This document shows positions 1 to 64,000 of a DNA stretch of 64,000 bases, piece by piece (position 1 is the stretch's first letter; every line of letters starts with the position of its first letter). Source of the stretch: an uncultured Macellibacteroides sp. Its GTDB lineage: Bacteria; Bacteroidota; Bacteroidia; Bacteroidales; Tannerellaceae. Made by a program: the position numbers and the translations under genes. The notes under the pieces were generated by a model. It was given only the letters and a program-made list of their open reading frames with translations. It was not told where the DNA came from and did not search any database. The stretch spans positions 3,919,054 to 3,983,053 of the forward strand of contig NZ_OY762974.1 of NCBI RefSeq assembly GCF_963667135.1, read 5' to 3'.

Positions 1-746
1 GGCATTATCCGATGAGTTTTTAAAGTCAACGACACACCGGTTCGTAACAACTCTTCCTCCTGCAATCGAATTTCCTCTCTTAATGAATTGCTAAACAACC
101 CTATTTCTTCATTTGATTTACCTATTGCCTGAATGGCAGGTATTCCGGTATTTCTCTCTAATTCTTTATTCCAGTAAAGATAACGAAATTTATCTGATGG
201 ATCTTTGATGGAAAGTTCCATCGGAATAGTATCAAGTATGGTATTCAACAACTTATTTAGCTCATCTACTCTCTTTTGCCGTACGAATCTCTGAGTTATA
301 TTGTGAGTAAAAACCATCACTCTTTGTTCGTCAAATGCAATAGCCTTTGCTTGATAATAATATTTATTTTTATCATCATCAAAAATCATGTACTCAATAG
401 ATCGTGGAATTCCGTCCTGAAGTATTTTTGAAACGGTTTCTCTTATTAATAGTAAATCTCTTGTTTCGTGCCTCCGGTCCAGATTTTGACCAACAATCAG
501 CTGATTATAAACCACATCACTACCAGGGGTGACGATTTCTTCTATAACACCATCTTTACGTGCAATAAAAATTGTATCCGGAATGCATTCCAGAATTTTT
601 CGACTTCGATAGTTTTCTTTTGAAATCGAATTAAATTCATTTTCAGGAAGTATAGAAGGGGTCAATGACTCCGTAAATACCATTCTACCATAAGAAAAGT
701 CTATTGGAGTTTCTTTGATTGAATCATTCGTGGCTTTATTTGTCAT
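1..746 (-). CDS. PAS-domain sensor protein, N-terminal part (runs off the left edge)
   Basis: The frame is open from an ATG at 744-746 to the window edge, giving about 248 residues and no stop. Two PAS-like segments are visible. The first (about residues 40-150) contains 'IPDTIFIARKDGVIEEI' and ends in 'VMVFTHNITQRFVRQKRVDEL', the usual link between a PAS core and the next helix. The second starts at 'LNTILDTIPMELSIKDPSDK' and includes 'YLYWNKELE' and 'GKSNEEI'. No membrane segment or signal peptide is visible, so it is probably cytoplasmic. A histidine kinase or other output domain is expected beyond the edge but cannot be seen. It lies tail-side of the GH51 gene on the same strand, with only a 56-bp gap. 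Confidence 0.75.
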   Translation of the reverse strand, partial: MTNKATNDSIKETPIDFSYGRMVFTESLTPSILPENEFNSISKENYRSRKILECIPDTIFIARKDGVIEEIVTPGSDVVYNQLIVGQNLDRRHETRDLLLIRETVSKILQDGIPRSIEYMIFDDDKNKYYYQAKAIAFDEQRVMVFTHNITQRFVRQKRVDELNKLLNTILDTIPMELSIKDPSDKFRYLYWNKELERNTGIPAIQAIGKSNEEIGLFSNSLREEIRLQEEELLRTGVSLTLKTHRIM

Positions 747-802
747 TACTAATATCCATCAGCTGGTTAAAAAACGGCTGCAATATAACTAATTATTATT
801 TT

Positions 803-3286
803 TTAATCAAATTTTATACGTAAAATCGTTAATGAACTAGGAGGAAACTCATAAACGACTGGTCCGCCGATAGCAAAACCAACTTTTTTCTTTATAGGAG
901 ATACCTTATTTGGAGTCGAAAAAAGATTTACTGATTCAGGTTCACCCGATAATTCCGTAACCTCAGCTTCAGATCCAAAACTTCCACCATTTACGTTCAG
1001 TTGCGTTTTTTCAGGATGACGGGTTGTATTAACCACCTTTATGATAAATTGCTTGTTTTTTTCATCCCGGGTCGTTACAACTACAAGCGAAGGAATAGGA
1101 CGCATGCTTGCTTGCTGAACAAGTTTATCATTTACAAAACATTGAATCAGATTATCCTTACATATAATTTGCACCTTATACCAACGATTACTTTCAAAAG
1201 CAAAAGGCACATCAGGGGCCAGATTATCTTTTAAAAGACCGGCCATTCTATACAATTCGCAATTCTCCTGTCCAATCGTAAAACAAATATGGTTAGCTTT
1301 TGTCTCATACTTTCCATTGTCTCTTACTCTTAATTGAACCTGGCCGCTTCCTTTTGTTCGCTTTACAAAAGTTGTAAAACTATAATCATGCTCGGCAGAA
1401 TCACCTAGCAAAATATAATTCCAACGATTAGCATCGGCCGTAAGCATTCTATCCGAAAAGTTCCATCCCCCATTAGCTATTACCTTACGGAAAACATTTG
1501 ATCCATTTATCGATATATCCTTAAAATCAAAACTATTATCAAACATAGAAATAGATGCAGCTCCGAAAGTAACCTGCGGTTTCTCGTAAGATTCAACTGT
1601 TGTTTTCAATATCGCATCCCCCCGATTTTCGCCCAACATCTTAAGAACATAATATGAAGGAGTTGGAACGGCCTGTTTATTATTAAAAAGAATCAGACCT
1701 TTCGACCTTTTGTCAACCTGCACATTGGCAAGTAAAGGCGCATATGCAATACGTTTCACAGCATCAGGATTTCGTTCCAAACCGAAAAGAAAGCATGCTT
1801 CAGAAAGTGCCGCCTGCAAAGTCCCACGGGATTCTTCTCTAGCCGTACCGAACTCTCCGACAAACATTGGAGGTTGGCGACGCTTATATAAAAATTCATC
1901 GAAACGACTTTGATTCGAGATAAAAAACGATTCATCTGCGTAATAATGACTATCCACCCAGTCTACCCTGTTTCGACTGTCTGTAATTGTGTTCCCAATC
2001 ACAGTAATACGAGGATACGTTTTATGAATAGCATTTTTGAATAACTCATATCGTTTCACATATTCTGAACCATAATTTCCACTTCCTATCTCTATAAAAC
2101 GAAGATTGAATGGTTCTGGATGACCATGGAGCGCACGCAAGGCTCCAATTGCTGAATCTTTCGGGGCATTTGCATAAGCAATGGCATCCAGTGCATCCTG
2201 CACTATCTTATCCATGGCTGTAATATCTTCGAAACGAGGACGTCGTTTCTGACTTGTTACCCCGCTATTGATCACATACACCGGTTCAGCACCAACAGCC
2301 TCGCAAAAACGCAAATACTCAAGAAAACCCATTCCGTTAGTGGTTCCATATCCATTAGCCGACCAAAAATGCTTTCGTTTAGAAATGTCACCAACCGTTT
2401 CATGCCATACGGGAAACGTTCCGCCAGTATATCCCTCAACAAAATCTCCGCCAGGAAACCGAATAAAAGCCGGATGTAATTTTTCTATCAGCTCTGCAAT
2501 ATCGGGGCGCAAACCATTCCGCATCCCTTTCCATGTCTTTTGCGGAAACAACGAAACCACATCCAGCCAAAAAACTGTGGAAGAATCTGCCGTAAAAGTA
2601 AGAATCGCTTTTCTTGTATTAGCAGTTGCGGTGAAAGTATGCTTCACTCTTCTCCAGTCAGCCCAAGGCGTAATTGTATATTCATCACTCAATCGATGTT
2701 TAGCCGCAGAATCTTCCAAAGCAACATGTACTACCTTTGGGTAAGGAGATGCCGATTTGATGTAAAAAGACAGCTCATATTTCTCGCCTTTGGTAAGAGA
2801 GATTCCTCCATATCCTTCAGCCGCAATTCCGCCACGTCCTGAAGAATCACCAGCGGCGACTGCCACAAGCAACGAACGCTTATTTGTATCGTTGATAAGC
2901 TCACGGGTATCAGGATACATTTTCGAACCCGAAGTTAGCGCACGCCAGCCAATAATGCTATCTGGTCTCACAAAAGGCATTACATACCCATTGGGGGTAA
3001 CCATTACATTTTCAGTAAAATTATAAGCATTGTGTAAAGGCAGGACTCCATCTTCAAAACTACGGTTTTGAATTAATTCTGCATAAATACCACCATCTAC
3101 CGCATGATTAATTTCCTCTAATGATAATCCATACAAATTTTTATTCACAGGAAAAGTTAGCCCATCTGCTTCTATTGTTATGGTTGAAGTAACCGGCATT
3201 TCAGGCCGGCATCCATTTAACAAAAAGAACATACAGGCAGCTATAGGCCAAACAAAATACGATATACCCCTATTACTCAAATTCAC
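803..3286 (-). CDS. GH51 alpha-L-arabinofuranosidase-like lipoprotein, acid/base Glu apparently lost
   Basis: 827 residues. The N-terminus is a lipoprotein signal with lipobox 'LLNGC' (Cys about 26). The GH51 hallmark 'YGLSLEEINHAVDGGIYAEL' follows, then a carbohydrate-binding-like insert (about 110-250) and the catalytic barrel ('FIRFPGGDFVEGYTGG', 'SANGYGTTNGMGFLEYLRFCE', 'DSHYYADESFF'). The C-terminus is a beta domain. The nucleophile Glu is present in 'FVGEFG' (about E478). Where the family has G-N-E-N with the acid/base Glu, this protein reads G-S-G-N (S402, G403), so it may be inactive, altered in mechanism or a binding protein. Family members release arabinose from arabinan or arabinoxylan; this one would sit on the cell surface or in the periplasm. 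No SusC/D is adjacent. Family call firm; activity doubtful. Confidence 0.85.
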   Translation of the reverse strand: MNLSNRGISYFVWPIAACMFFLLNGCRPEMPVTSTITIEADGLTFPVNKNLYGLSLEEINHAVDGGIYAELIQNRSFEDGVLPLHNAYNFTENVMVTPNGYVMPFVRPDSIIGWRALTSGSKMYPDTRELINDTNKRSLLVAVAAGDSSGRGGIAAEGYGGISLTKGEKYELSFYIKSASPYPKVVHVALEDSAAKHRLSDEYTITPWADWRRVKHTFTATANTRKAILTFTADSSTVFWLDVVSLFPQKTWKGMRNGLRPDIAELIEKLHPAFIRFPGGDFVEGYTGGTFPVWHETVGDISKRKHFWSANGYGTTNGMGFLEYLRFCEAVGAEPVYVINSGVTSQKRRPRFEDITAMDKIVQDALDAIAYANAPKDSAIGALRALHGHPEPFNLRFIEIGSGNYGSEYVKRYELFKNAIHKTYPRITVIGNTITDSRNRVDWVDSHYYADESFFISNQSRFDEFLYKRRQPPMFVGEFGTAREESRGTLQAALSEACFLFGLERNPDAVKRIAYAPLLANVQVDKRSKGLILFNNKQAVPTPSYYVLKMLGENRGDAILKTTVESYEKPQVTFGAASISMFDNSFDFKDISINGSNVFRKVIANGGWNFSDRMLTADANRWNYILLGDSAEHDYSFTTFVKRTKGSGQVQLRVRDNGKYETKANHICFTIGQENCELYRMAGLLKDNLAPDVPFAFESNRWYKVQIICKDNLIQCFVNDKLVQQASMRPIPSLVVVTTRDEKNKQFIIKVVNTTRHPEKTQLNVNGGSFGSEAEVTELSGEPESVNLFSTPNKVSPIKKKVGFAIGGPVVYEFPPSSLTILRIKFD

Positions 3287-3343
3287 CTTTCAACTATTAA
3301 TTACTTTAGGTTCAAAAAAACAAACACATGTTATTTGATGATG

Positions 3344-3351
3344 CAAACTTA
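3344..3351 (-). promoter_or_regulatory. Bacteroidetes -7 box for the GH51-like gene
   Basis: On the minus strand this reads TAAGTTTG, an exact match to TAnnTTTG, 58 bp before the GH51 start. A good -33 box at the usual distance is not obvious. Confidence 0.45.
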
Positions 3352-3446
3352 GCTATTTATTCTCAAAATCTATGTAAATCACCAATATCTCATTGTTTTT
3401 AGCAGAAATAATCATTAATGCACAACTATTATTTCAAAAAAAAGGT

Positions 3447-3454
3447 TATTTTTG
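3447..3454 (+). promoter_or_regulatory. Bacteroidetes -7 box for the response regulator / polysaccharide operon
   Basis: TATTTTTG matches TAnnTTTG exactly and lies 40 bp before the response-regulator ATG. It is the only such box seen between the divergent GH51 gene and the polysaccharide locus, so it is the likely start of the first polysaccharide transcript. Confidence 0.5.
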
Positions 3455-3494
3455 CATGTAAATCTATCAAAGTATAAATACCAACATATACACC

Positions 3495-3857
3495 ATGAAT
3501 AAACAAGTTCTATTGGTTGACGACAAGCCCGAAATTGCCAAGATAATTATGCTTTATCTGGCAACTTACGAAATTAAGTATGTTGAAAACCCAATTAAAG
3601 CTATTGCCTGGCTTAAAGAAGGAAATATGCCGGACCTAATTATTTCCGATCTCAATATGCCTGAAATGTCAGGAGAAGAATTTCTTCGCTACATAAAGAC
3701 AGACGAAATGTTCAGTCATATCCCAGTACTTATACTTTCCAGTGTTGAAAGCAGTTTTAACAGGGTACGCCTCTTTGAAGAAGGAGCAGAAGACTTTATA
3801 TTAAAGCCTTTTAATCCTGAAGAACTTCGGGTGCGAGTAAAAAGACTTTTAAGATAA
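3495..3857 (+). CDS. Single-domain response regulator (CheY-like)
   Basis: 120 residues, one receiver domain and no output domain. The acidic pair D9-D10, phospho-acceptor D52 in 'IISDLNMPEMSG', S82 and K104 in 'LKPF' are all present, so it should accept phosphate. Its stop TAA shares one base with the ATG of the following sugar transferase (TAATG at 3855-3859), which indicates translational coupling. With no DNA-binding domain it probably acts through protein contact; the adjacent transferase with its receiver-like N-terminus is the obvious candidate partner. A cognate kinase could be the REC-kinase at 23336 or the PAS protein at 1-746. Partner and kinase are inferences. Confidence 0.9.
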   Translation: MNKQVLLVDDKPEIAKIIMLYLATYEIKYVENPIKAIAWLKEGNMPDLIISDLNMPEMSGEEFLRYIKTDEMFSHIPVLILSSVESSFNRVRLFEEGAEDFILKPFNPEELRVRVKRLLR

Positions 3858-5008
3858 TGATTTACATTTATTTGGGCGACAACCCCTCTTTTGTTGATTG
3901 GCTTCATAAAACCATCAACAGTGAGATAACTGTTTGCACTAATTATTTGCAAATCAATAATGCTATATCTGAAGCTTTACGCAAAAAAAAAGAAGAAGAT
4001 TGTTGTGTCTTTGTTCAGCGCAAGAACAAACACTCAGATATTTCGATTATTTCTCAGTTACACAAACACTATCCGTCGATTTACGTTGTTTTAATTGGAA
4101 AATCCCTCAGCATAGAAGAAAAGAAAGAATACCTTAAAGCAGGAACAGATAGCCTTATTTCAGAAGCAAAAAACGAAAAAGAGCTGCTTCACATTCTTGC
4201 TTTTGCATCCACATACAAAGAAAAAATTAATAACGTTTCTCATCCTTCCAATGACTTAAAATTATTCAGATTACCTCTTTGGAAAAGAATTTTCGACATT
4301 ATCAGCTCATTAATAGCCATTATTATATTGTCTCCGTTTCTAATTCTCACATGGCTTGCCATCCGGATAGAGAGTAAAGGAGCTCCCGTATATAAATCCA
4401 AACGCGTAGGAAGTAACTACCAAATATTCGATTTCTATAAATTCCGTTCTATGTATACAGATGCAGACAAACGTTTAGCTGAATTTAGAAGATTGAACCA
4501 ATATGCTGTAGACTATAATGTTAATGAAGACAACATTATTATAAAACCAAAGTTTCATAAGGCTGATGTGGTGCTCTTTTCAGACGATTCTATCACCTCG
4601 GAAAAAGTATATATAGCAACAAAAAGACAGGAACGTTCTAACGCCTTTATTAAATTTGAAAACGATCCGCGGATTACTAAAATAGGAAGAATAATACGAA
4701 AATACAGCATAGACGAATTACCTCAATTGTTCAACATCCTGAAAGGCGACATGTCGGTAGTAGGTAATCGCCCCCTACCCTTGTACGAAGCAGAATTGCT
4801 AACAAGCGACGAATACATCCAGCGCTTTATGGCTCCAGCGGGCTTAACCGGCCTTTGGCAAGTAGAAAAGCGTGGCGAAGCAGGTAAACTGTCAGCCGAA
4901 GAGCGCAAAATGCTGGACATCCGTTATGCAAAGGAATTTTCATTTCTGATGGATGTAAAAATTATCTTCAAAACTTTCACCGCATTCATTCAAAAAGAAA
5001 ATGTATAA
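3857..5008 (+). CDS. Initiating sugar-phosphate transferase with N-terminal pseudo-receiver
   Basis: 383 residues. The C-terminal part is a WcaJ/WbaP-type bacterial sugar transferase that would load the first sugar phosphate onto undecaprenyl phosphate at the inner membrane: a membrane hairpin at about 140-165 ('IFDIISSLIAIIILSPFLIL'), 'YKFRSM' at about 194, 'DELPQLFNILKGDMSVVGNRPL' from about 285, and 'PAGLTGLWQV'. An extra segment of about 50 residues lies between KFRSM and 'DPRITKIGRIIRK'. Residues 1-120 have the length and pattern of a receiver domain ('HYPSIYVVLIGKSLSIEEKKEYLKAGTDSLI' resembles beta4-alpha4-beta5), but 'FVQRK' stands where the phospho-Asp should be. It overlaps the upstream response regulator by one base. 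Transferase role firm; regulatory role of the N-terminus inferred. Confidence 0.88.
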   Translation: MIYIYLGDNPSFVDWLHKTINSEITVCTNYLQINNAISEALRKKKEEDCCVFVQRKNKHSDISIISQLHKHYPSIYVVLIGKSLSIEEKKEYLKAGTDSLISEAKNEKELLHILAFASTYKEKINNVSHPSNDLKLFRLPLWKRIFDIISSLIAIIILSPFLILTWLAIRIESKGAPVYKSKRVGSNYQIFDFYKFRSMYTDADKRLAEFRRLNQYAVDYNVNEDNIIIKPKFHKADVVLFSDDSITSEKVYIATKRQERSNAFIKFENDPRITKIGRIIRKYSIDELPQLFNILKGDMSVVGNRPLPLYEAELLTSDEYIQRFMAPAGLTGLWQVEKRGEAGKLSAEERKMLDIRYAKEFSFLMDVKIIFKTFTAFIQKENV

Positions 5009-5036
5009 CCGTTTATAAAATACCCTTTCATTAGTA

Positions 5037-5942
5037 ATGGAAAACAAACCGGTTGTATCAATTATCACTGTCAACTATAACGGACTGCAAGATACGATTG
5101 AACTCTGCCAGTCTATTAGGGAGCAAATCCGCACTGTTACCTACGAGCTTATCGTTGTAGATAATGGATCCAAGGTGAACGAAGCATCTCAGATACAACA
5201 GACCTTTCCGTGGATTCATGTAATACGATCGGAAAAGAACCTGGGCTTTTCAGGAGGAAACAACCTGGGGATATGTCAAGCAAAAGGAGATTTCATTTTC
5301 CTGTTAAACAACGACACCTATCTACCTGACGACAGCCTTCATTATCTGGTCGACACATTGAAGGCCAACAAACAACTGGCCGCCGTATCACCCAAAATTA
5401 AATTTGCGTGGTCTCCTTTTGCCATTCAGTTTGCCGGATTTACACCTCTATCACCCATAACCCTGCGTAACAAAACCATTGGTTTTGGCGAATCCGACGA
5501 AGGACAATATGATCAATACAAGCAAACACCCCTGCTCCATGGTGCCGCCATGATGGTTAAACGGTTTGTGATCGAAGAAATTGGACTGATGCCCGAACTC
5601 TATTTCTTATATTATGAAGAAATTGATTGGTGTACCAGTATGACTGAACGAGGATACACATTAGGCTACGAGCCAAGATGTACAGTGTTTCATAAAGAGA
5701 GTAAGAGCACCGGACAAAATAGTCCGCTTCGCTCCTATTATCTTACGAGAAACCGACTGTTATTCGCCTGGAGGCATCGCACCAACTCAACAAGATGGCT
5801 TGCTTTAAGCTATCAGATGTTGTTTGCCGTTCCTGCTCATGGAATCAAATTCTTACTTAAAGGGAATAAAGCAAACGCGGGTTCACTAATTAAAGGGTTG
5901 ATTGCATTTATACTGTTAAAAGATAAAAAACAAAACATATGA
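5037..5942 (+). CDS. Family 2 glycosyltransferase (rhamnosyltransferase-like)
   Basis: 301 residues, GT-A fold. It opens with 'VSIITVNYNGLQDTIELCQSI', has 'IVVDNGS', the 'EKNLGFSGGNNLGI' nucleotide-sugar loop, a DxD-type 'LLNNDTYLP', and 'LYYEEIDWCTSMTERGY' as the catalytic-base region. These are typical of WbbL-like rhamnosyltransferases of O-antigen and capsule clusters, although the donor sugar cannot be read from sequence. It probably adds an early sugar to the lipid-linked unit on the cytoplasmic face. Its TGA overlaps the next gene's ATG (ATGA at 5939-5942). Confidence 0.88.
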   Translation: MENKPVVSIITVNYNGLQDTIELCQSIREQIRTVTYELIVVDNGSKVNEASQIQQTFPWIHVIRSEKNLGFSGGNNLGICQAKGDFIFLLNNDTYLPDDSLHYLVDTLKANKQLAAVSPKIKFAWSPFAIQFAGFTPLSPITLRNKTIGFGESDEGQYDQYKQTPLLHGAAMMVKRFVIEEIGLMPELYFLYYEEIDWCTSMTERGYTLGYEPRCTVFHKESKSTGQNSPLRSYYLTRNRLLFAWRHRTNSTRWLALSYQMLFAVPAHGIKFLLKGNKANAGSLIKGLIAFILLKDKKQNI

Positions 5943-7129
5943 CACTTTATACAATTTTAGACAACATAGATTCACTCTGTTTTTTTCTGTTGGGAATGTC
6001 TGTTCTCTACTTATTTGTATTTGCACTGCTTTCGCACATCAAACGAAAAGACATATACCCTCCTGCCAGAAAATTGCATCGATTTGTTGTTTTATATCCT
6101 GCCTACAAAGAAGATCGTGTAATTGAAAATGCTGTTTCAAACTTTTTGCTACAAGACTATCCAAAATTCTGTTACGATATTGTTGTAATATCGGATCAAA
6201 TGCAAGAAGATACAGTTAATAGATTGAAGGCAATGCCTATTAAATTAATAGAAGTTGATTTCCGGCAAAGCTCCAAAGCTAAGGCTATGCAATATGCGAT
6301 GATGAATCTGAGCAATGACTCTTACGATATGGTCGTTATTATGGATGCCGACAATACCGTAGAGCCCAACTTTCTGAATGAGTTTAACAAAGCATACCAC
6401 AGCGGATGCCTGGTTATCCAAGCCCATCGAATGGCCAAAAACCTCAACACAGACACGGCCATTCTGGATGCAGTGAGCGAAGAAATTAACAATTCTATTT
6501 TCCGAAAAGGGCATGTACGTCTGGGATTATCGTCAGCGCTTATTGGTTCTGGAATGGCAATCGACTACCAATGGCTAAAAAAGAACATACACAAACTGCG
6601 TACCGCAGGAGAAGACAAGGAATTGGAAGCTCTGCTCCTTAAAGAAAACATCTACATTGAATACCTCGAACACGTAAACGTATATGACGAAAAAACCCAA
6701 AAAGACAGCACATTCTATAATCAAAGAAGGCGATGGCTATCAGTTCAATTCCATTCATTAATTCGATCTGTCAAAGACTTACCTTCGGCCATTTTTGATG
6801 GAAAATGGGATTATGCAGATAAGCTATTGCAATGGATGATGTTACCTAGAATTATATTACTTGGTGTTATAATCCTTTTTTCTCTTATCATACTCCCTAT
6901 AAATTTGATGTGGGCAATCAAATGGTGGAGTCTTGCTTTGCTGCTCCTTGTTACATTAAGTATTTCTGTGCCAGACTATCTTGTAACCGAACATTTTATT
7001 AAAGCGATGAAAAAAATTCCAAAGCTTTTCATCTTGATGGTACTTAATTTATTTAGGATTAAGGGAGCAAATAAAAAATTTATACATACAGAACATGGAC
7101 AATCTCTCAATAAGGAGGATAACGTATGA
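5939..7129 (+). CDS. Membrane-bound family 2 glycosyltransferase
   Basis: 396 residues. One N-terminal membrane segment (about 8-32), then a GT2 catalytic domain with 'VVLYPAYKEDRVIENAV', 'VVIMDADNTVEPNF' (DxD), 'RTAGEDKELEALLL' (the ED base) and 'YNQRRRWLSVQF', the (Q/R)xxRW motif of processive or polymer-binding enzymes. Two membrane helices close the protein (about 300-345). The architecture resembles cellulose/chitin-synthase relatives. It overlaps both neighbours by four bases, so the genes 5037-8247 form one tightly coupled unit. Donor and linkage unknown. Confidence 0.87.
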   Translation: MTLYTILDNIDSLCFFLLGMSVLYLFVFALLSHIKRKDIYPPARKLHRFVVLYPAYKEDRVIENAVSNFLLQDYPKFCYDIVVISDQMQEDTVNRLKAMPIKLIEVDFRQSSKAKAMQYAMMNLSNDSYDMVVIMDADNTVEPNFLNEFNKAYHSGCLVIQAHRMAKNLNTDTAILDAVSEEINNSIFRKGHVRLGLSSALIGSGMAIDYQWLKKNIHKLRTAGEDKELEALLLKENIYIEYLEHVNVYDEKTQKDSTFYNQRRRWLSVQFHSLIRSVKDLPSAIFDGKWDYADKLLQWMMLPRIILLGVIILFSLIILPINLMWAIKWWSLALLLLVTLSISVPDYLVTEHFIKAMKKIPKLFILMVLNLFRIKGANKKFIHTEHGQSLNKEDNV

Positions 7130-8247
7130 AAATAGCAATTGAAGCGCAGCGTATTTTTCGTGAAAAAAAACATGGAATGGATTTTGTTGCACTCGAGACA
7201 ATCAAGCAACTGCAAAACATTGACACAGAAAACGAATACTATATATTTGTAAAGCCTGGGAAAGATAAATGTCTCGCATCAACAAAAAAATTTCACATTA
7301 TTGAACTTACTTGCCCAACTTATATCCTTTGGGAACAGATTGCACTCCCACATGCCATTTCAAAAATTAAACCAGACATATTACATTGCACCAGCAACAC
7401 AGCACCGCTGTTCTGTAGTGTCCCATTGGTGTTAACGCTCCACGACATCATATTTCTGGAAAAAAGACAACAAAAAAGCAAATCTTTATATCAAAACCTG
7501 GGTTGGTACTACCGGCGTCTTATTGTTCCTACTGTTTTAAACAAAAGTAAAAAAGTAATAACAGTTTCCCAATTCGAATGCAACCGAATTAAAGAAGCTC
7601 TTAAGCTTCCCGAAAATAAAATTACATATATATATAATGGATTTGGAAACCATTTTTACCCCCGTACAGAAACCAAAGTAATAACTAAAAAATATCTTCC
7701 AGACGATCAATATCTATTTTTTCTAGGAAATACTGATCCCAAAAAAAATACAAAAGGCACGCTTATTGCATATAGTCAATATGTAACAAAATCAAAAAAA
7801 GCATTACCATTACTAATAGCCGACCTAAACGAAACATCTATTGATGCAATATTGAATGAAGCAGGTATTAAAGAAATAAAATCAATGCTTCGCTATCCTG
7901 GATATATTTCAAACGCAGACTTGCCATTTATTTATAGTGGAGCCAAAATATTCTTATATACATCGTTTAGGGAGAGTTTCGGTATTCCACTACTCGAAGC
8001 AATGGCCTGTGGAACTCCGGTAATTACATCTAACACCTCTGCGATGCCTGAAATAGCAGGTGAAAGTGCAGTATTTGCAGATCCCTACGATCCAGAATAT
8101 ATCTCAGAACTGATCTTAAAGCTTGAGGAAAATAACATATTATACGAGCAGATGCTAAAGAATGGATTAAAAAGAGTCCAGCAATTTTCGTGGAGTAAAA
8201 CCGCAAAAGAAACATTATCTTTGTATCACTCAATAAATAAATCCTAA
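7126..8247 (+). CDS. Family 4 glycosyltransferase
   Basis: 373 residues, GT-B fold. The N-terminal half has 'DILHCTSNTAPLF' and 'VLTLHDIIFLEKR'; the C-terminal half has 'YIYNGFGNHFYP', 'YLFFLGNTDPKKN' and the retaining-GT signature 'SFRESFGIPLLEAMACGTPVIT', which contains the E-x7-E motif. It is a mannosyltransferase-like family 4 enzyme, but the donor is not determined by these motifs. It starts inside the preceding stop (ATGA) and is followed two bases later by the acetyltransferase gene. Confidence 0.9.
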   Translation: MKIAIEAQRIFREKKHGMDFVALETIKQLQNIDTENEYYIFVKPGKDKCLASTKKFHIIELTCPTYILWEQIALPHAISKIKPDILHCTSNTAPLFCSVPLVLTLHDIIFLEKRQQKSKSLYQNLGWYYRRLIVPTVLNKSKKVITVSQFECNRIKEALKLPENKITYIYNGFGNHFYPRTETKVITKKYLPDDQYLFFLGNTDPKKNTKGTLIAYSQYVTKSKKALPLLIADLNETSIDAILNEAGIKEIKSMLRYPGYISNADLPFIYSGAKIFLYTSFRESFGIPLLEAMACGTPVITSNTSAMPEIAGESAVFADPYDPEYISELILKLEENNILYEQMLKNGLKRVQQFSWSKTAKETLSLYHSINKS

Positions 8248-8249
8248 GT

Positions 8250-8873
8250 ATGAATACGGATAGGTTAAAAGAAAAAATAAAAAAACATCCTCTTCTAAAA
8301 AGGATTATTTTAAACTTTCTTATGCATCCGGTTAAAACCCGGCCGCAATGGTGGATACGGATATTCATGCCTTTTTATATTAAAAGAGGAAAAGGGAGTG
8401 TCATATATCGAAGCGTGAGAAAAGACATTGTACCTTTCAACATTTTCGAATTAGGCAAAAGATCGGTAATTGAAGACTATTCAGTCATCAACAACGCTGT
8501 AGGTAACTTATTAATCGGAAACAACACTCGTGTAGGAATTGGTAATACAATTATCGGACCGGTTACGATTTCGGACAATGTCAATATAGGACAAAACGTC
8601 ACCATCAGTGGACTAAATCACAATTATGCAGATCCAAGCAAAACCATTAGTGAACAAGGAATAGACACCAGTCCTATTAAAATTGAGAACGATGTCTGGA
8701 TAGGAGCCAATTCTGTTGTCCTTCCGGGAGTTCAGATTGGCAATCATAGCGTAATCGGAGCAGGAAGTGTCATAACTAAAGATATCCCCCCCTACTCTGT
8801 TGCCGTTGGCAATCCAGCTAGAATTATCAAAAGATATGATACGGATTTGAAAGAATGGGTGAAAGTAAATTAA
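8250..8873 (+). CDS. Hexapeptide-repeat O-acyltransferase (LbH/CatB-type)
   Basis: 207 residues. A left-handed beta-helix is visible as repeated hexapeptides (for example 'LLIGNNTRVGIGNTIIGPV', 'VNIGQNVTISG', 'DVWIGANSVVLPGVQIG') and ends in 'SVIGAGSVITKDIPPYSVAVGNPARIIKR', the closing signature of the maltose/serine/xenobiotic acetyltransferase family. 'GLNHNYADP' carries the His expected as catalytic base. It probably acetylates a sugar of the repeat unit in the cytoplasm. Starts two bases after the previous stop. Confidence 0.88.
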   Translation: MNTDRLKEKIKKHPLLKRIILNFLMHPVKTRPQWWIRIFMPFYIKRGKGSVIYRSVRKDIVPFNIFELGKRSVIEDYSVINNAVGNLLIGNNTRVGIGNTIIGPVTISDNVNIGQNVTISGLNHNYADPSKTISEQGIDTSPIKIENDVWIGANSVVLPGVQIGNHSVIGAGSVITKDIPPYSVAVGNPARIIKRYDTDLKEWVKVN

Positions 8874-8887
8874 GAAATTATGAAAAT

Positions 8888-10072
8888 ATGAAAATATGTT
8901 TTTACTGTGATTCTATTTTTAGCTATGGAGGTGTGCAAAGAGTACTTGCTGTATTAGCTAAATCATTGGCAAAAAAACATGAAGTTACTATTATAACTCA
9001 TGACAGACTTACAGCCAAAGACACTCAAATGTATGATTTATACGAAGCAAATATTAATTATATATTTATTTCCCACTCGCAAATTCCCAAGCTTGAATAT
9101 TTTTTTTGTAAATCATACAGTTTTCTTTATAAGAATATATTACCTCAAAATAAGTTTACTTCAAAATATTACGGATATAGTTCTTTTCCACCTACATACA
9201 GAAAACAATTAATAAAAATAATTAACAATGGAGGTTTTAATGTTGTAGTAGGTGTGCATGTTTTTCTTTCCTTCCACTTAGCTAGCATTAAAGATAAAAT
9301 TCAGGCTAGAATAATAGGATGGATGCATAATTCCTATGAGGCATTCTTTTTAATAAAAAAACCATATATTGGGCAATTTTGGAACTATTTTAAATATCAA
9401 ATTCCCAAATTGGATAAAACAATTGTACTCACTAAACATGATCAAAAAAAATATATAGAAAATTTTGGATTTGATCCTGAAGTGATTTATAACCCTCTTA
9501 CTGTAAAGCCGAAAGGTGTTGGATCCATGAAGCATAAGAAATTTTTGGCTGTAGGGCGAATGTCTGAAGGACATAAAGGTTTCGATGTATTGATAAAGGC
9601 ATTTGCCATATTCGCGAAAGAAAATAATGATTGGAACTTAGAGATTGTAGGAGATGGGCCTGAGAAAGGCCTTCTTGAGTCTCTAATAAAAGAGCACAGT
9701 CTAAGTAATCGGATTATAATTTCTCCATTTACAAACAATATAGAAGAAAAATATGCCAACGCAAGCATATTTGTATTAAGTTCAAGATGGGAAGGGTTTG
9801 GTTTAGTTTTATTGGAAGCAATGGCTCATGGCCTTATCATTATATCCTCGGAATTACCTACAACAAAAGAAATTTTATCAAACCAAATTGGTGCTTTCTT
9901 TTTTCAAAATGAAAATTATAAAGACCTTGCATCAAAAATGATCAAATTAATTAATATCAATCATGTTGATTCAATAAAAAAAACGTCAATAGAATATGCT
10001 GCATCAAACTCAATTGAAGTTTTTCAAAACAAATGGGACAATATATTTATGAAAGAAATACCATGTCAATAA
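8888..10072 (+). CDS. Family 4 glycosyltransferase
   Basis: 394 residues from the ATG at 8888 (MKICFYC...). The frame is open from an ATG at 8855, but the 11 extra residues overlap the acetyltransferase and lack the hydrophobic first strand, so 8888 is preferred. 'SIFSYGGVQRVLAVLAKSLA' is the acceptor-side start of GT4 enzymes; 'KFLAVGRMSEGHKGFDVLIKAF', 'LEIVGDGPEKG' and 'SSRWEGFGLVLLEAMAHG' (E-x7-E) form the donor domain. Donor unknown. The A+T content is already higher here than in the first genes of the operon. Confidence 0.88.
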   Translation: MKICFYCDSIFSYGGVQRVLAVLAKSLAKKHEVTIITHDRLTAKDTQMYDLYEANINYIFISHSQIPKLEYFFCKSYSFLYKNILPQNKFTSKYYGYSSFPPTYRKQLIKIINNGGFNVVVGVHVFLSFHLASIKDKIQARIIGWMHNSYEAFFLIKKPYIGQFWNYFKYQIPKLDKTIVLTKHDQKKYIENFGFDPEVIYNPLTVKPKGVGSMKHKKFLAVGRMSEGHKGFDVLIKAFAIFAKENNDWNLEIVGDGPEKGLLESLIKEHSLSNRIIISPFTNNIEEKYANASIFVLSSRWEGFGLVLLEAMAHGLIIISSELPTTKEILSNQIGAFFFQNENYKDLASKMIKLININHVDSIKKTSIEYAASNSIEVFQNKWDNIFMKEIPCQ

Positions 10073-11535
10073 AGAAGCAACTAGTTTCAGGGATATTTTA
10101 TACGGCTATTTCCAAATATGCCGGCATCTTTATTTCACTGATTGTATCTGCAATACTTGCCAGGTTATTGTCTCCTGATGAATTTGGAGTTGTTGCCGTT
10201 GCTACTGTTATTATTACATTCTTTGGAATTTTTACTGATCTGGGCGTATCACCCGCTATTATTCAGAATAAGGAACTAACAGATAAAGACCTGTCAAGTA
10301 TTTTTTCTTTTACAATTATTGGGGGAATTCTGTTATCTGTTTTATTTTTCCTATCCTCATGGCTGATAGGAAAGTACTACAAGAGTGAGACGTTAATCGT
10401 AATTTGTCAGCTGCTATCCATTAATTTACTTTTTTCGGCACTGAACATTGTCCCAAACGCATTACTTTATAAAGACAAAATGTTTAGATACATTGCTATA
10501 CGAAGTCTTGCCGTTCAATTTATTGGAGGCATATTATCGGTTATTGCAGCCCTGGCTCACGCTGGATTATATGCCTTAATTATCAACCCTATTTTTTCAT
10601 CAATATGTATATTTATAATAAGCTACAAAAAAAAACCGCAGCATATTTGCTTTACCCCGGGTTTAGAATCCATAAAAAAAATACGTTCATTCTCTTCCTA
10701 TCAATTTTTGTTTAATGTAATTAATTATTTCAGTCGCAACCTTGACAAATTATTGATTGGCAGATATATGGGCATGGGTGAATTAGGCTATTATGAAAAA
10801 TCCTATCGACTGATGATGCTTCCTTTACAAAACATTACCCACGTTATAAGTCCCGTAATGCATCCTGTATTTTCGGAAATGCAAAACGATCTTAGTAAAC
10901 TTGCAACATCATACGAACGAATAATTCGGATATTGGCTTATATCGGTTTCCCATTATCGGTTCTTTTGTATTTTACATCAACTGAAATAACTTTGATATT
11001 ATTTGGAGATCAATGGATTAAATCAATTGCACCTTTTCAGATACTGGCGCTGTCGGTAGGTATTCAAATTATTATGTCTACTTCCGGCTCAATTTTTCAA
11101 GCAGCTAACGACACAAAAACTCTTTTTGTTTGCGGACTATTTTCGGCAACGTTGACTGTTAGCTCTTTATTAATTGGTATATTCGTATTTAACACGCTTG
11201 AAGCCATATCCTGGAGTATATGTATTGCTTTTACTATTAATTTCATTCAATGCTTTTGGGTGATGTATCGTGTCACTTTTAATCGATCAACAAGTTTCTT
11301 TATAAAAGTGCTGATCAGCCCCCTAATTTTAAGTTTAACACTTGTGGCTGCACTATATCTGTACTCATCAATAAATACAGGTTTAACTTTGGTTATTTCA
11401 GCATTAATTAAGGGAGGATTATTTATACTCTGTATAACAACCTATTTTATGCTAACTAACGAATATAACCTTAGGAATATGTTGCTCATTCAAATAGGAC
11501 GTTCAAGAAACTCAATAAAATCAAAGAAAGACTAA
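10063..11535 (+). CDS. Wzx-type polysaccharide flippase (MOP/WzxC family)
   Basis: 490 residues from the ATG at 10063 (MSIKKQL...); an upstream ATG at 10033 would lie inside the preceding gene. About 12-14 hydrophobic helices span the whole length. The N-terminal 'ILARLLSPDEFGVVAVATVIITFFGIFTDLGVSPAIIQ' and 'NLDKLLIGRYMGMGELGYYEKSYRLM' are characteristic of the WzxC/RfbX branch of the MOP superfamily. It should flip the undecaprenyl-linked repeat unit across the inner membrane. The start overlaps the previous stop by 10 bp. Confidence 0.9.
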   Translation: MSIKKQLVSGIFYTAISKYAGIFISLIVSAILARLLSPDEFGVVAVATVIITFFGIFTDLGVSPAIIQNKELTDKDLSSIFSFTIIGGILLSVLFFLSSWLIGKYYKSETLIVICQLLSINLLFSALNIVPNALLYKDKMFRYIAIRSLAVQFIGGILSVIAALAHAGLYALIINPIFSSICIFIISYKKKPQHICFTPGLESIKKIRSFSSYQFLFNVINYFSRNLDKLLIGRYMGMGELGYYEKSYRLMMLPLQNITHVISPVMHPVFSEMQNDLSKLATSYERIIRILAYIGFPLSVLLYFTSTEITLILFGDQWIKSIAPFQILALSVGIQIIMSTSGSIFQAANDTKTLFVCGLFSATLTVSSLLIGIFVFNTLEAISWSICIAFTINFIQCFWVMYRVTFNRSTSFFIKVLISPLILSLTLVAALYLYSSINTGLTLVISALIKGGLFILCITTYFMLTNEYNLRNMLLIQIGRSRNSIKSKKD

Positions 11536-11570
11536 ACTTGTCGGCAGTTAATTATTGTATAAAGAACCTT

Positions 11571-12983
11571 TCAAGAGCCAACTCGACGAAGTAATTCCTG
11601 TTTTTTATCTGATGTTTTCAGTTGATTTATAAAATATAAAGCATCCTCTAAATTTAGATTTGTTGGATTTGCGATGTATTGTTCAGAATAGAATACGGCT
11701 CGCTCATATAAGTATTTGTAACAGTCGATATTCAGCATAGTCCCTTCATTATAATCATTATAAGAAAAACCAGTAATAACATCATTTGTTTGAATAGATT
11801 GAATATTGTCTGTATGAATACCTTTCAAGTTTAAAGTGATTGATGGATAATAAAAATAGTGACCGGCTGGCATATGTATTTTAATTTTTAAAACATTACC
11901 GTTAGTAGCCGTTTCAATTTTACTATGTATTCTGTAATAGTTATATTCATAATATTCTTCCATACTCGGAAACCAAACTGAGTCGTCACCATCTTTGCCG
12001 TATTGATCATTTATCCACTCCAAAAAACTAACCCATTTATAATCAGTCGCATGTGATAAAACATGGATTGCTTCCCTATTTTCTTTATCAAATTTAAGAT
12101 TGTCAATAATAAGAGATCTATAGCTATTGGGGTCTTCATTATCAAAACGTTTGTACAATCCTTTTTTTAAATCATTAACTACGTTAAAAGGATATAATAT
12201 TTCTTTAGCATTTCCTTGAGCTGTCATAAACTGAATAGGATCATATGTTAAAGCTGCTTTTACGTATTCAAAATTCCCGTTTGGTTCGGCTAAAATTTTA
12301 CATCCTCGACCATTAAGATTTGAACGAATTATATTTTGGGCAATTCCATAATGTGTTTTTATCGAATCAATAGTATGTACATCTTCACCAGCAACATCGT
12401 GAAAAGCTATACCAACCCCATAGTTTAACATTGTTTTAATATTTTCCCAAATCAGACCACTCTTCTTGAAAAATCTATTATAATCGGCTTTGTAGCCCAC
12501 ACGCACATCTGAAGTTTCATTCATCCATCCGAACTCCGGTGCTAAAGTTGTTGTAAATGCAAATCTGACTTCTTTTCCTGTACCATCTGTATAACCGAGA
12601 GTCTTACCCAAAACATACGATCCCGGCGGTAGATCACCAATCATAAGATGTTCAATATCATAATAATAACTTGTATAAAGTGGCTTTCCGTTTATAGCAG
12701 CCCACGTATTGCAAAATGCAGTTTGTACGCAATCATCTTGCGTTAACAACATCAACCAAGTCTTGTTGTATTTTAAAAAAGGAATTTGAACGTCAATATC
12801 ACTTTCTGACACCTCCTTTTTCAAATGAACAAGAATCTCATAATTAATTTCAAAATTCTCTTCATTATAAGGATAATGATAGTTGGAAAACACCGGTTGT
12901 TCATAATTATCTTTAATTTCCACACATGATCCAAAGCATAATATCAAGCTGATAACCCAAACAAAACTATAATGTTTATTCAT
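11571..12983 (-). CDS. Lipoprotein, possible NodB-fold polysaccharide deacetylase relative
   Basis: 470 residues with a lipoprotein signal ('LILCFGSCVEI', Cys about 20). The family is not recognised with certainty. Several motifs recall NodB-type deacetylases: 'LMLLTQDDCVQTAF' (a TxDD as in the first deacetylase motif), 'YGVGIAFHDVAGED' (one His where the family has H-x3-H), 'ILAEPNGN' (near the RxPxG motif) and 'WVSFLEWINDQYGKDGDDSVWFPSMEEYYEYNYYR', which resembles the region of Bacteroidetes deacetylase-like lipoproteins that ends in 'vW.ps.eE'. It is the only minus-strand gene inside the polysaccharide locus. Modification of the exported polymer is an inference. Confidence 0.5.
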   Translation of the reverse strand: MNKHYSFVWVISLILCFGSCVEIKDNYEQPVFSNYHYPYNEENFEINYEILVHLKKEVSESDIDVQIPFLKYNKTWLMLLTQDDCVQTAFCNTWAAINGKPLYTSYYYDIEHLMIGDLPPGSYVLGKTLGYTDGTGKEVRFAFTTTLAPEFGWMNETSDVRVGYKADYNRFFKKSGLIWENIKTMLNYGVGIAFHDVAGEDVHTIDSIKTHYGIAQNIIRSNLNGRGCKILAEPNGNFEYVKAALTYDPIQFMTAQGNAKEILYPFNVVNDLKKGLYKRFDNEDPNSYRSLIIDNLKFDKENREAIHVLSHATDYKWVSFLEWINDQYGKDGDDSVWFPSMEEYYEYNYYRIHSKIETATNGNVLKIKIHMPAGHYFYYPSITLNLKGIHTDNIQSIQTNDVITGFSYNDYNEGTMLNIDCYKYLYERAVFYSEQYIANPTNLNLEDALYFINQLKTSDKKQELLRRVGS

Positions 12984-13011
12984 CTCAAAAATTAATATTT
13001 ATTAATTAATA

Positions 13012-13019
13012 CAAATATA
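13012..13019 (-). promoter_or_regulatory. Bacteroidetes -7 box for the minus-strand lipoprotein
   Basis: Reads TATATTTG on the minus strand, an exact TAnnTTTG match 29 bp upstream of the lipoprotein ATG. Confidence 0.5.
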
Positions 13020-13118
13020 CAACCTTTTAATGAAAAGCTATGCTTACAAGAAAAACTAATATTTGTACATCTGTTCATAATTTAGACTCATAAAGTCTCT
13101 TAATTTTAAATTAATAAT

Positions 13119-13126
13119 TATATTTG
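13119..13126 (+). promoter_or_regulatory. Bacteroidetes -7 box for the export half of the polysaccharide locus
   Basis: TATATTTG, an exact TAnnTTTG match. Transcription would begin near 13132, too close to the ATG at 13138 to leave a leader, which supports the ATG at 13156 as the true start of the TolC-like gene. No later promoter or terminator is obvious before 23268. Confidence 0.55.
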
Positions 13127-13155
13127 CATAAGTTACAATGCTAATATTCATTAAT

Positions 13156-13902
13156 ATGAGATATTTTTTCTTTCTAACTATATTTTTTCTGTTTTGTACT
13201 TTTCAAACAGTTGAATTGCAGGCTCAAAAGAATGTTGAACTTTCTGAATTCAATATTGATGATTATAAAAAAATTAGTTTGCCACCCTTAGATATTTTAT
13301 ATGAAAATGCGAAAAACAACCCTGTCTACGAACTTGCAGAAGTAAAGGAACAAATTGAAATTAGCAATTTACGCAAAGAGAAAAAAGCTTGGTTAAATTA
13401 TTTTAGCTTAAGAGGCAGCTATCAATACGGCATGTTTGGCAACGAATCAACTTATACTGATGTATACACTCCGGTCTATTTTAATTATTCAACAGCTGCA
13501 CAAAACAGCTATTCGGTAGGTGCAGGCATTTCAATCCCTTTAGATCATCTTTTTGATTTGAAAGGACGTTCTAATAGACAAAAAATGCTGGTAAAAAGTG
13601 CGGCTCTTGAAAAAGAACAAAAATTTGAAGAAATTAAAAAAGAAATTATTGTTTTGTATAGCAATGCTCTTTCTCAATTAAATGTATTAAAACTGAGATC
13701 TGAAAGCTTAGTAATAACTAGTGCACATTATGAAATTGCAGAGAAAAATTTTGCAAATGGCTCTATAGACTCTGGAGAATTATCCTTAGAAAAACAAAGG
13801 CAAACTGATTCTCTTGAGCAGTATGAAAACACAAAAGCAGAATTAACAAAAAATTTGCTAATTTTAGAAACTATAACTCAAACCCCCATATTAAACAGAT
13901 AA
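13156..13902 (+). CDS. Half-length TolC-family outer-membrane protein
   Basis: 248 residues from the ATG at 13156; an in-frame ATG at 13138 adds six residues ahead of the signal peptide. The signal peptide ('MRYFFFLTIFFLFCTF...LQAQ') is followed by one TolC-type repeat: 'LDILYENAKNNPVYELAEVKEQIEISNLRKEKKAWL', beta-strand material ('FSLRGSYQYGMFG', 'SYSVGAGISIPLD'), then a long helical stretch with 'AEKNFANGSIDSGELSLEKQRQ'. Full TolC proteins have two such repeats and about 420-480 residues, so this is about half. It sits where a Wza-type export channel would be expected and ends one base before the chain-length gene. A role in polymer export is inferred. Confidence 0.75.
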   Translation: MRYFFFLTIFFLFCTFQTVELQAQKNVELSEFNIDDYKKISLPPLDILYENAKNNPVYELAEVKEQIEISNLRKEKKAWLNYFSLRGSYQYGMFGNESTYTDVYTPVYFNYSTAAQNSYSVGAGISIPLDHLFDLKGRSNRQKMLVKSAALEKEQKFEEIKKEIIVLYSNALSQLNVLKLRSESLVITSAHYEIAEKNFANGSIDSGELSLEKQRQTDSLEQYENTKAELTKNLLILETITQTPILNR

Positions 13903-13903
13903 C

Positions 13904-16090
13904 ATGAAATATTTATTATATGCATTCCGTTTTCTGTACCGTATACGGTGGTGGCTAATAATTGCACCAATTCTAATTGCTGTTGCTGCAATTTATGTAA
14001 CAAAGAATTTACCAAGATCTTATGAAGTAAAAGCAACAGTTTATACGGGGATTGTATCTGGCTATACTATTGAGGGTGAAACAGGGGTCAGTGATTATAT
14101 CGGTATCTCCAACGCGATGGACAACCTGATTAATATTATTCAGGCGGAAAATACGCTAAAAAGAGTTTCTTACAGATTATATGCGCGTAACATGATACAA
14201 GGAGATCTGAATAACGACAACCAGTATATTACGGCGTCCAGCTTCAGAGAAATATACTATCGGACAAAAAACAATCGAGATGGTAATGCTTTATTGGCTT
14301 TAATTGACTCTACCAGTGAAGAAAAAGCCTTTCAAAACATATTGAAATATGAAAAGCAAAATAAAGACAACTTTATCTATGGATTGTTTTACTGGAACCA
14401 CCCCCACTATTGCTACAATGCGCTAAAAAATATTCGTGTTAACCGTAAAAACAACAGTGATCTGCTTGAGATTTCCTATACATCAAATGACCCCGGCATT
14501 GCATATAATACCCTGGATATTTTGATGAACGAATTTGTAAATGAATATAGAGATATTAGATATGGCGAAACCGACAAGGTAATTGCCTATTTTAAAGGAG
14601 AACTGGATCGCATTGGTTCTGAATTAAGAATTGCTGAAGATTCGTTAACCAACTACAACATTGAAAAAAGAGTAATAAATTACTACGATGAAACAAAAGA
14701 GATTGCTGCCATTAATAAAGAGTTTGAATTAAGAGAGCAAAATGCAACATTAGAATTCAATAGTGCTAAGGCATTAAAAGATCAACTTGAAACTCGAATG
14801 GGTAATAATCTAAAGCAAATAAAGAATAATATTGATTTTATAAATAAGCTAAATAAAGTATCCTCTTTAACTGGTACAATATCAGAAATCCAAACTTTTG
14901 ATTCAGAAGAAGCTTCTAAAACGAATAATTTAGCCTCATTAAAAAAGCAATTAGATAATACAACAAAAGAACTTTCTGAAATCTCTAATCAATATGTTGA
15001 AAACAAGCAAACTAAAGAAGGTATCTCAAAATCAGCGATTGTTAGTCAATGGCTAGATCAAGTATTACTTTATGAAAAATCCAAGTCGGATTTACAAGTT
15101 ATACAAAAAAACAGACGCGAATTAAATAACAAATATGAATTTTTCGCCCCTGTTGGATCAACCATAAAAAGAAAAGAAAGAAACATTAATTTTACTGAAC
15201 AAAATTATCTTTCGGTTTTAAGAAGTTACAACGATGCCTTAATGAGAAAAAAGAATTTGGAAATGACATCTGCTACTCTAAAAGTATTAAATCCGCCAGC
15301 ATTTCCAATTCAATCGCAACCAACCAAACGTAAAACGATAGTTATTGTTGCATTCTTAGGAAGTATTTTGCTAATACTCGGTTTTTTTATTTTACTTGAA
15401 ATTGTAGACCGAACATTACATGATAAGGTTCGTACTGAATTATTTACAAATCTTCCGGTTATAGGAGCTTTCCCTGGAAAGAGTCTAATTAAATACAGAA
15501 ACTATGACAAAGCTGTACAGGCTATCGCTATTAAGTATCTTAGTAGTGCAATCCTTCCTTATCTCATAAATAAGAAAGAAAAATTACCATTTATAATTAA
15601 TTTTTTGAGTACTGAAGCAGGCGATGGAAAAAGTTTTTTGATTAATGAACTTGTTCAATACTGGAGTGAGGGTGGTCTAAAAGTTAAATCTTTAAAGTGG
15701 AATGAAGATTTCAATGTTTATAGTTCTGAGTATTTAATAGCCAATGGTATAGTTGATTTATATAAAATTGAGAACGAAGATATACTCTTAGTTGAGTATC
15801 CAGAACTCAAGTCGAACAATATTTCAACTAATTTACTAAATGAAGCTAATTTAAACATGATAATAGTAAGGGCAACACGTGGTTGGAAAGAGTCTGATTC
15901 TATATTAGCGGATAAAATATCCGGCCAACTAGATAATGGAAAACTAGTAGTCTATTTAAATAAGGCTGAACGTTATGTCGTTGAAGGATATACAGGTATG
16001 CTTCCTCCCTATAATACTTACCGTAGATTAATTTATAGACTTCTACATCTTGAACTGACAGCTAAATATGAGAATTCAGAGCAGTCATAA
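13904..16090 (+). CDS. Wzc/GumC-like chain-length protein with degenerate kinase domain
   Basis: 728 residues. An N-terminal membrane helix (about 15-33) is followed by a Wzz-type domain, a long coiled-coil region (about 225-460) and a second helix (about 480-500) after the proline-rich 'LNPPAFPIQSQPTKRKT'. The cytoplasmic end resembles a BY-kinase: 'FLSTEAGDGKSFLI' at about 568 is a Walker-A-like loop. The second Walker motif is replaced by 'LKSLKWNEDFN', and 'ILLVEYPEL' replaces the Walker-B Asp motif. Several C-terminal tyrosines remain ('YTGMLPPYNTYRRLIYRLL'). It likely sets chain length and links polymerase to export. Autokinase activity looks unlikely. Confidence 0.85.
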   Translation: MKYLLYAFRFLYRIRWWLIIAPILIAVAAIYVTKNLPRSYEVKATVYTGIVSGYTIEGETGVSDYIGISNAMDNLINIIQAENTLKRVSYRLYARNMIQGDLNNDNQYITASSFREIYYRTKNNRDGNALLALIDSTSEEKAFQNILKYEKQNKDNFIYGLFYWNHPHYCYNALKNIRVNRKNNSDLLEISYTSNDPGIAYNTLDILMNEFVNEYRDIRYGETDKVIAYFKGELDRIGSELRIAEDSLTNYNIEKRVINYYDETKEIAAINKEFELREQNATLEFNSAKALKDQLETRMGNNLKQIKNNIDFINKLNKVSSLTGTISEIQTFDSEEASKTNNLASLKKQLDNTTKELSEISNQYVENKQTKEGISKSAIVSQWLDQVLLYEKSKSDLQVIQKNRRELNNKYEFFAPVGSTIKRKERNINFTEQNYLSVLRSYNDALMRKKNLEMTSATLKVLNPPAFPIQSQPTKRKTIVIVAFLGSILLILGFFILLEIVDRTLHDKVRTELFTNLPVIGAFPGKSLIKYRNYDKAVQAIAIKYLSSAILPYLINKKEKLPFIINFLSTEAGDGKSFLINELVQYWSEGGLKVKSLKWNEDFNVYSSEYLIANGIVDLYKIENEDILLVEYPELKSNNISTNLLNEANLNMIIVRATRGWKESDSILADKISGQLDNGKLVVYLNKAERYVVEGYTGMLPPYNTYRRLIYRLLHLELTAKYENSEQS

Positions 16091-17519
16091 AAAACTGATA
16101 GATCTTTTTATGGATCTGCTTTTATCCAAAATCTGGATATGGCTTACCTTGATCTTTGTCTTATATTTGTTTTATCAATTAACGCTTAAACAAAATATAT
16201 TTCTAGCTTTAGGAGTTGCATTTCTACCTCTATTCATCATCCTTTTTTTTGTAATAATAGCCTATTCAGAAAAAGGTTTTTATCCGGTTTTTATTTCCCA
16301 CTTTGTCCTATTATCAATAAGTAGTTACATGGACATAAAATTGGGTGTGGTTACCGTACTAATAACCCTCGCTGTTTTTATGTTAATAATAGTAAAGGGC
16401 ATTTACAATCGACTGGAGTGGAAACTTTACATTAATCCAATGCTTTTGGTTTATGTAATTTGGACAGTCTTTTGTATACTCGAAATTGCGAATCCCAATC
16501 ATGTACAGGAAGCTTGGAATGTATCTATAACACAATATGCTGTATATCCTTTAGTTTGTGCCATATTAGTACCAATATCTATAAAAAATAAAACACACAT
16601 TCATTGGCTTCTTATAATTTGGTCAATATTTATTATGTTTGCAGCTTTTAAAGGATATTGGCAAAAAAATCACGGGTTTAATGACAAAGAGTTGTATTTT
16701 CTATATGAACTTGGTGGAGCAAAAACGCATATTATTTGGTCTGGCATACGATTTTTTTCTGTATTCTCGGATGCTGCAAATTATGGAGTACATATGGGGA
16801 TGGCTATTGTTGGATTCGGGATTTCTGCGATTTATTCAAAAAATCTATTATTAAAAATCTATTATTTGCTTATTATGATCGCAGCAACTTACGGGATGTT
16901 CATTTCTGGAACAAGAGCTGCTATTGCAGTCCCGTTGGCTGGAATATTTCTATTTACTTTATTAGCAGGAAATTTGAGAATTTTCTCTTTGGGAGCTATT
17001 GTAGGTCTCGGCATCTTTATTTTTTTTAATTTCACTACACTTGGAGAAGGGAATAATAATATACGCAGAATGCGAACAGCATTTAATCCAACTGAAGACG
17101 CTTCATATCAAGTTAGAAAGGCAAACCAAGAGCGAATGAAAATATTGATGGAAAGCAGGCCATTCGGTTATGGAATTGGATTAGGAGGTAAAGCAGAGAA
17201 GTTTCACCCTAAAGATCTTATGCCGTATCCTCCCGATTCTTGGATGGTTAATGTTTGGACAGACACCGGGATAATAGGTCTTACAATCTACATACTATTA
17301 CACTGTTTTTTGTTTGTTTATTGTAGCTGGATTTTATTATTTAAAATAACAGATTTAAGATTGAAAGGATTGCTTACAGCTTGGCTTTGTGTATGCTTTG
17401 GATACTTTGTAGCATCCTTTGCAAATGATGTTATGCAATACCCCAATTCAATTGTTGTATACACTGGTTTTGCATTATGTATTTCAGGGCCATTGATTTC
17501 TAACTCATTAAACAAATAA
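16068..17519 (+). CDS. Polysaccharide polymerase / O-antigen ligase family (Wzy/WaaL-like)
   Basis: 483 residues with about 11-12 hydrophobic segments. The periplasmic loop at about 325-405 ('YQVRKANQERMKILMESRPFGYGIGLGG', 'PYPPDSWMVNVWTDTGIIGL') is the Wzy_C/O-antigen-ligase signature, with the RP-FG-G-G motif. It should polymerise repeat units, or ligate the chain, on the periplasmic side. The start overlaps the chain-length gene by 23 bp; an in-frame ATG at 16110 would remove the overlap, so the start is uncertain. Confidence 0.87.
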   Translation: MRIQSSHKKLIDLFMDLLLSKIWIWLTLIFVLYLFYQLTLKQNIFLALGVAFLPLFIILFFVIIAYSEKGFYPVFISHFVLLSISSYMDIKLGVVTVLITLAVFMLIIVKGIYNRLEWKLYINPMLLVYVIWTVFCILEIANPNHVQEAWNVSITQYAVYPLVCAILVPISIKNKTHIHWLLIIWSIFIMFAAFKGYWQKNHGFNDKELYFLYELGGAKTHIIWSGIRFFSVFSDAANYGVHMGMAIVGFGISAIYSKNLLLKIYYLLIMIAATYGMFISGTRAAIAVPLAGIFLFTLLAGNLRIFSLGAIVGLGIFIFFNFTTLGEGNNNIRRMRTAFNPTEDASYQVRKANQERMKILMESRPFGYGIGLGGKAEKFHPKDLMPYPPDSWMVNVWTDTGIIGLTIYILLHCFLFVYCSWILLFKITDLRLKGLLTAWLCVCFGYFVASFANDVMQYPNSIVVYTGFALCISGPLISNSLNK

Positions 17520-17521
17520 AA

Positions 17522-18652
17522 ATGAAAGCTCTATTTCTTGTATTTCATGGTTTCGAAGCACACAATGGTATAAGTAATAAAATTTATTATCAGGTTGATG
17601 GTTTAAAACAAAATGGTATTGATGTAAGATTATGTTATCTTCAAATTGATGATAAAGGATTTCACAAAAGAATGGTAAACGATTCTATTATTGAAAATTT
17701 TGGAAAAGGCATTTGGGCAAAGATTAAAAAGAGAATTTCTTATTATTCTTTATTAAACTATATTCTCGAGGAAAGAATAGATTTCTTATATGTCAGACAT
17801 GATTTCAATGCCAACCCTTTCCTCGTTAGTTTTTTTAAATCTTTAAAGAGAAAAAAAATTAAATCAATCCTAGAAATACCGACCTACCCATATGATAACG
17901 AATTTACACATGCGAAATGGAAGGATCGCATACAATTAGAAATAGATAAGCTATTCAGATCATCTTTATCAAAGACTATATTCAGAATAGTTACTTTTAC
18001 AGAATTACCTAAAATATGGGATACTCCAACCATTTGTATTTCTAATGGAATAGATTTTGATAAAGTAAGAATAAAATCAATTAATAAATTTGGCAGAGAT
18101 AAAGATAATAGATTAGACCTAATTGGAGTAGCAGATATTCATGATTGGCATGGATTTGATAGATTAATCCTCGGATTAGCAGATTATTATAAACAAGAAA
18201 AAAAAATTAAAGTATATTTTCATATTGTCGGAAGTGGAATTGAGATAATAATAAATCAACTAAAACAGATTGTTATTGAAAATAATCTTGAAGAATATAT
18301 TAAGTTTTACGGCCCTAAAGCAGGTTTAGAACTTGATAATCTATTTGATTTTGCTGATTTTGGTGTTGCAAGCTTAGCAAGACACAGAAGTAATATTACA
18401 ACCATTAAAACATTAAAAAACAGAGAATATTCAGCAAGAGGAATACCATTCATATTTTCTGAAAATGATAGTGATTTTGATCATATGCCATATGTATTAA
18501 AAATTTCTGCTGACGAATCACCAATCAATATTGAATCTGTTATTGATTTCTATAGAAATAATACGTTTTCTCCAGTACAAATACGAGAATCTATTTACGA
18601 TTTATCTTGGAAAAAACAAATGAAAAATATAATCGATAAAGTAATAATTTAA
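17522..18652 (+). CDS. Family 4-like glycosyltransferase
   Basis: 376 residues. GT-B features: 'FEAHNGISNKIYYQVDGLKQNGIDVRLCYL' at the N-terminus, 'TICISNGIDFDKVRI' between the two domains, 'IGVADIHDWHGFDRLILGLADYY' and 'FHIVGSGIEI' in the donor domain. 'TTIKTLKNREYSARGIPFIFSEND' replaces the usual E-x7-E segment, as in a distinct GT4 subgroup. This gene opens the most A+T-rich stretch of the locus (17.5-22 kb). Donor unknown. Confidence 0.8.
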   Translation: MKALFLVFHGFEAHNGISNKIYYQVDGLKQNGIDVRLCYLQIDDKGFHKRMVNDSIIENFGKGIWAKIKKRISYYSLLNYILEERIDFLYVRHDFNANPFLVSFFKSLKRKKIKSILEIPTYPYDNEFTHAKWKDRIQLEIDKLFRSSLSKTIFRIVTFTELPKIWDTPTICISNGIDFDKVRIKSINKFGRDKDNRLDLIGVADIHDWHGFDRLILGLADYYKQEKKIKVYFHIVGSGIEIIINQLKQIVIENNLEEYIKFYGPKAGLELDNLFDFADFGVASLARHRSNITTIKTLKNREYSARGIPFIFSENDSDFDHMPYVLKISADESPINIESVIDFYRNNTFSPVQIRESIYDLSWKKQMKNIIDKVII

Positions 18653-18656
18653 TTTT

Positions 18657-19679
18657 ATGTATATAGTAACAATTGCAATTCCTTTGTATAATGCAGAAAG
18701 TTATATAAAAAACACTCTTCTGTCAGCTTTTCTGCAGTCATTTAAAAGCATTGAATACTTAATAATTGACGACAGAGGAACCGATAATAGCATAAATATA
18801 GTTCATGAATTACAATTAACTCACCCTAGGGGAAAAGATATAAGAATAATTACTCATGAAAAGAACTATGGAGTTGCTGTTGCTAGAAATACGGCGATTA
18901 ATGAAGCCAATAGTGAATATCTTTATTTTTTGGATAGCGATGATACAATTGTTCCATCATGTATTGAATTACTCTATAACAAATTAAAAAAAGAAAATAC
19001 TGAAATTGTTATTGCATCATTTATGAGATACTCTGGTAATCAAAAGAAAGACTCTACAATTTTTCTTGATAAAGTATTTAGAGGGAGATATCAATTAGCA
19101 AATTCTTATGTATCATCAAAAATAACATCTGTATGGAATATATTATTTGATTTATCATTTTTAAAAGAAAAGGGAATTATGTTTCAAGAAGTTACTAAAT
19201 TTGAAGATATTATTTTTATGACTGAACTTATTCCCTTAATTGATTCCTGTGTATTAATGTCTAATTATACATACATTTATAATATCAGAGAGAATTCACT
19301 TTGCCAGTATAATGAAAGAGAGATAATTCCTTTATCTGAGATAATTGATGATCTCCAAGTCAGGAGAATAATGAAACAAATTTGTATTACAAACAAAAAA
19401 ATGCCCTATATTGGAAACTTATGTAGGTCTGTAATGAAACGAAATTTTGAGGCAGGAATTGCTATTATTCAAAAAAGGAATTTAATTGTCCCAAAAGTAA
19501 CTGATTCAGTTATTAAGGATATTTTGAGTCATCCTTTTAGTTTAAAGGAAATTTTTTGTTTAAAAAGTAATAGATTATTCAATGTCATTAGCTGGTTACT
19601 GGGGAATACTCCATGCTGGATTCTATCTATTTTATCATCAACTTACATAAGATATAAAAAAATAAGATCAAAAACATAA
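18657..19679 (+). CDS. Family 2 glycosyltransferase
   Basis: 340 residues. A GT-A domain at the N-terminus: 'VTIAIPLYNAESYIKNTLLSAFLQSFKSIEYLIIDDRGTDNS', 'EKNYGVAVARNTAINEANSEYLYFLDSDD' (DxD metal site), then 'KITSVWNILFDLSFLKEKGIMFQE' and 'KFEDIIFMTELI' (ED base). The C-terminal 100 residues are helical without clear motifs. A typical capsule/LPS glycosyltransferase; donor unknown. It follows its neighbour by four bases. Confidence 0.88.
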   Translation: MYIVTIAIPLYNAESYIKNTLLSAFLQSFKSIEYLIIDDRGTDNSINIVHELQLTHPRGKDIRIITHEKNYGVAVARNTAINEANSEYLYFLDSDDTIVPSCIELLYNKLKKENTEIVIASFMRYSGNQKKDSTIFLDKVFRGRYQLANSYVSSKITSVWNILFDLSFLKEKGIMFQEVTKFEDIIFMTELIPLIDSCVLMSNYTYIYNIRENSLCQYNEREIIPLSEIIDDLQVRRIMKQICITNKKMPYIGNLCRSVMKRNFEAGIAIIQKRNLIVPKVTDSVIKDILSHPFSLKEIFCLKSNRLFNVISWLLGNTPCWILSILSSTYIRYKKIRSKT

Positions 19680-19692
19680 GCACAACATCCAA

Positions 19693-20399
19693 ATGAAAAT
19701 AGTATATATCGGTAAGGCTCTTGCTACTCTGTATGGAACTGAGAGAATTTTGATTGATAAAATGAATTATCTTGCAGACAAGTTATCCTATAAAATTTAT
19801 GTTATTATTTACGAACAAGGTAAACATAGTATTGTATATTCCCAATATCATCAAAAATCACCCACATTGATTTAAATACTCATTTTTTCACTCTAATTAA
19901 AAACAATATAATAATAAAAAATCTATATATCATATTGAGAATTAGATGTAGATTCAAACAATATATTAAACAAATCGATCCTAATTTTATTAATTTTACA
20001 AATTATTTGTTTCATCTTATTGACACAATCGTAAATCTTAATGAAAATGTTCGGAAAATATTTGAATCTCATATTAATAAAGAAAGTATAGGATTAAAAT
20101 ATAATTCCAAAAACTCAAAAGTAAAATATTTTATTGCTGCAGCTTATGATAATTACATCTTAATGAAAATAAAAAAGGGCCCCCACGACGGACCAAAAGA
20201 AATAATTACAGACGAAATTGATGGTTTTCTTTTCGAACTTGATAATACAACTCAATTTGCTGAAAAGATCTACTATTTAGTTGAAAATGAAGATATAAGA
20301 TCTAAAAAAGGATTAAATGCTCGTGAGAATGTTAAAAGATATCTATCTTATAATAAGATGTCACAATGGATTAAATTGTTTAATACTCTATCTAATTAA
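19693..20399 (+). pseudogene. Decayed family 4 glycosyltransferase (frameshift plus internal deletion)
   Basis: Two pieces of one GT4 gene. 19693-19875 encodes a normal N-terminus ('MKIVYIGKALATLYGTERILIDKMNYLAD'), then leaves frame at the CCC run 19841-19843. Read one base back, the same DNA continues 'PISSKITHIDLNTHFFTLIKNN', the expected continuation, so one C was probably lost. The frame stays open to 20399 and ends in a GT4 C-terminus ('GPKEIITDEIDGFLFELDNT'). At about 20177-20186 'NYILMKIKK' runs straight into 'GPHDGPKEII', so roughly 130-160 residues with the donor site and E-x7-E motif are missing. It cannot be catalytic. The flanking glycosyltransferase genes are intact. Confidence 0.8.
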
Positions 20400-20405
20400 A
20401 ATTAT

Positions 20406-21254
20406 ATGGCTTGGTATAAAAAATATTTAAGTGTTTACAACAAACCTTTTATAAGTTCTAATCAAATTAATCTTAAATATATCACAAACAAACTAAAAAA
20501 TCTTCAAAGCAAAAGTCCGCTCGTTACTGTTTCTATAATTGCTTATAATGAAGAAAAACATTTATTAGCGTGTTTATGGTCATTAAGCGAAATGGAATGT
20601 AAATATCCTATAGAAATTATTGGTGTTAATAATGATTCACAAGATAAAACTGAAGAAATATTTCAAGCAGTGGAGTTACCATATTATAACGAGTTTCAAC
20701 ATAGCTGTGGTTATGCTAGAAAATGTGGATTAGAGCATGCAAAAGGTAAATACCACATTAATATTGATGCTGATACTCTGTATCCCCCTAAGTACGTAGA
20801 GACTATGGTTGACACGCTGATGAAACCTGGAGTTGTTGCTGCAAGCTCTTTATGGAGCTATATACCTGATAAAGACCATTCATGGACAGGTTTAAAATTA
20901 TACGAATTCACTCGGGATTGTTATTTGTTTTTACAATCATTTAAACGTCCTGAATTAAGTGTAAGAGGATTGGTTTTTTCCTATCATACTGAATATGCAA
21001 AAAAAGTTGGTATTCGAGTAGATATAAAACGTGGCGAAGATGGTTCGTTAGCCTTAGGATTAAAGAAATATGGCAAAATAGCCTTCGTTAGAAAAAGCTC
21101 TGCCAGAGCAGTAACAGGCTATGGTACAGTAGGTATTGATGGCACATTATATAACAGCTTCAAAGTTCGCGCTATCAAATCTATTAAAAACATATCTAGC
21201 TTATTATCTCGTCAAGAAACTTATAAGGATGATAATTCCAATTTAATTGAATAA
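20406..21254 (+). CDS. Family 2 glycosyltransferase
   Basis: 282 residues. GT-A motifs: 'VTVSIIAYNEEKHLLACLWSLSEMECKYPIEIIGVNNDSQDKTEEI', 'CGYARKCGLEHAKGKYHINIDADTLYPPKYV' (DAD metal site) and 'VDIKRGEDGSLALGLKKYG' (the catalytic ED). The segment 'YEFTRDCYLFLQSFKRPELSVRGL' may hold an amphipathic membrane contact. It lies seven bases downstream of the decayed GT4 gene. Donor unknown. Confidence 0.87.
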   Translation: MAWYKKYLSVYNKPFISSNQINLKYITNKLKNLQSKSPLVTVSIIAYNEEKHLLACLWSLSEMECKYPIEIIGVNNDSQDKTEEIFQAVELPYYNEFQHSCGYARKCGLEHAKGKYHINIDADTLYPPKYVETMVDTLMKPGVVAASSLWSYIPDKDHSWTGLKLYEFTRDCYLFLQSFKRPELSVRGLVFSYHTEYAKKVGIRVDIKRGEDGSLALGLKKYGKIAFVRKSSARAVTGYGTVGIDGTLYNSFKVRAIKSIKNISSLLSRQETYKDDNSNLIE

Positions 21255-21271
21255 CGTTTAAATACATACAA

Positions 21272-22051
21272 ATGAGAACTCGAAAGCCTTTTGATAGAAA
21301 TAATTTAAAGATAAATAAAGGATGGAATGTGCTTGAAGTTGGCTCCGGTCATAATCCATCATTTAGATCCAATGTTATTGTTGAAAAATACATTGATAAT
21401 AATGGACATCGGTGTGGTGACGTAAAAATATTTAAGCATCAAACCTTTATTAATGCAGACGGAGAAAATCTTCCTTTCCAAGACAAGGAATTTGACTATG
21501 TAATTTGTAATCAAGTTTTAGAACATGTAGATAATCCCGATCAATTTATACAAGAGCTGATAAGGGTGAGCAAAAGAGGTTATTTTGAAACCCCAAGTCT
21601 TATCGGTGAATTTCTATTTCCAAAAGAATCACACAAGTGGGCTATTCTTGATATTGATAATAAACTTGTTTTTTACGAAAAATCTAAAATGAGTGGAAAC
21701 TTTCTTAATAATTATGGTGAATTATTTTTAAATTACCTTCCATTTCAATCATTACCTTATAAACTTTTATGGCTTACAGAAGGAGATCTAATGCTTAATA
21801 GATATGAATGGGTTGATGATATTGATTTTATAGTAAATCCGAGTGACGATTTTTATTCTTCTTTTTTTACAACGAAATGGTCGAAAAAAATGGTCGAAAA
21901 AGTTTTTCCAAAAAGATCTTTAACAAATGAACTAAGAAAAATTATATTTTCTATTGCTTACCTAATTAAATTAAAAGTACAAAGCAAAATATTCAAACAC
22001 CAAACAATCACACTTGAAGAATACTTAAGAGCAAATAAAACAAACATCTAG
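21272..22051 (+). CDS. Class I SAM-dependent methyltransferase
   Basis: 259 residues. The Rossmann SAM site is visible: 'WNVLEVGSGHNP' (motif I), 'TFINADGENLPFQDKEFDYVICNQVLEHVDNPDQFIQELIRVSKRGYFETPS' (motifs II-III of UbiE/Methyltransf_11 type). The second half is variable and probably binds the acceptor. In this setting it most likely methylates a sugar or the polymer end. Upstream sequence still belongs to the A+T-rich part of the locus. Confidence 0.85.
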   Translation: MRTRKPFDRNNLKINKGWNVLEVGSGHNPSFRSNVIVEKYIDNNGHRCGDVKIFKHQTFINADGENLPFQDKEFDYVICNQVLEHVDNPDQFIQELIRVSKRGYFETPSLIGEFLFPKESHKWAILDIDNKLVFYEKSKMSGNFLNNYGELFLNYLPFQSLPYKLLWLTEGDLMLNRYEWVDDIDFIVNPSDDFYSSFFTTKWSKKMVEKVFPKRSLTNELRKIIFSIAYLIKLKVQSKIFKHQTITLEEYLRANKTNI

Positions 22052-22070
22052 CAACAAATAAAGAAATTTT

Positions 22071-23267
22071 ATGGCAGTACTATTCTGGATCTTTCTGCTT
22101 ATTATTTTTTATACCTACTTAGGATATGGAATTATTCTTTATATTCTTGTAAAGGTTAAAGAGTTCTTTGTAAAGCGAAAAATTAAAGTGATACCAAACC
22201 AATTACCAGAAGTAACTCTCTTTATCACTGCATACAATGAAGAAAAGATTGTTGAACTAAAGATGAAAAATTGCAGGGAACTATCCTACCCTTCAGAATT
22301 ATTGAAGATTGTGTGGGTGACTGATGGATCTAATGACAAGACAATGGAGCTCTTGAATAAATATCCTGATGTAAAGGTTTTGCACCGCCCAGAACGTAGA
22401 GGAAAGACGTCGGCCATGAATCGGGGAATGACATTTGTTGAATCGCCTATAGTTGTGTTTACTGATGCTAACACAATGCTTAACAGGGAGGCTATTCTGG
22501 AAATTGTGAAAGAATTTACTGACCCAATGGTGGGTTGCGTAGCGGGAGAGAAAAGAGTTTTATCTAAAGAGATAGATTCCGCTACTGCAGGGGAAGGAAT
22601 CTACTGGAAATATGAATCTACGCTTAAAGCATTGGATTATCGGCTTTATTCGGCTGTTGGTGCAGCAGGAGAATTATTTGCTGTACGTAAGGTATTGTTT
22701 GAGCCTATGCCCGCCGACACCTTGCTAGACGATTTTATTTTATCTTTGAGAATTGCGCAAAAGGGATATAAGATTGCCTATTGCAACAAAGCGTTTGCCA
22801 TGGAGGCGGCTTCTCTTAACATGAAAGAAGAGGAGAAACGTAAAGTACGTATCGCCGCCGGAGGTTTACAATCTATATGGAGGCTTAGAAGTTTGTTTAA
22901 TATTCTCAGATATGGGTGGCTTAGTTTTCAATTTGTGAGTCACCGGGTATTGCGTTGGACGCTCACTCCTCTACTATTGTTTCTTCTGATTCCAATTAAT
23001 GGTATACTTGCTTTTCAAGGTGATCCAGTTTATATCGGACTTTTTATTCTTCAGGGATTGTTTTATCTGATGGCTATAACCGGATACCAACTTGAAAAGA
23101 AAAAAGTTCGAAATAAACTATTGTTTGTCCCTTACTATTTTGTGTTTATGAATATCAACGTCATGCAAGGCTTTATTTACATATTAAAAAATAATGGCTC
23201 CGGAACCTGGGAAAAAGCAAAAAGAGACGATAACAACGACTTATCGAAGTTAAATGGTGATATTTAA
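22071..23267 (+). CDS. Membrane-bound family 2 glycosyltransferase
   Basis: 398 residues: an N-terminal membrane helix (about 5-27), the GT2 core ('VTLFITAYNEEKIVELKMKNC', 'IVWVTDGSNDKTMELL', 'RGKTSAMNRGMTFVESPIVVFTDANTML' with DxN metal site, 'DTLLDDFILSLRIAQKGYKI' with the acceptor Asp pair, 'KRKVRIAAGGLQSI' in the QxxRW position) and three to four C-terminal helices. It resembles processive cellulose/hyaluronan-synthase-like enzymes and may build a backbone. Base composition is back to that of the flanking DNA. Last glycosyltransferase of the locus. Confidence 0.88.
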   Translation: MAVLFWIFLLIIFYTYLGYGIILYILVKVKEFFVKRKIKVIPNQLPEVTLFITAYNEEKIVELKMKNCRELSYPSELLKIVWVTDGSNDKTMELLNKYPDVKVLHRPERRGKTSAMNRGMTFVESPIVVFTDANTMLNREAILEIVKEFTDPMVGCVAGEKRVLSKEIDSATAGEGIYWKYESTLKALDYRLYSAVGAAGELFAVRKVLFEPMPADTLLDDFILSLRIAQKGYKIAYCNKAFAMEAASLNMKEEEKRKVRIAAGGLQSIWRLRSLFNILRYGWLSFQFVSHRVLRWTLTPLLLFLLIPINGILAFQGDPVYIGLFILQGLFYLMAITGYQLEKKKVRNKLLFVPYYFVFMNINVMQGFIYILKNNGSGTWEKAKRDDNNDLSKLNGDI

Positions 23268-23297
23268 TTGAATTAATTCAACTTTTTTATACATTTG
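23268..23297 (+). promoter_or_regulatory. Bacteroidetes promoter for the REC-kinase gene
   Basis: TTG at 23268-23270, then exactly 19 bp, then TACATTTG at 23290-23297 (TAnnTTTG). This is standard spacing for the Bacteroidetes primary sigma factor and gives the kinase a start independent of the polysaccharide operon. Confidence 0.6.
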
Positions 23298-23335
23298 TAT
23301 ATTATAATGAAATGCAGATTGCGGGAGGACTAATT

Positions 23336-24454
23336 ATGAGCGACAAAATGGCATCGGAATATTCCGTTCTAATTGTAGATGATGTACCCACTAATGTTAT
23401 GTTGGTACAGGCCATTCTTAAAAAGGAGGGTTATACTTTGATTACAGCTAATAGTGGTAAAATGGCGCTTGATATAATTAATCAATGTTATCCGAATCTT
23501 ATTTTGCTTGATATTATGATGCCTGAAATGGATGGTTTCGAAGTATTACAGCGACTAAAAGAGAATCCTAAAACAAATCATATCCCCGTGATAATCATGT
23601 CTGCCTTAAGTGACATGCAAAGCGTGGTAAAAGGGTACCAATTAGGCGCCGTCGAATATGTTACCAAACCGTTTCAAAGAGAAGAGCTTGTTAAACGGGT
23701 AGCACATCGTTTTGAATTGTTTAGTATTAAACGTATTAAAGCTGACCTTGAACGTACGATAGAATCACGGGATACTTTATATTCAGTAATTGCTCACGAC
23801 CTACGTTCTCCACTAGGTTCTTTGCAAATGATGAATAATGCTATATTGATGATGGTAGATGAACAACAGGTTGGCAAGGATGTATTTGAAATGTTGCAGA
23901 TGATGAATAAAACATCTGAAGAGATTTTTCTACTTCTGGATAATTTACTGAAATGGGCAAAAAACAGATTGGATAAGCAAATTGTTTTTAAACAAATAAC
24001 TGATGTAAATGGTATAATTGACAGCACTGCTCAGATTTATTTACCTGTTGCTGAACAGAAAGGAATTACGCTGGAAATTAAAAACATGGATAAAGAATTA
24101 CAAGGCTTTGTTGATATTGACATGCTGAAAACGGTTATTCGTAATCTTGTATCCAATGCCTTAAAGTTTTCCTACAACGGTGGTATTGTTACTGTTGATA
24201 CGCAAACCAAAGAAAATGAAATAGTTGTTAGCGTTAAAGATACTGGTAAAGGCATGACTAATGAAGAAATTGACAAACTCATGAATCAAAATGTTCACTT
24301 TACCACCTACGGAACAAACAATGAAAAAGGCTCTGGATTAGGATTAATGCTTTGCAAGGACTTTATCAAACTTCATAATGGAGAACTTCGGGTTGAATCC
24401 GAGCCAGATAAGGGTTCTACATTTAGTTTTACGTTGCCTTCGGGAATAGCATAG
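23336..24454 (+). CDS. Soluble receiver-histidine kinase hybrid (REC-HisKA-HATPase)
   Basis: 372 residues from the ATG at 23336, which follows a GGGAGG-type ribosome site; an in-frame ATG at 23312 would add eight residues. Order: receiver domain (D15-D16, phospho-acceptor D59 in 'LILLDIMMPEMDG', 'VTKPF'), a helix, HisKA with 'SVIAHDLRSPLGSLQ', then an HATPase with N-box 'NLVSNALKFSYNGG', 'DTGKGM' and 'GSGLGLMLCKDF'. No membrane helix, so it senses through another protein or its receiver. It closes the polysaccharide locus that the lone response regulator opens, so it is a candidate kinase for that regulator; this pairing is inferred from position only. Confidence 0.9.
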   Translation: MSDKMASEYSVLIVDDVPTNVMLVQAILKKEGYTLITANSGKMALDIINQCYPNLILLDIMMPEMDGFEVLQRLKENPKTNHIPVIIMSALSDMQSVVKGYQLGAVEYVTKPFQREELVKRVAHRFELFSIKRIKADLERTIESRDTLYSVIAHDLRSPLGSLQMMNNAILMMVDEQQVGKDVFEMLQMMNKTSEEIFLLLDNLLKWAKNRLDKQIVFKQITDVNGIIDSTAQIYLPVAEQKGITLEIKNMDKELQGFVDIDMLKTVIRNLVSNALKFSYNGGIVTVDTQTKENEIVVSVKDTGKGMTNEEIDKLMNQNVHFTTYGTNNEKGSGLGLMLCKDFIKLHNGELRVESEPDKGSTFSFTLPSGIA

Positions 24455-24481
24455 AAATTAATAATATTATACTACGAAAGT

Positions 24482-24538
24482 TTACATTTTAAAAGAGGAT
24501 AAGCGAATTAAATTCACCTATCCTCTTTTAAAATGTAA
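24482..24538. terminator. Bidirectional terminator with a perfect 20-bp stem
   Basis: Arms 24482-24501 and 24519-24538 are perfect reverse complements (20 bp) around a 17-nt loop, with A- and T-rich runs within the arms. It lies between the convergent REC-kinase and LruC genes and should stop transcription from both sides. Confidence 0.75.
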
Positions 24539-24559
24539 GTATAAAAATTGCCAGGAAAG

Positions 24560-26938
24560 TTACTTATTGTATACTTTACCACTTTGAGGAGACAAATACC
24601 AATTTGAATTATTAGCTCCTCCAGACTTCGCCCAATTTAGGAAGTTAGGATAAGCTTCTTGTATAGTAACAGACTCTGCGGGGTATTTAAAATTGGCCGT
24701 TGGAATTAATAAACCCCATACCATATTGTTGTAATCTGTATAATCCAATGGATCACTTTTAACTTTTGATGTAGCTTTAAAACCTGCCAAATGGATTTCT
24801 TTTCTATTTACATCATTGTTCTGCCCAATAATCAGATAAAAGTTTAAATTGGAAATATTAATATCTGATTCAGAAACACTGTTACTAAATGCAACTTCAA
24901 ATTTATATGTATCTGTTTTATATTTTGGCAACGATGGATTTGTATTTGTAATACCCGGTGATGATAAACCAAATGTGCTGTATACATCCGGAAATAGGAT
25001 TAAGTTCGCTTTATCCTGGCCGTTTTCTTTAGTGCCAATACTATTTGTTGAGGATACTAATGATAAACCTCCAGCCGGAATTTTGTCAAATTGCACACCT
25101 AATGCCAGACGATTTGATGCACCAGCAGCAATGGGTGTTATTTCGAATGAAAATGTCGCTAATTTATTCTTATTTCCTTTCGAATAGGATATTTTTTCAA
25201 TTGTGAAAACAAAGTCATTCATATCGTAATCTCCTAACGCGGGCCAGTTATCTTCCATTGCAAAGGTATATCCATTACCCGTTTCGACCTTTATAGGGAA
25301 AGATGGATTTGTAGGTGTACCCGTACCCGGATCTCCCGTTACTCCAGAGCCATTACATGACGTTTCCGCAACAGATGTTTGAGGACTCTTTGTTAACTTA
25401 ACGTTGCCTGTTGTCTTATATAACAACCGTGAATCATATGAAGTAGCTATGGCTGCTTCCATGGATCCTACTAATGATAAATTCTCAGAAAAGTCAGATG
25501 TCGGACCTACAGTTCCTGATTTCACATAAAAGAGTGGTTCGAGGTTACTTTCTTTTGCGCCATTGATTACAACATGGTAATTGAAAACAGCGCCATTTGA
25601 GACCGTATTGCTTGTTGGTAAATTATAGGCAGAAACATCCCCAATAGAGAAAACAGCATTACCTTTTAATGTAAAAGTTGAATTATTTCCCCAAAAGTCC
25701 TTACAAGCTAACAACGAGCCCGAAGCAGAGTTAATAGATCCTTGTTCCGTATACAAGTCGTCACATACGGTGAAACAATTATTATTTAATGTTCCGCCTC
25801 CGCCACTAAAGTTCAAGTAAGCTACCTCCATATGATGATTATTATCTATAACAAACTTATTGGTCAACGAAACTTCAGCAGCTTTTATCTCTCCGTTATT
25901 TTCAAGCTTTGTTGTAGAATTACCAGTTAATTTTCTTACATTAAAAAGATTATTATTTTGTATCGCAGCTCCATTGGTAACCTCTATATCTTGAGAATTT
26001 AACGTTCCATTATTGATGATTTTTGGATTATTCCATCCTAACACCAGGTTCTTTGTGTTTAGAATTCCATCGTTTACAACTTTAGTATTAACTCCAATGC
26101 TTGAATTAGCATTCAAATTTAACGTTCCTCCTTCATGTATAGCCACTACTATATTCTGACCATACCAATTGAGGTCTGAGTTTGCTGTAACTTTTCCCTT
26201 AGGCAACACAACAATCTTACAGCCATCTTCTAATGCTAACTGACTATTAAAAATAGCAGTTCCCTCGACATACAATTCAATATTTTTCTGCCCCCCAGAG
26301 AAAGTTATCATATCATTTGAAACATTTAATGGGAGGTAGTACTTTGTATTGGCTGCAAGGGTTACTGCCCCATTTCCTAAATCAGTTCGCTGATTTTTAT
26401 CTGGCAAATTATAAGTACTCGCCCTTTCTGCGCTGGCAGGAATTGCACGCGTAGTAATAACAGAACTACTGTTTGTTAATGATGTACTCCTGGTTCCTAT
26501 TGAATTACTTGAAAAATCACAAACTGCAGTTGTTGCAGATGTGACGTCAACAACCATAACAACTTCTCTTTTCAGAGGATCGATTTGTTTAATATACAAA
26601 ACACTATCCGATTGAGATACAACGATATCTTCAATAAAAGGAGCACTTCCTATGGCTACTCCTGCAGAAAGGAGTTTTAAATTGTTGTTACTGGCCAATG
26701 GATTTTGGTTGTACACCTCCACCATATAAAAGTTCTCACCATTGTATTGATCGTCTACATTTACGGTTAAATTTACACTTTTTGTGGTTGTAAATTTAAA
26801 TCCAACAGGGATCTCAGCATTAGGGTTCTTTTCGGCGACAATTTCCGGGTCGTAAAGATCCTTCACACAACTGGAAAAAAGTAAGGTACTTGAAAGTACA
26901 GTAAAAGAAAAAACTTTAAACATCGGTTTCATAGTCAA
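24560..26938 (-). CDS. LruC/DUF4842-domain lipoprotein
   Basis: 792 residues. Lipoprotein signal with 'LLFSSCVKDLYDPE' (Cys about 25). The middle (about 190-500) is a repetitive Asn/Gly-rich stretch of short units ('NNGTLNSQDIEVTNGAAIQNNNLFNVRKL'), probably a beta-helix. The C-terminal part (about 550-790) is the LruC domain: 'YTFAMEDNWPALGDYDMNDFVFTIEKISYSKG', the acidic 'GDYDMND' calcium-like loop, and 'EIHLAGFKATSKVKSDPLDYTDYNNMVWGLLIPTANFKYPAES'. Bacteroidetes LruC proteins are surface lipoproteins of poorly known function. A sigma-54 activator lies upstream in the same direction with its own reading unit. Domain call firm; function unknown. Confidence 0.85.
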   Translation of the reverse strand: MTMKPMFKVFSFTVLSSTLLFSSCVKDLYDPEIVAEKNPNAEIPVGFKFTTTKSVNLTVNVDDQYNGENFYMVEVYNQNPLASNNNLKLLSAGVAIGSAPFIEDIVVSQSDSVLYIKQIDPLKREVVMVVDVTSATTAVCDFSSNSIGTRSTSLTNSSSVITTRAIPASAERASTYNLPDKNQRTDLGNGAVTLAANTKYYLPLNVSNDMITFSGGQKNIELYVEGTAIFNSQLALEDGCKIVVLPKGKVTANSDLNWYGQNIVVAIHEGGTLNLNANSSIGVNTKVVNDGILNTKNLVLGWNNPKIINNGTLNSQDIEVTNGAAIQNNNLFNVRKLTGNSTTKLENNGEIKAAEVSLTNKFVIDNNHHMEVAYLNFSGGGGTLNNNCFTVCDDLYTEQGSINSASGSLLACKDFWGNNSTFTLKGNAVFSIGDVSAYNLPTSNTVSNGAVFNYHVVINGAKESNLEPLFYVKSGTVGPTSDFSENLSLVGSMEAAIATSYDSRLLYKTTGNVKLTKSPQTSVAETSCNGSGVTGDPGTGTPTNPSFPIKVETGNGYTFAMEDNWPALGDYDMNDFVFTIEKISYSKGNKNKLATFSFEITPIAAGASNRLALGVQFDKIPAGGLSLVSSTNSIGTKENGQDKANLILFPDVYSTFGLSSPGITNTNPSLPKYKTDTYKFEVAFSNSVSESDINISNLNFYLIIGQNNDVNRKEIHLAGFKATSKVKSDPLDYTDYNNMVWGLLIPTANFKYPAESVTIQEAYPNFLNWAKSGGANNSNWYLSPQSGKVYNK

Positions 26939-27019
26939 ACTATTAATCGTTGGGTACTAATAACTACTAAGATTTATCGTAATCTCAGCTTTTTGTGTTC
27001 ATCTGGAAAAATTCAGTTG

Positions 27020-27027
27020 CAAATTTA
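27020..27027 (-). promoter_or_regulatory. Bacteroidetes -7 box for the LruC gene
   Basis: Reads TAAATTTG on the minus strand (exact TAnnTTTG), 82 bp before the LruC start. The LruC gene therefore seems to use the primary sigma factor and not sigma-54; no TGGCA-type -24 box was found in 26939-27185. Confidence 0.5.
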
Positions 27028-27185
27028 CATAACTAATCAAATTTAAGCACGATACAATACAGATAATTTTAATTCGATTAAATATAATTAACCAATAATT
27101 GATCTGATGCTAAATCAAATAGGCTACTGTAAATCAATGCTTAAAATTAATACCAGCATTTCACTATTTAACATCAAATCACATA

Positions 27186-28502
27186 TTATTGTTCAATTTC
27201 AAACAATTTTAATTTATTGTATAGCGTTTTTCTATCAATACCCAAAATTTTGGCGGCTTTTGTTTTGTTGTTTCCCGCTTGGGCTAATGCAGATAGTATT
27301 AATTCTTTTTCATGCTCCTCGTTATAAAGGGGCATGAAGGGTGCTTCAATTACAGTTTGTTTAAACTCTTCGGGTAGTTCATTAAATGTTATATATTGAT
27401 TGGAAGCCAACAGTGTAGCATAGCGTATCACATTCTTCATTTGACGAAGATTACCAGGCCAACTATAATTTTGAAAAAGATGCATGGTTTCGGCATCAAA
27501 ACCAATTACAGATTTATTTAGCTCGGTATTGGCTACATCCAAAAAGGTATTGGCAAAAAGCATCAAATCTTCCTTACGTTCTTTAAGATCCGGAATACGG
27601 ATGGAGAATTCGTTTATTCGATGATACAAATCTTCCCTAAAATCACCTTTATCTATTGCCGACCTTAGATTTTCGTTTGTTGCAGACAACAAACGCACAT
27701 CGATGGTTATTTCCTGATTACTTCCTATTGGTTTGATTTTTCGCTCCTGCAAAGCCCGCAATAATTGCACTTGAACTTCATAGCTAAGGTTTCCTATTTC
27801 ATCCAAAAAAAGTGTCCCCCCTTGTGCAGCCTCAAAAGCTCCAATTTTATTATCAATCGCACCAGTAAAGGATCCTTTTATGTGGCCAAAAAATTCTGAA
27901 GCAGCCAGGTCTTTAGGAATTGCGCCACAGTCTACAGCAACAAAAGGAGCCGCACTCCTCTTACTCATGTTATGGATTCTTCGTGCAATATGTTCTTTAC
28001 CCGTACCACTAGACCCATTAATCAGCACAGACATATTGGTTGGAGCAACCAATCGTACGTGCTCATACATCTGACGCGCCAACGGACTTTTCCCTTCTAT
28101 ATACAAACCGACATCTTTGGGTCGTTTTTCTGCAGGCGCAACTAGACTAGTTAAATTTTCATGTATTTTTGTAAGCAACAAATCTGGTTGAAATGGTTTG
28201 GATATATAATCGGAGGCCCCCAGTTTCATTGCCTTAACTGCCGTTTGAATATCGGCATAACTTGTCATCATGATTACAGGCAAAAGAGGGTTTTGTACTT
28301 TTAACCATTGTAACAGATCGATTCCATCACTATCCGGCAATCGTAAATCAGAGATAATAAGATCAAAATCTTTATCAGAAAGATGTTGTTTCGCATCTTT
28401 CACATTCGCAGCCGAAGTGACATCGAATCCTTTTTTACCCAACCAAGTTGAAAGCATTAAAGAAAAAGTCAGATCATCTTCAACAATTAGAATCCGCACC
28501 AT
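27186..28502 (-). CDS. NtrC-family sigma-54 response regulator
   Basis: 438 residues. Receiver domain 1-115 with phospho-Asp in 'LIISDLRLPDSDG' and 'ISKPF'. AAA+ domain (about 140-370): Walker A 'GSSGTGKEHIARRIH', sigma-54 loop 'GSFTGA' (Ser in place of the first Ala of GAFTGA), Walker B 'GGTLFLDEIGNL', arginine finger region 'FREDLYHRINEFSIRIPDLKERKEDL'. A Fis-type HTH closes the protein ('KTKAAKILGIDRKTLYNKLKLF'). It activates sigma-54 promoters when phosphorylated. The hybrid kinase at 29815 is the nearest kinase. No clear -24/-12 promoter was recognised in the window, so its targets are unknown. Confidence 0.92.
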   Translation of the reverse strand: MVRILIVEDDLTFSLMLSTWLGKKGFDVTSAANVKDAKQHLSDKDFDLIISDLRLPDSDGIDLLQWLKVQNPLLPVIMMTSYADIQTAVKAMKLGASDYISKPFQPDLLLTKIHENLTSLVAPAEKRPKDVGLYIEGKSPLARQMYEHVRLVAPTNMSVLINGSSGTGKEHIARRIHNMSKRSAAPFVAVDCGAIPKDLAASEFFGHIKGSFTGAIDNKIGAFEAAQGGTLFLDEIGNLSYEVQVQLLRALQERKIKPIGSNQEITIDVRLLSATNENLRSAIDKGDFREDLYHRINEFSIRIPDLKERKEDLMLFANTFLDVANTELNKSVIGFDAETMHLFQNYSWPGNLRQMKNVIRYATLLASNQYITFNELPEEFKQTVIEAPFMPLYNEEHEKELILSALAQAGNNKTKAAKILGIDRKTLYNKLKLFEIEQ

Positions 28503-28527
28503 AATTATTTTCTGAATTAAGAATACA

Positions 28528-28535
28528 CAAAAGTA
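28528..28535 (-). promoter_or_regulatory. Bacteroidetes -7 box for the sigma-54 regulator
   Basis: TACTTTTG on the minus strand, an exact TAnnTTTG match 26 bp before the regulator's start and downstream of the terminator of the Cys-rich gene, so the two genes are separate units. Confidence 0.5.
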
Positions 28536-28586
28536 ATAAAATTAATCTTATTGATAAAAAGCCTTTTTCCTTATCTACATGAATCT

Positions 28587-28621
28587 ACAAAAAAAGGAGT
28601 CCTGACCAGCAGTGACTCCTT
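28587..28621 (-). terminator. Intrinsic terminator of the Cys-rich gene
   Basis: Arms 28594-28601 (AAGGAGTC) and 28614-28621 (GACTCCTT) pair over 8 bp; on the minus strand the stem is followed by a run of seven T. It lies 27 bp after the stop of the small Cys-rich gene. Confidence 0.75.
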
Positions 28622-28647
28622 CATGTATATCGATTGCAATTAATCTA

Positions 28648-28872
28648 TTATTTTGCCTCTTTCTTTGCAGTCTCCTTACAGCATTGTTTCTTTTCCTCAG
28701 TAGCTTTACAGCAACTCTTCTTATCTGCTTTCTCTTTACAACATTCCTTTTTCTTATCACATTGCTCTTTTTTTACCTCACTTTTAGCTGGTGCTTTCTT
28801 TGCATCCTGAGCATTTACAGTCATAGCAGTTATACTAGTCAACACTGCAATAGCAATTAAAATTTTCTTCAT
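28648..28872 (-). CDS. Small secreted Cys/Lys-rich protein
   Basis: 74 residues, family not recognised. Residues 1-22 form a clear signal peptide ending in 'VNAQ'. The mature 52 residues are made mostly of Lys, Glu, Ala and Cys. The seven cysteines form a single C followed by three CC pairs: C-x5-CC-x8-CC-x8-CC, a 10-residue period ('KKECCKEKADKKSCCKATEEKKQCC'). The high charge and lack of hydrophobics argue against a globular fold. Paired cysteines suggest metal or heme binding, or disulfides in the periplasm; none of these is shown. It is a monocistronic unit with its own terminator, between a sigma-54 activator and a hybrid kinase. The opposite strand is also open for part of this length, a by-product of composition. 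Confidence 0.75.
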   Translation of the reverse strand: MKKILIAIAVLTSITAMTVNAQDAKKAPAKSEVKKEQCDKKKECCKEKADKKSCCKATEEKKQCCKETAKKEAK

Positions 28873-29129
28873 AACTTCTGTAATTAATTTATTTACTGAT
28901 CTACATATAGTATCAAAGGATACTGCAGCGAAAATAATATGATTTCTTTATTATACCTCAAAATTTTTAGTTAATTATACAGAACAGTTTTGCAGAAACA
29001 CTTACGTCGGGATTATAATGTTTTTGCATCTATTTCTTTAGAGCTTACTATGTAAAAATTTTCATGATGTAAGATTAGAGCAAATACTAAGTCAACTAAC
29101 TCTAATACAATGACATAAACCATTTATCA

Positions 29130-29245
29130 CTTAAGGGAAATAATCTTTTGACAGTTGTCGAAATACATAACGACAATTGTCGACAAGGAGAACGACAATT
29201 GTCAATATCCTTGTCGACAACTGTCGGACGAATACTTCCCTTAAG
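29130..29245. repeat. 116-bp dyad array: four 12-bp palindromes at 22-bp pitch
   Basis: Outer arms CTTAAGGGAA (29130-29139) and TTCCCTTAAG (29236-29245) are perfect reverse complements. Between them lie four near-identical palindromes of the form CGACAATTGTCG: 29149-29160 (TGACAGTTGTCG), 29171-29182 (exact), 29193-29204 (CGACAATTGTCA) and 29215-29226 (CGACAACTGTCG). Their centres are 29154.5, 29176.5, 29198.5 and 29220.5, exactly 22 bp apart, and the whole set is symmetric about 29187.5. Two helical turns per step would place each site on the same face of the DNA, as for a cooperative dimeric binder. It could also fold as a long hairpin. No gene overlaps it. Confidence 0.85.
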
Positions 29246-29314
29246 GCTTTGTATTTTGTTACAGACTCATAAAATTTCTTTACTTAATAGATTTACTAAT
29301 TTATAAAAAGGGAA

Positions 29315-29385
29315 GGTGACGGGTGGCAGATAAAAATGATCTGCCACCCTGTATCTATCACCCTCAAAAGTGACAGGTGACAGAT
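29315..29385. repeat. Hairpin and imperfect 17-bp direct repeat in the non-coding stretch
   Basis: GGGTGGCAGAT (29321-29331) pairs perfectly with ATCTGCCACCC (29339-29349) around a 7-nt loop. The 17 bp 29315-29331 recur imperfectly at 29369-29385 (GGTGACGGGTGGCAGAT versus AGTGACAGGTGACAGAT). The hairpin is not followed by a T run on either strand, so it is probably not a terminator. It may be part of an RNA or of an intergenic repeat family. Confidence 0.6.
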
Positions 29386-29433
29386 TGTATTGTGCAAACA
29401 TTGTTTGGCAACAAGGTTTGTAACTGTGAAAGC

Positions 29434-29463
29434 AAAAAAGCACCCCAAATGAGGTGCTTTTTT
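29434..29463. terminator. Bidirectional intrinsic terminator
   Basis: AAAAAAGCACC (29434-29444) pairs with GGTGCTTTTTT (29453-29463) around an 8-nt loop; both strands end in six T. On the minus strand it would end the short transcript of the 21-codon ORF at 29566-29631. On the plus strand no gene precedes it, so a plus-strand RNA from the 29.2-29.4 kb repeats is possible. Confidence 0.75.
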
Positions 29464-29565
29464 GTGTTTTGCAGACTTAAATAAAATTTGTATTTCTAAT
29501 CTTTTCTTTTAATCATACTTTCTCTCCATTTTACTGCATTATTACTAATATTATTTATTCTCTAT

Positions 29566-29631
29566 TTATGCAAATATTGTCAATGCTGCCACGATAGTTA
29601 AAACAACAATAACCACAAATACTTTCTTCAT
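29566..29631 (-). CDS. 21-codon ORF resembling an isolated signal peptide
   Basis: ATG at 29629-29631, stop at 29566-29568. A strong ribosome site (GGAGG, 9 bp before the ATG on the minus strand) supports translation. The product starts MKK, has a hydrophobic core containing 'VVLT', and ends in 'LTIFA' at the point where a signal peptidase would cut, so nothing would remain to be secreted. It matches the signal peptide of the nearby Cys-rich protein at 10 of 21 positions without gaps. It could be a truncated duplicate, a membrane microprotein or a leader peptide. A terminator lies 103 bp downstream. Confidence 0.5.
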   Translation of the reverse strand: MKKVFVVIVVLTIVAALTIFA

Positions 29632-29814
29632 AATTTTCAACCTCCACATTTTCATTCATAACCAAGTTCGTTATAAAAAGAGAATCGAAAATCATGCCAA
29701 AAAAATCATTTGCTCGAATAATAGTAATAATACACTCATTTACAGGCTATATATATATGTGCGACCAAAAATGAAAAATATGAACATTGAGGAATCACAA
29801 TCACACCTGTAGAA

Positions 29815-32304
29815 TTAATCTACAATCTTTTGTCGGATGGAAGTTACAATCTTTAAAATAGTATCGACTGAGTTAGACATAAGAGCCGACCACTCGGCAT
29901 CCGATAGCTGGTCCGATTTCTTTTCCAAGGCTTCCAGCATAGGAGTCAGCTCTTTTGCTCCTATCATCGAGAACAAAGGTAAAAATTTATGGGACAGCCT
30001 GGCTGATTCCTTTCTATCCATTTTCTCCAATGCCTTTTGAAATAGACTCACGTTGTGACTTGTTTCATCACAAAAAGTCTTCAGAATAGCATTTGATGCC
30101 TGGGAATCGTCTCCGGCAAAAACAGTAAGCGCATCAAGATTCAATTCAGACGCATTCGAAAAATAATCAGGAAAAATCGTTTTGACAAGATCGTGAAGCT
30201 GCTTTAGGGTATAAGGCTTAGTCAGAAACGCTGTAAAACCAGCATTTGCCAAGTCGGACTTGTTCGGAACACTACCGGAAAGAGCAACAAAAGGTATCGA
30301 ACTAACTACTGGATGGTCGAGCGACCGGATGACTTTCAGAAGTTCAAAACCATCCATTTGAGGCATTTGAATATCAGTAATTACAAAATCATAGGAGTCT
30401 TTTAGTAACATTTCTTTCACTTTCGAAGAATCGGAACACTTGTCCACAATGACTCCCAGATAGCCAAGCAACTCTTTTGCCAAGGCTAACTGGATTGGAT
30501 CGTCGTCGATCAGCAAGCAGTACAGGGAAGGATTCGAATCGGAAAGTTTACTAGTTGAAAGATCTGCCGCAACGGCTTTCACCTCTTGTACAGAGGTAGC
30601 AGATAATGGAATATCGGCACTGAACATACTTCCCTTTCCCACTTCACTTTCGAAGGATAAAGTTCCATTCATCAACATGACCAATTTATGAGTAATCGCC
30701 AATCCCAGTCCAAATCCGTCGGCGCCTTCACTCCCGGAAACTCTGGAAAATTTATTAAATAACTTATTCCTATCGGCTTCAGGAATACCACATCCTTGAT
30801 CTGAGACAATACTATGTAAAATATACTTGCCGGAATCATTTGTAATTTCATAACCTAAAACAACCGACCCCTTTGATGTGAATTTAATCGCATTAGAGAG
30901 TAAATTACTGATAATTTGTCTGATCCGAATGGGATCGCCTTCCAAAAGGAGATCTTTGTCTTCATTCTTTTCATGTATCACAAACTTTAGCCCTTTAGTA
31001 TCTGCCATTGGTTTAAAGCTGAGATAAATTTCGTTGAGAAGCGAGGATACGTTAAACGGAACAATATTAAATTCCATTTTATTGGACTCAAGCCGATAAA
31101 AATCTAACAGATCATTTACCAACGCCAGTATATGACCCGAAGAAGCATTCATATTATCTAAATAATAACGCTGCCTCCCATCCGGATGGAGTCGTTGCAA
31201 CAATTCTGTATATCCAATAATTGATGAAAGAGGTGCTCGAATATCGTGACTGATTGTAAGCATCAACTTTTCACGCTTCATCAGTAAGTCTTCCGTATAT
31301 TTTTTTGCTTTCTCCAACTGTTTACGGTAAAATTTACTTCGTGATACGTCTTTAGCAATTAAGTAAACAAACGATAAAACAATTATAACTGAGAGTATGG
31401 CAATAGCTGCAATAAAACGAGATGCTGAGCGTATTATTTCTTGTTTGTAATTCATGTTCTCCAAAGAAGTATTCAGTTCCTGACTCTCAATATCGCGCAA
31501 CATACTATCAACTTCGCTGGAAATCTGGCGGTTATCGGACCTTAATTTTTCGGCATACTCAATAACAAGTGTATAAAGTTCCTTACGCTGTCCGGCTACG
31601 TTTCGCTGCAATCTTTTCAACACACTCGAAATGGTGTCTGAGGGATTGTATAATCCTCCCTTTTTATCAGCTATATACTCTCGGACAGATCGTCGCACTA
31701 CTCCACTATCACCTTTTGAAGGCGAAAATACATCAGCGACACGTTTGAAGAATCCTTTGGGTTTTTTCCTGACAAATACCGTGTCTTCATGAACCTGTAC
31801 TTTTTTTAGCAAAGCAATTTCTTTTGCCATTTTATCTTGAGAAGACAGTACCTTATTGATATTTTGATTATATAGTTTTTCAAAATCGGCATCATTCCAG
31901 ATACTTAGTAGCTCTTTGGTGTTATGCCTTTTTCGCTCAATTAAAGAGCTGATTGTATCAATAATAATCTGCTGAGTTGAATCGTCAGACAATAGGCGGA
32001 GCGAATCTAAATTCTGCTGTGCAAGATCAAACGTTTCATCCAAAAGTATTTCAGGATTAACCTCCGTAGTATCTGCTTTCTTCCCAAAGTCTACAAACTG
32101 ACTTAAAGCTTCGCTTTCGTAAAGTAAAGACTGTGTATTTGTTACCAGATACACTTTCCGCCGGGAAATATCATTATTTGTATTTTCAGTTGCAAAATCT
32201 TCTACAATATTAAAAATGTAGATTACCGAAAGGATGGCTGCTGCAATAAGTAAACCATACCCTAAAAGGACTTTTCTTGTTATATGGAAACGCTCTCTCA
32301 TCAC
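29815..32304 (-). CDS. Hybrid sensor histidine kinase (HisKA-HATPase-REC-Hpt)
   Basis: 829 residues. Membrane helices at about 12-32 and 298-318 flank a helical periplasmic domain of about 265 residues that matches no sensor I know. Then come a linker coiled coil, HisKA ('LMLTISHDIRAPLSSIIGY'), HATPase ('NLLSNAIKFTSKG', 'SDQGCGIPEADR', 'GFGLGLAITHKL'), a receiver ('LLIDDDPIQLALAKELL', phospho-Asp in 'FVITDIQMPQMDG', 'LTKPY') and a C-terminal Hpt-like domain ('ESARLSHKFLPLFSMIGA', His in 'SHKF'). The full phosphorelay set lets it drive a separate response regulator such as the sigma-54 activator at 27186. Pairing is inferred from proximity. Confidence 0.9.
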   Translation of the reverse strand: MMRERFHITRKVLLGYGLLIAAAILSVIYIFNIVEDFATENTNNDISRRKVYLVTNTQSLLYESEALSQFVDFGKKADTTEVNPEILLDETFDLAQQNLDSLRLLSDDSTQQIIIDTISSLIERKRHNTKELLSIWNDADFEKLYNQNINKVLSSQDKMAKEIALLKKVQVHEDTVFVRKKPKGFFKRVADVFSPSKGDSGVVRRSVREYIADKKGGLYNPSDTISSVLKRLQRNVAGQRKELYTLVIEYAEKLRSDNRQISSEVDSMLRDIESQELNTSLENMNYKQEIIRSASRFIAAIAILSVIIVLSFVYLIAKDVSRSKFYRKQLEKAKKYTEDLLMKREKLMLTISHDIRAPLSSIIGYTELLQRLHPDGRQRYYLDNMNASSGHILALVNDLLDFYRLESNKMEFNIVPFNVSSLLNEIYLSFKPMADTKGLKFVIHEKNEDKDLLLEGDPIRIRQIISNLLSNAIKFTSKGSVVLGYEITNDSGKYILHSIVSDQGCGIPEADRNKLFNKFSRVSGSEGADGFGLGLAITHKLVMLMNGTLSFESEVGKGSMFSADIPLSATSVQEVKAVAADLSTSKLSDSNPSLYCLLIDDDPIQLALAKELLGYLGVIVDKCSDSSKVKEMLLKDSYDFVITDIQMPQMDGFELLKVIRSLDHPVVSSIPFVALSGSVPNKSDLANAGFTAFLTKPYTLKQLHDLVKTIFPDYFSNASELNLDALTVFAGDDSQASNAILKTFCDETSHNVSLFQKALEKMDRKESARLSHKFLPLFSMIGAKELTPMLEALEKKSDQLSDAEWSALMSNSVDTILKIVTSIRQKIVD

Positions 32305-32321
32305 ATACTTCGTATTTAAAG

Positions 32322-32329
32322 CAAAAGTA
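32322..32329 (-). promoter_or_regulatory. Bacteroidetes -7 box for the hybrid kinase
   Basis: TACTTTTG on the minus strand, an exact TAnnTTTG match 18 bp before the kinase start. No convincing -33 box was found. Confidence 0.4.
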
Positions 32330-32412
32330 ATAAAATATACAAATGAATAGCAATCTTATATTACAAAGAATTCAGGAGAAGGTAGCAAAACAGTAATGTC
32401 TGAAAAGGAAAA

Positions 32413-32441
32413 AAGAGTGCCTCAAAAAACTGAGACACCCT
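32413..32441 (-). terminator. Terminator after the GH109-like gene
   Basis: On the minus strand an imperfect stem (GGGTGTCTCA pairing with TGAGGCACTC, two mismatches) is followed by a run of six T. It lies about 80 bp past the GH109-like stop and before the hybrid-kinase gene. Confidence 0.6.
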
Positions 32442-32520
32442 TATTCTAATAAAACTATATATCGTTTGCGGCTAAGCAGCCGACTTCGTAAAGCAAAAAC
32501 TCCTTACGATTTCTGAATTG

Positions 32521-33927
32521 TTACAAAGCAAAAGCTGGTTTGCGATGAATCCACTGACCACGGGTAAAGTCAGGAAAATCAACAACAGCACCACCTCTGG
32601 CTACAGACATTTCAGAAAGTCCTGAAATAGCACTCCAGGCAGCAGCATCGTAACAGTCCATCGGAGCCGGTTTCTTGTTTTTGATCGCATCAATCAAATC
32701 GTACATCATAATAAAGTCCATTCCGCCATGACCAGCTTCTTTGGCCTTAGATTCGAGCGAGCTCCACAATTTATGGTCGTATTTCTTAAACCACTCTTCC
32801 GACTCGTCCCAATAGTGTGGTTTAGCCGATTTTCCTTCAACATAAACATGATCGCCATCGTTCATCCACAACCCATCAGTTCCCTGAATGCGGAAACCTA
32901 AAGAATAAGGACGAGGTGAGTTTGTGTCATGTGTAACAATAACAGTCTGACCATTTGCACACTTAATCATGGAAGTAACAATATCGCCACAATTAAAACG
33001 AACTTTAGCCAAAGGATGATTCTCGCCACCATTGTCTACAACAAACTTATGAAGACCACGAGATTGAGTAGCCATTGCCGACAATGAAAGGAAACGGTTA
33101 CCACGGTTAATGTCCAAACAGTTGGCAACCGGACCGGCACCGTGAGTTGGATACAAGTCGCCGTTACGTGTAATGGAATGATTTGTTCTCCATTGAGCTT
33201 CAGCAAATGCCTCTTTACCCATTTTCAATTCGCCGCCAGGTATGTAGCTGTAGTTCTTTCCGTCGTTGAATTTGATGTTACGCAAATCGTGCTCGTAACC
33301 ACAACGGGCGTGCAGCAATTCGCCGAATAATCCCTGACGGGTCATATTAAGAGCAGCCATCACATCCCTGCGATAACATACATTTTCCATGATATTAAGC
33401 TGGCTGCCGGTTGCTTCGGATACATTAACCAAATCCCAACACTCTTCGATCGTATTGGCAGCAGACACTTCAACACCTACATACGGAACACCAGCTTTCA
33501 TAGCTGCAACCGACATCGGTACGTGCCATTCCCAGGGACTGGCAATAATTATACAGTCGAATTCTTCGTTGTTAAGCATCTGTTCAAATGCACGTTCGCT
33601 GCCGGTATAAACCTTAGGAGCCGCTACATTAAAGTTAGCAATATGTTTCAGTGTACTTTCTAGCGGCCCTTGCTGGATATCGCAAATGGCAACAATCTTG
33701 TTTCCTTCGATAGCCAAAACATTGTTAATATGCTCCTGACATCTGGAACCTGTTCCAATAAATCCGAAACGAAGTTTACCATCATCTTTTCCTGCGGTTT
33801 TCTTTTTTGCTTGTACTTGTGTTTCGGCTACATTTGCAGCTGCTGCATTAGTAGCAATAGCGAGTCCTGCAGTACCAAGTCCTGCAACTGTCATCTTTTT
33901 TAGAAATGATCGGCGAGTGTTTTCCAT
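32521..33927 (-). CDS. GH109-like NAD-dependent glycosidase (Gfo/Idh/MocA fold), Tat-exported
   Basis: 468 residues. The N-terminus 'MENTRRSFLKKMTVAGLGTAGLAIA' is a twin-arginine signal. The NAD site follows ('LRFGFIGTGSRCQEHINNVLAI', 'VAICDIQ'), then the Gfo/Idh/MocA core ('CIIIASPWEWHVPMSVAAMKAGVPYVGVEVS', 'NVCYRRDVMAALNM'). 'NGDLYPTHGAGPVANCLDINRGNRF' matches the segment that marks GH109 alpha-N-acetylgalactosaminidases. Such enzymes cleave terminal alpha-GalNAc with NAD as bound cofactor. It lies directly downstream of SusC/SusD but after a hairpin and with its own promoter. GH109 is well supported; a non-hydrolytic oxidoreductase is the alternative. Confidence 0.8.
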   Translation of the reverse strand: MENTRRSFLKKMTVAGLGTAGLAIATNAAAANVAETQVQAKKKTAGKDDGKLRFGFIGTGSRCQEHINNVLAIEGNKIVAICDIQQGPLESTLKHIANFNVAAPKVYTGSERAFEQMLNNEEFDCIIIASPWEWHVPMSVAAMKAGVPYVGVEVSAANTIEECWDLVNVSEATGSQLNIMENVCYRRDVMAALNMTRQGLFGELLHARCGYEHDLRNIKFNDGKNYSYIPGGELKMGKEAFAEAQWRTNHSITRNGDLYPTHGAGPVANCLDINRGNRFLSLSAMATQSRGLHKFVVDNGGENHPLAKVRFNCGDIVTSMIKCANGQTVIVTHDTNSPRPYSLGFRIQGTDGLWMNDGDHVYVEGKSAKPHYWDESEEWFKKYDHKLWSSLESKAKEAGHGGMDFIMMYDLIDAIKNKKPAPMDCYDAAAWSAISGLSEMSVARGGAVVDFPDFTRGQWIHRKPAFAL

Positions 33928-33972
33928 TTTTAAATAAATTAATAATTCTACTATTTGGATATGTTTAGCTTA

Positions 33973-34003
33973 CAAAAATAATTGAATATATTCACGATAC
34001 AAA
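33973..34003 (-). promoter_or_regulatory. Bacteroidetes promoter for the GH109-like gene
   Basis: On the minus strand: TTTG (34003-34000), exactly 19 bp, then TATTTTTG (33980-33973). This is a full match to the -33/-7 consensus and spacing, so the enzyme is expressed independently of the sigma-factor-controlled SusC/D genes. Confidence 0.7.
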
Positions 34004-34017
34004 CAATTATAGAATTA

Positions 34018-34062
34018 AAAAGTGGATGACAAAGCAATAAGCATGTATCGTCACCCACTTTT
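34018..34062 (-). terminator. Hairpin between SusD and the GH109-like gene
   Basis: AAAAGTGGATGAC (34018-34030) pairs with GTCACCCACTTTT (34050-34062) with one mismatch; on the minus strand the stem ends in a T run. It sits 12 bp after the SusD stop and would end or reduce SusC/D readthrough. Confidence 0.7.
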
Positions 34063-34074
34063 TATTAGTAATTC

Positions 34075-35808
34075 TTACGGATTTTGCGTCAAAGTACAAT
34101 TAATGCTTGCGTAAGCATTAATCTGATCTTGCGGAATAAATTGGACAACTCTGGAATCGGTTGACGGAATTTCTTCCATGGCATTATGAGGTCCGGGATA
34201 ATGGCGGGTAAGCGTTCCCCCATTACGAAACACATCAAAACTACGTTCTGCTTCGTATGCCAACTCAAGTTGTCTTTCTTTTTCAATTAATTGAGCGGCA
34301 TTTGCAGCGTTCAATGAACTATATCCCTCGCCAGGTAAAGAACGTTCACGAATTATATTCAAATTAATCAACGCATTGGCATAGTCGCCTTTCTTGGCAT
34401 AGCATTCTGCCATGTTCAAATATAGTTCGGCCAAACGGGAAATGATTGGTGAATGCAGATGCGATTCACCTTCCTGTTTTGAACACTTGTATATGTAAAA
34501 CATGGGATAAACACGGTTTAACAACATCATATAATCCTTCACGCCCTTATAAGTTTTACCTTTGTAATTGATGGAGTAATAGCCTTGTTCTTTATCTAAT
34601 TCAGTAAGCTGATACGTAGTGGTAACATCTTTTTTGTCTACCTGTTCCGTAATTTCCACATACAAGGAACCATCGGCATTGTACTTCAGAGGACTTTGTA
34701 CGTAATTATAATTTGTCTGGACTCCGCTTGTGTTGTAAACATCTTTAATAAAGCGAAACGCTTCGATTTTCTTGTTTTCATCCTGTCCCACATACTGAGG
34801 AACAATAAAAGCCGAACGGGCATCTTTACCTCTGCCTGTTTCATCCAACAGTTCCATGTATTTTGCACTGGCATACATTTCGCCCCATCCCATTCCATCA
34901 ATATTTGCGTACATACCGCCAACGCCATAATAATGATCGTATCCGGAATATTCTGATGAAACCCTCTTCACTGCAAAAATGGTCTCTGTCTGTGCACCAT
35001 CTTCTGGAGAAAAGGTATTATACTTCATAAAGTTTTCACGATCAAGCAACTGATAACGGCCACTTTCGATAACCTGCTGAGCATAATAAATAGCCGAGTC
35101 GGCATAAGTTGTATTTGGATTCTGGTACGTTCCGCTCATATACATATAAACTCTTGAAAGCATTGCCTGCGCTGCTTCCTTCGTTGCATAGGCAGCCGTT
35201 TTATTTTCCGTCATAAGCGATTCCCCTTTTCTAAGATCGGCAATGGCCTGCGCATACGTATCTTTAACCGTAGCACGATCTGGCAGAACCAGATTATTTA
35301 AATCTTCAGGTAAACCGTTAACAATAGGTACACCCAAATTCTTTTCGGGCGACTGAAAATAAGGACGGCCATAGGCTCTGCATAAGTAGAAGTACATGGT
35401 TCCCCGCAAATAATAAGCTTCACCGATACGTTGATCAACTTCCGGATTTTCTCCTTCCTCGACAAGCTTCATTAAATCACTTGCCTGAGAAATTACTTTA
35501 TAGCTATTATTCCAAAAGGTATTTAAGCGATAGTTTGATGGAGTATGCTGGTAAGAGATAAACGTATAAAATGCATCCGTCGACGATCCGCGGATCATCA
35601 TATTATCTCCGGCATACTCTCCTACCCGATGCATTACATCCGACCAGCCTTTAAGCTGAGCATAACACCCATTTAAAAGGATATCAAGAGAAGCTTCTTT
35701 GTCTTCGGTAATTTTATCAGCCGAATATTTATCATATGGCAACCGTTCAATGTCGCACGCTGTAAATGAGCATGCAGCTGCTAATGCTATTGTTAGTATC
35801 TTTTTCAT
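34075..35808 (-). CDS. SusD/RagB-family glycan-binding lipoprotein
   Basis: 577 residues. Lipoprotein signal with 'CSFTACDIERLP' (Cys about 19). SusD features: 'KEASLDILLNGCYAQLKGW', 'GEAYYLRGTMYFYLCRAYGRPYF' (TPR helix), 'TKEAAQAMLSRVYMYMSGTYQN', and the C-terminal 'RLAELYLNMAECYAKKGDYANALINLNIIRERSL' with 'EAERSFDVFRNG'. It caps the SusC channel on the cell surface and binds the glycan. It starts 12 bp after the SusC stop, in the same transcript. Confidence 0.95.
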   Translation of the reverse strand: MKKILTIALAAACSFTACDIERLPYDKYSADKITEDKEASLDILLNGCYAQLKGWSDVMHRVGEYAGDNMMIRGSSTDAFYTFISYQHTPSNYRLNTFWNNSYKVISQASDLMKLVEEGENPEVDQRIGEAYYLRGTMYFYLCRAYGRPYFQSPEKNLGVPIVNGLPEDLNNLVLPDRATVKDTYAQAIADLRKGESLMTENKTAAYATKEAAQAMLSRVYMYMSGTYQNPNTTYADSAIYYAQQVIESGRYQLLDRENFMKYNTFSPEDGAQTETIFAVKRVSSEYSGYDHYYGVGGMYANIDGMGWGEMYASAKYMELLDETGRGKDARSAFIVPQYVGQDENKKIEAFRFIKDVYNTSGVQTNYNYVQSPLKYNADGSLYVEITEQVDKKDVTTTYQLTELDKEQGYYSINYKGKTYKGVKDYMMLLNRVYPMFYIYKCSKQEGESHLHSPIISRLAELYLNMAECYAKKGDYANALINLNIIRERSLPGEGYSSLNAANAAQLIEKERQLELAYEAERSFDVFRNGGTLTRHYPGPHNAMEEIPSTDSRVVQFIPQDQINAYASINCTLTQNP

Positions 35809-35820
35809 CTTTTCTTACAA

Positions 35821-38800
35821 TCAAAATGTTACATTAAGGCCAAACATAAACTTACGGGTAGACGGATAAACAGCCGTCGTAACCCCTGTGATCTTTCCGT
35901 TTGCGGGTGGAATCTCAGGATCAACTCCAGAATAATCTGTAAGCGTAAATAAATTCTCTCCCGAAGCGAAAATCCTTAAATTTGAAATATAGAACTGAGG
36001 TAAAGCCAGATTGTAACCAATCGTAAGGTTTCGCAATTTTAGATAAGACCCATCTTCAAGGAAACGGGAAGAAGCTTTGTTTGAGTTTGTTCCGTTATTG
36101 TAAATACCTTGCGGGTGTGTAGCTACATCTCCTGGTTTTTCCCAACGACTCCAGCCATCCTGAAGCTTCATTTGGTTACGATCGGTGTATGTACCGTCAG
36201 AATCATATTCAGCACGTGCATAGTTATATATTTTACCACCTACTGAATAACCAAATACAGCTGATAAATCGACATTCTTCCATGAAAGATTTGTAGAAAA
36301 TCCACCAAAGAAATCGGGCGTATAACGATCAATGGCAATCTGATTCTTTGATGCATCACCGTAACTGAATGTTTTCACTCTGGCACCGCTCTCATCTGTT
36401 TTAAACCACTGCGCTTTTCCTGTTTCAGTATCTACACCGGCCCACTCGGTAAGATACCATGTATCAACATCCAAACCCGGCTTTAAAAGCTTTGATGCAG
36501 AACCTGCAATACCAGAACCATCACTAACAATGATTTCCGACTTTTCTCCATACAATTCGGTTACTTTGTTCTTGTTCAAACCAATGTTTGCATCGATAGT
36601 CCAATTCCAATCTTTCGATTTAATAATATCGGCACCAAGAGATAGTTCAAATCCATTGTTTTCAACACAGCCAACATTACGCCAGATGCTGGTTACACCA
36701 ATAATACCTGGTAACGGAACCTGATAAAGCAATCCGGAAGTATTTTTGTTGTAATAATCCAAAGTAACCCTGAAACGGTTAAAGAACGAAGCATCAACTC
36801 CAATGCCTGTAGTATAAGTCTTTTCCCAGGTAAGATCGTCGTTCTTCACCTGATTTAAAATAGCACCTGGCATTTCGTTGTAGCTTTCGCTTAAACTATA
36901 AAGTGCATATTGAGGATACAAAGAACTTGGGCGGTTACCCACAGAACCATAGCTGGCGCGTAGTTTTAAATTATCAACCCAGTCGGCCGTAAAGAAATCT
37001 TCCTTGTGAATATTCCAACCACCACTGATTGAGAAGAAATTACCATATTTTGCGTTATCACCGAAGTTCGATGCGCCGTCGCGTCTGAAAGAGAACTGAG
37101 CAAGATACTTATTATCGTATGCGTAATTTGCATTAAAAATCATTGACTGAACAGCCCATTCATTTCTGCTGCTACTTACCAGTTCTGGAACTGCAGCTAC
37201 ATCGGATACTAAAAATCCAGGAGCAAAACCTGTAGCAGAAGCATTATTGGCACGTGCCGTATAGGTATTCCATTCGTAAGCAGCCAGCGCATTCACAGCA
37301 TGTTTTCCGAACGTCTTATTAAAACGCAGTAACTGGTTGGAATATACGCGGTACATATTACTTGAATAATCTGAAATACGTCCGTTAACCGATTCGCCTG
37401 CCGACGAGCGGGGGTCGGTATATGAAGTATAAAAATAGTTTTCGTATTTGTAGTTATTTACAGACGAAAAAGTAAGATAATCGGTAAACTTGATATCAAA
37501 ATCGAGATTACCCATAAACTCATACGTTGTATAGTCTGTGAAGTTCCATTGTAAATCGTACAGATAATTGCTCCCTGTTGTATTTACCCAGGTAGGATTA
37601 GGAGAATTTCCAACCAACGTACCATCTTCTTTATATGGACTATCCCAGGGCATATTGGAGTACATGGCACTCACTGAATGTTGCTGGTCGTGCACATCCT
37701 TACGTGAAGCACTGACTTGAGGGCAAAGATTAAACCAGCTAACTGGCTTGTAATCTACATTAAAACGAAAATTATAACGGGTATAATCATATCCTTTAAC
37801 AGCACCATTTTCGTCGTAAACGCCAACAGATGTATATGTTTTCAGATTTTCGTTACCTCCGGCAACCGACACATTGTAATCCTGTGCAAAACCTAACTGG
37901 GTTGCTTTATCCCACCAGTCGTAGTTACTATTTGCAAGTTCTGTATTCCAACGTCCAAACGAAATTTGTTCCTGGTTACTGAATGATTTGTACAAGTCGT
38001 ACAGTTCTGATCCGTTCATCACTTCCAGATTTCCTTTATTCAGTTCTGTTATACCTAATTTAGCAGACACATTAATCGTTGCTTTTCCAGTTTTACCTTT
38101 CTTTGTTGTAACCATGATTACCCCGTTTGCTCCCTGCGAACCATAGATGGCTGTAGAAGCAGCGTCTTTTAAAATAGACATGGTTTCGATATCCGAAGGA
38201 TTCAAGGATCCCGCACCATCGCCCACAATAACTCCGTCGATTACCCATAAAGGATCTGTGCTACCATTCACTGTAGATTTTCCACGAATTACAATAGCTC
38301 CAACGTCGCCCGGACGACCCGAACCGGAGTTTACATACACCCCCGGCGCTTTACCGCTCAACATATTTTCTACAGTTGGCGTGGTAACATCCATAAGCTT
38401 ATCTTTACCAACCACCTGCATGGCACCGGTAAGACTCTCTTTCTTCTGTACACCATAGCCAACTACGACAACCTCTCCCAAAGCTTGTGTATCTTCCTTG
38501 ATGCCAATTGTCATCTTTTTGCCCGGAGTAGGTTTTATGATAGTCTTGAGGTATCCAATATAGGATACCTCAAGAGTGGCATTCGCCGGAACATCCAATG
38601 AAAAGTTCCCGTCGAAATCGGTACTTGTTCCATTGGCTGTTCCCACTACAAGTACATTGGCACCTATAACCGGTTCGCCGGTAGTTGCATCAACGACTGT
38701 ACCTGTAATTTTAGCGGCCTGTTGTGTGATTTGTTTTTCTGCTACAGTATTATTTCCAGTATTCTGTGGCTTGAAAATAATAATACGATTGTTCTTTAGT

Positions 38801-39102
38801 TCAAATTTAGCGTTTTGATTCTTTAAGGCGTTTATAAGAATCTCTTCAATCGACTTATTTTCCATATTTAGCGTTACACGCTCATTCAAGTCGATGTCGT
38901 TATTCCTGATAAGGAAGGAGTAATCGGACTTTGATTCGATTAAATCGAACAATTCCCGTAATGTAGAGCTATTAAGCTTTACTGTAATGGTTGACGTTTG
39001 GAGCTCCGATGCGTATGTTTGCAGAGGTTGCATAGGCAACATAAACAGCAAACAGGAAGCTAGAAGCATTTTTCCATTCTTCTTAATAAATTTAATTTTC
39101 AT
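35821..39102 (-). CDS. SusC/RagA TonB-dependent transporter with STN signalling domain
   Basis: 1093 residues. Signal peptide, then an STN domain ('STITVKLNSSTLRELFDLIESKSDYSFLI', about 35-105), a CarboxypepD_reg domain ('ITGTVVDATTGEPVIGANVLVVGT...VSYIGYL', about 130-205), the plug ('PTVENMLSGKAPGVYVNSGSGRPGDVGAIVIRGKSTVNGSTDPLWVIDGVIV') and a barrel ending in the aromatic 'FMFGLNVTF'. The STN domain is what lets such transporters signal to a FecR anti-sigma factor, and one is encoded just upstream. It imports glycan fragments through the outer membrane with SusD. Complete. Confidence 0.96.
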   Translation of the reverse strand: MKIKFIKKNGKMLLASCLLFMLPMQPLQTYASELQTSTITVKLNSSTLRELFDLIESKSDYSFLIRNNDIDLNERVTLNMENKSIEEILINALKNQNAKFELKNNRIIIFKPQNTGNNTVAEKQITQQAAKITGTVVDATTGEPVIGANVLVVGTANGTSTDFDGNFSLDVPANATLEVSYIGYLKTIIKPTPGKKMTIGIKEDTQALGEVVVVGYGVQKKESLTGAMQVVGKDKLMDVTTPTVENMLSGKAPGVYVNSGSGRPGDVGAIVIRGKSTVNGSTDPLWVIDGVIVGDGAGSLNPSDIETMSILKDAASTAIYGSQGANGVIMVTTKKGKTGKATINVSAKLGITELNKGNLEVMNGSELYDLYKSFSNQEQISFGRWNTELANSNYDWWDKATQLGFAQDYNVSVAGGNENLKTYTSVGVYDENGAVKGYDYTRYNFRFNVDYKPVSWFNLCPQVSASRKDVHDQQHSVSAMYSNMPWDSPYKEDGTLVGNSPNPTWVNTTGSNYLYDLQWNFTDYTTYEFMGNLDFDIKFTDYLTFSSVNNYKYENYFYTSYTDPRSSAGESVNGRISDYSSNMYRVYSNQLLRFNKTFGKHAVNALAAYEWNTYTARANNASATGFAPGFLVSDVAAVPELVSSSRNEWAVQSMIFNANYAYDNKYLAQFSFRRDGASNFGDNAKYGNFFSISGGWNIHKEDFFTADWVDNLKLRASYGSVGNRPSSLYPQYALYSLSESYNEMPGAILNQVKNDDLTWEKTYTTGIGVDASFFNRFRVTLDYYNKNTSGLLYQVPLPGIIGVTSIWRNVGCVENNGFELSLGADIIKSKDWNWTIDANIGLNKNKVTELYGEKSEIIVSDGSGIAGSASKLLKPGLDVDTWYLTEWAGVDTETGKAQWFKTDESGARVKTFSYGDASKNQIAIDRYTPDFFGGFSTNLSWKNVDLSAVFGYSVGGKIYNYARAEYDSDGTYTDRNQMKLQDGWSRWEKPGDVATHPQGIYNNGTNSNKASSRFLEDGSYLKLRNLTIGYNLALPQFYISNLRIFASGENLFTLTDYSGVDPEIPPANGKITGVTTAVYPSTRKFMFGLNVTF

Positions 39103-39223
39103 TCTTGTTTTAGATTTAATAATGCAAATTCAAAAAATAATCAGTCATTGTAATCAAATAAATCGTTCCTAATAAATAGAGTTTTTGTCTAGTACTTCAT
39201 AATCCTGTATTTTAAGTTAACAA

Positions 39224-40249
39224 CTATTTCATGCGATCGTATATAATAAGATTCGAATCTTTTCTTGACCAGGTATATTTCTTGTCTATATCTACCTCTT
39301 GTAGTATTTCTTCTAGAGAATAATGGTTATTGAAGCTTCCGGTAAATATTTCGTTCTTCAATGTTCTACTCTTTATCTGAATCCTCACATTAAATTTTCG
39401 TTCCAATTGTTTCGACATTTCCACGAAACTTGCTTCATGAAAAGAAAGACTACCTCCTACCCAAGCTAATGCATCCGATGTATCTACTTCAGTAAGATCC
39501 ATCTTTGCCGATGATTTATTGTATGAAACCATTTGGTTCGGTTTCATAACCACATTGGGAAGTGAAGATATTTTTTCATTGAAATGAACATCAACTTTAC
39601 CTTGCGCCAGGCAAACATCTACAGTTTCTTCGTTTCGGTAAGCCTTTACATTAAACCGGGTTCCCAGTACCTTTATATCGAGTGCTTCAGATTTAACTAC
39701 AAAAGGTTTCAGTGAGTCGTGAGCAACTTCGAAATAGGCTTCACCTTCCAGATAAACCTCACGAACTTTTTTATCAAAAGACTTATTGTATTTCAATGAT
39801 GAACCCGAATTAATCCACACAACTGTTTTATCCGGCAGAATAACTTTCGTCTGTGCTCCATAAGGTGTAACTGTCTCGAACCAGGCTATATTATCCTGTT
39901 TGGCAGATGATTGTTTTCCTACATAAAAAAATGTAACACTAAGTGAAAGAAGGAGTAATAACGTGGCCGCGAATTTCACCAGAGTACCTCTTGTTAACGA
40001 CCGGCTTTTACCTGATTGTATAGATAAACTAAGTAACGGTGCAAACTTATTTGCAAAGTTTTCGCGCATATCCGACATAAAAGCCGGGACATGAGCAGTT
40101 GCCCACCATTCGGCCATTTCAGAAAATACTACCTTGCGTGATGTATCTTCTTCCAACCACCGAAGTAATTCCGTTTTTTCGTCCTCCGAAATTCTTCCGG
40201 AGAAATAATCAAACAACTTGTCTTCTATATTTTCGTCATTCATTTTCAT
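39224..40249 (-). CDS. FecR-family anti-sigma factor
   Basis: 341 residues. A cytoplasmic N-terminus (about 1-90) with 'LFDYFSGRISEDEKTELLRWLEED' binds the sigma factor. A single membrane helix follows at about 92-112 ('FAATLLLLLSLSVTFFYVG'), then the periplasmic FecR domain ('TPYGAQTKVILPDKTVVWINSGSSLKYNKSF', 'VYLEGEAYFEVAHD', 'VLGTRFNVKAY') and a DUF4974 tail ('FVEMSKQLERKFNVRI'). It holds the ECF sigma factor until the STN domain of SusC reports a bound glycan. It lies between the sigma and SusC genes in the same direction. Confidence 0.95.
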   Translation of the reverse strand: MKMNDENIEDKLFDYFSGRISEDEKTELLRWLEEDTSRKVVFSEMAEWWATAHVPAFMSDMRENFANKFAPLLSLSIQSGKSRSLTRGTLVKFAATLLLLLSLSVTFFYVGKQSSAKQDNIAWFETVTPYGAQTKVILPDKTVVWINSGSSLKYNKSFDKKVREVYLEGEAYFEVAHDSLKPFVVKSEALDIKVLGTRFNVKAYRNEETVDVCLAQGKVDVHFNEKISSLPNVVMKPNQMVSYNKSSAKMDLTEVDTSDALAWVGGSLSFHEASFVEMSKQLERKFNVRIQIKSRTLKNEIFTGSFNNHYSLEEILQEVDIDKKYTWSRKDSNLIIYDRMK

Positions 40250-40403
40250 CTGAACTTACTTACTCTTTTTATTTTTAAACAAAGAAACATCGACCAATTA
40301 ATAAAGCATTTTTGCTGCTTTATAAGTAAATACAGCAATAGATTACATTCCGTTTAAACGAAATGCATTTATTTTCATCTTTTTTTTAAAAAAGAGAATA
40401 ATT

Positions 40404-40985
40404 TCAGTAAATAAACGAGAAGAATGATAAGGCAAAATGACGAAGTTGTTCTTTTAGCTTTGAGAGAGCTATTTTGACCTGCCCTCTTACGGTACTGGGG
40501 CTTATCTGATTAAGAGAGGCTATTTCTTCGTATGAAAGATTAAGATAGAGGTATTGTTCAAAAATCTCACGGCACTTTGCAGGTAGCTTCTGTATAGCGA
40601 GATTCACCGTATCTTCAAATTCTTTATTTTCCAGAAATGCCAGCGGATGCTCGTCCGAAATAATTTGTTGTTTCTGAAACTCCAGTAAATTATCTTCTAC
40701 ATCGGACAAAGATACCTCCTCCAACTGCTTTTTCTTTAGATGGTTGAGACTTCTGTTTTGAACGGAACGAATCAGATAAGCAGAGCAAGGAAAAGTTAAG
40801 GTGGCTCTGTTTTCCCACACTCGTAAAAAAACATCATTCACTATTTCCTGTGCAACTTCAGGTATAAAAACATATTTTGTGGCAACTGCACAAAGATAGA
40901 CATAATAAGCGTTATACAGTTCTTCAAAAGCCTTTACATCTCCTTTGTTTATACGTTGAATTACTTCTTCACTCAATATTAGCAC
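40404..40985 (-). CDS. ECF sigma-70 factor (SigV/FecI-like, Bacteroidetes PUL type)
   Basis: 193 residues. Region 2 'AFEELYNAYYVYLCAVATKYV', 'AQEIVNDVFLRVWENRATL' and region 4 'AIQKLPAKCREIFEQYLYLNLSYEEIASLNQISPSTVRGQVKIALSKLKEQL' are complete. It is released by the FecR protein encoded 154 bp downstream and should transcribe the SusC/SusD genes. It has its own primary-sigma promoter. Confidence 0.95.
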   Translation of the reverse strand: MLILSEEVIQRINKGDVKAFEELYNAYYVYLCAVATKYVFIPEVAQEIVNDVFLRVWENRATLTFPCSAYLIRSVQNRSLNHLKKKQLEEVSLSDVEDNLLEFQKQQIISDEHPLAFLENKEFEDTVNLAIQKLPAKCREIFEQYLYLNLSYEEIASLNQISPSTVRGQVKIALSKLKEQLRHFALSFFSFIY

Positions 40986-41025
40986 GGATTTAGATTATAG
41001 TTCTGACGGATAAAATAACACTGTG

Positions 41026-41055
41026 CAAACATAGCGAATAATTTCGAAGACCAAA
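41026..41055 (-). promoter_or_regulatory. Bacteroidetes promoter for the ECF sigma gene
   Basis: On the minus strand: TTTG (41055-41052), 18 bp, TATGTTTG (41033-41026). Near-consensus, 41 bp before the sigma-factor start. Confidence 0.6.
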
Positions 41056-41220
41056 AGATAATCTACATTTCTTAAATCTTGTTAACGCTTCCGCATAGTC
41101 ATAATCAGCATAAGTTAACGGAACACCAATGCTCCGAAAGCAACCATTATTTAACTCATATTAATAAAATAAATCCATGTATATTATTGATATTTCGGCT
41201 GTTAATTCATCTTCGTTTGT

Positions 41221-41228
41221 TATATTTG
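41221..41228 (+). promoter_or_regulatory. Bacteroidetes -7 box for catalase
   Basis: TATATTTG (exact TAnnTTTG), 24 bp before the ATG at 41253. Its position shows that the upstream in-frame ATG at 41079 is not the translation start. Confidence 0.55.
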
Positions 41229-41252
41229 CAGATAACAGTAATACAATCTATT

Positions 41253-42734
41253 ATGGAAGGAAAAAAGAAACTAACAACAGAAGCAGGTGCTCCGGTTGGC
41301 GACAACCAGAATATTCAGACTGCGGGGCCGCATGGTCCTGCTCTATTGCAGAATGCCTGGATGGTGGAAAAGCTTGCCCATTTTAACAGGGAACGTATTC
41401 CGGAAAGAGTAGTGCATGCCAAAGGTTCGGGAGCTTTTGGCACATTGAAAATCACGCATGACATTACGATGTATACAAAAGCTGCTATCTTCTCAAAGAT
41501 CAGTAAAAAAACAGACCTGTTTATTCGTTTCTCTACAGTTGCCGGCGAACGTGGTGCTGCCGATACAGAAAGAGACGTTAGAGGTTTTGCCATTAAGTTT
41601 TATACAGAGGAAGGTAACTGGGACCTTGTTGGTAACAATACTCCGGTATTCTTTATACGCGATCCGCTTAAATTCCCCGATTTTATACATACGCAGAAGC
41701 GGGATCCTAAAACAAATCTGCGCAGTAATACGGCTGCCTGGGATTTCTGGAGCTTATCTCCGGAATCGCTTCATCAGGTAATGATACTTATGAGTGACCG
41801 TGGGATTCCACAAAACCTGCGTCAGATGCATGGATTCGGTAGTCACACGTTTAGTTTTATCAACGACGCAAACAAGCGTTTTTGGGTAAAGTTCCACTTC
41901 AAAACTATGCAGGGAATAGCCAATTTCACAAACGAGGAAGCTGCAAAGATTGTTGCTAACGATCGGGAATATTCTCAACGTGACTTATATAACAACATCG
42001 CTGCAGGCAATTTCCCGCAGTGGAGAATGTGCATTCAAATTATGCCTGAAGCCGAAGCAGCAACCTGCGGCTTCAATCCGTTTGATTTAACCAAAGTATG
42101 GAGTCAAAAAGTATATCCGCTTATTGAAGTGGGCATTATGGAGCTGAATAAAAATCCGGAAAATTACTTTGCCACCGTTGAGCAGGCAGCCTTTAATCCT
42201 GCCAATGTGGTTCCGGGTATTGGCTATTCTCCCGATAAAATGTTACAAGGGCGTTTGTTTGCCTATGGAGATGCCGCCAGATATCGTTTAGGAATAAATC
42301 ATGGCAGCTTGCCGGTAAATGCTCCCCGTTGTCCATTCCATAACTATCACCACGATGGAACTATGCGCACTGGCGATAACGGACGGGGAACTGTAAATTA
42401 CGAACCAAATAGCTTTGATGGTCCTGTTGAAAATAAGGAATATCTTGAACCGGCATTGGCTCTTCAGGGAGATGCTAACACTTACAATCACCGGGAAGAC
42501 AAAGACTATTATACCCAACCCGGGAATTTATATCGTCTGGTTCCGGATGATGAAAAAGAGCGTATTCACGGAAATGTAGCTGCTGCAATGGAAGGTGTTC
42601 CTAATTTCATTAAAATTCGCGCTATCGCCCGCTTCTATCAGGCCGACGAGAATTGCGGGAAGGGTATTGCAGCCAAAGCAGGCATCGACCTTGCGGATGT
42701 TCTTGCCGAAGTAGAACGTCAAAAAACAGAATAA
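41253..42734 (+). CDS. katA: Monofunctional heme catalase
   Basis: 493 residues from the ATG at 41253 ('[20 protein letters not shown]'), the usual start of small-subunit (clade 3) catalases. The distal His in '[16 protein letters not shown]', the '[26 protein letters not shown]' block, the distal Asn in 'GNNTPVFF' and the proximal heme Tyr in '[14 protein letters not shown]' are present. It breaks down hydrogen peroxide in the cytoplasm. The frame extends upstream to 41079, but that part lies before the promoter. A terminator follows at 42758-42789. Confidence 0.96.
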
Positions 42735-42757
42735 AAATGCACTTGTTTTAGAATAAG

Positions 42758-42791
42758 AAAAGGATGCTTTGAATACAAGGTATCCTTTTTT
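42758..42791 (+). terminator. Terminator of the catalase gene
   Basis: AAAAGGAT (42758-42765) pairs with ATCCTTTT (42782-42789), extended by a CTT/AAG pairing, and is followed by further T residues. It lies 24 bp after the catalase stop. Confidence 0.7.
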
Positions 42792-42922
42792 TGCGTCAAC
42801 GTCTTCTCTATTTGTAAAATAAATGTTTAGTCACTTGGCCATCAAAGGAACTAAATTGTTTATTACCATATCTATAAGTCAAAAAAACAGTTATACTAAA
42901 CTTAATTATAAAATAATTTATA

Positions 42923-42930
42923 TACATTTG
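42923..42930 (+). promoter_or_regulatory. Bacteroidetes -7 box for the OmpA-family gene
   Basis: TACATTTG (exact TAnnTTTG), 82 bp before the ATG at 43012. The -33 position is only A/T rich. Confidence 0.45.
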
Positions 42931-43011
42931 TGAGTCATGTTGATACACAGTGTGGAATGTGTGTGTAGTTGCTTATTAACCAAATAAAATCAACTTTAAT
43001 GCATGATAGTT

Positions 43012-44229
43012 ATGAAAAAAATTATTCTGTTTCTGTGTATGATTGTGCTGGCGTCTCTTAACGCCAATGCACAAGGATGGGTTAAAAAAATTGGGAGTAA
43101 AGCTAAAGAGACGATCGAACGCAAAAGTATTGAGGAGGTTGAAGAACAAACAGAGAAAACCTTTGATAAAAGCGTAGATAAAGTAGAAAAGTCTGTAACC
43201 AATGAAAACACAGACGAGACAGAGGCTTCTGATAACTCTAACGAAACCGGTTCCAAACAACAAAACAAAAAAGCTCAGCAGAGCTGGAATAAATTTGATT
43301 TTGTGGCAGGAAACGAAATTATCTTCGACGACAATCTGACAAACGAAAAAAACGGAGAATTTCCATCCCGCTGGGATCTTAAAGAAGGTGGGGCTGAAAT
43401 AACTCAGCTAGACGGAGCCAATGCAATTTCAATTATAGGATACACCTATATCACTCCACTATTCAAAGATAATAGCGGATATCTGCCAGATGATTTTACT
43501 GTAGAATTTGATTACTACACTGCAGCAGAAAAAGATGGTGAGCTTTCTGTTTTACTCTACGATAAAGAATCTGATCCCAATAAAATTTTTGAGGTCAGAT
43601 GGTGGTCTCGCAATGCAAACAATAGTTTTCCATTTAACTGGATTGCCACGAACGATGTATACCGTAGTGGAGAAGATACAGCTGACAATAGTGAAGGATG
43701 GCACCGCTTTTCTCTCTCTTTCAATAAAAGGGCCCTCAAGGCTTACATCGACGACAAAAGAATTATTAATATACCAAACGTTGGTAAAAAGCCAGGAAAG
43801 CTGGATATATGGGGAAATGGAGATGATTCCTTTATTAAAAACTTCCGCATAGCCAAAGGAGCAGTTCCCTTGTATGACAAATTCCTCTCCGATGGCAAAA
43901 TTATTACTTATGGCATTACATTTGATACAGGAAAAGCAACCTTGAAGCCTCAGTCTATGGGAACCATAAACGAGATTTTTAAGATTATGACTGATCATCC
44001 GGAATTAAAATTCTCTGTAGAAGGTCATACAGACAACACAGGAAATCAAGCTTCAAACCAAACACTTTCTGAAAGCAGAGCTTTGGCTGTTATGGATAAA
44101 CTATCAGAAATGGGTATCAGCAAAAGCCGTCTTACAACTAAAGGTCATGGACAAAATGCTCCGGTTAGCGATAACAATTCGGACGAAGGGCGGGCAAAAA
44201 ACAGACGGGTTGAGTTTGTAAAATTCTAA
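43012..44229 (+). CDS. OmpA-family cell-wall-anchoring protein with lectin-like middle domain
   Basis: 405 residues from the ATG at 43012 (MKKIILF...); an ATG nine bases upstream is also in frame. Signal peptide ending 'LNANAQ', then a charged, probably coiled segment (about 25-85, rich in Glu/Lys/Thr). A beta-sandwich-like region follows at about 90-285 ('DDFTVEFDYYTAAEKDGELSVLLYD', 'GWHRFSLSFNKRALKAYIDDKRI'), similar to concanavalin-like domains. The end is an OmpA domain ('YGITFDTGKATLKPQSMGTINEI', 'FSVEGHTDNTGNQASNQTLSESRALAVMD', 'GHGQNAPVSDNNSDEGRAKNRRVEF') that binds peptidoglycan. Ligand of the middle domain unknown. Confidence 0.85.
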   Translation: MKKIILFLCMIVLASLNANAQGWVKKIGSKAKETIERKSIEEVEEQTEKTFDKSVDKVEKSVTNENTDETEASDNSNETGSKQQNKKAQQSWNKFDFVAGNEIIFDDNLTNEKNGEFPSRWDLKEGGAEITQLDGANAISIIGYTYITPLFKDNSGYLPDDFTVEFDYYTAAEKDGELSVLLYDKESDPNKIFEVRWWSRNANNSFPFNWIATNDVYRSGEDTADNSEGWHRFSLSFNKRALKAYIDDKRIINIPNVGKKPGKLDIWGNGDDSFIKNFRIAKGAVPLYDKFLSDGKIITYGITFDTGKATLKPQSMGTINEIFKIMTDHPELKFSVEGHTDNTGNQASNQTLSESRALAVMDKLSEMGISKSRLTTKGHGQNAPVSDNNSDEGRAKNRRVEFVKF

Positions 44230-44300
44230 TTAAAATGAAAGGTATAACATATACATGAAAATAAATTGGGAATCTGTTTGAACTAATGCCTTTAATATAC

Positions 44301-44372
44301 TAATTTTGCAGACGTAAACCTATTCTCAATGCAGAAAAAGCCCATTATAGTGATATAACGGGCTTTTTTTAT
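44301..44372 (+). promoter_or_regulatory. Promoter box, 9-codon leader and terminator ahead of the ThrE-type genes
   Basis: TAATTTTG (44301-44308) matches TAnnTTTG. A 9-codon ORF follows at 44329-44358 (MQKKPIIVI), and overlapping it a hairpin: AAAAAGCCC (44336-44343 region) pairing with GGGCTTTTT (from 44360) and a T run. The arrangement is that of an attenuator, with three Ile and one Val codon in the leader. The simpler reading is that the hairpin ends the OmpA transcript. Confidence 0.4.
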
Positions 44373-44447
44373 TCAACACCACGGACTTTAAGCGTAAAGC
44401 AAAAGGCGTTGTGAAATCAGACATAATTATAAATAAATAGAGAATTT

Positions 44448-45224
44448 ATGCATCAGGAAACAGATATTCTTGAAGTTTCGGATTTGTTGTTAGACCTGGC
44501 TATTACGTTAATGGCTTCGGGGGCTCACACATCCCGCGTGGTCAGGAACGTTGCACGAGCTGCCGAGTCTTTTGGATACAGCACAGATCTGACCGTTTTT
44601 CAGATGAGTGTTTTAATGACCCTGACTCGTCTTAACGACAGTAATGTAAGACATACCGCAATTCGCAAAATCAAACCCATGGCTCTTAATTTCAGGACCA
44701 TCTCAAATCTGAGTGCTCTTACCTGGAGTGCATACGACAATAAGTTACCGCTGGAAGAACTCAAGGAAGAGTTTAACGATATACTAAATACGCCGCGAAT
44801 GTCGCGCTGGCTGGTATTGTTTCTTGTAGCTTGTGCAAATGCAGCGTTCTGCCGGTTGTTTATGGGTGATATATATGCCATGCTTTTTGTATTTGCCGGT
44901 ACCCTTGTTGCATTCTTTATGCGCCAGGAGATGTTGCATCGTCATATTAATCACTTTGTGGTATTTATAACCTGTGCCTTTGTTTCGTCGATGATTGCCG
45001 GAATTAGCTACAAACTTAATATTGGAACTACGCCGGATGTGGCTCTGGCAACCAGTGTTTTATTTCTGATTCCAGGGGTACCCATGATAAATTCGATAAT
45101 CGATATTCTGGAAGGGCATGTTCTTGCCGGTACTTCGAGACTTATTAATGCAACAAATCTGATTATTTGCATTGCATTGGGCTTATTTATCACATTGCAA
45201 TTATTAGGAGTAGACCAACTATGA
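44448..45224 (+). CDS. Threonine/serine exporter, ThrE N-terminal half (DUF1212)
   Basis: 258 residues. A soluble N-terminal part with 'LLLDLAITLMASGAHTSRVVRNVARAAESFGYSTDLTVFQMSVLMTL' is typical of DUF1212 (YjjP-like); about five hydrophobic segments follow, with 'LFLIPGVPMINSIIDILEGHVLAGTSRLINA' as a conserved loop. In ThrE of Corynebacterium both halves are one protein; here they are two overlapping genes, as in many bacteria. Exports threonine or serine by proton antiport. The stop overlaps the next ATG (ATGA). Confidence 0.9.
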   Translation: MHQETDILEVSDLLLDLAITLMASGAHTSRVVRNVARAAESFGYSTDLTVFQMSVLMTLTRLNDSNVRHTAIRKIKPMALNFRTISNLSALTWSAYDNKLPLEELKEEFNDILNTPRMSRWLVLFLVACANAAFCRLFMGDIYAMLFVFAGTLVAFFMRQEMLHRHINHFVVFITCAFVSSMIAGISYKLNIGTTPDVALATSVLFLIPGVPMINSIIDILEGHVLAGTSRLINATNLIICIALGLFITLQLLGVDQL

Positions 45225-45736
45225 ATATCGAACTATCACAAATCATCCAGGACGGAGTCTTTGCAGCAATAGCCTCCATGGGATTCGCAGTTATCTCCAA
45301 TCCTCCAAAGAAAGCTGTTTCTGTATCCATTGTACTTGCCTGCATAGGACATGGATTTCGTTTTTATCTGCTTCATTACACGTCGCTCGACCTTGCCACG
45401 GCAACCTTGTTTGCCGCATTTACAATCGGAATGCTCAGTATCTTTTTTGCCAAGATTATTCATTGTCCGGCCGAAGTGTTTTCATTTCCTTCGCTTCTCC
45501 CAATGATCCCGGGAATGTTTGCTTATAAGATGATTCTTTCGCTGATAAAGTTTCTGCATACCAACGACACTCTATTGCAACAGAGTCTGATTGTTGAAAT
45601 ATTTAAAAACGGTCTTACAGTTGTGTTCGTAATGTTTGCGCTGGTTATTGGTGTTTCCGTTCCGCTATTCGTATTTCACAAGCAATCATTTATGATGACT
45701 CGCTTGATTAATCCAATACGAAAATTTAAGAAGTAA
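45221..45736 (+). CDS. Threonine/serine exporter, ThrE C-terminal half (DUF3815)
   Basis: 171 residues from the ATG at 45221, chosen because it overlaps the stop of the first half by four bases; upstream in-frame codons lie inside the partner gene. Five hydrophobic segments with 'AAIASMGFAVISNPPKKAVSVSIVLACIGHGFRFYLL' and 'FSFPSLLPMIPGMFAYKMI', as in YjjB-like proteins. It should assemble with the preceding subunit in the inner membrane. Confidence 0.9.
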   Translation: MNIELSQIIQDGVFAAIASMGFAVISNPPKKAVSVSIVLACIGHGFRFYLLHYTSLDLATATLFAAFTIGMLSIFFAKIIHCPAEVFSFPSLLPMIPGMFAYKMILSLIKFLHTNDTLLQQSLIVEIFKNGLTVVFVMFALVIGVSVPLFVFHKQSFMMTRLINPIRKFKK

Positions 45737-45746
45737 AGGGATTGTT

Positions 45747-46400
45747 CTATTGAAGCAATGTTGATAGTTCTCGCAGGTTGGCTGCAATGTAAGTGGCTCC
45801 AGCTTTGCGAAGCTCGGCTTCGTCGCCAAAACCGTAAAGGACTCCAATGGAATCGATGCCATTGTTTTCTGCCCCGATAATATCATGTTTACGATCTCCA
45901 ATCATTACAACTGCCGATAAATCGTCAACATGATTTGCGCTCAGTACGTAACTGATTACGTCGGTTTTGGTAGACCTGCTACCATCCATTGTGCTTCCTC
46001 CAATAAAAGTGAAGTAAGAATCGAGACCGAAATAGGCAAGAATTTGCTTTGCAAATGGTTCGGGTTTCGAAGTAGCTAATAACAGCTGCCTGTCCTTCGC
46101 TACCTGATCGATCAGAAATTGGGGCATTCCTTCGTACACTTTATTTTCGAAAAGACCTTTGGTAGAAAAGTATTCTCTGTATTTTTTTAAGGCAGTTTCT
46201 GCCTGCTCGTCGGTAAAATGATAGAATTCTTTAAATGATTCTTTTAACGGGGGACCAATAAACGGGCGCAGTGTGTTTAAATCGGTTACCGTTATTCCAA
46301 AATTCTCTAACGCATATTGCACAGAACGGGTAATCCCTTCCATTGAATCTGTTACCGTACCGTCAAGATCCAGCAGTAAAAACTTGTATTTCTTATTCAT
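45747..46400 (-). CDS. HAD-family phosphatase (phosphoglycolate phosphatase-like)
   Basis: 217 residues. HAD motifs: 'LLLDLDGTVTDSMEGI' (I), 'LLLATSKPEPFAKQIL' (II), Lys in 'STKTDVISYVL' and 'VVMIGDRKHDIIGAENNGIDSIGVLYGFG' (III/IV). The helical cap ('LRPFIGPPLKESFKEFYHF') places it with Gph/PgmB-type enzymes. It is encoded 21 bp after the glycerate kinase gene and in the same direction, so a role in glycerate/glycolate phosphate metabolism is possible. Substrate not proven. Confidence 0.88.
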   Translation of the reverse strand: MNKKYKFLLLDLDGTVTDSMEGITRSVQYALENFGITVTDLNTLRPFIGPPLKESFKEFYHFTDEQAETALKKYREYFSTKGLFENKVYEGMPQFLIDQVAKDRQLLLATSKPEPFAKQILAYFGLDSYFTFIGGSTMDGSRSTKTDVISYVLSANHVDDLSAVVMIGDRKHDIIGAENNGIDSIGVLYGFGDEAELRKAGATYIAANLRELSTLLQ

Positions 46401-46421
46401 TATATATTTCTAATCGTTAGT

Positions 46422-47567
46422 TCAACTAAAATCAAATTGTCGCAATGTGCTGAAAACTTGTTTAATGGTTCGTTTAATATTTGTAACAGCAAAAGTTGGC
46501 TCCAAGGATTGTTCGAGCAAAACCGGACCGGGAGAAATAGCAAATACCCCGGCAAAACCAGCATCGTTAAGTACATCTATATCCTCTATACTTCCTGCAA
46601 TGGCAATAACAGGAATGTTTTTTCTGCTTGCTACATCCAATATTCCTTTGGGGACTTTTCCCATAAGCGTTTGTCTGTCCAAACGCCCTTCGCCAGTAAT
46701 AATCAGGTCTGCTTGTTCTATTATTTGCTCAAAATCCAGCGAATCAAGTAAAAGTTTGATTCCGGGAGTTAGCTCAGCATGCAGAAAAGCAAGTAAGCCC
46801 CCTCCCATCCCACCAGCAGCACCAGCTCCGGGAACGTTGGATATATCAATGCCCAGCTCCTTTTTAATAACTCCGGCCAGCGAACAAAGACCCCTGTCAA
46901 GTTGTTCAATCATTCCGTCGGTTGCCCCTTTTTGAGGTCCATACACATAAGCAGCGCCATTCGTTCCGTAAAAGGGATTGTCCACATCACAAGCCACAGT
47001 AAAACGAGCCTCCTTAATTGCAGGATGTGCTAAAGCCAAATCAATAGAATTAATCTCACTCAAAACCTGCCCTCCATAGCCAACAGACAAACCTTTTGCA
47101 TTAAGAAACCGATAGCCCAACGCCTGCAACATTCCTACACCGCCATCGTTGGTAGCACTCCCGCCTATACCTACGATAAAGTTCCGGCAGCCCCGGTTCA
47201 GCGCATCCCGAATCAGCTCTCCGGTGCCAAAAGTCGAAGTCAGCATAGGATTCCGTTTATCTTGCAACACCAAAGGCAGACCACTTGCCTGAGCCATTTC
47301 TATTAAAGCGGTTTGCCCATCTCCAGAAATACCATACCGGCATTCAATTAAATTCATCAGCGGATCATGCACCCGAACAGTAATATATGCTCCTTTCCAG
47401 GCCGACACCAAAACATCGAGCATTCCTTCGCCTCCGTCGGCTACAGCAACCTTCACAAGCTGACAAGTTGGATAAACACTCCACACTCCTTCTTCCACCG
47501 CATTGTTTACGTCGGAAGACGAAAGGCATCCTTTAAAAGAATCAACAGCAATTACTATTTTTTTCAT
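46422..47567 (-). CDS. Glycerate kinase (GarK/GlxK family)
   Basis: 381 residues. Family signatures 'IVIAVDSFKGCLSSSDVNNAVEEG' at the N-terminus, 'VKVAVADGGEGMLDVL', 'FIVGIGGSATNDGGVGMLQALGY', 'GAGAAGGMGGGLLAFL' and 'DLIITGEGRLDRQTLMGKVPKG'. It phosphorylates D-glycerate (usually to 2-phosphoglycerate) in the cytoplasm. Length is normal. It is the first gene of a two-gene unit with the HAD phosphatase. Confidence 0.95.
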   Translation of the reverse strand: MKKIVIAVDSFKGCLSSSDVNNAVEEGVWSVYPTCQLVKVAVADGGEGMLDVLVSAWKGAYITVRVHDPLMNLIECRYGISGDGQTALIEMAQASGLPLVLQDKRNPMLTSTFGTGELIRDALNRGCRNFIVGIGGSATNDGGVGMLQALGYRFLNAKGLSVGYGGQVLSEINSIDLALAHPAIKEARFTVACDVDNPFYGTNGAAYVYGPQKGATDGMIEQLDRGLCSLAGVIKKELGIDISNVPGAGAAGGMGGGLLAFLHAELTPGIKLLLDSLDFEQIIEQADLIITGEGRLDRQTLMGKVPKGILDVASRKNIPVIAIAGSIEDIDVLNDAGFAGVFAISPGPVLLEQSLEPTFAVTNIKRTIKQVFSTLRQFDFS

Positions 47568-47608
47568 GAACTCAGAATTCGGTTATGTCTTCTTCTCACT
47601 CAAAGCCG

Positions 47609-47616
47609 CAAAGATA
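47609..47616 (-). promoter_or_regulatory. Bacteroidetes -7 box for glycerate kinase
   Basis: Reads TATCTTTG on the minus strand (exact TAnnTTTG), 42 bp before the glycerate-kinase start. Confidence 0.5.
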
Positions 47617-47776
47617 CTGATTACCCACTAATAACCCTATTACTTAAATGCAACAACGAGGTAAGAATATAATTTATTTACTATTTTTACTCCCATTAAA
47701 ACGAATAAGCTTTTAACTTTGCCTTTACGAACTATAAAAAATGACAATGGAAAGGAAGTCATACTAGATTAATACT

Positions 47777-47839
47777 ACTTTGATCTTTCATTCCCGTAAC
47801 TTTGATCTTTCAAAATTATAGGAATGAAAGATCAAAGTT
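47777..47839. repeat. Three copies of a 14-15 bp motif forming a perfect 18-bp inverted repeat
   Basis: The 376-bp gap 47568-47943 holds this element. ACTTTGATCTTTCATTCC (47777-47794) is a perfect reverse complement of 47821-47838. A second direct copy, AACTTTGATCTTTCA, lies at 47798-47812, 22 bp (about two helical turns) after the first. The direct copy and the inverted copy each contain TAACTTTG, a match to the -7 promoter box, facing opposite ways. Another TAACTTTG lies at 47714-47721. The structure can be a regulator-binding cluster or a hairpin. Nothing else is visible in the gap. Confidence 0.75.
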
Positions 47840-47943
47840 ATAAGGAAGTTTTAGCAATGTTATTTTTCAAAGAATTATTACTATAATTGCAAGACCATTT
47901 ACTTTCCTTTCGTTTTTTGGTTTACATTTAAATAAAGCATCCT

Positions 47944-49326
47944 ATGAGAGATCTTGCAAGAGTCCTGTTAGCTAAAAGATTTATTCTTATTCTTTTGATT
48001 GCTGCCAATGCATCATTGTCGTCTTTTGCACAAACGATCATAAACAGAGATCCCGTCATAGAACAAGCCGTAAAGGATGTTTCAGTACCGGAAATGCATA
48101 AATTGATTGAAGACCTCGTAAGTTTTCACAACAGAAACAACCTGAGTAGTATGAATGAAAAAGAGAAAGGTATCGGAGCTTCCGCCGAATATCTATACAA
48201 CAAGGTTGCATCATTTATTCCTTCATCTCAAGGACGCTTAGGCGTAGAAAAAGTATTTTACACCACAGGAGGAGTTAATACCCGCATGGGAAGGGAAGTC
48301 AATTTGTGTAATGTAGTTGCCACGATTAAGGGTAGCAATGCAACGGACAACAGAGTTATTGCCTTATTAGCACACTACGATAGCCGTAGTTTAGAGGGTA
48401 ACGATTCAACGGAATATGCTCCCGGTGCAAACGACAACGGCAGTGGTGTTGCATGCCTTATGGAAATGACCCGTTTGATGTCTCATATCGATCTGCCTGT
48501 AACAATTAAAATCATGTTCCTTTCCGGAGAAGAACACGGGTTGCTTGGTGCGGGACATATGGCCGAAATCGCTCAAAAGGAAAAATGGAATCTGATTGCC
48601 GTCATCAATAACGACATGATCGGGAATTCCAATGCCAGTGAAACCAATACCCATTCCAACAATATGGTTCGTGTTTTTTCTGAAAACACGCCAATTATAG
48701 AGAATGAAGAGTTACGCAAAATCAGGATCTTTAACTCCTCAGAAAACGACAGTCCGTCAAGACAGCTTGCCCGGTATATAAAAGAGGTGGGCGAAAGATA
48801 TGTGGACAACATGACAGTAAAGCTAATTTACCGGAACGACCGTTTTGGGCGTGGAGGAGATCACACTCCTTTCTGCCGTAAAGGTTATACAGTCGTTCGT
48901 GTTTGCGAGATGAATGAAAATTACTACCGTACACATCAAAAAACAGAAGAAAAAAACGGTATCCGGTATGGAGATGAAATCTGGGCTATTGATTTTGAAT
49001 ATGTACGAAAAAATACAGGAATCAACCTGGCTGTTGCAACCAATTTGGCTTTATCTCCCGATGTACCTGTTAACGTAAAAATAGACGTATCAGGCCTGAC
49101 GAACTATACTAAATTATCATGGGAAGCTCCCCAAAAAGGGAAAGTGCCGGCAGCTTATTACGTTTTAATGCGAGAAACCGATCAGTCCGGCTGGCAAAAG
49201 AAAATACTTGTTCATGGCACTAACATCCGCCTGCCTTACAGTAAAGATAATTATTTCTTTGCCGTACAGAGCGTCGATGAAAACGCCCACGAGAGTCTGC
49301 CTGTTTTTGCCGTCGGATCTTTTTGA
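47944..49326 (+). CDS. Secreted M28-family metallopeptidase
   Basis: 460 residues. Signal peptide ending 'LSSFAQ'. The zinc ligands of M28 are all visible: His/Asp in 'LLAHYDSRSL', Asp in 'APGANDNGSGVACLMEMTRLM', the catalytic Glu pair in 'LSGEEHGLLGAGHMAE', Asp in 'AVINNDMIGNS' and the last His in 'ENYYRTHQKTE'. A C-terminal Fn3-like domain ('SPDVPVNVKIDVSGLTNYTKLSWEAPQKGKVPAAYYVLMRE') follows. It is probably an aminopeptidase acting in the periplasm or outside. The IS element inserted directly after its stop codon leaves it intact. Confidence 0.92.
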   Translation: MRDLARVLLAKRFILILLIAANASLSSFAQTIINRDPVIEQAVKDVSVPEMHKLIEDLVSFHNRNNLSSMNEKEKGIGASAEYLYNKVASFIPSSQGRLGVEKVFYTTGGVNTRMGREVNLCNVVATIKGSNATDNRVIALLAHYDSRSLEGNDSTEYAPGANDNGSGVACLMEMTRLMSHIDLPVTIKIMFLSGEEHGLLGAGHMAEIAQKEKWNLIAVINNDMIGNSNASETNTHSNNMVRVFSENTPIIENEELRKIRIFNSSENDSPSRQLARYIKEVGERYVDNMTVKLIYRNDRFGRGGDHTPFCRKGYTVVRVCEMNENYYRTHQKTEEKNGIRYGDEIWAIDFEYVRKNTGINLAVATNLALSPDVPVNVKIDVSGLTNYTKLSWEAPQKGKVPAAYYVLMRETDQSGWQKKILVHGTNIRLPYSKDNYFFAVQSVDENAHESLPVFAVGSF

Positions 49327-49400
49327 GCAGTATCGGATCAACGACAAAAGTTGGGTCAAAAATTAAAAAGGTATATCTTTGTCTTCATAAATACGATCGC

Positions 49401-49787
49401 ATGGACAAGGATATCAACCAATCATTATTAGAGTTAATATTACCAGAAGGAATACTTGAATATTTTGACATAGTAGGCTTTGATAAAGGGAATAGTGGAA
49501 AGTATGTTTATGACAAAACACTGACCATTTATCTGGAAGAGAAAAACCAAATTCCGAAGGAATACAAAAATTATAAATTCAAGGCAAGTGGTTTTATGGA
49601 TCCACGTCTGATAAATGATTATCCTATACGGAATATGTTGGTTACTTTAAGTGTGAAAAGACGGCGATGGGATGTTGAAATAGAAGGCGAAGTTAAAAAG
49701 ATAAGCAGGGATTGGAATGTAGTTGCACAGGGTACTCGCATGAGCGCAGAGTATGCTTCTTTTTTAAAAGAAATTAGTCGATACTAA
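49401..49787 (+). CDS. ISAon1-type transposase, N-terminal region protein
   Basis: 128 residues from the ATG at 49401; the frame is open from 49323 but that part crosses the IS end. 'ELILPEGILEYFDIVGFDKG' and 'FMDPRLINDYPIRNMLVTLSVKRRRWDVE', then 'DWNVVAQGTRMSAEYASFLKEI', match the N-region encoded as a separate first ORF in such elements; it probably holds the DNA-binding part. It ends inside the start of the second ORF, which is in the +1 frame. Confidence 0.85.
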   Translation: MDKDINQSLLELILPEGILEYFDIVGFDKGNSGKYVYDKTLTIYLEEKNQIPKEYKNYKFKASGFMDPRLINDYPIRNMLVTLSVKRRRWDVEIEGEVKKISRDWNVVAQGTRMSAEYASFLKEISRY

Positions 49788-50763
49788 CGCAATCAGTTGT
49801 CAAAGCATTGAAATCTATCTGGGAGTTAACGGGCGTAACTTTCAGCGACAATATAAAGAAAAGCTAAGTGATTTTCGCCATTGGAGACAAGGTCCACATG
49901 CGGAAAAATACATCGTTTACCCCAAAAATCTAGGACCTTACCTGACCATTGATGAAACATCCCTCTCGAACGGTGAGCTTTATACCATCATCACCAATAA
50001 AGCCAGAAAAGGCCAGAAAGGTTCTATTGTTGGTATATTTGAAGGAACCGAATCCAATGAAATCATAAGACTTATACTTAAGCATTATTCAGAACAACAA
50101 CGCAAAATAGTCCGTGAAGTCACTCTAGATATGGCTGCCAATATGAACCTGATTGTCAAAAGTTGCTTTCCCCGGGCTAAACGGGTAACGGACCGTTTTC
50201 ATGTACAGAAGCTGGCTTATGAAGCCGTACAGGACATCCGGATTAAGCATCGGTGGGAAACTCTGGACGCGGAAAATACAGCTTACAAAAAAGCCAAAGA
50301 AAAGGGTATTGAATATCAACCAGAGGTATTAGCAAATGGAGATACCCGAAAACAGTTGCTGGCCAGAAGTCGGTATCTGCTATTTAAACCAGAAGAAAAA
50401 TGGACCCTTTCGCAATGGCATAGAGCACATATATTATTTGAACTTTATCCTGATATTAAAAAAGGCTACGAGCTATCTTATAGTCTTTACAAAATCTATA
50501 ACCGTCAAATATCGCCTGATGTGGCCAGAGCAAAACTGGCTCAATGGTTCAGCCAGGTAGAAGAAGCGGGATTTAATGCATTCTCTACAGTTAGAAAAAC
50601 TTTTGAGACACATCACAATACCATTATAAACTACTTTAACAGCAGAAGCACAAACGCAGCTGCTGAATCGTTTAATGCAAAGATAAAAGAGTTCAGAAGA
50701 CAGTTTAGAGGGGTAACAGACATTAAATTTTTTCTCTACAGATTATGCAAAATTTATGCTTAG
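49768..50763 (+). CDS. ISL3-family DDE transposase, catalytic part
   Basis: The frame is open from 49768 without an early ATG; the first ATG (50131) lies after two catalytic residues, so expression needs a frameshift from the first ORF or a non-ATG start. DDE residues: Asp in 'PYLTIDETSLSNGELYT' (49951-49953), Asp in 'REVTLDMAANM' (50128-50130), Glu in 'AAESFNAKIKEFRRQFRGV'. 'CFPRAKRVTDRFHVQKLAYEAVQDIRIKHRWE' is typical of IS204/IS1001/ISL3 transposases. The ORFs overlap at 49768-49787 next to a T6A4 run (49761-49770) that could promote slippage; the shift needed is +1 (or -2). Confidence 0.85.
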   Translation, partial: KKLVDTNAISCQSIEIYLGVNGRNFQRQYKEKLSDFRHWRQGPHAEKYIVYPKNLGPYLTIDETSLSNGELYTIITNKARKGQKGSIVGIFEGTESNEIIRLILKHYSEQQRKIVREVTLDMAANMNLIVKSCFPRAKRVTDRFHVQKLAYEAVQDIRIKHRWETLDAENTAYKKAKEKGIEYQPEVLANGDTRKQLLARSRYLLFKPEEKWTLSQWHRAHILFELYPDIKKGYELSYSLYKIYNRQISPDVARAKLAQWFSQVEEAGFNAFSTVRKTFETHHNTIINYFNSRSTNAAAESFNAKIKEFRRQFRGVTDIKFFLYRLCKIYA

Positions 50764-50854
50764 ACCCAGAATTTGTTCTTGATCCGCAGTATCCGGCTAT
50801 TAAAAGAAGCTTTCAATATAGTCCGGGATATGTTTGTGCGGGGCGAACAAACAA

Positions 50855-50888
50855 AAAGAGCAACTTTCATTTCTGAAAGTTGCTCTTT
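50855..50888. terminator. Terminator of tRNA-Lys (15-bp stem)
   Basis: AAAGAGCAACTTTCA (50855-50869) and TGAAAGTTGCTCTTT (50874-50888) are perfect complements around a 4-nt loop. On the minus strand it starts 3 bp after the tRNA 3' end and runs into T residues. Confidence 0.85.
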
Positions 50889-50891
50889 AAA

Positions 50892-50967
50892 TGGTGAACT
50901 GCCTGGGGCTCGAACCCAGGACCCCATCCTTAAAAGGGATGTGCTCTACCTGCTGAGCTAGCAATTC
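50892..50967 (-). tRNA. tRNA-Lys (anticodon TTT)
   Basis: 76 nt with the CCA end encoded. The acceptor stem GAATTGC pairs with GCAGTTC (one G-T pair), followed by discriminator A and CCA. D-loop 'AGCAGGTAGAGC', anticodon stem-loop CATCC-CTTTTAA-GGATG with anticodon TTT, and T-arm CTGGG-TTCGAGC-CCCAG are all complete. Confidence 0.95.
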
Positions 50968-50996
50968 ATCCTGTGCATACTACCGTATTGCGAGTG

Positions 50997-51027
50997 CAAA
51001 GATAAAGCCTACATTTTTATTGTGCAA
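50997..51027 (-). promoter_or_regulatory. Bacteroidetes promoter for tRNA-Lys
   Basis: On the minus strand: TTG, 20 bp, then TATCTTTG (51004-50997), about 30 bp before the tRNA 5' end. Good match to the -33/-7 pattern. Confidence 0.55.
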
Positions 51028-51051
51028 GTTTTCCTTCCATTTTTATTTTGT

Positions 51052-51059
51052 TATCTTTG
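51052..51059 (+). promoter_or_regulatory. Bacteroidetes -7 box for ettA
   Basis: TATCTTTG (exact TAnnTTTG), 42 bp before the ettA ATG and divergent from the tRNA promoter. Confidence 0.55.
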
Positions 51060-51101
51060 CACGCATACTCAAATACATACTAATAAACATACGTATTATC
51101 T

Positions 51102-52790
51102 ATGGCAGACGATAAAAAAATCATTTTCTCAATGGTAGGTCTAACCAAGACCTTTCCGCCTCAGAAACAGGTATTAAAGAACATTTATTTGTCATTTTTC
51201 TATGGCGCCAAGATCGGAATTATTGGTTTAAACGGTTCCGGAAAATCAACCTTAATGAAAATTATCGCCGGTATCGAAAAAGAATATCAAGGCGAAGTTG
51301 TTTTCTCTCCAGGGTATTCAGTTGGTTATCTTGAGCAAGATCCTAAGCTGGAAAGCGGCAAAACTGTAAAGGAAATCGTACAGGAAGGTGTGCAGAATAT
51401 TGTTGATACCCTAAAAGAATACGAAGAAGTAAACGAAAAGTTCGGCGATCCCGAGGTACTGGATGATCCAGACAAGATGGATGCCCTTATTAACAGACAG
51501 GCCGAATTACAAGATAAAATCGATGCCACGGATGCATGGAACCTGGACAGCCGTCTGGAACGCGCCATGGATGCATTGCGTTGTCCGCCGGAAGATCAGG
51601 TTGTAGATACATTATCCGGAGGTGAACGACGCCGTGTGGCTCTTTGCCGATTGTTACTTCAACAACCTGATGTGTTGTTACTGGATGAGCCTACCAACCA
51701 CTTGGATGCAGAATCTATCGACTGGTTGGAACAACACTTGCAACAATATTCGGGTACTGTTATTTGCGTTACTCACGACCGCTACTTCCTTGATCATGTG
51801 GCCGGATGGATTTTGGAACTCGATCGTGGCGAAGGTATTCCTTGGAAAGGAAATTACTCTTCGTGGTTGGATCAGAAGACCAAAAAGATGGCTATGGAAG
51901 AAAAGCAGGTTAGTAAGCGCAGAAAGACTTTGGAACGCGAACTTGAATGGGCAACAATGGCTCCTAAAGCCCGTCAGGCAAAAGGTAAGGCTCGTCTGAA
52001 TTCGTACGAAAAGTTATTGAATGAAGACCAGAAAGAACGCGAGGAAAAGTTGGAAATCTTTATTCCTAACGGACCTCGTTTGGGAAACAAGGTAATAGAA
52101 GCTCAGCATGTTGCTAAAGCATTTGGAGACAAGCTATTGTTTGATGATCTAAACTTCATGCTCCCTCCCAACGGCATTGTTGGTATTATTGGTCCAAATG
52201 GTGCTGGTAAGACCACTTTGTTTAAGATGATTATGGGTATGGAGACTGTGGACAAGGGTACTTTTGAAGTAGGTGAAACCGTTAAGATTGGTTATGCCGA
52301 CCAGACTCATAAGGATATAGACCCGACTAAAACCGTATTTCAGGTTGTATGCGGTGGTCAGGAATACATTCGTGTAGGAGGAAAAGAAATTAATGCCAGA
52401 GCCTATTTGTCCCGATTCAATTTTGCCGGAGGAGATCAGGAAAAGCTTTGCGGGATACTGTCTGGTGGAGAACGTAACCGCCTGCACCTTGCTATTACAT
52501 TAAAAGCCGAAGCCAATGTGTTGCTGCTCGATGAGCCTACCAACGATATCGACGTAAATACGCTCCGGGCGCTTGAAGAAGGTCTCGAAAGTTTTGCAGG
52601 TTGCGCCGTTGTTATCTCGCACGACCGCTGGTTCCTGGACCGTATTTGTACGCACATTCTTTCGTTCGAGGGGAATTCCGACGTTGTTTACTACGAAGGT
52701 TCTTATTCGGAATATGAAGAATACAAACGGAAGCAGTTGGGTGATGTAGAGCCTAAACGTGTACGTTACCGTAAACTGATTGTGGATTAA
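51102..52790 (+). CDS. ettA: EttA-type ABC-F ATPase (translational throttle)
   Basis: 562 residues, two ABC domains and no membrane part. First domain: Walker A 'GLNGSGKS', signature 'LSGGERRRVALCRLLL', 'DVLLLDEPTNHLDAESIDWLEQHL'. Second: 'GPNGAGKTT', 'LSGGERNRLHLAITL', 'NVLLLDEPTNDIDVNTLRALEEGL'. The linker 'KRRKTLERELEWATMAPKARQAKGKARLNSYEKLL' and arm insert in domain 1 match EttA. It binds the ribosomal E site and gates early elongation according to ATP/ADP. Full length. Confidence 0.95.
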   Translation: MADDKKIIFSMVGLTKTFPPQKQVLKNIYLSFFYGAKIGIIGLNGSGKSTLMKIIAGIEKEYQGEVVFSPGYSVGYLEQDPKLESGKTVKEIVQEGVQNIVDTLKEYEEVNEKFGDPEVLDDPDKMDALINRQAELQDKIDATDAWNLDSRLERAMDALRCPPEDQVVDTLSGGERRRVALCRLLLQQPDVLLLDEPTNHLDAESIDWLEQHLQQYSGTVICVTHDRYFLDHVAGWILELDRGEGIPWKGNYSSWLDQKTKKMAMEEKQVSKRRKTLERELEWATMAPKARQAKGKARLNSYEKLLNEDQKEREEKLEIFIPNGPRLGNKVIEAQHVAKAFGDKLLFDDLNFMLPPNGIVGIIGPNGAGKTTLFKMIMGMETVDKGTFEVGETVKIGYADQTHKDIDPTKTVFQVVCGGQEYIRVGGKEINARAYLSRFNFAGGDQEKLCGILSGGERNRLHLAITLKAEANVLLLDEPTNDIDVNTLRALEEGLESFAGCAVVISHDRWFLDRICTHILSFEGNSDVVYYEGSYSEYEEYKRKQLGDVEPKRVRYRKLIVD

Positions 52791-52811
52791 TTACTTTAAA
52801 CAATACAGACC

Positions 52812-53462
52812 ATGAAAAAATCTTTTCTTTCATTCGCAGCTGTTTTATGTGCACTTCTTTGTCTTTCTTCGATGGATGCAAAGGCACAGACCGTAAAACT
52901 GTTTAACGGCAAGAATCTTTCTAACTGGAATTTATTTGTCGACAAAGGGGGCGCAAGCGCTCAGGAAGTATTCACTGTTAAAGACGGTACCGTCCATGTA
53001 AAAGGTACACCTTTTGGATACATGTACACAAAGGAGAAATTCAGCAATTTTATCCTGAATGTGGAATGGTGTTATCCGGAAGAATTAAGCAACAGCGGTA
53101 TTTTCCTTTTTATACAAGATGGCGAAAAACTTTGGCCCAATGCCATTGAATGTCAGCTTCATGCTGGCGACGCCGGTGATTTTGTATTGCTTGGAGGCAG
53201 CGATTTGTTCGAGTTTATGAGCCGTCCCGGAACTATCCGCCCGGCATTTCCGGTTGTTAAGAAGACCAATGCTTCCAGCGAGAAACCTGTTGGAGAATGG
53301 AATAGAGCAAAAATATACTGTAAAGATGGTAAAATCACTGTGTTCATTAACGGTGTTTATCAAAATTCAGGAACGCGTTCTATGCACAAAACAGGCTACA
53401 TAGGTTTGCAAAGTGAAGGAAAAGATATTCAGTTCCGCAATGTAACAGTTACACCGTTATAA
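52812..53462 (+). CDS. Secreted DUF1080 protein (3-keto-disaccharide hydrolase-like)
   Basis: 216 residues. Signal peptide ending 'DAKAQ'. The concanavalin-like DUF1080 domain covers the rest: 'VKLFNGKNLSNWNLFVDKGG', 'FTVKDGTVHVKGTPFGYMYTKEKFSNFILNVEWCYP', 'NSGIFLFIQDGEKLWPNAIECQLHAGDAGDFVLLGG', 'GEWNRAKIYCKDGKITVFINGVYQNSG', 'GYIGLQSEGKDIQFRNVTVTPL'. Some family members hydrolyse 3-keto-glycosides made by Gfo/Idh/MocA oxidoreductases; this member's substrate is unknown. It lies 21 bp after ettA and may be cotranscribed with it. Confidence 0.88.
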   Translation: MKKSFLSFAAVLCALLCLSSMDAKAQTVKLFNGKNLSNWNLFVDKGGASAQEVFTVKDGTVHVKGTPFGYMYTKEKFSNFILNVEWCYPEELSNSGIFLFIQDGEKLWPNAIECQLHAGDAGDFVLLGGSDLFEFMSRPGTIRPAFPVVKKTNASSEKPVGEWNRAKIYCKDGKITVFINGVYQNSGTRSMHKTGYIGLQSEGKDIQFRNVTVTPL

Positions 53463-53482
53463 TTCAGAACAGACAATAAAAT

Positions 53483-53524
53483 AATCGCCGCTGCGCTTCG
53501 GACTATCCTTGCACAGCGGCGATT
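53483..53524. terminator. Bidirectional terminator between DUF1080 and the epimerase
   Basis: AATCGCCGCTG (53483-53493) pairs perfectly with CAGCGGCGATT (53514-53524), with A- and T-rich flanks on both sides. The two genes converge on it. Confidence 0.8.
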
Positions 53525-53538
53525 TTCTTTTATAATAC

Positions 53539-54756
53539 TTACGCTTTAATAAACTCAATACACATGCGCGAGTTGTGATATGGACACTTCCAGAAACCGG
53601 CTTTATCTTCGGCAAGGTTGGGTTTACCCTCTTTAATACTCCAGAACCACTCCCCATGCGCCCGGTCGATCAGATTATCTGAGATAAACTTCCATGAAGC
53701 AGCAGCCTTATCCAGATAGCCTTCATTTCCAGACAGTTTCCATGCGTACATGAATCCGACAGCCGCCTCTGCCTGAGGCCACCAGTGACGGTCGGTATCT
53801 GTATGACCTTTACGTGAGTCTGTTTCGTACCAGATACTCCCATCCGGCTGCAGACCTTCGCGTACCGTAGTATCGGCAAGATGCATCGATATACATTTAA
53901 TCCGTTCCGTCAGCACCTCGTTACCCAGTACATCTGCAGCTTCGTACAATAACCAGGAAGCTTCAATATCATGCCCATATGAATCAATAAAACCTTTGCG
54001 ATTCCAGTTTTCATCAAAGAACAATACCATGTGACCTGTTTCGGGCGCGACAATATGATTGGCAAAGATGAGGATCAATCCCTCGAGAGCCTTTTTAAGC
54101 CGGTCGTCTTTCCACACACGATACAGATTCGTATATGCTTCAAGAATATGCAGGTGCGTATTCATGGTTTTTTTCTCATTATCGTCCTTCTCACTCAAAC
54201 GAAGATCTTCCAACAATTGCCAGTCGCGGCTATAAGCCTCAAAATAACCTCCCTTTTCAGGATCAAAACTATGCAACTCTATTAATCGAAACAACTCTTT
54301 AGCGCGTTCCAAAGCTTCTTCGTTTCCTGAAGCCATGTAATATTCTGTGAGGGCATAGATAAAGAATGCCTGCGAATAAATCTGTTTTTTAGTATCGGCA
54401 GGTGTCCCGTCGGCATGTATCAACCAGTAAGTTCCGCCCATTTCTTTATCAAAAAAATGATTCCATGCATATGAATAAGTACGTTCGGCCATTTGTAAAT
54501 AAGCTGAATCCGGTTGTACCCTGTACGCTGCAGAAAATGTCCAAAGAATACGGGCATTCAGAATACCTCCTTTATCTGCATCAACAATCAGTTTATCTGT
54601 TCCATCAATCTGTCCATAAAATCCGCCTTGCTCCACATCAACCATACGTCCCATCCAGAAAGGCAGTATTCCATGAATAAGTTCGGCCCTCATCTCCTCT
54701 TGTAATTGTTTCAGTATACTCATCTTTTCCGTATATATATTCATTTGTACATTCAC
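53539..54756 (-). CDS. Cellobiose 2-epimerase (AGE family)
   Basis: 405 residues; an in-frame ATG at 54723 would start at 'MSILKQLQEEM' and also fits the family. The (alpha/alpha)6 barrel is recognised by 'ILPFWMGRMVDVEQGGFYGQIDG', 'GILNARILWTFSAAYR', 'QIYSQAFFIYALTEYY', 'MNTHLHILEAYTNLYRVW' (catalytic His), 'DSYGHDIEASWLLYEAA' and 'DRHWWPQAEAAVGFMYAWKL'. In mannan degraders it converts mannobiose to mannosyl-glucose in the cytoplasm. Its ATG overlaps the stop of the upstream mannanase gene (ATGA), which supports that role. The usual next enzyme, a GH130 phosphorylase, is not encoded nearby. Confidence 0.88.
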   Translation of the reverse strand: MNVQMNIYTEKMSILKQLQEEMRAELIHGILPFWMGRMVDVEQGGFYGQIDGTDKLIVDADKGGILNARILWTFSAAYRVQPDSAYLQMAERTYSYAWNHFFDKEMGGTYWLIHADGTPADTKKQIYSQAFFIYALTEYYMASGNEEALERAKELFRLIELHSFDPEKGGYFEAYSRDWQLLEDLRLSEKDDNEKKTMNTHLHILEAYTNLYRVWKDDRLKKALEGLILIFANHIVAPETGHMVLFFDENWNRKGFIDSYGHDIEASWLLYEAADVLGNEVLTERIKCISMHLADTTVREGLQPDGSIWYETDSRKGHTDTDRHWWPQAEAAVGFMYAWKLSGNEGYLDKAAASWKFISDNLIDRAHGEWFWSIKEGKPNLAEDKAGFWKCPYHNSRMCIEFIKA

Positions 54757-56090
54757 TTTACCACTTCAGTCTGCTTCCCGATAATCTGGTGGATCGAAGT
54801 CGTATACTTCTTAATAAGATCGATCGTAGTATCTGTGTCAAACACAGAATTAAGACCTTGTTCTTCCTGAGCCGGGTCTCCCATATAATCGTCGCCTACC
54901 TGCCAATAAATATGGTCTGCCTGCGGACGGGCATAGCCACCCCAAGCCCAGAAATTGCATCCACCTAAAGATCCGTTACTATTTACACTTTGCAAAACCC
55001 GTTCAAAGATATATTTATAATAGGCATCGCGGCAAGAAGTACTGTCACTTAATTCATATTTATGTGAATCGCGGGGCATACCAAACTCTTCCAATGTAAT
55101 GGGTTTCTTTAAGGAATCGGCCAAAGCAATATGTTTGTCCATATAAGTTCCAGTGTTCCGGATAGCCTGAGGAAGTGTTCCTGCAATATTTGCAGTATCG
55201 ATCCAGCTCCAGTTTTTTGGCCAAATGTGCATGGTAAGGTAATCAATATTAGGATCCGAATGAACCCTGGTATATAAATCAAAATCTTCCTCGCTCCCAG
55301 CCTGACCTTCCGATCCGGTTGATACAAGGTGGTTGGTGTCCAGAGTCTTTATGTGAGAAGCTATTTCCTTTATCCAAGCAGCATAAGCATCTTTATTCCC
55401 TGCACTCATAGGACGGGGCTCATTGGCAATTTGCCACGACATAATAGCCGGATCTTCCGTATATTTACGTTTATTGTAAAAATTGGTACGCGACAACACC
55501 GTTGTAATATGTTGTTTGAACATTTCCTGACAACTGTCACACTCAAAATACTGCGATACATAATTGCGAAAGGCATCCCATCCGGCGACAGAGGGGACAG
55601 GAACTGGTCCGTATCCACTCCAATTAAGATATTGGGCGTATCCGCCAGACCACTCCCAGGTGTTATGCAAATAAAGGACCGCATGCATGTCTCGTTTAGA
55701 AAGCTCGTTCATAAAGAAATCAAGGCCATCGAACACAGATTGCTCATACTGACCCGGCGACACCTGTAGTGTAGGCATTACTTTCGAGGGAATACCGTTT
55801 GGTCCATCTGCCCCAACTAATACACGCAAATTATTCACGCCTTTCTCTTTCAGAAAGTCGAGTTCGCGAACCAGTCGGTCGCGGTCACCAAATGTTCCTT
55901 GCGAACCAAGAATCGGTCCATACCAAAAATTGGCTCCTATAAAATAATAAGGTTTATCACCGAGAACAAACTGTCCGTTTTTAACTTTAATATACCTGTC
56001 GGCATACGATGAATTTGAAGCAGAATTTCCAGCACAGCTTATAAGCGTTAGCAGGAATAGCAGGTTAACATACACAAGCAAGTGTCGCAT
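54753..56090 (-). CDS. GH5_7-type endo-beta-1,4-mannanase lipoprotein
   Basis: 445 residues. Lipoprotein signal 'LLTLISCAGNS' (Cys about 19). GH5 barrel: 'YFIGANFWYGPILGSQGTFGDRDRLVRELDFLKEKGVNNLRVLVGADG', the acid/base Glu in 'MSWQIANEPRP' (about E224), 'IDYLTMHIWPKNWSW' and the nucleophile Glu in 'ITLEEFGMPR'. The pattern 'G.N.WYG...G' and 'W...' fits the subfamily 7 mannanases. It would cut mannan at the cell surface and hand the products to the epimerase pathway. Regulated most likely by the divergent hybrid regulator at 56304. Confidence 0.88.
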   Translation of the reverse strand: MRHLLVYVNLLFLLTLISCAGNSASNSSYADRYIKVKNGQFVLGDKPYYFIGANFWYGPILGSQGTFGDRDRLVRELDFLKEKGVNNLRVLVGADGPNGIPSKVMPTLQVSPGQYEQSVFDGLDFFMNELSKRDMHAVLYLHNTWEWSGGYAQYLNWSGYGPVPVPSVAGWDAFRNYVSQYFECDSCQEMFKQHITTVLSRTNFYNKRKYTEDPAIMSWQIANEPRPMSAGNKDAYAAWIKEIASHIKTLDTNHLVSTGSEGQAGSEEDFDLYTRVHSDPNIDYLTMHIWPKNWSWIDTANIAGTLPQAIRNTGTYMDKHIALADSLKKPITLEEFGMPRDSHKYELSDSTSCRDAYYKYIFERVLQSVNSNGSLGGCNFWAWGGYARPQADHIYWQVGDDYMGDPAQEEQGLNSVFDTDTTIDLIKKYTTSIHQIIGKQTEVVK

Positions 56091-56303
56091 AAATTCTATA
56101 ATGTTTTATTGTATTTTTTCAACAATACAAATTTCCACAAAATTGAGCTGGCACACTATCAGTAATGTGCGAAAATGTTTTAACAATGTTTCATTGCACA
56201 AGAAAGTGATGTATTCTCGTGTTTTTCCCTTTTTTATATCTGAAAAATAGTGTACTTTTACTTTCAATAATCAGTAAATAGCTTTTTAATTACTAAGACT
56301 ATT

Positions 56304-59300
56304 ATGAAAAGATTTCTCTTTCTAGTACTCATTTGTTTCCTCTCGCTTAACATTCCATACAGTACAGTAGCGCTTCAGGAGAACCATAACCTTATTTCCA
56401 GGCTATATTCGACCGAACACGGATTGTCCAGCACCAAGGTTTCCTGTATAGTACAGGATAATCGTGGATTTATTTGGATTGGAACCGAAGACGGACTTAA
56501 CAAATTTGACGGTTACCGCTTTACAGTTTATAAAAGAAGCTCTGAACAATCCGGATCGCTTATCGGAAATCATATCACCGCGCTATTCACAGACAAAAAC
56601 GATCGTTTGTGGATTGGTACCATTCAAGGATTACAATATTACGACAGAAAAACCGATAGCTTTGTAAGTGCGGCGCTCAATCAGCCAGATTATATTGTTA
56701 AAAACAATCAATGTAATGCTATTTATCAAGATAAAAAGGGAGTCCTTTGGTTTGCCTCCTCGGGTTTAGGTGTATTACGCTACGACCCCTACTCGTCCCA
56801 AAGTCTTCTTTTTTCGCCTTCTCATACTCATCCTGATAAATCATTAAGCAGCGGATATATCCGTTCTATTGCCGAAGATTCGGAGGGTAATCTTTGGTTT
56901 GGCAGCGAAGACAATGGTATTTCCGTATATAATCCTGTAAAAAACTCATTTACCAATTACAGTGTAGCTACTGGTCATTTACCGTCCAACGCCATCTTTG
57001 GCCTTTCCAAACGAAAAAACGGAGATATGCTAATTGCCACTGTGGGTGGCGGTGTTGTTGTTTTTGATAAAAATCAACACAAATTCCTCACCTATCCGGA
57101 TGTGTTTAATTCTACAACATCCAGACATACTTTTTGTGCAATCGAAGATAAGGAAGGACAAATTTGGGCTGGCACCGAAGGGCTTGGTGTTATCCAGTTT
57201 AACATAGGGCAACATTCCGTACAACGCCATCCGGTATTCAAGGAATATCTTCAGGAAATAGGTGATTCCAAAATTCATTATTTATACGAAGATAAGAAAG
57301 GCGACCTATGGGTTGGCATGCATTATAAAGGCTTGTGTGTTATAAAGAACACCCCTTCAGGTTTTACGACTTACCGCAAAATCAGTAATGAACAAAATTC
57401 ACTTAGTTACAGCCATGTGATGGGTATTACCACAGACAAAGACAAAAATATATGGATTGCGACCGATGGTGGAGGTTTGAATTTCTACGACCGCGCTGCC
57501 AAGCGTTTCACTCATTATTCGTACAATCCCGGAGATCCTAAGAGTATTTCTGATAATGCCATTGTAAGTGTATTTTGTGACAGCAAAAACCGAATATGGA
57601 TTGGAACTTATATCGGTGGGCTATGCATGTGGAATCCCTCAAATAAATCATTCATAACCTATAAATCCAATGGAAAAGCAGACGGACTATGTTGTGACTA
57701 TGTAAAGAGTATAGCCGAAGATAAACGGGGATATCTCTGGCTGGGAACAAACGGAGGTGGTCTGTGTCGTTTTGATCCGGAGAAGAAAATCTTCCGGAAT
57801 TTCCATGCAGGAGACAATAAAGGATTGGTAAACGATTATATAACTGTTATCTTTAGGGACAGCAAAAACCGATTATGGATCGGGACTTATTTTGGCTTAA
57901 GTTGCATGGATACCGAAACCGAATCTATTACAACATTTAAGCCAGACTGCGGCCTGAGCAGCCAGTCAATCTATTCAATTGCCGAAGACAATAAAGGTAC
58001 TATATGGATTGGTACACAAAACGGACTAAATCGATTCAATCCTGAAAAAAACAACTTTACAATTGCAAAGCCAGTCGATAGACAAGCCAGTTTTGTCATC
58101 AATGGTATCGTGCCTCACAACGAAGATCTTTGGTTAAGCACCAACAAAGGAATTGTTCGCTTTACGCCTAAAACCGGTGCATCGAGAAGATATACCCGTT
58201 ACGATGGTTTGCAAAGCGATGAATTTATTTTAGCCTCCTATTATAAAAGCCCTGAAAACGAGATTTTCTTCGGAGGGGTTAACGGATTCAATTCATTCTT
58301 TCCGGATAACATTTCCGATTTAAGAATCAACCCGCTCACATACATTACCGGTTTGAGAATTTTTAATCAGGAGGTTCCTATCAACCAAGAAGTAAATGGA
58401 AGGGTTGTATTAACCGAAAGCATTTCAGAAAGTAATAAAATCAGACTCCGTTACAATGACAAAAGCTTTTCGCTGGAATTTACAGCACCCGAAGCCATTG
58501 AACCGGCAAACATAACTTATGCCTGTAAGCTTGAAGGGTTTGATAACGAATGGATTTTATATGATTCATCTCAACGATTTGCCACGTATACGAACCTAAA
58601 TCCGGGAACTTATACGTTTAAGGTCAAAGCCAGTAACGATCCCGAAATATGGGGAGAAAAATTCACATCGCTCACAATTGTGATTGAACCTCCTTTTTGG
58701 GCCACCTGGTGGGCAAGAACATTATACTTACTGATTGTCTGCGTTCTTGTCTGGATGATTTTACGGTTTTTTACTATCCGAATGAAAGAAAAAAACGAGT
58801 TGCGTATTGAGCGTTTTAAAATAAAACAACAGGAAGAGCTTACTCAGGCAAAAATGGGTTTCTTCACCAATATAAGTCATGAATTCCGTACACCTCTTAC
58901 ACTCATAATCGGTCCTCTTGAACAGATGATGGAAACAGAGACTGATCCCGAAAAACAACAGCTTCATAATATGATGCACCGTAATGCCGAAAGGTTACTT
59001 CGCCTCATTAACCAGATACTGGAGCTTCGTAAGCTGGAGCAGGGTAAAATGAAGCTGGAGGTTCAAAAACTGGAACTTATTCCTTTCGTTTCAGATTTGT
59101 TGAGTTCGTTTACCGATCTGGCAAACAGAAAACATATTTCCTTAACATATAGCTACAATCCGATGCATATTACTGCGTGGTACGATCCGGATCTGCTTGA
59201 CAAATGTATATTCAATATCCTTTCTAATGCCTTTAAATTTACACCCGACGGAGGAAAAGTTTCTTTGACCATTAGCCAGGAAGAAAAGGGACGTATCATC

Positions 59301-60440
59301 GTAACCGTTACCGACACGGGTATTGGAATGAGTGAAGATACATTGCAACGTGTTTTTGAGCGATTCTATCAAGGAGACAATAAACAATTAACAGCTGGTT
59401 CCGGGATTGGCATGCACTTAGCAAAGAGTATTGCCGAAATGCACGGAGGAAGCATTTATGCCAAATCAGAAGAAGGAAAGGGTTCCTCTTTCTCACTACT
59501 TATACTCCCGGGCAACAATCACTTCACCAAAGAGCAAATGACAGTCGACGACGGTTTTAACCATCAGGGGACTACCTCTTCTTTACCCGAAACAGGAGAA
59601 AACTCAGAAGCAGATATTATTCAAAAATCTGAACCGTCCAAGGATAAAAAAACAACCATTCTTGTTGTGGAAGACGACGAAGATATCCGAAAGTATATCC
59701 GGAAAGAACTTGAAAACCGGTACCACGTGGAAGAAGCGGTTAATGGTGCTGCCGGATTGGCTAAAGCCAAAAAGATACTTCCTGATCTTGTTATTACGGA
59801 TGTTATGATGCCGGAAATGACAGGTACCGAAATGTGCCGTAAACTAAAAACCGATCCGGATACCTCGCACATTCCTGTCATAATACTTACTGCGCAAGCG
59901 GATCTTGAACATCGTATTGAAGGACTGGAAACCGGTGCCGATTCGTATATACCTAAGCCGTTTAATCTTAAGCACATGAATGTGCGTATCGAAAAGCTTA
60001 TTGCCCTGCGGCAAACTCTTAAGGAACGGTTTAGCAAATCACTGAATATGGAGGCTCAGGAAGTAACTCTTACTTCTACAGACGAAAGGCTGCTTCAGCA
60101 TGCAATAGACTATGTAAGAGAAAACATGGAAGATCCCGAACTAAGTGTTGAAGCAATGAGCAGGGCGCTGGGAATGAGCCGTACACACTTGCACAGAAAA
60201 CTAAAAGCGCTCACTAACCAGAGTCCGATAGAGTTTATAAAAGTGATCCGGATGAAACAGGCAGCTTATCTGCTTAGTACAGGAAAGCTGACTGTTTCGG
60301 AAGTGGGATACAAGGTGGGATACAATACGCCCTCCTATTTCTCCAGTAGTTTTAATGCGCACTTTGGCATGAGCCCAACTACCTATATGGAACAAAATAG
60401 TAACACTAAAAACGAACCGGATAAAAAGGAACAAATTTAA
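56304..60440 (+). CDS. Hybrid two-component system regulator (HTCS)
   Basis: 1378 residues. Signal peptide (1-24), then a periplasmic sensor of two propellers made of about 14 repeats of the type 'DNRGFIWIGTEDGLNKFD' (about 30-735), a Y_Y_Y domain (about 735-800) and a membrane helix at about 802-827. Cytoplasmic parts: HisKA ('FFTNISHEFRTPLTLIIGPLEQM', about 850), HATPase ('ILSNAFKFTPDGG', 'GSGIGMHLAKSI'), receiver ('ILVVEDDEDIRKYI', about 1116, 'LVITDVMMPEMTG') and AraC HTH ('LSVEAMSRALGMSRTHLHRKLKALT', about 1280). It senses an oligosaccharide and activates nearby genes. The mannanase operon is divergent and 213 bp away, so mannan is the likely signal. Confidence 0.95.
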   Translation: MKRFLFLVLICFLSLNIPYSTVALQENHNLISRLYSTEHGLSSTKVSCIVQDNRGFIWIGTEDGLNKFDGYRFTVYKRSSEQSGSLIGNHITALFTDKNDRLWIGTIQGLQYYDRKTDSFVSAALNQPDYIVKNNQCNAIYQDKKGVLWFASSGLGVLRYDPYSSQSLLFSPSHTHPDKSLSSGYIRSIAEDSEGNLWFGSEDNGISVYNPVKNSFTNYSVATGHLPSNAIFGLSKRKNGDMLIATVGGGVVVFDKNQHKFLTYPDVFNSTTSRHTFCAIEDKEGQIWAGTEGLGVIQFNIGQHSVQRHPVFKEYLQEIGDSKIHYLYEDKKGDLWVGMHYKGLCVIKNTPSGFTTYRKISNEQNSLSYSHVMGITTDKDKNIWIATDGGGLNFYDRAAKRFTHYSYNPGDPKSISDNAIVSVFCDSKNRIWIGTYIGGLCMWNPSNKSFITYKSNGKADGLCCDYVKSIAEDKRGYLWLGTNGGGLCRFDPEKKIFRNFHAGDNKGLVNDYITVIFRDSKNRLWIGTYFGLSCMDTETESITTFKPDCGLSSQSIYSIAEDNKGTIWIGTQNGLNRFNPEKNNFTIAKPVDRQASFVINGIVPHNEDLWLSTNKGIVRFTPKTGASRRYTRYDGLQSDEFILASYYKSPENEIFFGGVNGFNSFFPDNISDLRINPLTYITGLRIFNQEVPINQEVNGRVVLTESISESNKIRLRYNDKSFSLEFTAPEAIEPANITYACKLEGFDNEWILYDSSQRFATYTNLNPGTYTFKVKASNDPEIWGEKFTSLTIVIEPPFWATWWARTLYLLIVCVLVWMILRFFTIRMKEKNELRIERFKIKQQEELTQAKMGFFTNISHEFRTPLTLIIGPLEQMMETETDPEKQQLHNMMHRNAERLLRLINQILELRKLEQGKMKLEVQKLELIPFVSDLLSSFTDLANRKHISLTYSYNPMHITAWYDPDLLDKCIFNILSNAFKFTPDGGKVSLTISQEEKGRIIVTVTDTGIGMSEDTLQRVFERFYQGDNKQLTAGSGIGMHLAKSIAEMHGGSIYAKSEEGKGSSFSLLILPGNNHFTKEQMTVDDGFNHQGTTSSLPETGENSEADIIQKSEPSKDKKTTILVVEDDEDIRKYIRKELENRYHVEEAVNGAAGLAKAKKILPDLVITDVMMPEMTGTEMCRKLKTDPDTSHIPVIILTAQADLEHRIEGLETGADSYIPKPFNLKHMNVRIEKLIALRQTLKERFSKSLNMEAQEVTLTSTDERLLQHAIDYVRENMEDPELSVEAMSRALGMSRTHLHRKLKALTNQSPIEFIKVIRMKQAAYLLSTGKLTVSEVGYKVGYNTPSYFSSSFNAHFGMSPTTYMEQNSNTKNEPDKKEQI

Positions 60441-62314
60441 AATGTGATATCGAAACCGCCCATTAAGATTGCCTTTGGCATAGGGAAACCCTCGTTAATG
60501 GTATATTGTGTTGCCGTTAGGTTTTCACCCTTCACGAACAGATTCAATCCTTTTCTCATCGATCCGAATCGGTAAGCTGCCTTGGCATTCAGAAGGGTAT
60601 AATCTTCTTTCACCGGGGTAACGGTGTTTACATACAAATCAAAGATTGATTGTACGTTCACATTGAAGGTAAAACGTCCGGGGGTGTAAGTGGCATTTAC
60701 GAAAAACTTATGAGCAGGAGCTGCCAGCAAAGCCTTGCTGGTATGCAAGTAGCTGTAATTCATATCAAACTTTAATTTGTTAGAAGCCGTAAAGGCTGCT
60801 TCAAATTCAAATCCTTTATTAGTAAAAGAACCTGTATTTACATTTTTAGGACGACCGTCTATACGAGTTACCTCTATCATATTGCTTCCATCAATATAAA
60901 ATGCAGTAAGTTCGGCAAACAATTTACCTTCTAAAAGAGATTGACCAACAGACATTTCATAGTTCATCATCCGTTCTGGCTTCAAATCCGGATTTTGTGG
61001 CGGAAACATATACATTTCGCGTAAATTGGGACTACGGAAACCTTTCGACAACGATGCTTTAAGGGTATTACCAGGAACAGGACGGTAAGTTATACCTGCC
61101 TGAGGCACCCACTCGCCTCCGAAAGTACTATTATGTTCGTAACGCACACCGGCATTCAAACTCACCTTTTCTAATAAATCCTGCTGCATAATGATGTATC
61201 CGGCAGTTTCGCTTACACTTTTATCCACCAAATCCTTATCGGGACCAATAATGCTGTCGTTCCAGGCATGACCACCCCAATTCTTGTAATCAACCCCTAC
61301 CGTAAAGAGATTATCTTTCAGCAAGCGAAACGATTGATAAAGCAACACTCCATAATTGTGATCGTCGGAACGGAACAGATAACCATTGTTTGCAACGCTT
61401 GAAAAAACCGGGAGTCCGTCATTTATCTCATGATTTCCCCAATTGTAAAAGGCACGCACCGCACCACTGGACTTTTCATACTTATTTTCAAGGGCAAACG
61501 ACGTTGTACCCCGCAGGATATCCATTATATTATCCCTGATGGGGGCAGTTATTTTACCCGGATTCTGGTATTTAGACTTTGCCAGACTCAAGTCGCCAGT
61601 TACCTTGTAGTGGTCGGTTAACGTATAGCCCAGTTTGGCAAAACCATTTGTCATTCGAAATTCAGAATCCACTCTGTGCCCATCGGTGCGATCGTGGTTA
61701 ATCGAAATAAAACTGCTGAATTTACCAGCGTTATATCCGGTATTTATCATATATTTTTGAGTATTATAAGAACCATACATCACCCGGGCCTGGGTTGTGC
61801 GTCCCTCTTCCTTCTGGTGATGAGTAATGATATTTATTACCCCTCCCATCGCATTAGACCCATACAGTAACGAACCCGGTCCACGGATAACTTCCACCCG
61901 TTCCACATCCGAAGCCACATATGTGTCCGGCAATGCATGACCAAATACACCTGCCCACTGAGGCTGACCGTCAAACAAAACCAGTACCTTATTGCTTTGG
62001 CCAACACCACGGATATTAATCGTACCGGCGGCACCCTCGGAAACGCCAAATCCTGTTATGCCTTTCTGTGTTACAAACAATCCGGGTACACGTTGAGACA
62101 AGACCGGAAGCAAAGCCGACTCGCTGCTCGCCTCTATCTCATTACGATCAATAACCGAAACCGACATTGGCACACTGTTTTTGTTTACTTCAATCTTGGT
62201 CGCAGATACAACGACACCCTTTAAATTAATCAGGCTATCAATCTTACCCTCATCGCCGGCATAGGAAACCGTACTTAATAAAAGGCCGAAAAGCATCAAT
62301 GCTTCTTTTTTCAT
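60437..62314 (-). CDS. TonB-dependent outer-membrane receptor (BtuB/siderophore-receptor type)
   Basis: 625 residues. Signal peptide ending 'SYAG'. The plug domain follows directly, without STN or CarboxypepD domains: 'LKGVVVSATKIEVNKNSVPMSVSVIDRNEIE', 'LSQRVPGLFVTQKGITGFG', 'INIRGVGQSNKVLVLFDGQPQWAGVFGHALPDTYVASDVERVEVIRGPGSLLYGSNAMGGVINIIT'. The barrel ends 'AILMGGFDITF'. The small size fits metal-chelate or vitamin uptake and not glycan uptake. A NikR-like regulator is encoded just upstream, so a metal complex is the likely cargo. The stop overlaps the convergent HTCS stop by four bases. Confidence 0.88.
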   Translation of the reverse strand: MKKEALMLFGLLLSTVSYAGDEGKIDSLINLKGVVVSATKIEVNKNSVPMSVSVIDRNEIEASSESALLPVLSQRVPGLFVTQKGITGFGVSEGAAGTINIRGVGQSNKVLVLFDGQPQWAGVFGHALPDTYVASDVERVEVIRGPGSLLYGSNAMGGVINIITHHQKEEGRTTQARVMYGSYNTQKYMINTGYNAGKFSSFISINHDRTDGHRVDSEFRMTNGFAKLGYTLTDHYKVTGDLSLAKSKYQNPGKITAPIRDNIMDILRGTTSFALENKYEKSSGAVRAFYNWGNHEINDGLPVFSSVANNGYLFRSDDHNYGVLLYQSFRLLKDNLFTVGVDYKNWGGHAWNDSIIGPDKDLVDKSVSETAGYIIMQQDLLEKVSLNAGVRYEHNSTFGGEWVPQAGITYRPVPGNTLKASLSKGFRSPNLREMYMFPPQNPDLKPERMMNYEMSVGQSLLEGKLFAELTAFYIDGSNMIEVTRIDGRPKNVNTGSFTNKGFEFEAAFTASNKLKFDMNYSYLHTSKALLAAPAHKFFVNATYTPGRFTFNVNVQSIFDLYVNTVTPVKEDYTLLNAKAAYRFGSMRKGLNLFVKGENLTATQYTINEGFPMPKAILMGGFDITF

Positions 62315-62355
62315 TCTCTTCTTTTATTTTTATATTAACACAACAATTCCATTAA

Positions 62356-62366
62356 ACGTGACACGT
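62356..62366. promoter_or_regulatory. Candidate operator palindrome between nikR-like and receptor genes
   Basis: ACGTG-A-CACGT is a perfect 5-bp inverted repeat with one central base, 42-52 bp before the receptor start. It is unlike the GTATGA-N16-TCATAC site of E. coli NikR. Its use by the adjacent regulator is only a suggestion from position. Confidence 0.3.
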
Positions 62367-62407
62367 AAATACAAAAAGGTGTTACCGCAACAGTAAAAAA
62401 AAGGGAG

Positions 62408-62809
62408 CTAATCCGCCCGGCTCATCACCAATTTACCATGCTTAATGCCTTTAATAGTTATCAGACAGTCCGACAATTCGGTTAACCGTTGCGCGGTACC
62501 CGTTACTGTAACAATATGAAGACAAAAATTCTGACTCAGATAATACTGAGAAGATGATAAAATAACATCCTTATAATGTTGCTGAACATCCGCAATCTTA
62601 ACCGAGATATCCTTCTTAACCTGGTCATACATAATAACAATCGTGCCTGCCACAATATGATTACACTGCCACTTTTTCTCGGCTACATTCTTCTCCACCA
62701 GGAAACGAATAGCCTGCGACCGATTGGCAAAGCCATTATCGATCACAAACTGATCCAGCGAATCAAGCAAATTATCCTCCAGGGATACTCCAAAACGTTT
62801 CAATGACAT
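62408..62809 (-). CDS. NikR-like ribbon-helix-helix regulator with altered metal site
   Basis: 133 residues. The N-terminal RHH ('KRFGVSLEDNLLDSLDQFVIDNGFANRSQAIRFLVE') and the C-terminal ACT-like domain ('GTIVIMYDQVKKDISVKIADVQQHYKDVILSSSQYYLSQNFCLHIVTVTG', 'LTELSDCLITIKGIKHGKLVM') follow NikR throughout. Anchored on the conserved Cys96 (E. coli C95), the three His ligands H76, H87 and H89 fall on Gln77, Gln88 and Tyr90; His78 and His98 are nearby. High-affinity square-planar nickel binding is therefore doubtful. It probably represses the receptor gene 93 bp downstream in response to another metal or ligand. Confidence 0.8.
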   Translation of the reverse strand: MSLKRFGVSLEDNLLDSLDQFVIDNGFANRSQAIRFLVEKNVAEKKWQCNHIVAGTIVIMYDQVKKDISVKIADVQQHYKDVILSSSQYYLSQNFCLHIVTVTGTAQRLTELSDCLITIKGIKHGKLVMSRAD

Positions 62810-62851
62810 TTCCCTAAGTTGTTTGTAAAACCGTCGATAAAGATATATAAA

Positions 62852-64000
62852 TTATTCAGCAAATTTCACATCTGTTCCTTTTTCATTTTTTGCTTTCAAA
62901 GCAATGGCTCGGCTTTGTTTTTTCACCTTACCTGTTACAAACTCCGGGATATTATACGATTTCATAAACTGCAGATAAAAATCCGTATCCTTCTGAGGTA
63001 ACAAGAAAGGCTTGCACGCCTTACCATTCGCATCGATGTATGAAATATAAGGACGTGTATACAAACCATCCATCCGGCGGCTGCTGAAAACAAACCACCT
63101 GCTGTTCGAAGACCATGAATGATAGCTGTCTACCTCCGGACTGTTTACAAGCGTCAGCGAATCATGTATACCTGTTTGTAAATTAATCATATGCAAATCG
63201 GCATCCGCATGCCAGATAGAAAAATTACCGAACGCAGCCAATGTATAAAGCAGATACTTCCCATCCGGCGATACACGGGGAAACGAAACGCTCTTACCCC
63301 TGTCAGCCGCATTATATAAGGTATCTACAACTTGTCCGAAGGCTCGGGAATCCGGATTAAAATCGACCCGGCACAAACTATACTTTACCTCTTCGAAAGA
63401 TTGTGGCATTGGTTTAGCCACGGCAGAACAGAAATAAAGAGATTTGCCATCAGGCGAGAACGTTGGAAAAGTTTCGAAAGCATCAGCACCACTTAAACGA
63501 GACGAAGTTACTATTTCATGCTTTTCCACATCGTAAACCACTACATCGGAAGCCGAATCAAATACCTCAATCCGGTTCTTACTGTTAGAGTGAAAAGACT
63601 GCTGCGTTTTATTTACCGAAAAGGCTATATAACGACCTGACGGATGCCACGAAGGATAAACCAGCGGAGATATCGTTTTAGGAGTTTTTGTATTCAGTTT
63701 CTCTATCTTTTCGCCATCTATAAGAATGGTACCAGGGTAAGTTTCCCTCATATGGAAAAGCATCTTTTCGGGATTCTGCATACAGAAAGAGTGACAATTC
63801 ACACAATTATTTTCCGTCATCTTATTTTCGTAAATGGCAGACTGATCGTAAGAAGCAAGTTCGCGCTGATAAATCCCCATCTGATTCCACAGTTCGTATC
63901 CGGGATCAATAAGGCGATATACGATGTAAGGATCTATCGGTTCGGAAGCCACATTCATCATAAAAGGAGCATAAGCCACCCACCCTTCGGGCTGCTTTAC
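62852..64000 (-). CDS. CxxCH protein with TolB/PD40 beta-propeller repeats, N-terminus beyond the window
   Basis: The frame is open from the right edge (reads 'KQPEGWVAYAPFMMN') to the stop at 62852, 383 residues, so the start lies outside. 'ENNCVNCHSFCMQNPE' is a c-type heme motif (CxxCH), implying export. It is followed by PD40/TolB-like propeller repeats: 'VYPSWHPSGRYIAFSVNKT', 'TFPTFSPDGKSLYFCSA', 'SFPRVSPDGKYLLYTLA', 'SYHSWSSNSRWFVFSSRRMDGLYTRPYISYID'. The end is Lys-rich. It lies 43 bp upstream of the NikR-like gene in the same direction, so the three genes 60437-64000 are probably one operon. Function unknown; a surface or periplasmic electron-transfer or metal-reduction role is conceivable. 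Confidence 0.75.
   Translation of the reverse strand, partial: VKQPEGWVAYAPFMMNVASEPIDPYIVYRLIDPGYELWNQMGIYQRELASYDQSAIYENKMTENNCVNCHSFCMQNPEKMLFHMRETYPGTILIDGEKIEKLNTKTPKTISPLVYPSWHPSGRYIAFSVNKTQQSFHSNSKNRIEVFDSASDVVVYDVEKHEIVTSSRLSGADAFETFPTFSPDGKSLYFCSAVAKPMPQSFEEVKYSLCRVDFNPDSRAFGQVVDTLYNAADRGKSVSFPRVSPDGKYLLYTLAAFGNFSIWHADADLHMINLQTGIHDSLTLVNSPEVDSYHSWSSNSRWFVFSSRRMDGLYTRPYISYIDANGKACKPFLLPQKDTDFYLQFMKSYNIPEFVTGKVKKQSRAIALKAKNEKGTDVKFAE

Follow-up and report, generated by a model that had tools for sequence, protein, structure and literature searches.

INTRODUCTION

HU proteins are usually regarded as general DNA packers, and IHF has specific sites. In the Bacteroidetes, an expansion of the HU-HIG family (PF18291; NCBIfam TIGR01201, HU_rel) is said to have been predicted by Burroughs, Aravind and colleagues (2017) to recognise mobile elements. 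Palindromes spaced at whole helical turns, placed before the gene of the binding protein itself and at remote sites, are known from the arrays of ParB, ArgR, and plasmid iterons. Porphyromonas gingivalis belongs to the same order as the organism studied here. Its BrickBuilt minisatellite MITE consists of 23-nt direct repeats that follow each other with no spacer, within a MITE that carries TIRs, and 22-nt tandem repeats had previously been noted in strain W83 (PMC4596501). The string "palindrom" is absent from the main text of that paper, and a link to an HU gene is absent from its available passages (PMC4596501).

A search of the literature, with most subscription journals outside its scope, found no description of four-unit 22-bp arrays and, together with the HU-HIG entries, no DNA site for HU-HIG proteins. 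Here we describe such an array in a 64-kb stretch of DNA (the window) from a 4.46-Mb genome of the Tannerellaceae, near Parabacteroides (G000; G001 is a sister species and G002 a conspecific genome). By its sequence, the window array is a dispersed site related to one with four units at a 22-bp pitch that lies before an HU-type gene in the same genome.

RESULTS

The window array is a symmetric element in noncoding DNA

The array is located in noncoding DNA between a gene for a small Cys/Lys-rich protein (Table 1), which is a possible target of the array, and a hybrid kinase gene (29815-32304, minus strand). An earlier note on this DNA had described four near-identical palindromes 22 bp apart, framed by arms at equal distances, and the positions are as given there: the centres (29154.5, 29176.5, 29198.5, and 29220.5) have a pitch of exactly 22 bp, and the arm sequences CTTAAGGGAA (29130-29139) and TTCCCTTAAG (29236-29245) lie at the same distance from the units. 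The four units and their pitch were borne out; in two units the core palindrome is imperfect, with central G-T and A-C. A repeat search returned arms of 29130-29182 and 29193-29245 with a complementarity of 79%.

The regularity, which the note had judged to exceed chance, held up: under a strict palindrome filter, for pitches of 16 to 30 bp, no other four-unit array in the window scored above 1.75, and the layout is seen again at five other places in the genome. When the filter was relaxed, 22-bp arrays passed in 2 of 199 window segments, the array itself and one near 47.8 kb. The latter is a second, weaker 22-bp array (47781-47856; score, 2.02). It is made of repeats centred on GATC (CTTTGATCTTTCA and its complement), precedes a peptidase-like gene, and matches none of the HU-HIG promoter arrays of the genome. 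Between the array and the kinase gene there are also an 11-bp inverted repeat without mismatches (GGGTGGCAGAT/ATCTGCCACCC) and a hairpin that resembles a terminator (29321-29349 and 29433-29464). The array itself is, as had been said, neither a terminator nor a CRISPR locus: an intrinsic terminator has a GC-rich hairpin and then a T run, and a T run is absent directly after 29245; a CRISPR locus has direct repeats with unique spacers of ∼30 bp and adjoins cas genes, and the array has 12-bp linkers and four short units.

Table 1. Coordinates of the window array, its parts, and linked features (window positions unless a genome position is given)
Feature	Position	Strand	Remarks
Whole symmetric element, 116 bp	29130..29245	.	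20-bp arm, 76-bp core with four units, 20-bp arm
Left arm	29130..29149	.	CTTAAG centre 29132.5, one more 22-bp step out from unit 1
Unit 1	29150..29159	.	GACAGTTGTC
Linker 1	29160..29171	.	GAAATACATAAC
Unit 2	29172..29181	.	GACAATTGTC
Linker 2	29182..29193	.	GACAAGGAGAAC
Unit 3	29194..29203	.	GACAATTGTC
Linker 3	29204..29215	.	AATATCCTTGTC; reverse complement GACAAGGATATT resembles linker 2
Unit 4	29216..29225	.	GACAACTGTC
Right arm	29226..29245	.	CTTAAG centre 29242.5, one more 22-bp step out from unit 4
Position equivalent to the TAnnTTTG box of many HU-HIG promoter arrays	29121..29128	+	Reads CATTTATC; no box (orphan array)
Small Cys/Lys-rich secreted-type protein	28648..28872	-	Closest gene with its start towards the array (∼260 bp)
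HU-HIG/winged-helix gene linked to the window array	G000:C1:4243380-4243973	-	∼295 kb away; related array in its promoter region
GACANNTGTC-type array loci in G000	∼332.9, 446.5, 1526, 1619.6, 3948.2, and 4244.0 kb		3948.2 kb is the window array

Some related arrays adjoin genes for HU-HIG/winged-helix proteins

The genome and its relatives were searched for units spaced by 22 bp, as the earlier note had advised. G000 has four GACANNTGTC-type units at this pitch in six places, the window included, with a unit degenerate in some of them (Table 1). Two or more adjacent units were present in all three genomes of the genus (G000 included) and in 17 of 123 genomes of the family (7 of 16 genera), compared to 1 of 123 for a reversed control pattern. 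The 43 array loci come from 17 genomes. Five of these loci, two being orthologues from conspecific genomes, adjoin genes for one kind of protein, consisting of an HU domain and a C-terminal winged helix (Pfam HU-HIG E values of 2e-21 to 5e-32). One genome, G017, holds more array places than the eight that were fetched from those listed. The array at 4244.0 kb of G000 is a promoter array, 62 bp upstream of a gene for such an HU domain-winged helix fusion (Pfam HU-HIG).

The protein at locus L043 scored 111 bits against PF18291 (cutoff, 26.2) and 80.9 against TIGR01201 (cutoff, 68.6), with an HU-HIG E value of 5e-32. All five scanned proteins passed the PF18291 cutoff, and two of four missed that of TIGR01201 (56.7 and 58.2). 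An AlphaFold2 model of a conspecific protein that is 97% identical (L320) has an HU fold and a winged helix (pLDDT, 88.8), with a pTM of 0.58 that makes the arrangement of the domains uncertain. Foldseek matched the model to HU/IHF chains and winged-helix chains; weaker fold matches included the centromere-binding proteins AspA and pNOB8 (E values of 0.003 to 0.006). By PF18291 score and by fold, the linked proteins belong to the HU-HIG family, and a profile made from the five array-adjacent proteins had matches in 94 of the 123 family genomes. A sigma-54 activator, the hybrid kinase, and the Cys-rich protein, all encoded nearby, had been suggested as regulators or targets; none found support as the binding protein, the array family being linked to the distant HU-HIG/winged-helix gene of Table 1, and the activator and the kinase were set aside as binders because the array family tracks this other gene.

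Four-unit arrays precede most HU-HIG/winged-helix genes examined

Going by an array score computed from their upstream regions, most HU-HIG/winged-helix genes examined in the family have an upstream array, and its sequence is usually particular to the gene. The set of 120 genes, taken from the top of the profile match list and from G000's own list, is nonrandom and contains several close orthologues or recent duplicates; 117 were scored, and 3 with fewer than 200 nt upstream were dropped. The score was an ad hoc four-unit palindromic score, calculated for thirteen lags; the twelve lags other than 22, scored on these same upstream regions, set the threshold (their 99% level). A four-unit 22-bp array exceeded the threshold in 98 of the 117 upstream regions (93 of 112 when the five seed genes were left out), and lag 22 was the best lag in 99 of 117. 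When palindromes alone were scored, lag 22 came first in 74 of 117 regions versus 62 of 585 shuffles, and lags 22 and 33 alone stood out in the means. As a control, the upstream regions of ORFs of at least 150 amino acids in the sampled genome had an array in 6 of 287 cases. The palindromes of promoter arrays differ between paralogues, recent duplicates excepted (e.g., GACCTGGGTC, GATAGCTATC, and CAGCTG cores), at a constant build.

Ten of the eleven HU-HIG/winged-helix genes of G000 have an array; upstream of the eleventh, the sequence has been replaced by sequence beside an insertion-sequence-like gene ∼490 bp away. The same threshold was passed by 10 of 16 HU-HIG/winged-helix genes from other families of the order, one with another lag also high, and L304, an HU-only gene of another family, passed it as well, with another lag passing too (1.78 against 2.04). 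Among ten HU-only relatives in G000, one (L154) has an array and the other nine scored have none. L154 (G000:C1, ∼1587.6 kb) encodes a 128-amino-acid HU-only relative without a winged helix and has four copies of ATGTACAT at 22 bp upstream, so that the association with arrays may extend to genes other than winged-helix fusions. In other classes of the phylum, none of 12 scored HU-HIG loci, all without a winged helix, had an array; a 13th had no start codon, and weaker matches were left out.

The arrays share one build and often a fixed distance to a promoter box

An autoregulatory array is expected to keep a constant distance from the promoter of the binding protein's gene. The motif TAnnTTTG, which we take to be the -7 promoter element of this phylum, starts at -29 (41 arrays) or -28 (7 arrays) from unit 1 in 48 of the 98 promoter arrays, with at most 6 arrays at any other offset and no reversed motif at these positions; the other 50 arrays have no exact box there. 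With the box 28 or 29 bp before unit 1, the array in these 48 cases probably covers the first transcribed bases.

In the 48 box-anchored arrays, the mean numbers of palindromic pairs were 3.92, 3.62, 3.48, and 3.42 of 5 at offsets 0, 22, 44, and 66, compared with 1.42 and 1.54 one step outside the four units (-22 and +88), 2.65 to 2.83 at linker centres, and a background of 1.28; selection by the four-unit score partly raises the four peaks, and the drop outside is not due to selection. More than four units were seen in a few arrays (six in L099 and five or six in L094). In the 37 orphan and 78 promoter arrays compared, arm complementarity extended ∼20 nt on each side of the 76-bp core and then fell to background, giving a canonical element of 116 bp; the limits that had been drawn around the window array agree with this. 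Linkers within one array tend to be alike in either orientation: linkers 1 and 3 of the 98 arrays were closer directly in 35, closer inverted in 40, and tied in 23, and they were strongly direct and not complementary in 11 and strongly inverted in 7.

Orphan arrays mostly resemble a promoter array of their own genome

We compared 38 orphan arrays with the 98 promoter arrays; 36 were scored, and 2 were dropped because their own genome had no promoter array in the set. A HU-HIG promoter array of the same genome was the best match for 27 of 36 orphans and among the top three for 32 (label shuffles, mean of 1.45 and maximum of 11). Of the 27 orphans with a rank of 1, 18 came from three genomes (G001, G017, and G075) and are therefore not all independent. 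For the other 4 of the 36, the own-genome promoter array ranked 15th to 50th and foreign promoter arrays were clearly better; the HU-HIG genes of these genomes were only partly sampled. For the window array, the own-genome promoter array ranked third, behind sister-species and conspecific arrays of the same paralogue. For one orphan, the match to its promoter array reached 94% across 114 bp. Orphans mostly lack the box, with TAnnTTTG at -28 in 3 of 38 (all in G017) and at -29 in none, indicating that they are not accounted for by promoter blocking.

An even 400-kb sample of G000 contained nine arrays at lag 22 and zero or one at each of eight other lags; extrapolation from this sample, with a wide error, gives about 100 arrays per genome, all kinds taken together. 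In 464 kb (the sample plus the window, at a slightly lower cutoff) there were 13 arrays, 5 of which match a HU-HIG promoter array of G000 and 8 of which match none, suggesting further binding proteins or array languages that are unaccounted for. A CTTAAG-type family, with four CTTAAG-type palindromes at 22 bp and A/T-rich linkers, was observed at 652 kb (L045, ∼2670-2760) and 616 kb (L046, ∼2725-2815), and CTTAAG arms were rejected as a marker of the GACANNTGTC-type family on account of it.

Of 37 GACANNTGTC arrays (6 of the 43 loci, at contig edges, were left out), 24 lie in divergent, 10 in codirectional, and 3 in convergent gaps, versus 35, 47, and 8 of 90 gaps in the sampled genome, where divergent gaps make up 32% of gap length; the comparison is a rough one, with arrays from many genomes and a baseline from one. 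By number, convergent gaps (3 of 37 versus 8 of 90) are not rarer than expected. A conserved regulon was not found among the array neighbours across genomes; the few in common were the HU-HIG gene itself, an XRE-cupin regulator gene, and a pantothenate-kinase-like gene. At L039 and L101, from two genera, the arrays lie upstream of orthologous XRE-cupin regulator genes (77% identity), which are a possible shared target.

Signals from both protein domains correlate with array sequence

Over all 98 arrays, array similarity correlated better with the HU body (0.31) than with the winged helix (0.19). The partial correlation for the winged helix given HU was 0.09 (reached by 2 of 200 permutations), and for distant pairs it was 0.06 (18 of 200). 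In the 48 box-anchored arrays, the protein windows that correlate best with palindrome similarity start at residues 157 and 163 (rho of 0.32 and 0.35), which is the predicted recognition helix, and HU residues 13 to 24 also reach 0.32. Either part may read the DNA: the 98-array test favoured the HU body, and only the box-anchored arrays favour the recognition helix, with HU residues 13 to 24 close. Alignment A2 was entered by 25 of 29 loci.

Individual sites turn over

The earlier note had said that a symmetric layout not conserved in orthologous intergenic regions would refute its reading, and the outcome is mixed. The layout is kept in relatives, but the window array itself is absent at the orthologous intergenic region of the sister species G001, which has ∼665 bp of other sequence versus ∼370 bp; individual orphan sites turn over, and the layout does not. 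By eye, the G001 region contains two other 22-bp repeats, CTTAAG and GATATATG/GATATATGAA (L271, ∼1290-1350 and ∼1440-1530; G001:C9). A 165-bp repeat with inverted-repeat ends flanks the 446-kb array of G000 on both sides (L040, 2558-2722 and 3234-3397) and also occurs at L078 (2675-2839). In G002, an array beside secA lies next to this repeat, with the contig ending on the other side; at secA of G000 such an array is absent. Ordinary transposable repeats can thus relocate orphan sites, which leaves their fixed build unexplained. Two three-gene elements, presumably IS66-like (L041, 254-2820, and L043, 3236-5797), are 94% identical, and each lies within 150 bp of an array.

DISCUSSION

We consider it likely that the window array is a specific DNA site for the HU-HIG/winged-helix protein encoded at G000:C1:4243380-4243973, within a cooperative system of four dimers with autoregulatory and trans sites. 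One HU-HIG dimer would sit on each palindrome, and the four dimers, aligned on nearly one helix face with two turns per step, would bind cooperatively. At its own gene, the array-bound protein would cover the transcript start and repress transcription (autoregulation); at orphan sites, it would act in trans, as a local silencer or regulator or as a nucleoid anchor. This reading is tempered slightly by the fact that a portion of the HU domain shows the recognition-helix signal too and that half of the promoter arrays have no exact box. A "cooperative operator for a dimeric regulator" was one option in the earlier interpretation, and it is the one that the data favour for the predicted binding; taken as a whole, that interpretation is partly supported. 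No evidence came up for a recombination or origin-type site, another of its options. More tentatively, the Tannerellaceae may have a multichannel, self-addressing chromosome system, in which an expanded set of HU-winged-helix proteins uses private four-dimer 22-bp codes that mark their own promoter regions and scattered sites, forming separate short nucleoprotein filaments for regulation or architecture.

The same binder could also serve nucleoid- or centromere-type sites that organise the chromosome, with transcription not being the main purpose. This is compatible with the reading that we prefer, and we think it rather unlikely as an account in its own right: the nine lag-22 arrays of the 400-kb sample, the HU fold of the linked protein, the AspA and pNOB8 chains among the weaker fold matches, and the lack of a promoter box at most orphans are all consistent with it, whereas the promoter geometry that is fixed at half of the own genes and, in a rough comparison, the excess of arrays in divergent gaps argue for a role at promoters.

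Alternatively, the arrays might be a mobile palindromic element (MITE- or REP-like) whose symmetry serves transposition, those near HU-HIG genes being insertions. Several observations point in this direction, namely the likeness of the copies at 333, 446, and 1620 kb over 307 to 417 bp (90 to 92% identity; other G000 loci share less), the secA array of G002 beside the 165-bp repeat, in a segment that G000 carries at 446 kb, the absence of the window array in G001, and the 2.57-kb IS66-like segment within 150 bp of two arrays. Against it, the arrays have paralogue-specific sequences and yet keep their pitch, unit number and, in half, their distance to the promoter fixed; the flanking homology of hundreds of bases is found in some sets only, and the single polymorphic case is accounted for by a repeat pair with the array as a passenger. 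Presence or absence was seen in that one case, which the flanking repeat explains, and the arms vary with the genome. We regard the mobile-element reading as improbable. A structured RNA leader, with the array as a long hairpin in the transcript, is very improbable: both strands fold far better than shuffles (z of about -8.4) and the boxed promoter arrays, just downstream of the box, are probably transcribed, but folding is automatic for self-palindromic units, linkers 1 and 3 would have to be complementary in a hairpin whereas the two are direct repeats about as often as inverted ones, the sole Rfam match in the window is a tRNA and not the array, and most orphan arrays have no promoter box.

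If the arrays are HU-HIG sites, as we favour, sequence alone connects an HU family that is expanded in gut bacteria with DNA sites that are private and of strict build. This provides a function hypothesis for the HU-HIG proteins, a family for which no tested one was found in the literature searched. How an HU fold with a winged helix reads sequence and how paralogues stay separate can now be tested, as can the question of whether many parallel nucleoid or regulatory circuits exist in one genome, and the arrays with their proteins may offer a ready-made set of orthogonal DNA-protein pairs.

Among known systems, the sites of IHF and HU are alike in that HU-fold proteins are on DNA; to our knowledge, they never take the form of four-palindrome 22-bp arrays with a private sequence for each paralogue. 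ParB, ArgR, and plasmid-iteron arrays differ in that the candidate binder here has an HU fold, the units are mostly four, and many paralogues have distinct arrays in one genome. BrickBuilt resembles the arrays in being an intergenic, multicopy tandem repeat of similar period, and is set apart by its description as 23-nt spacerless direct repeats, where the arrays have a period of 22, palindromic units, and varying linkers; it is the nearest published relative found, differing in period and build (PMC4596501).
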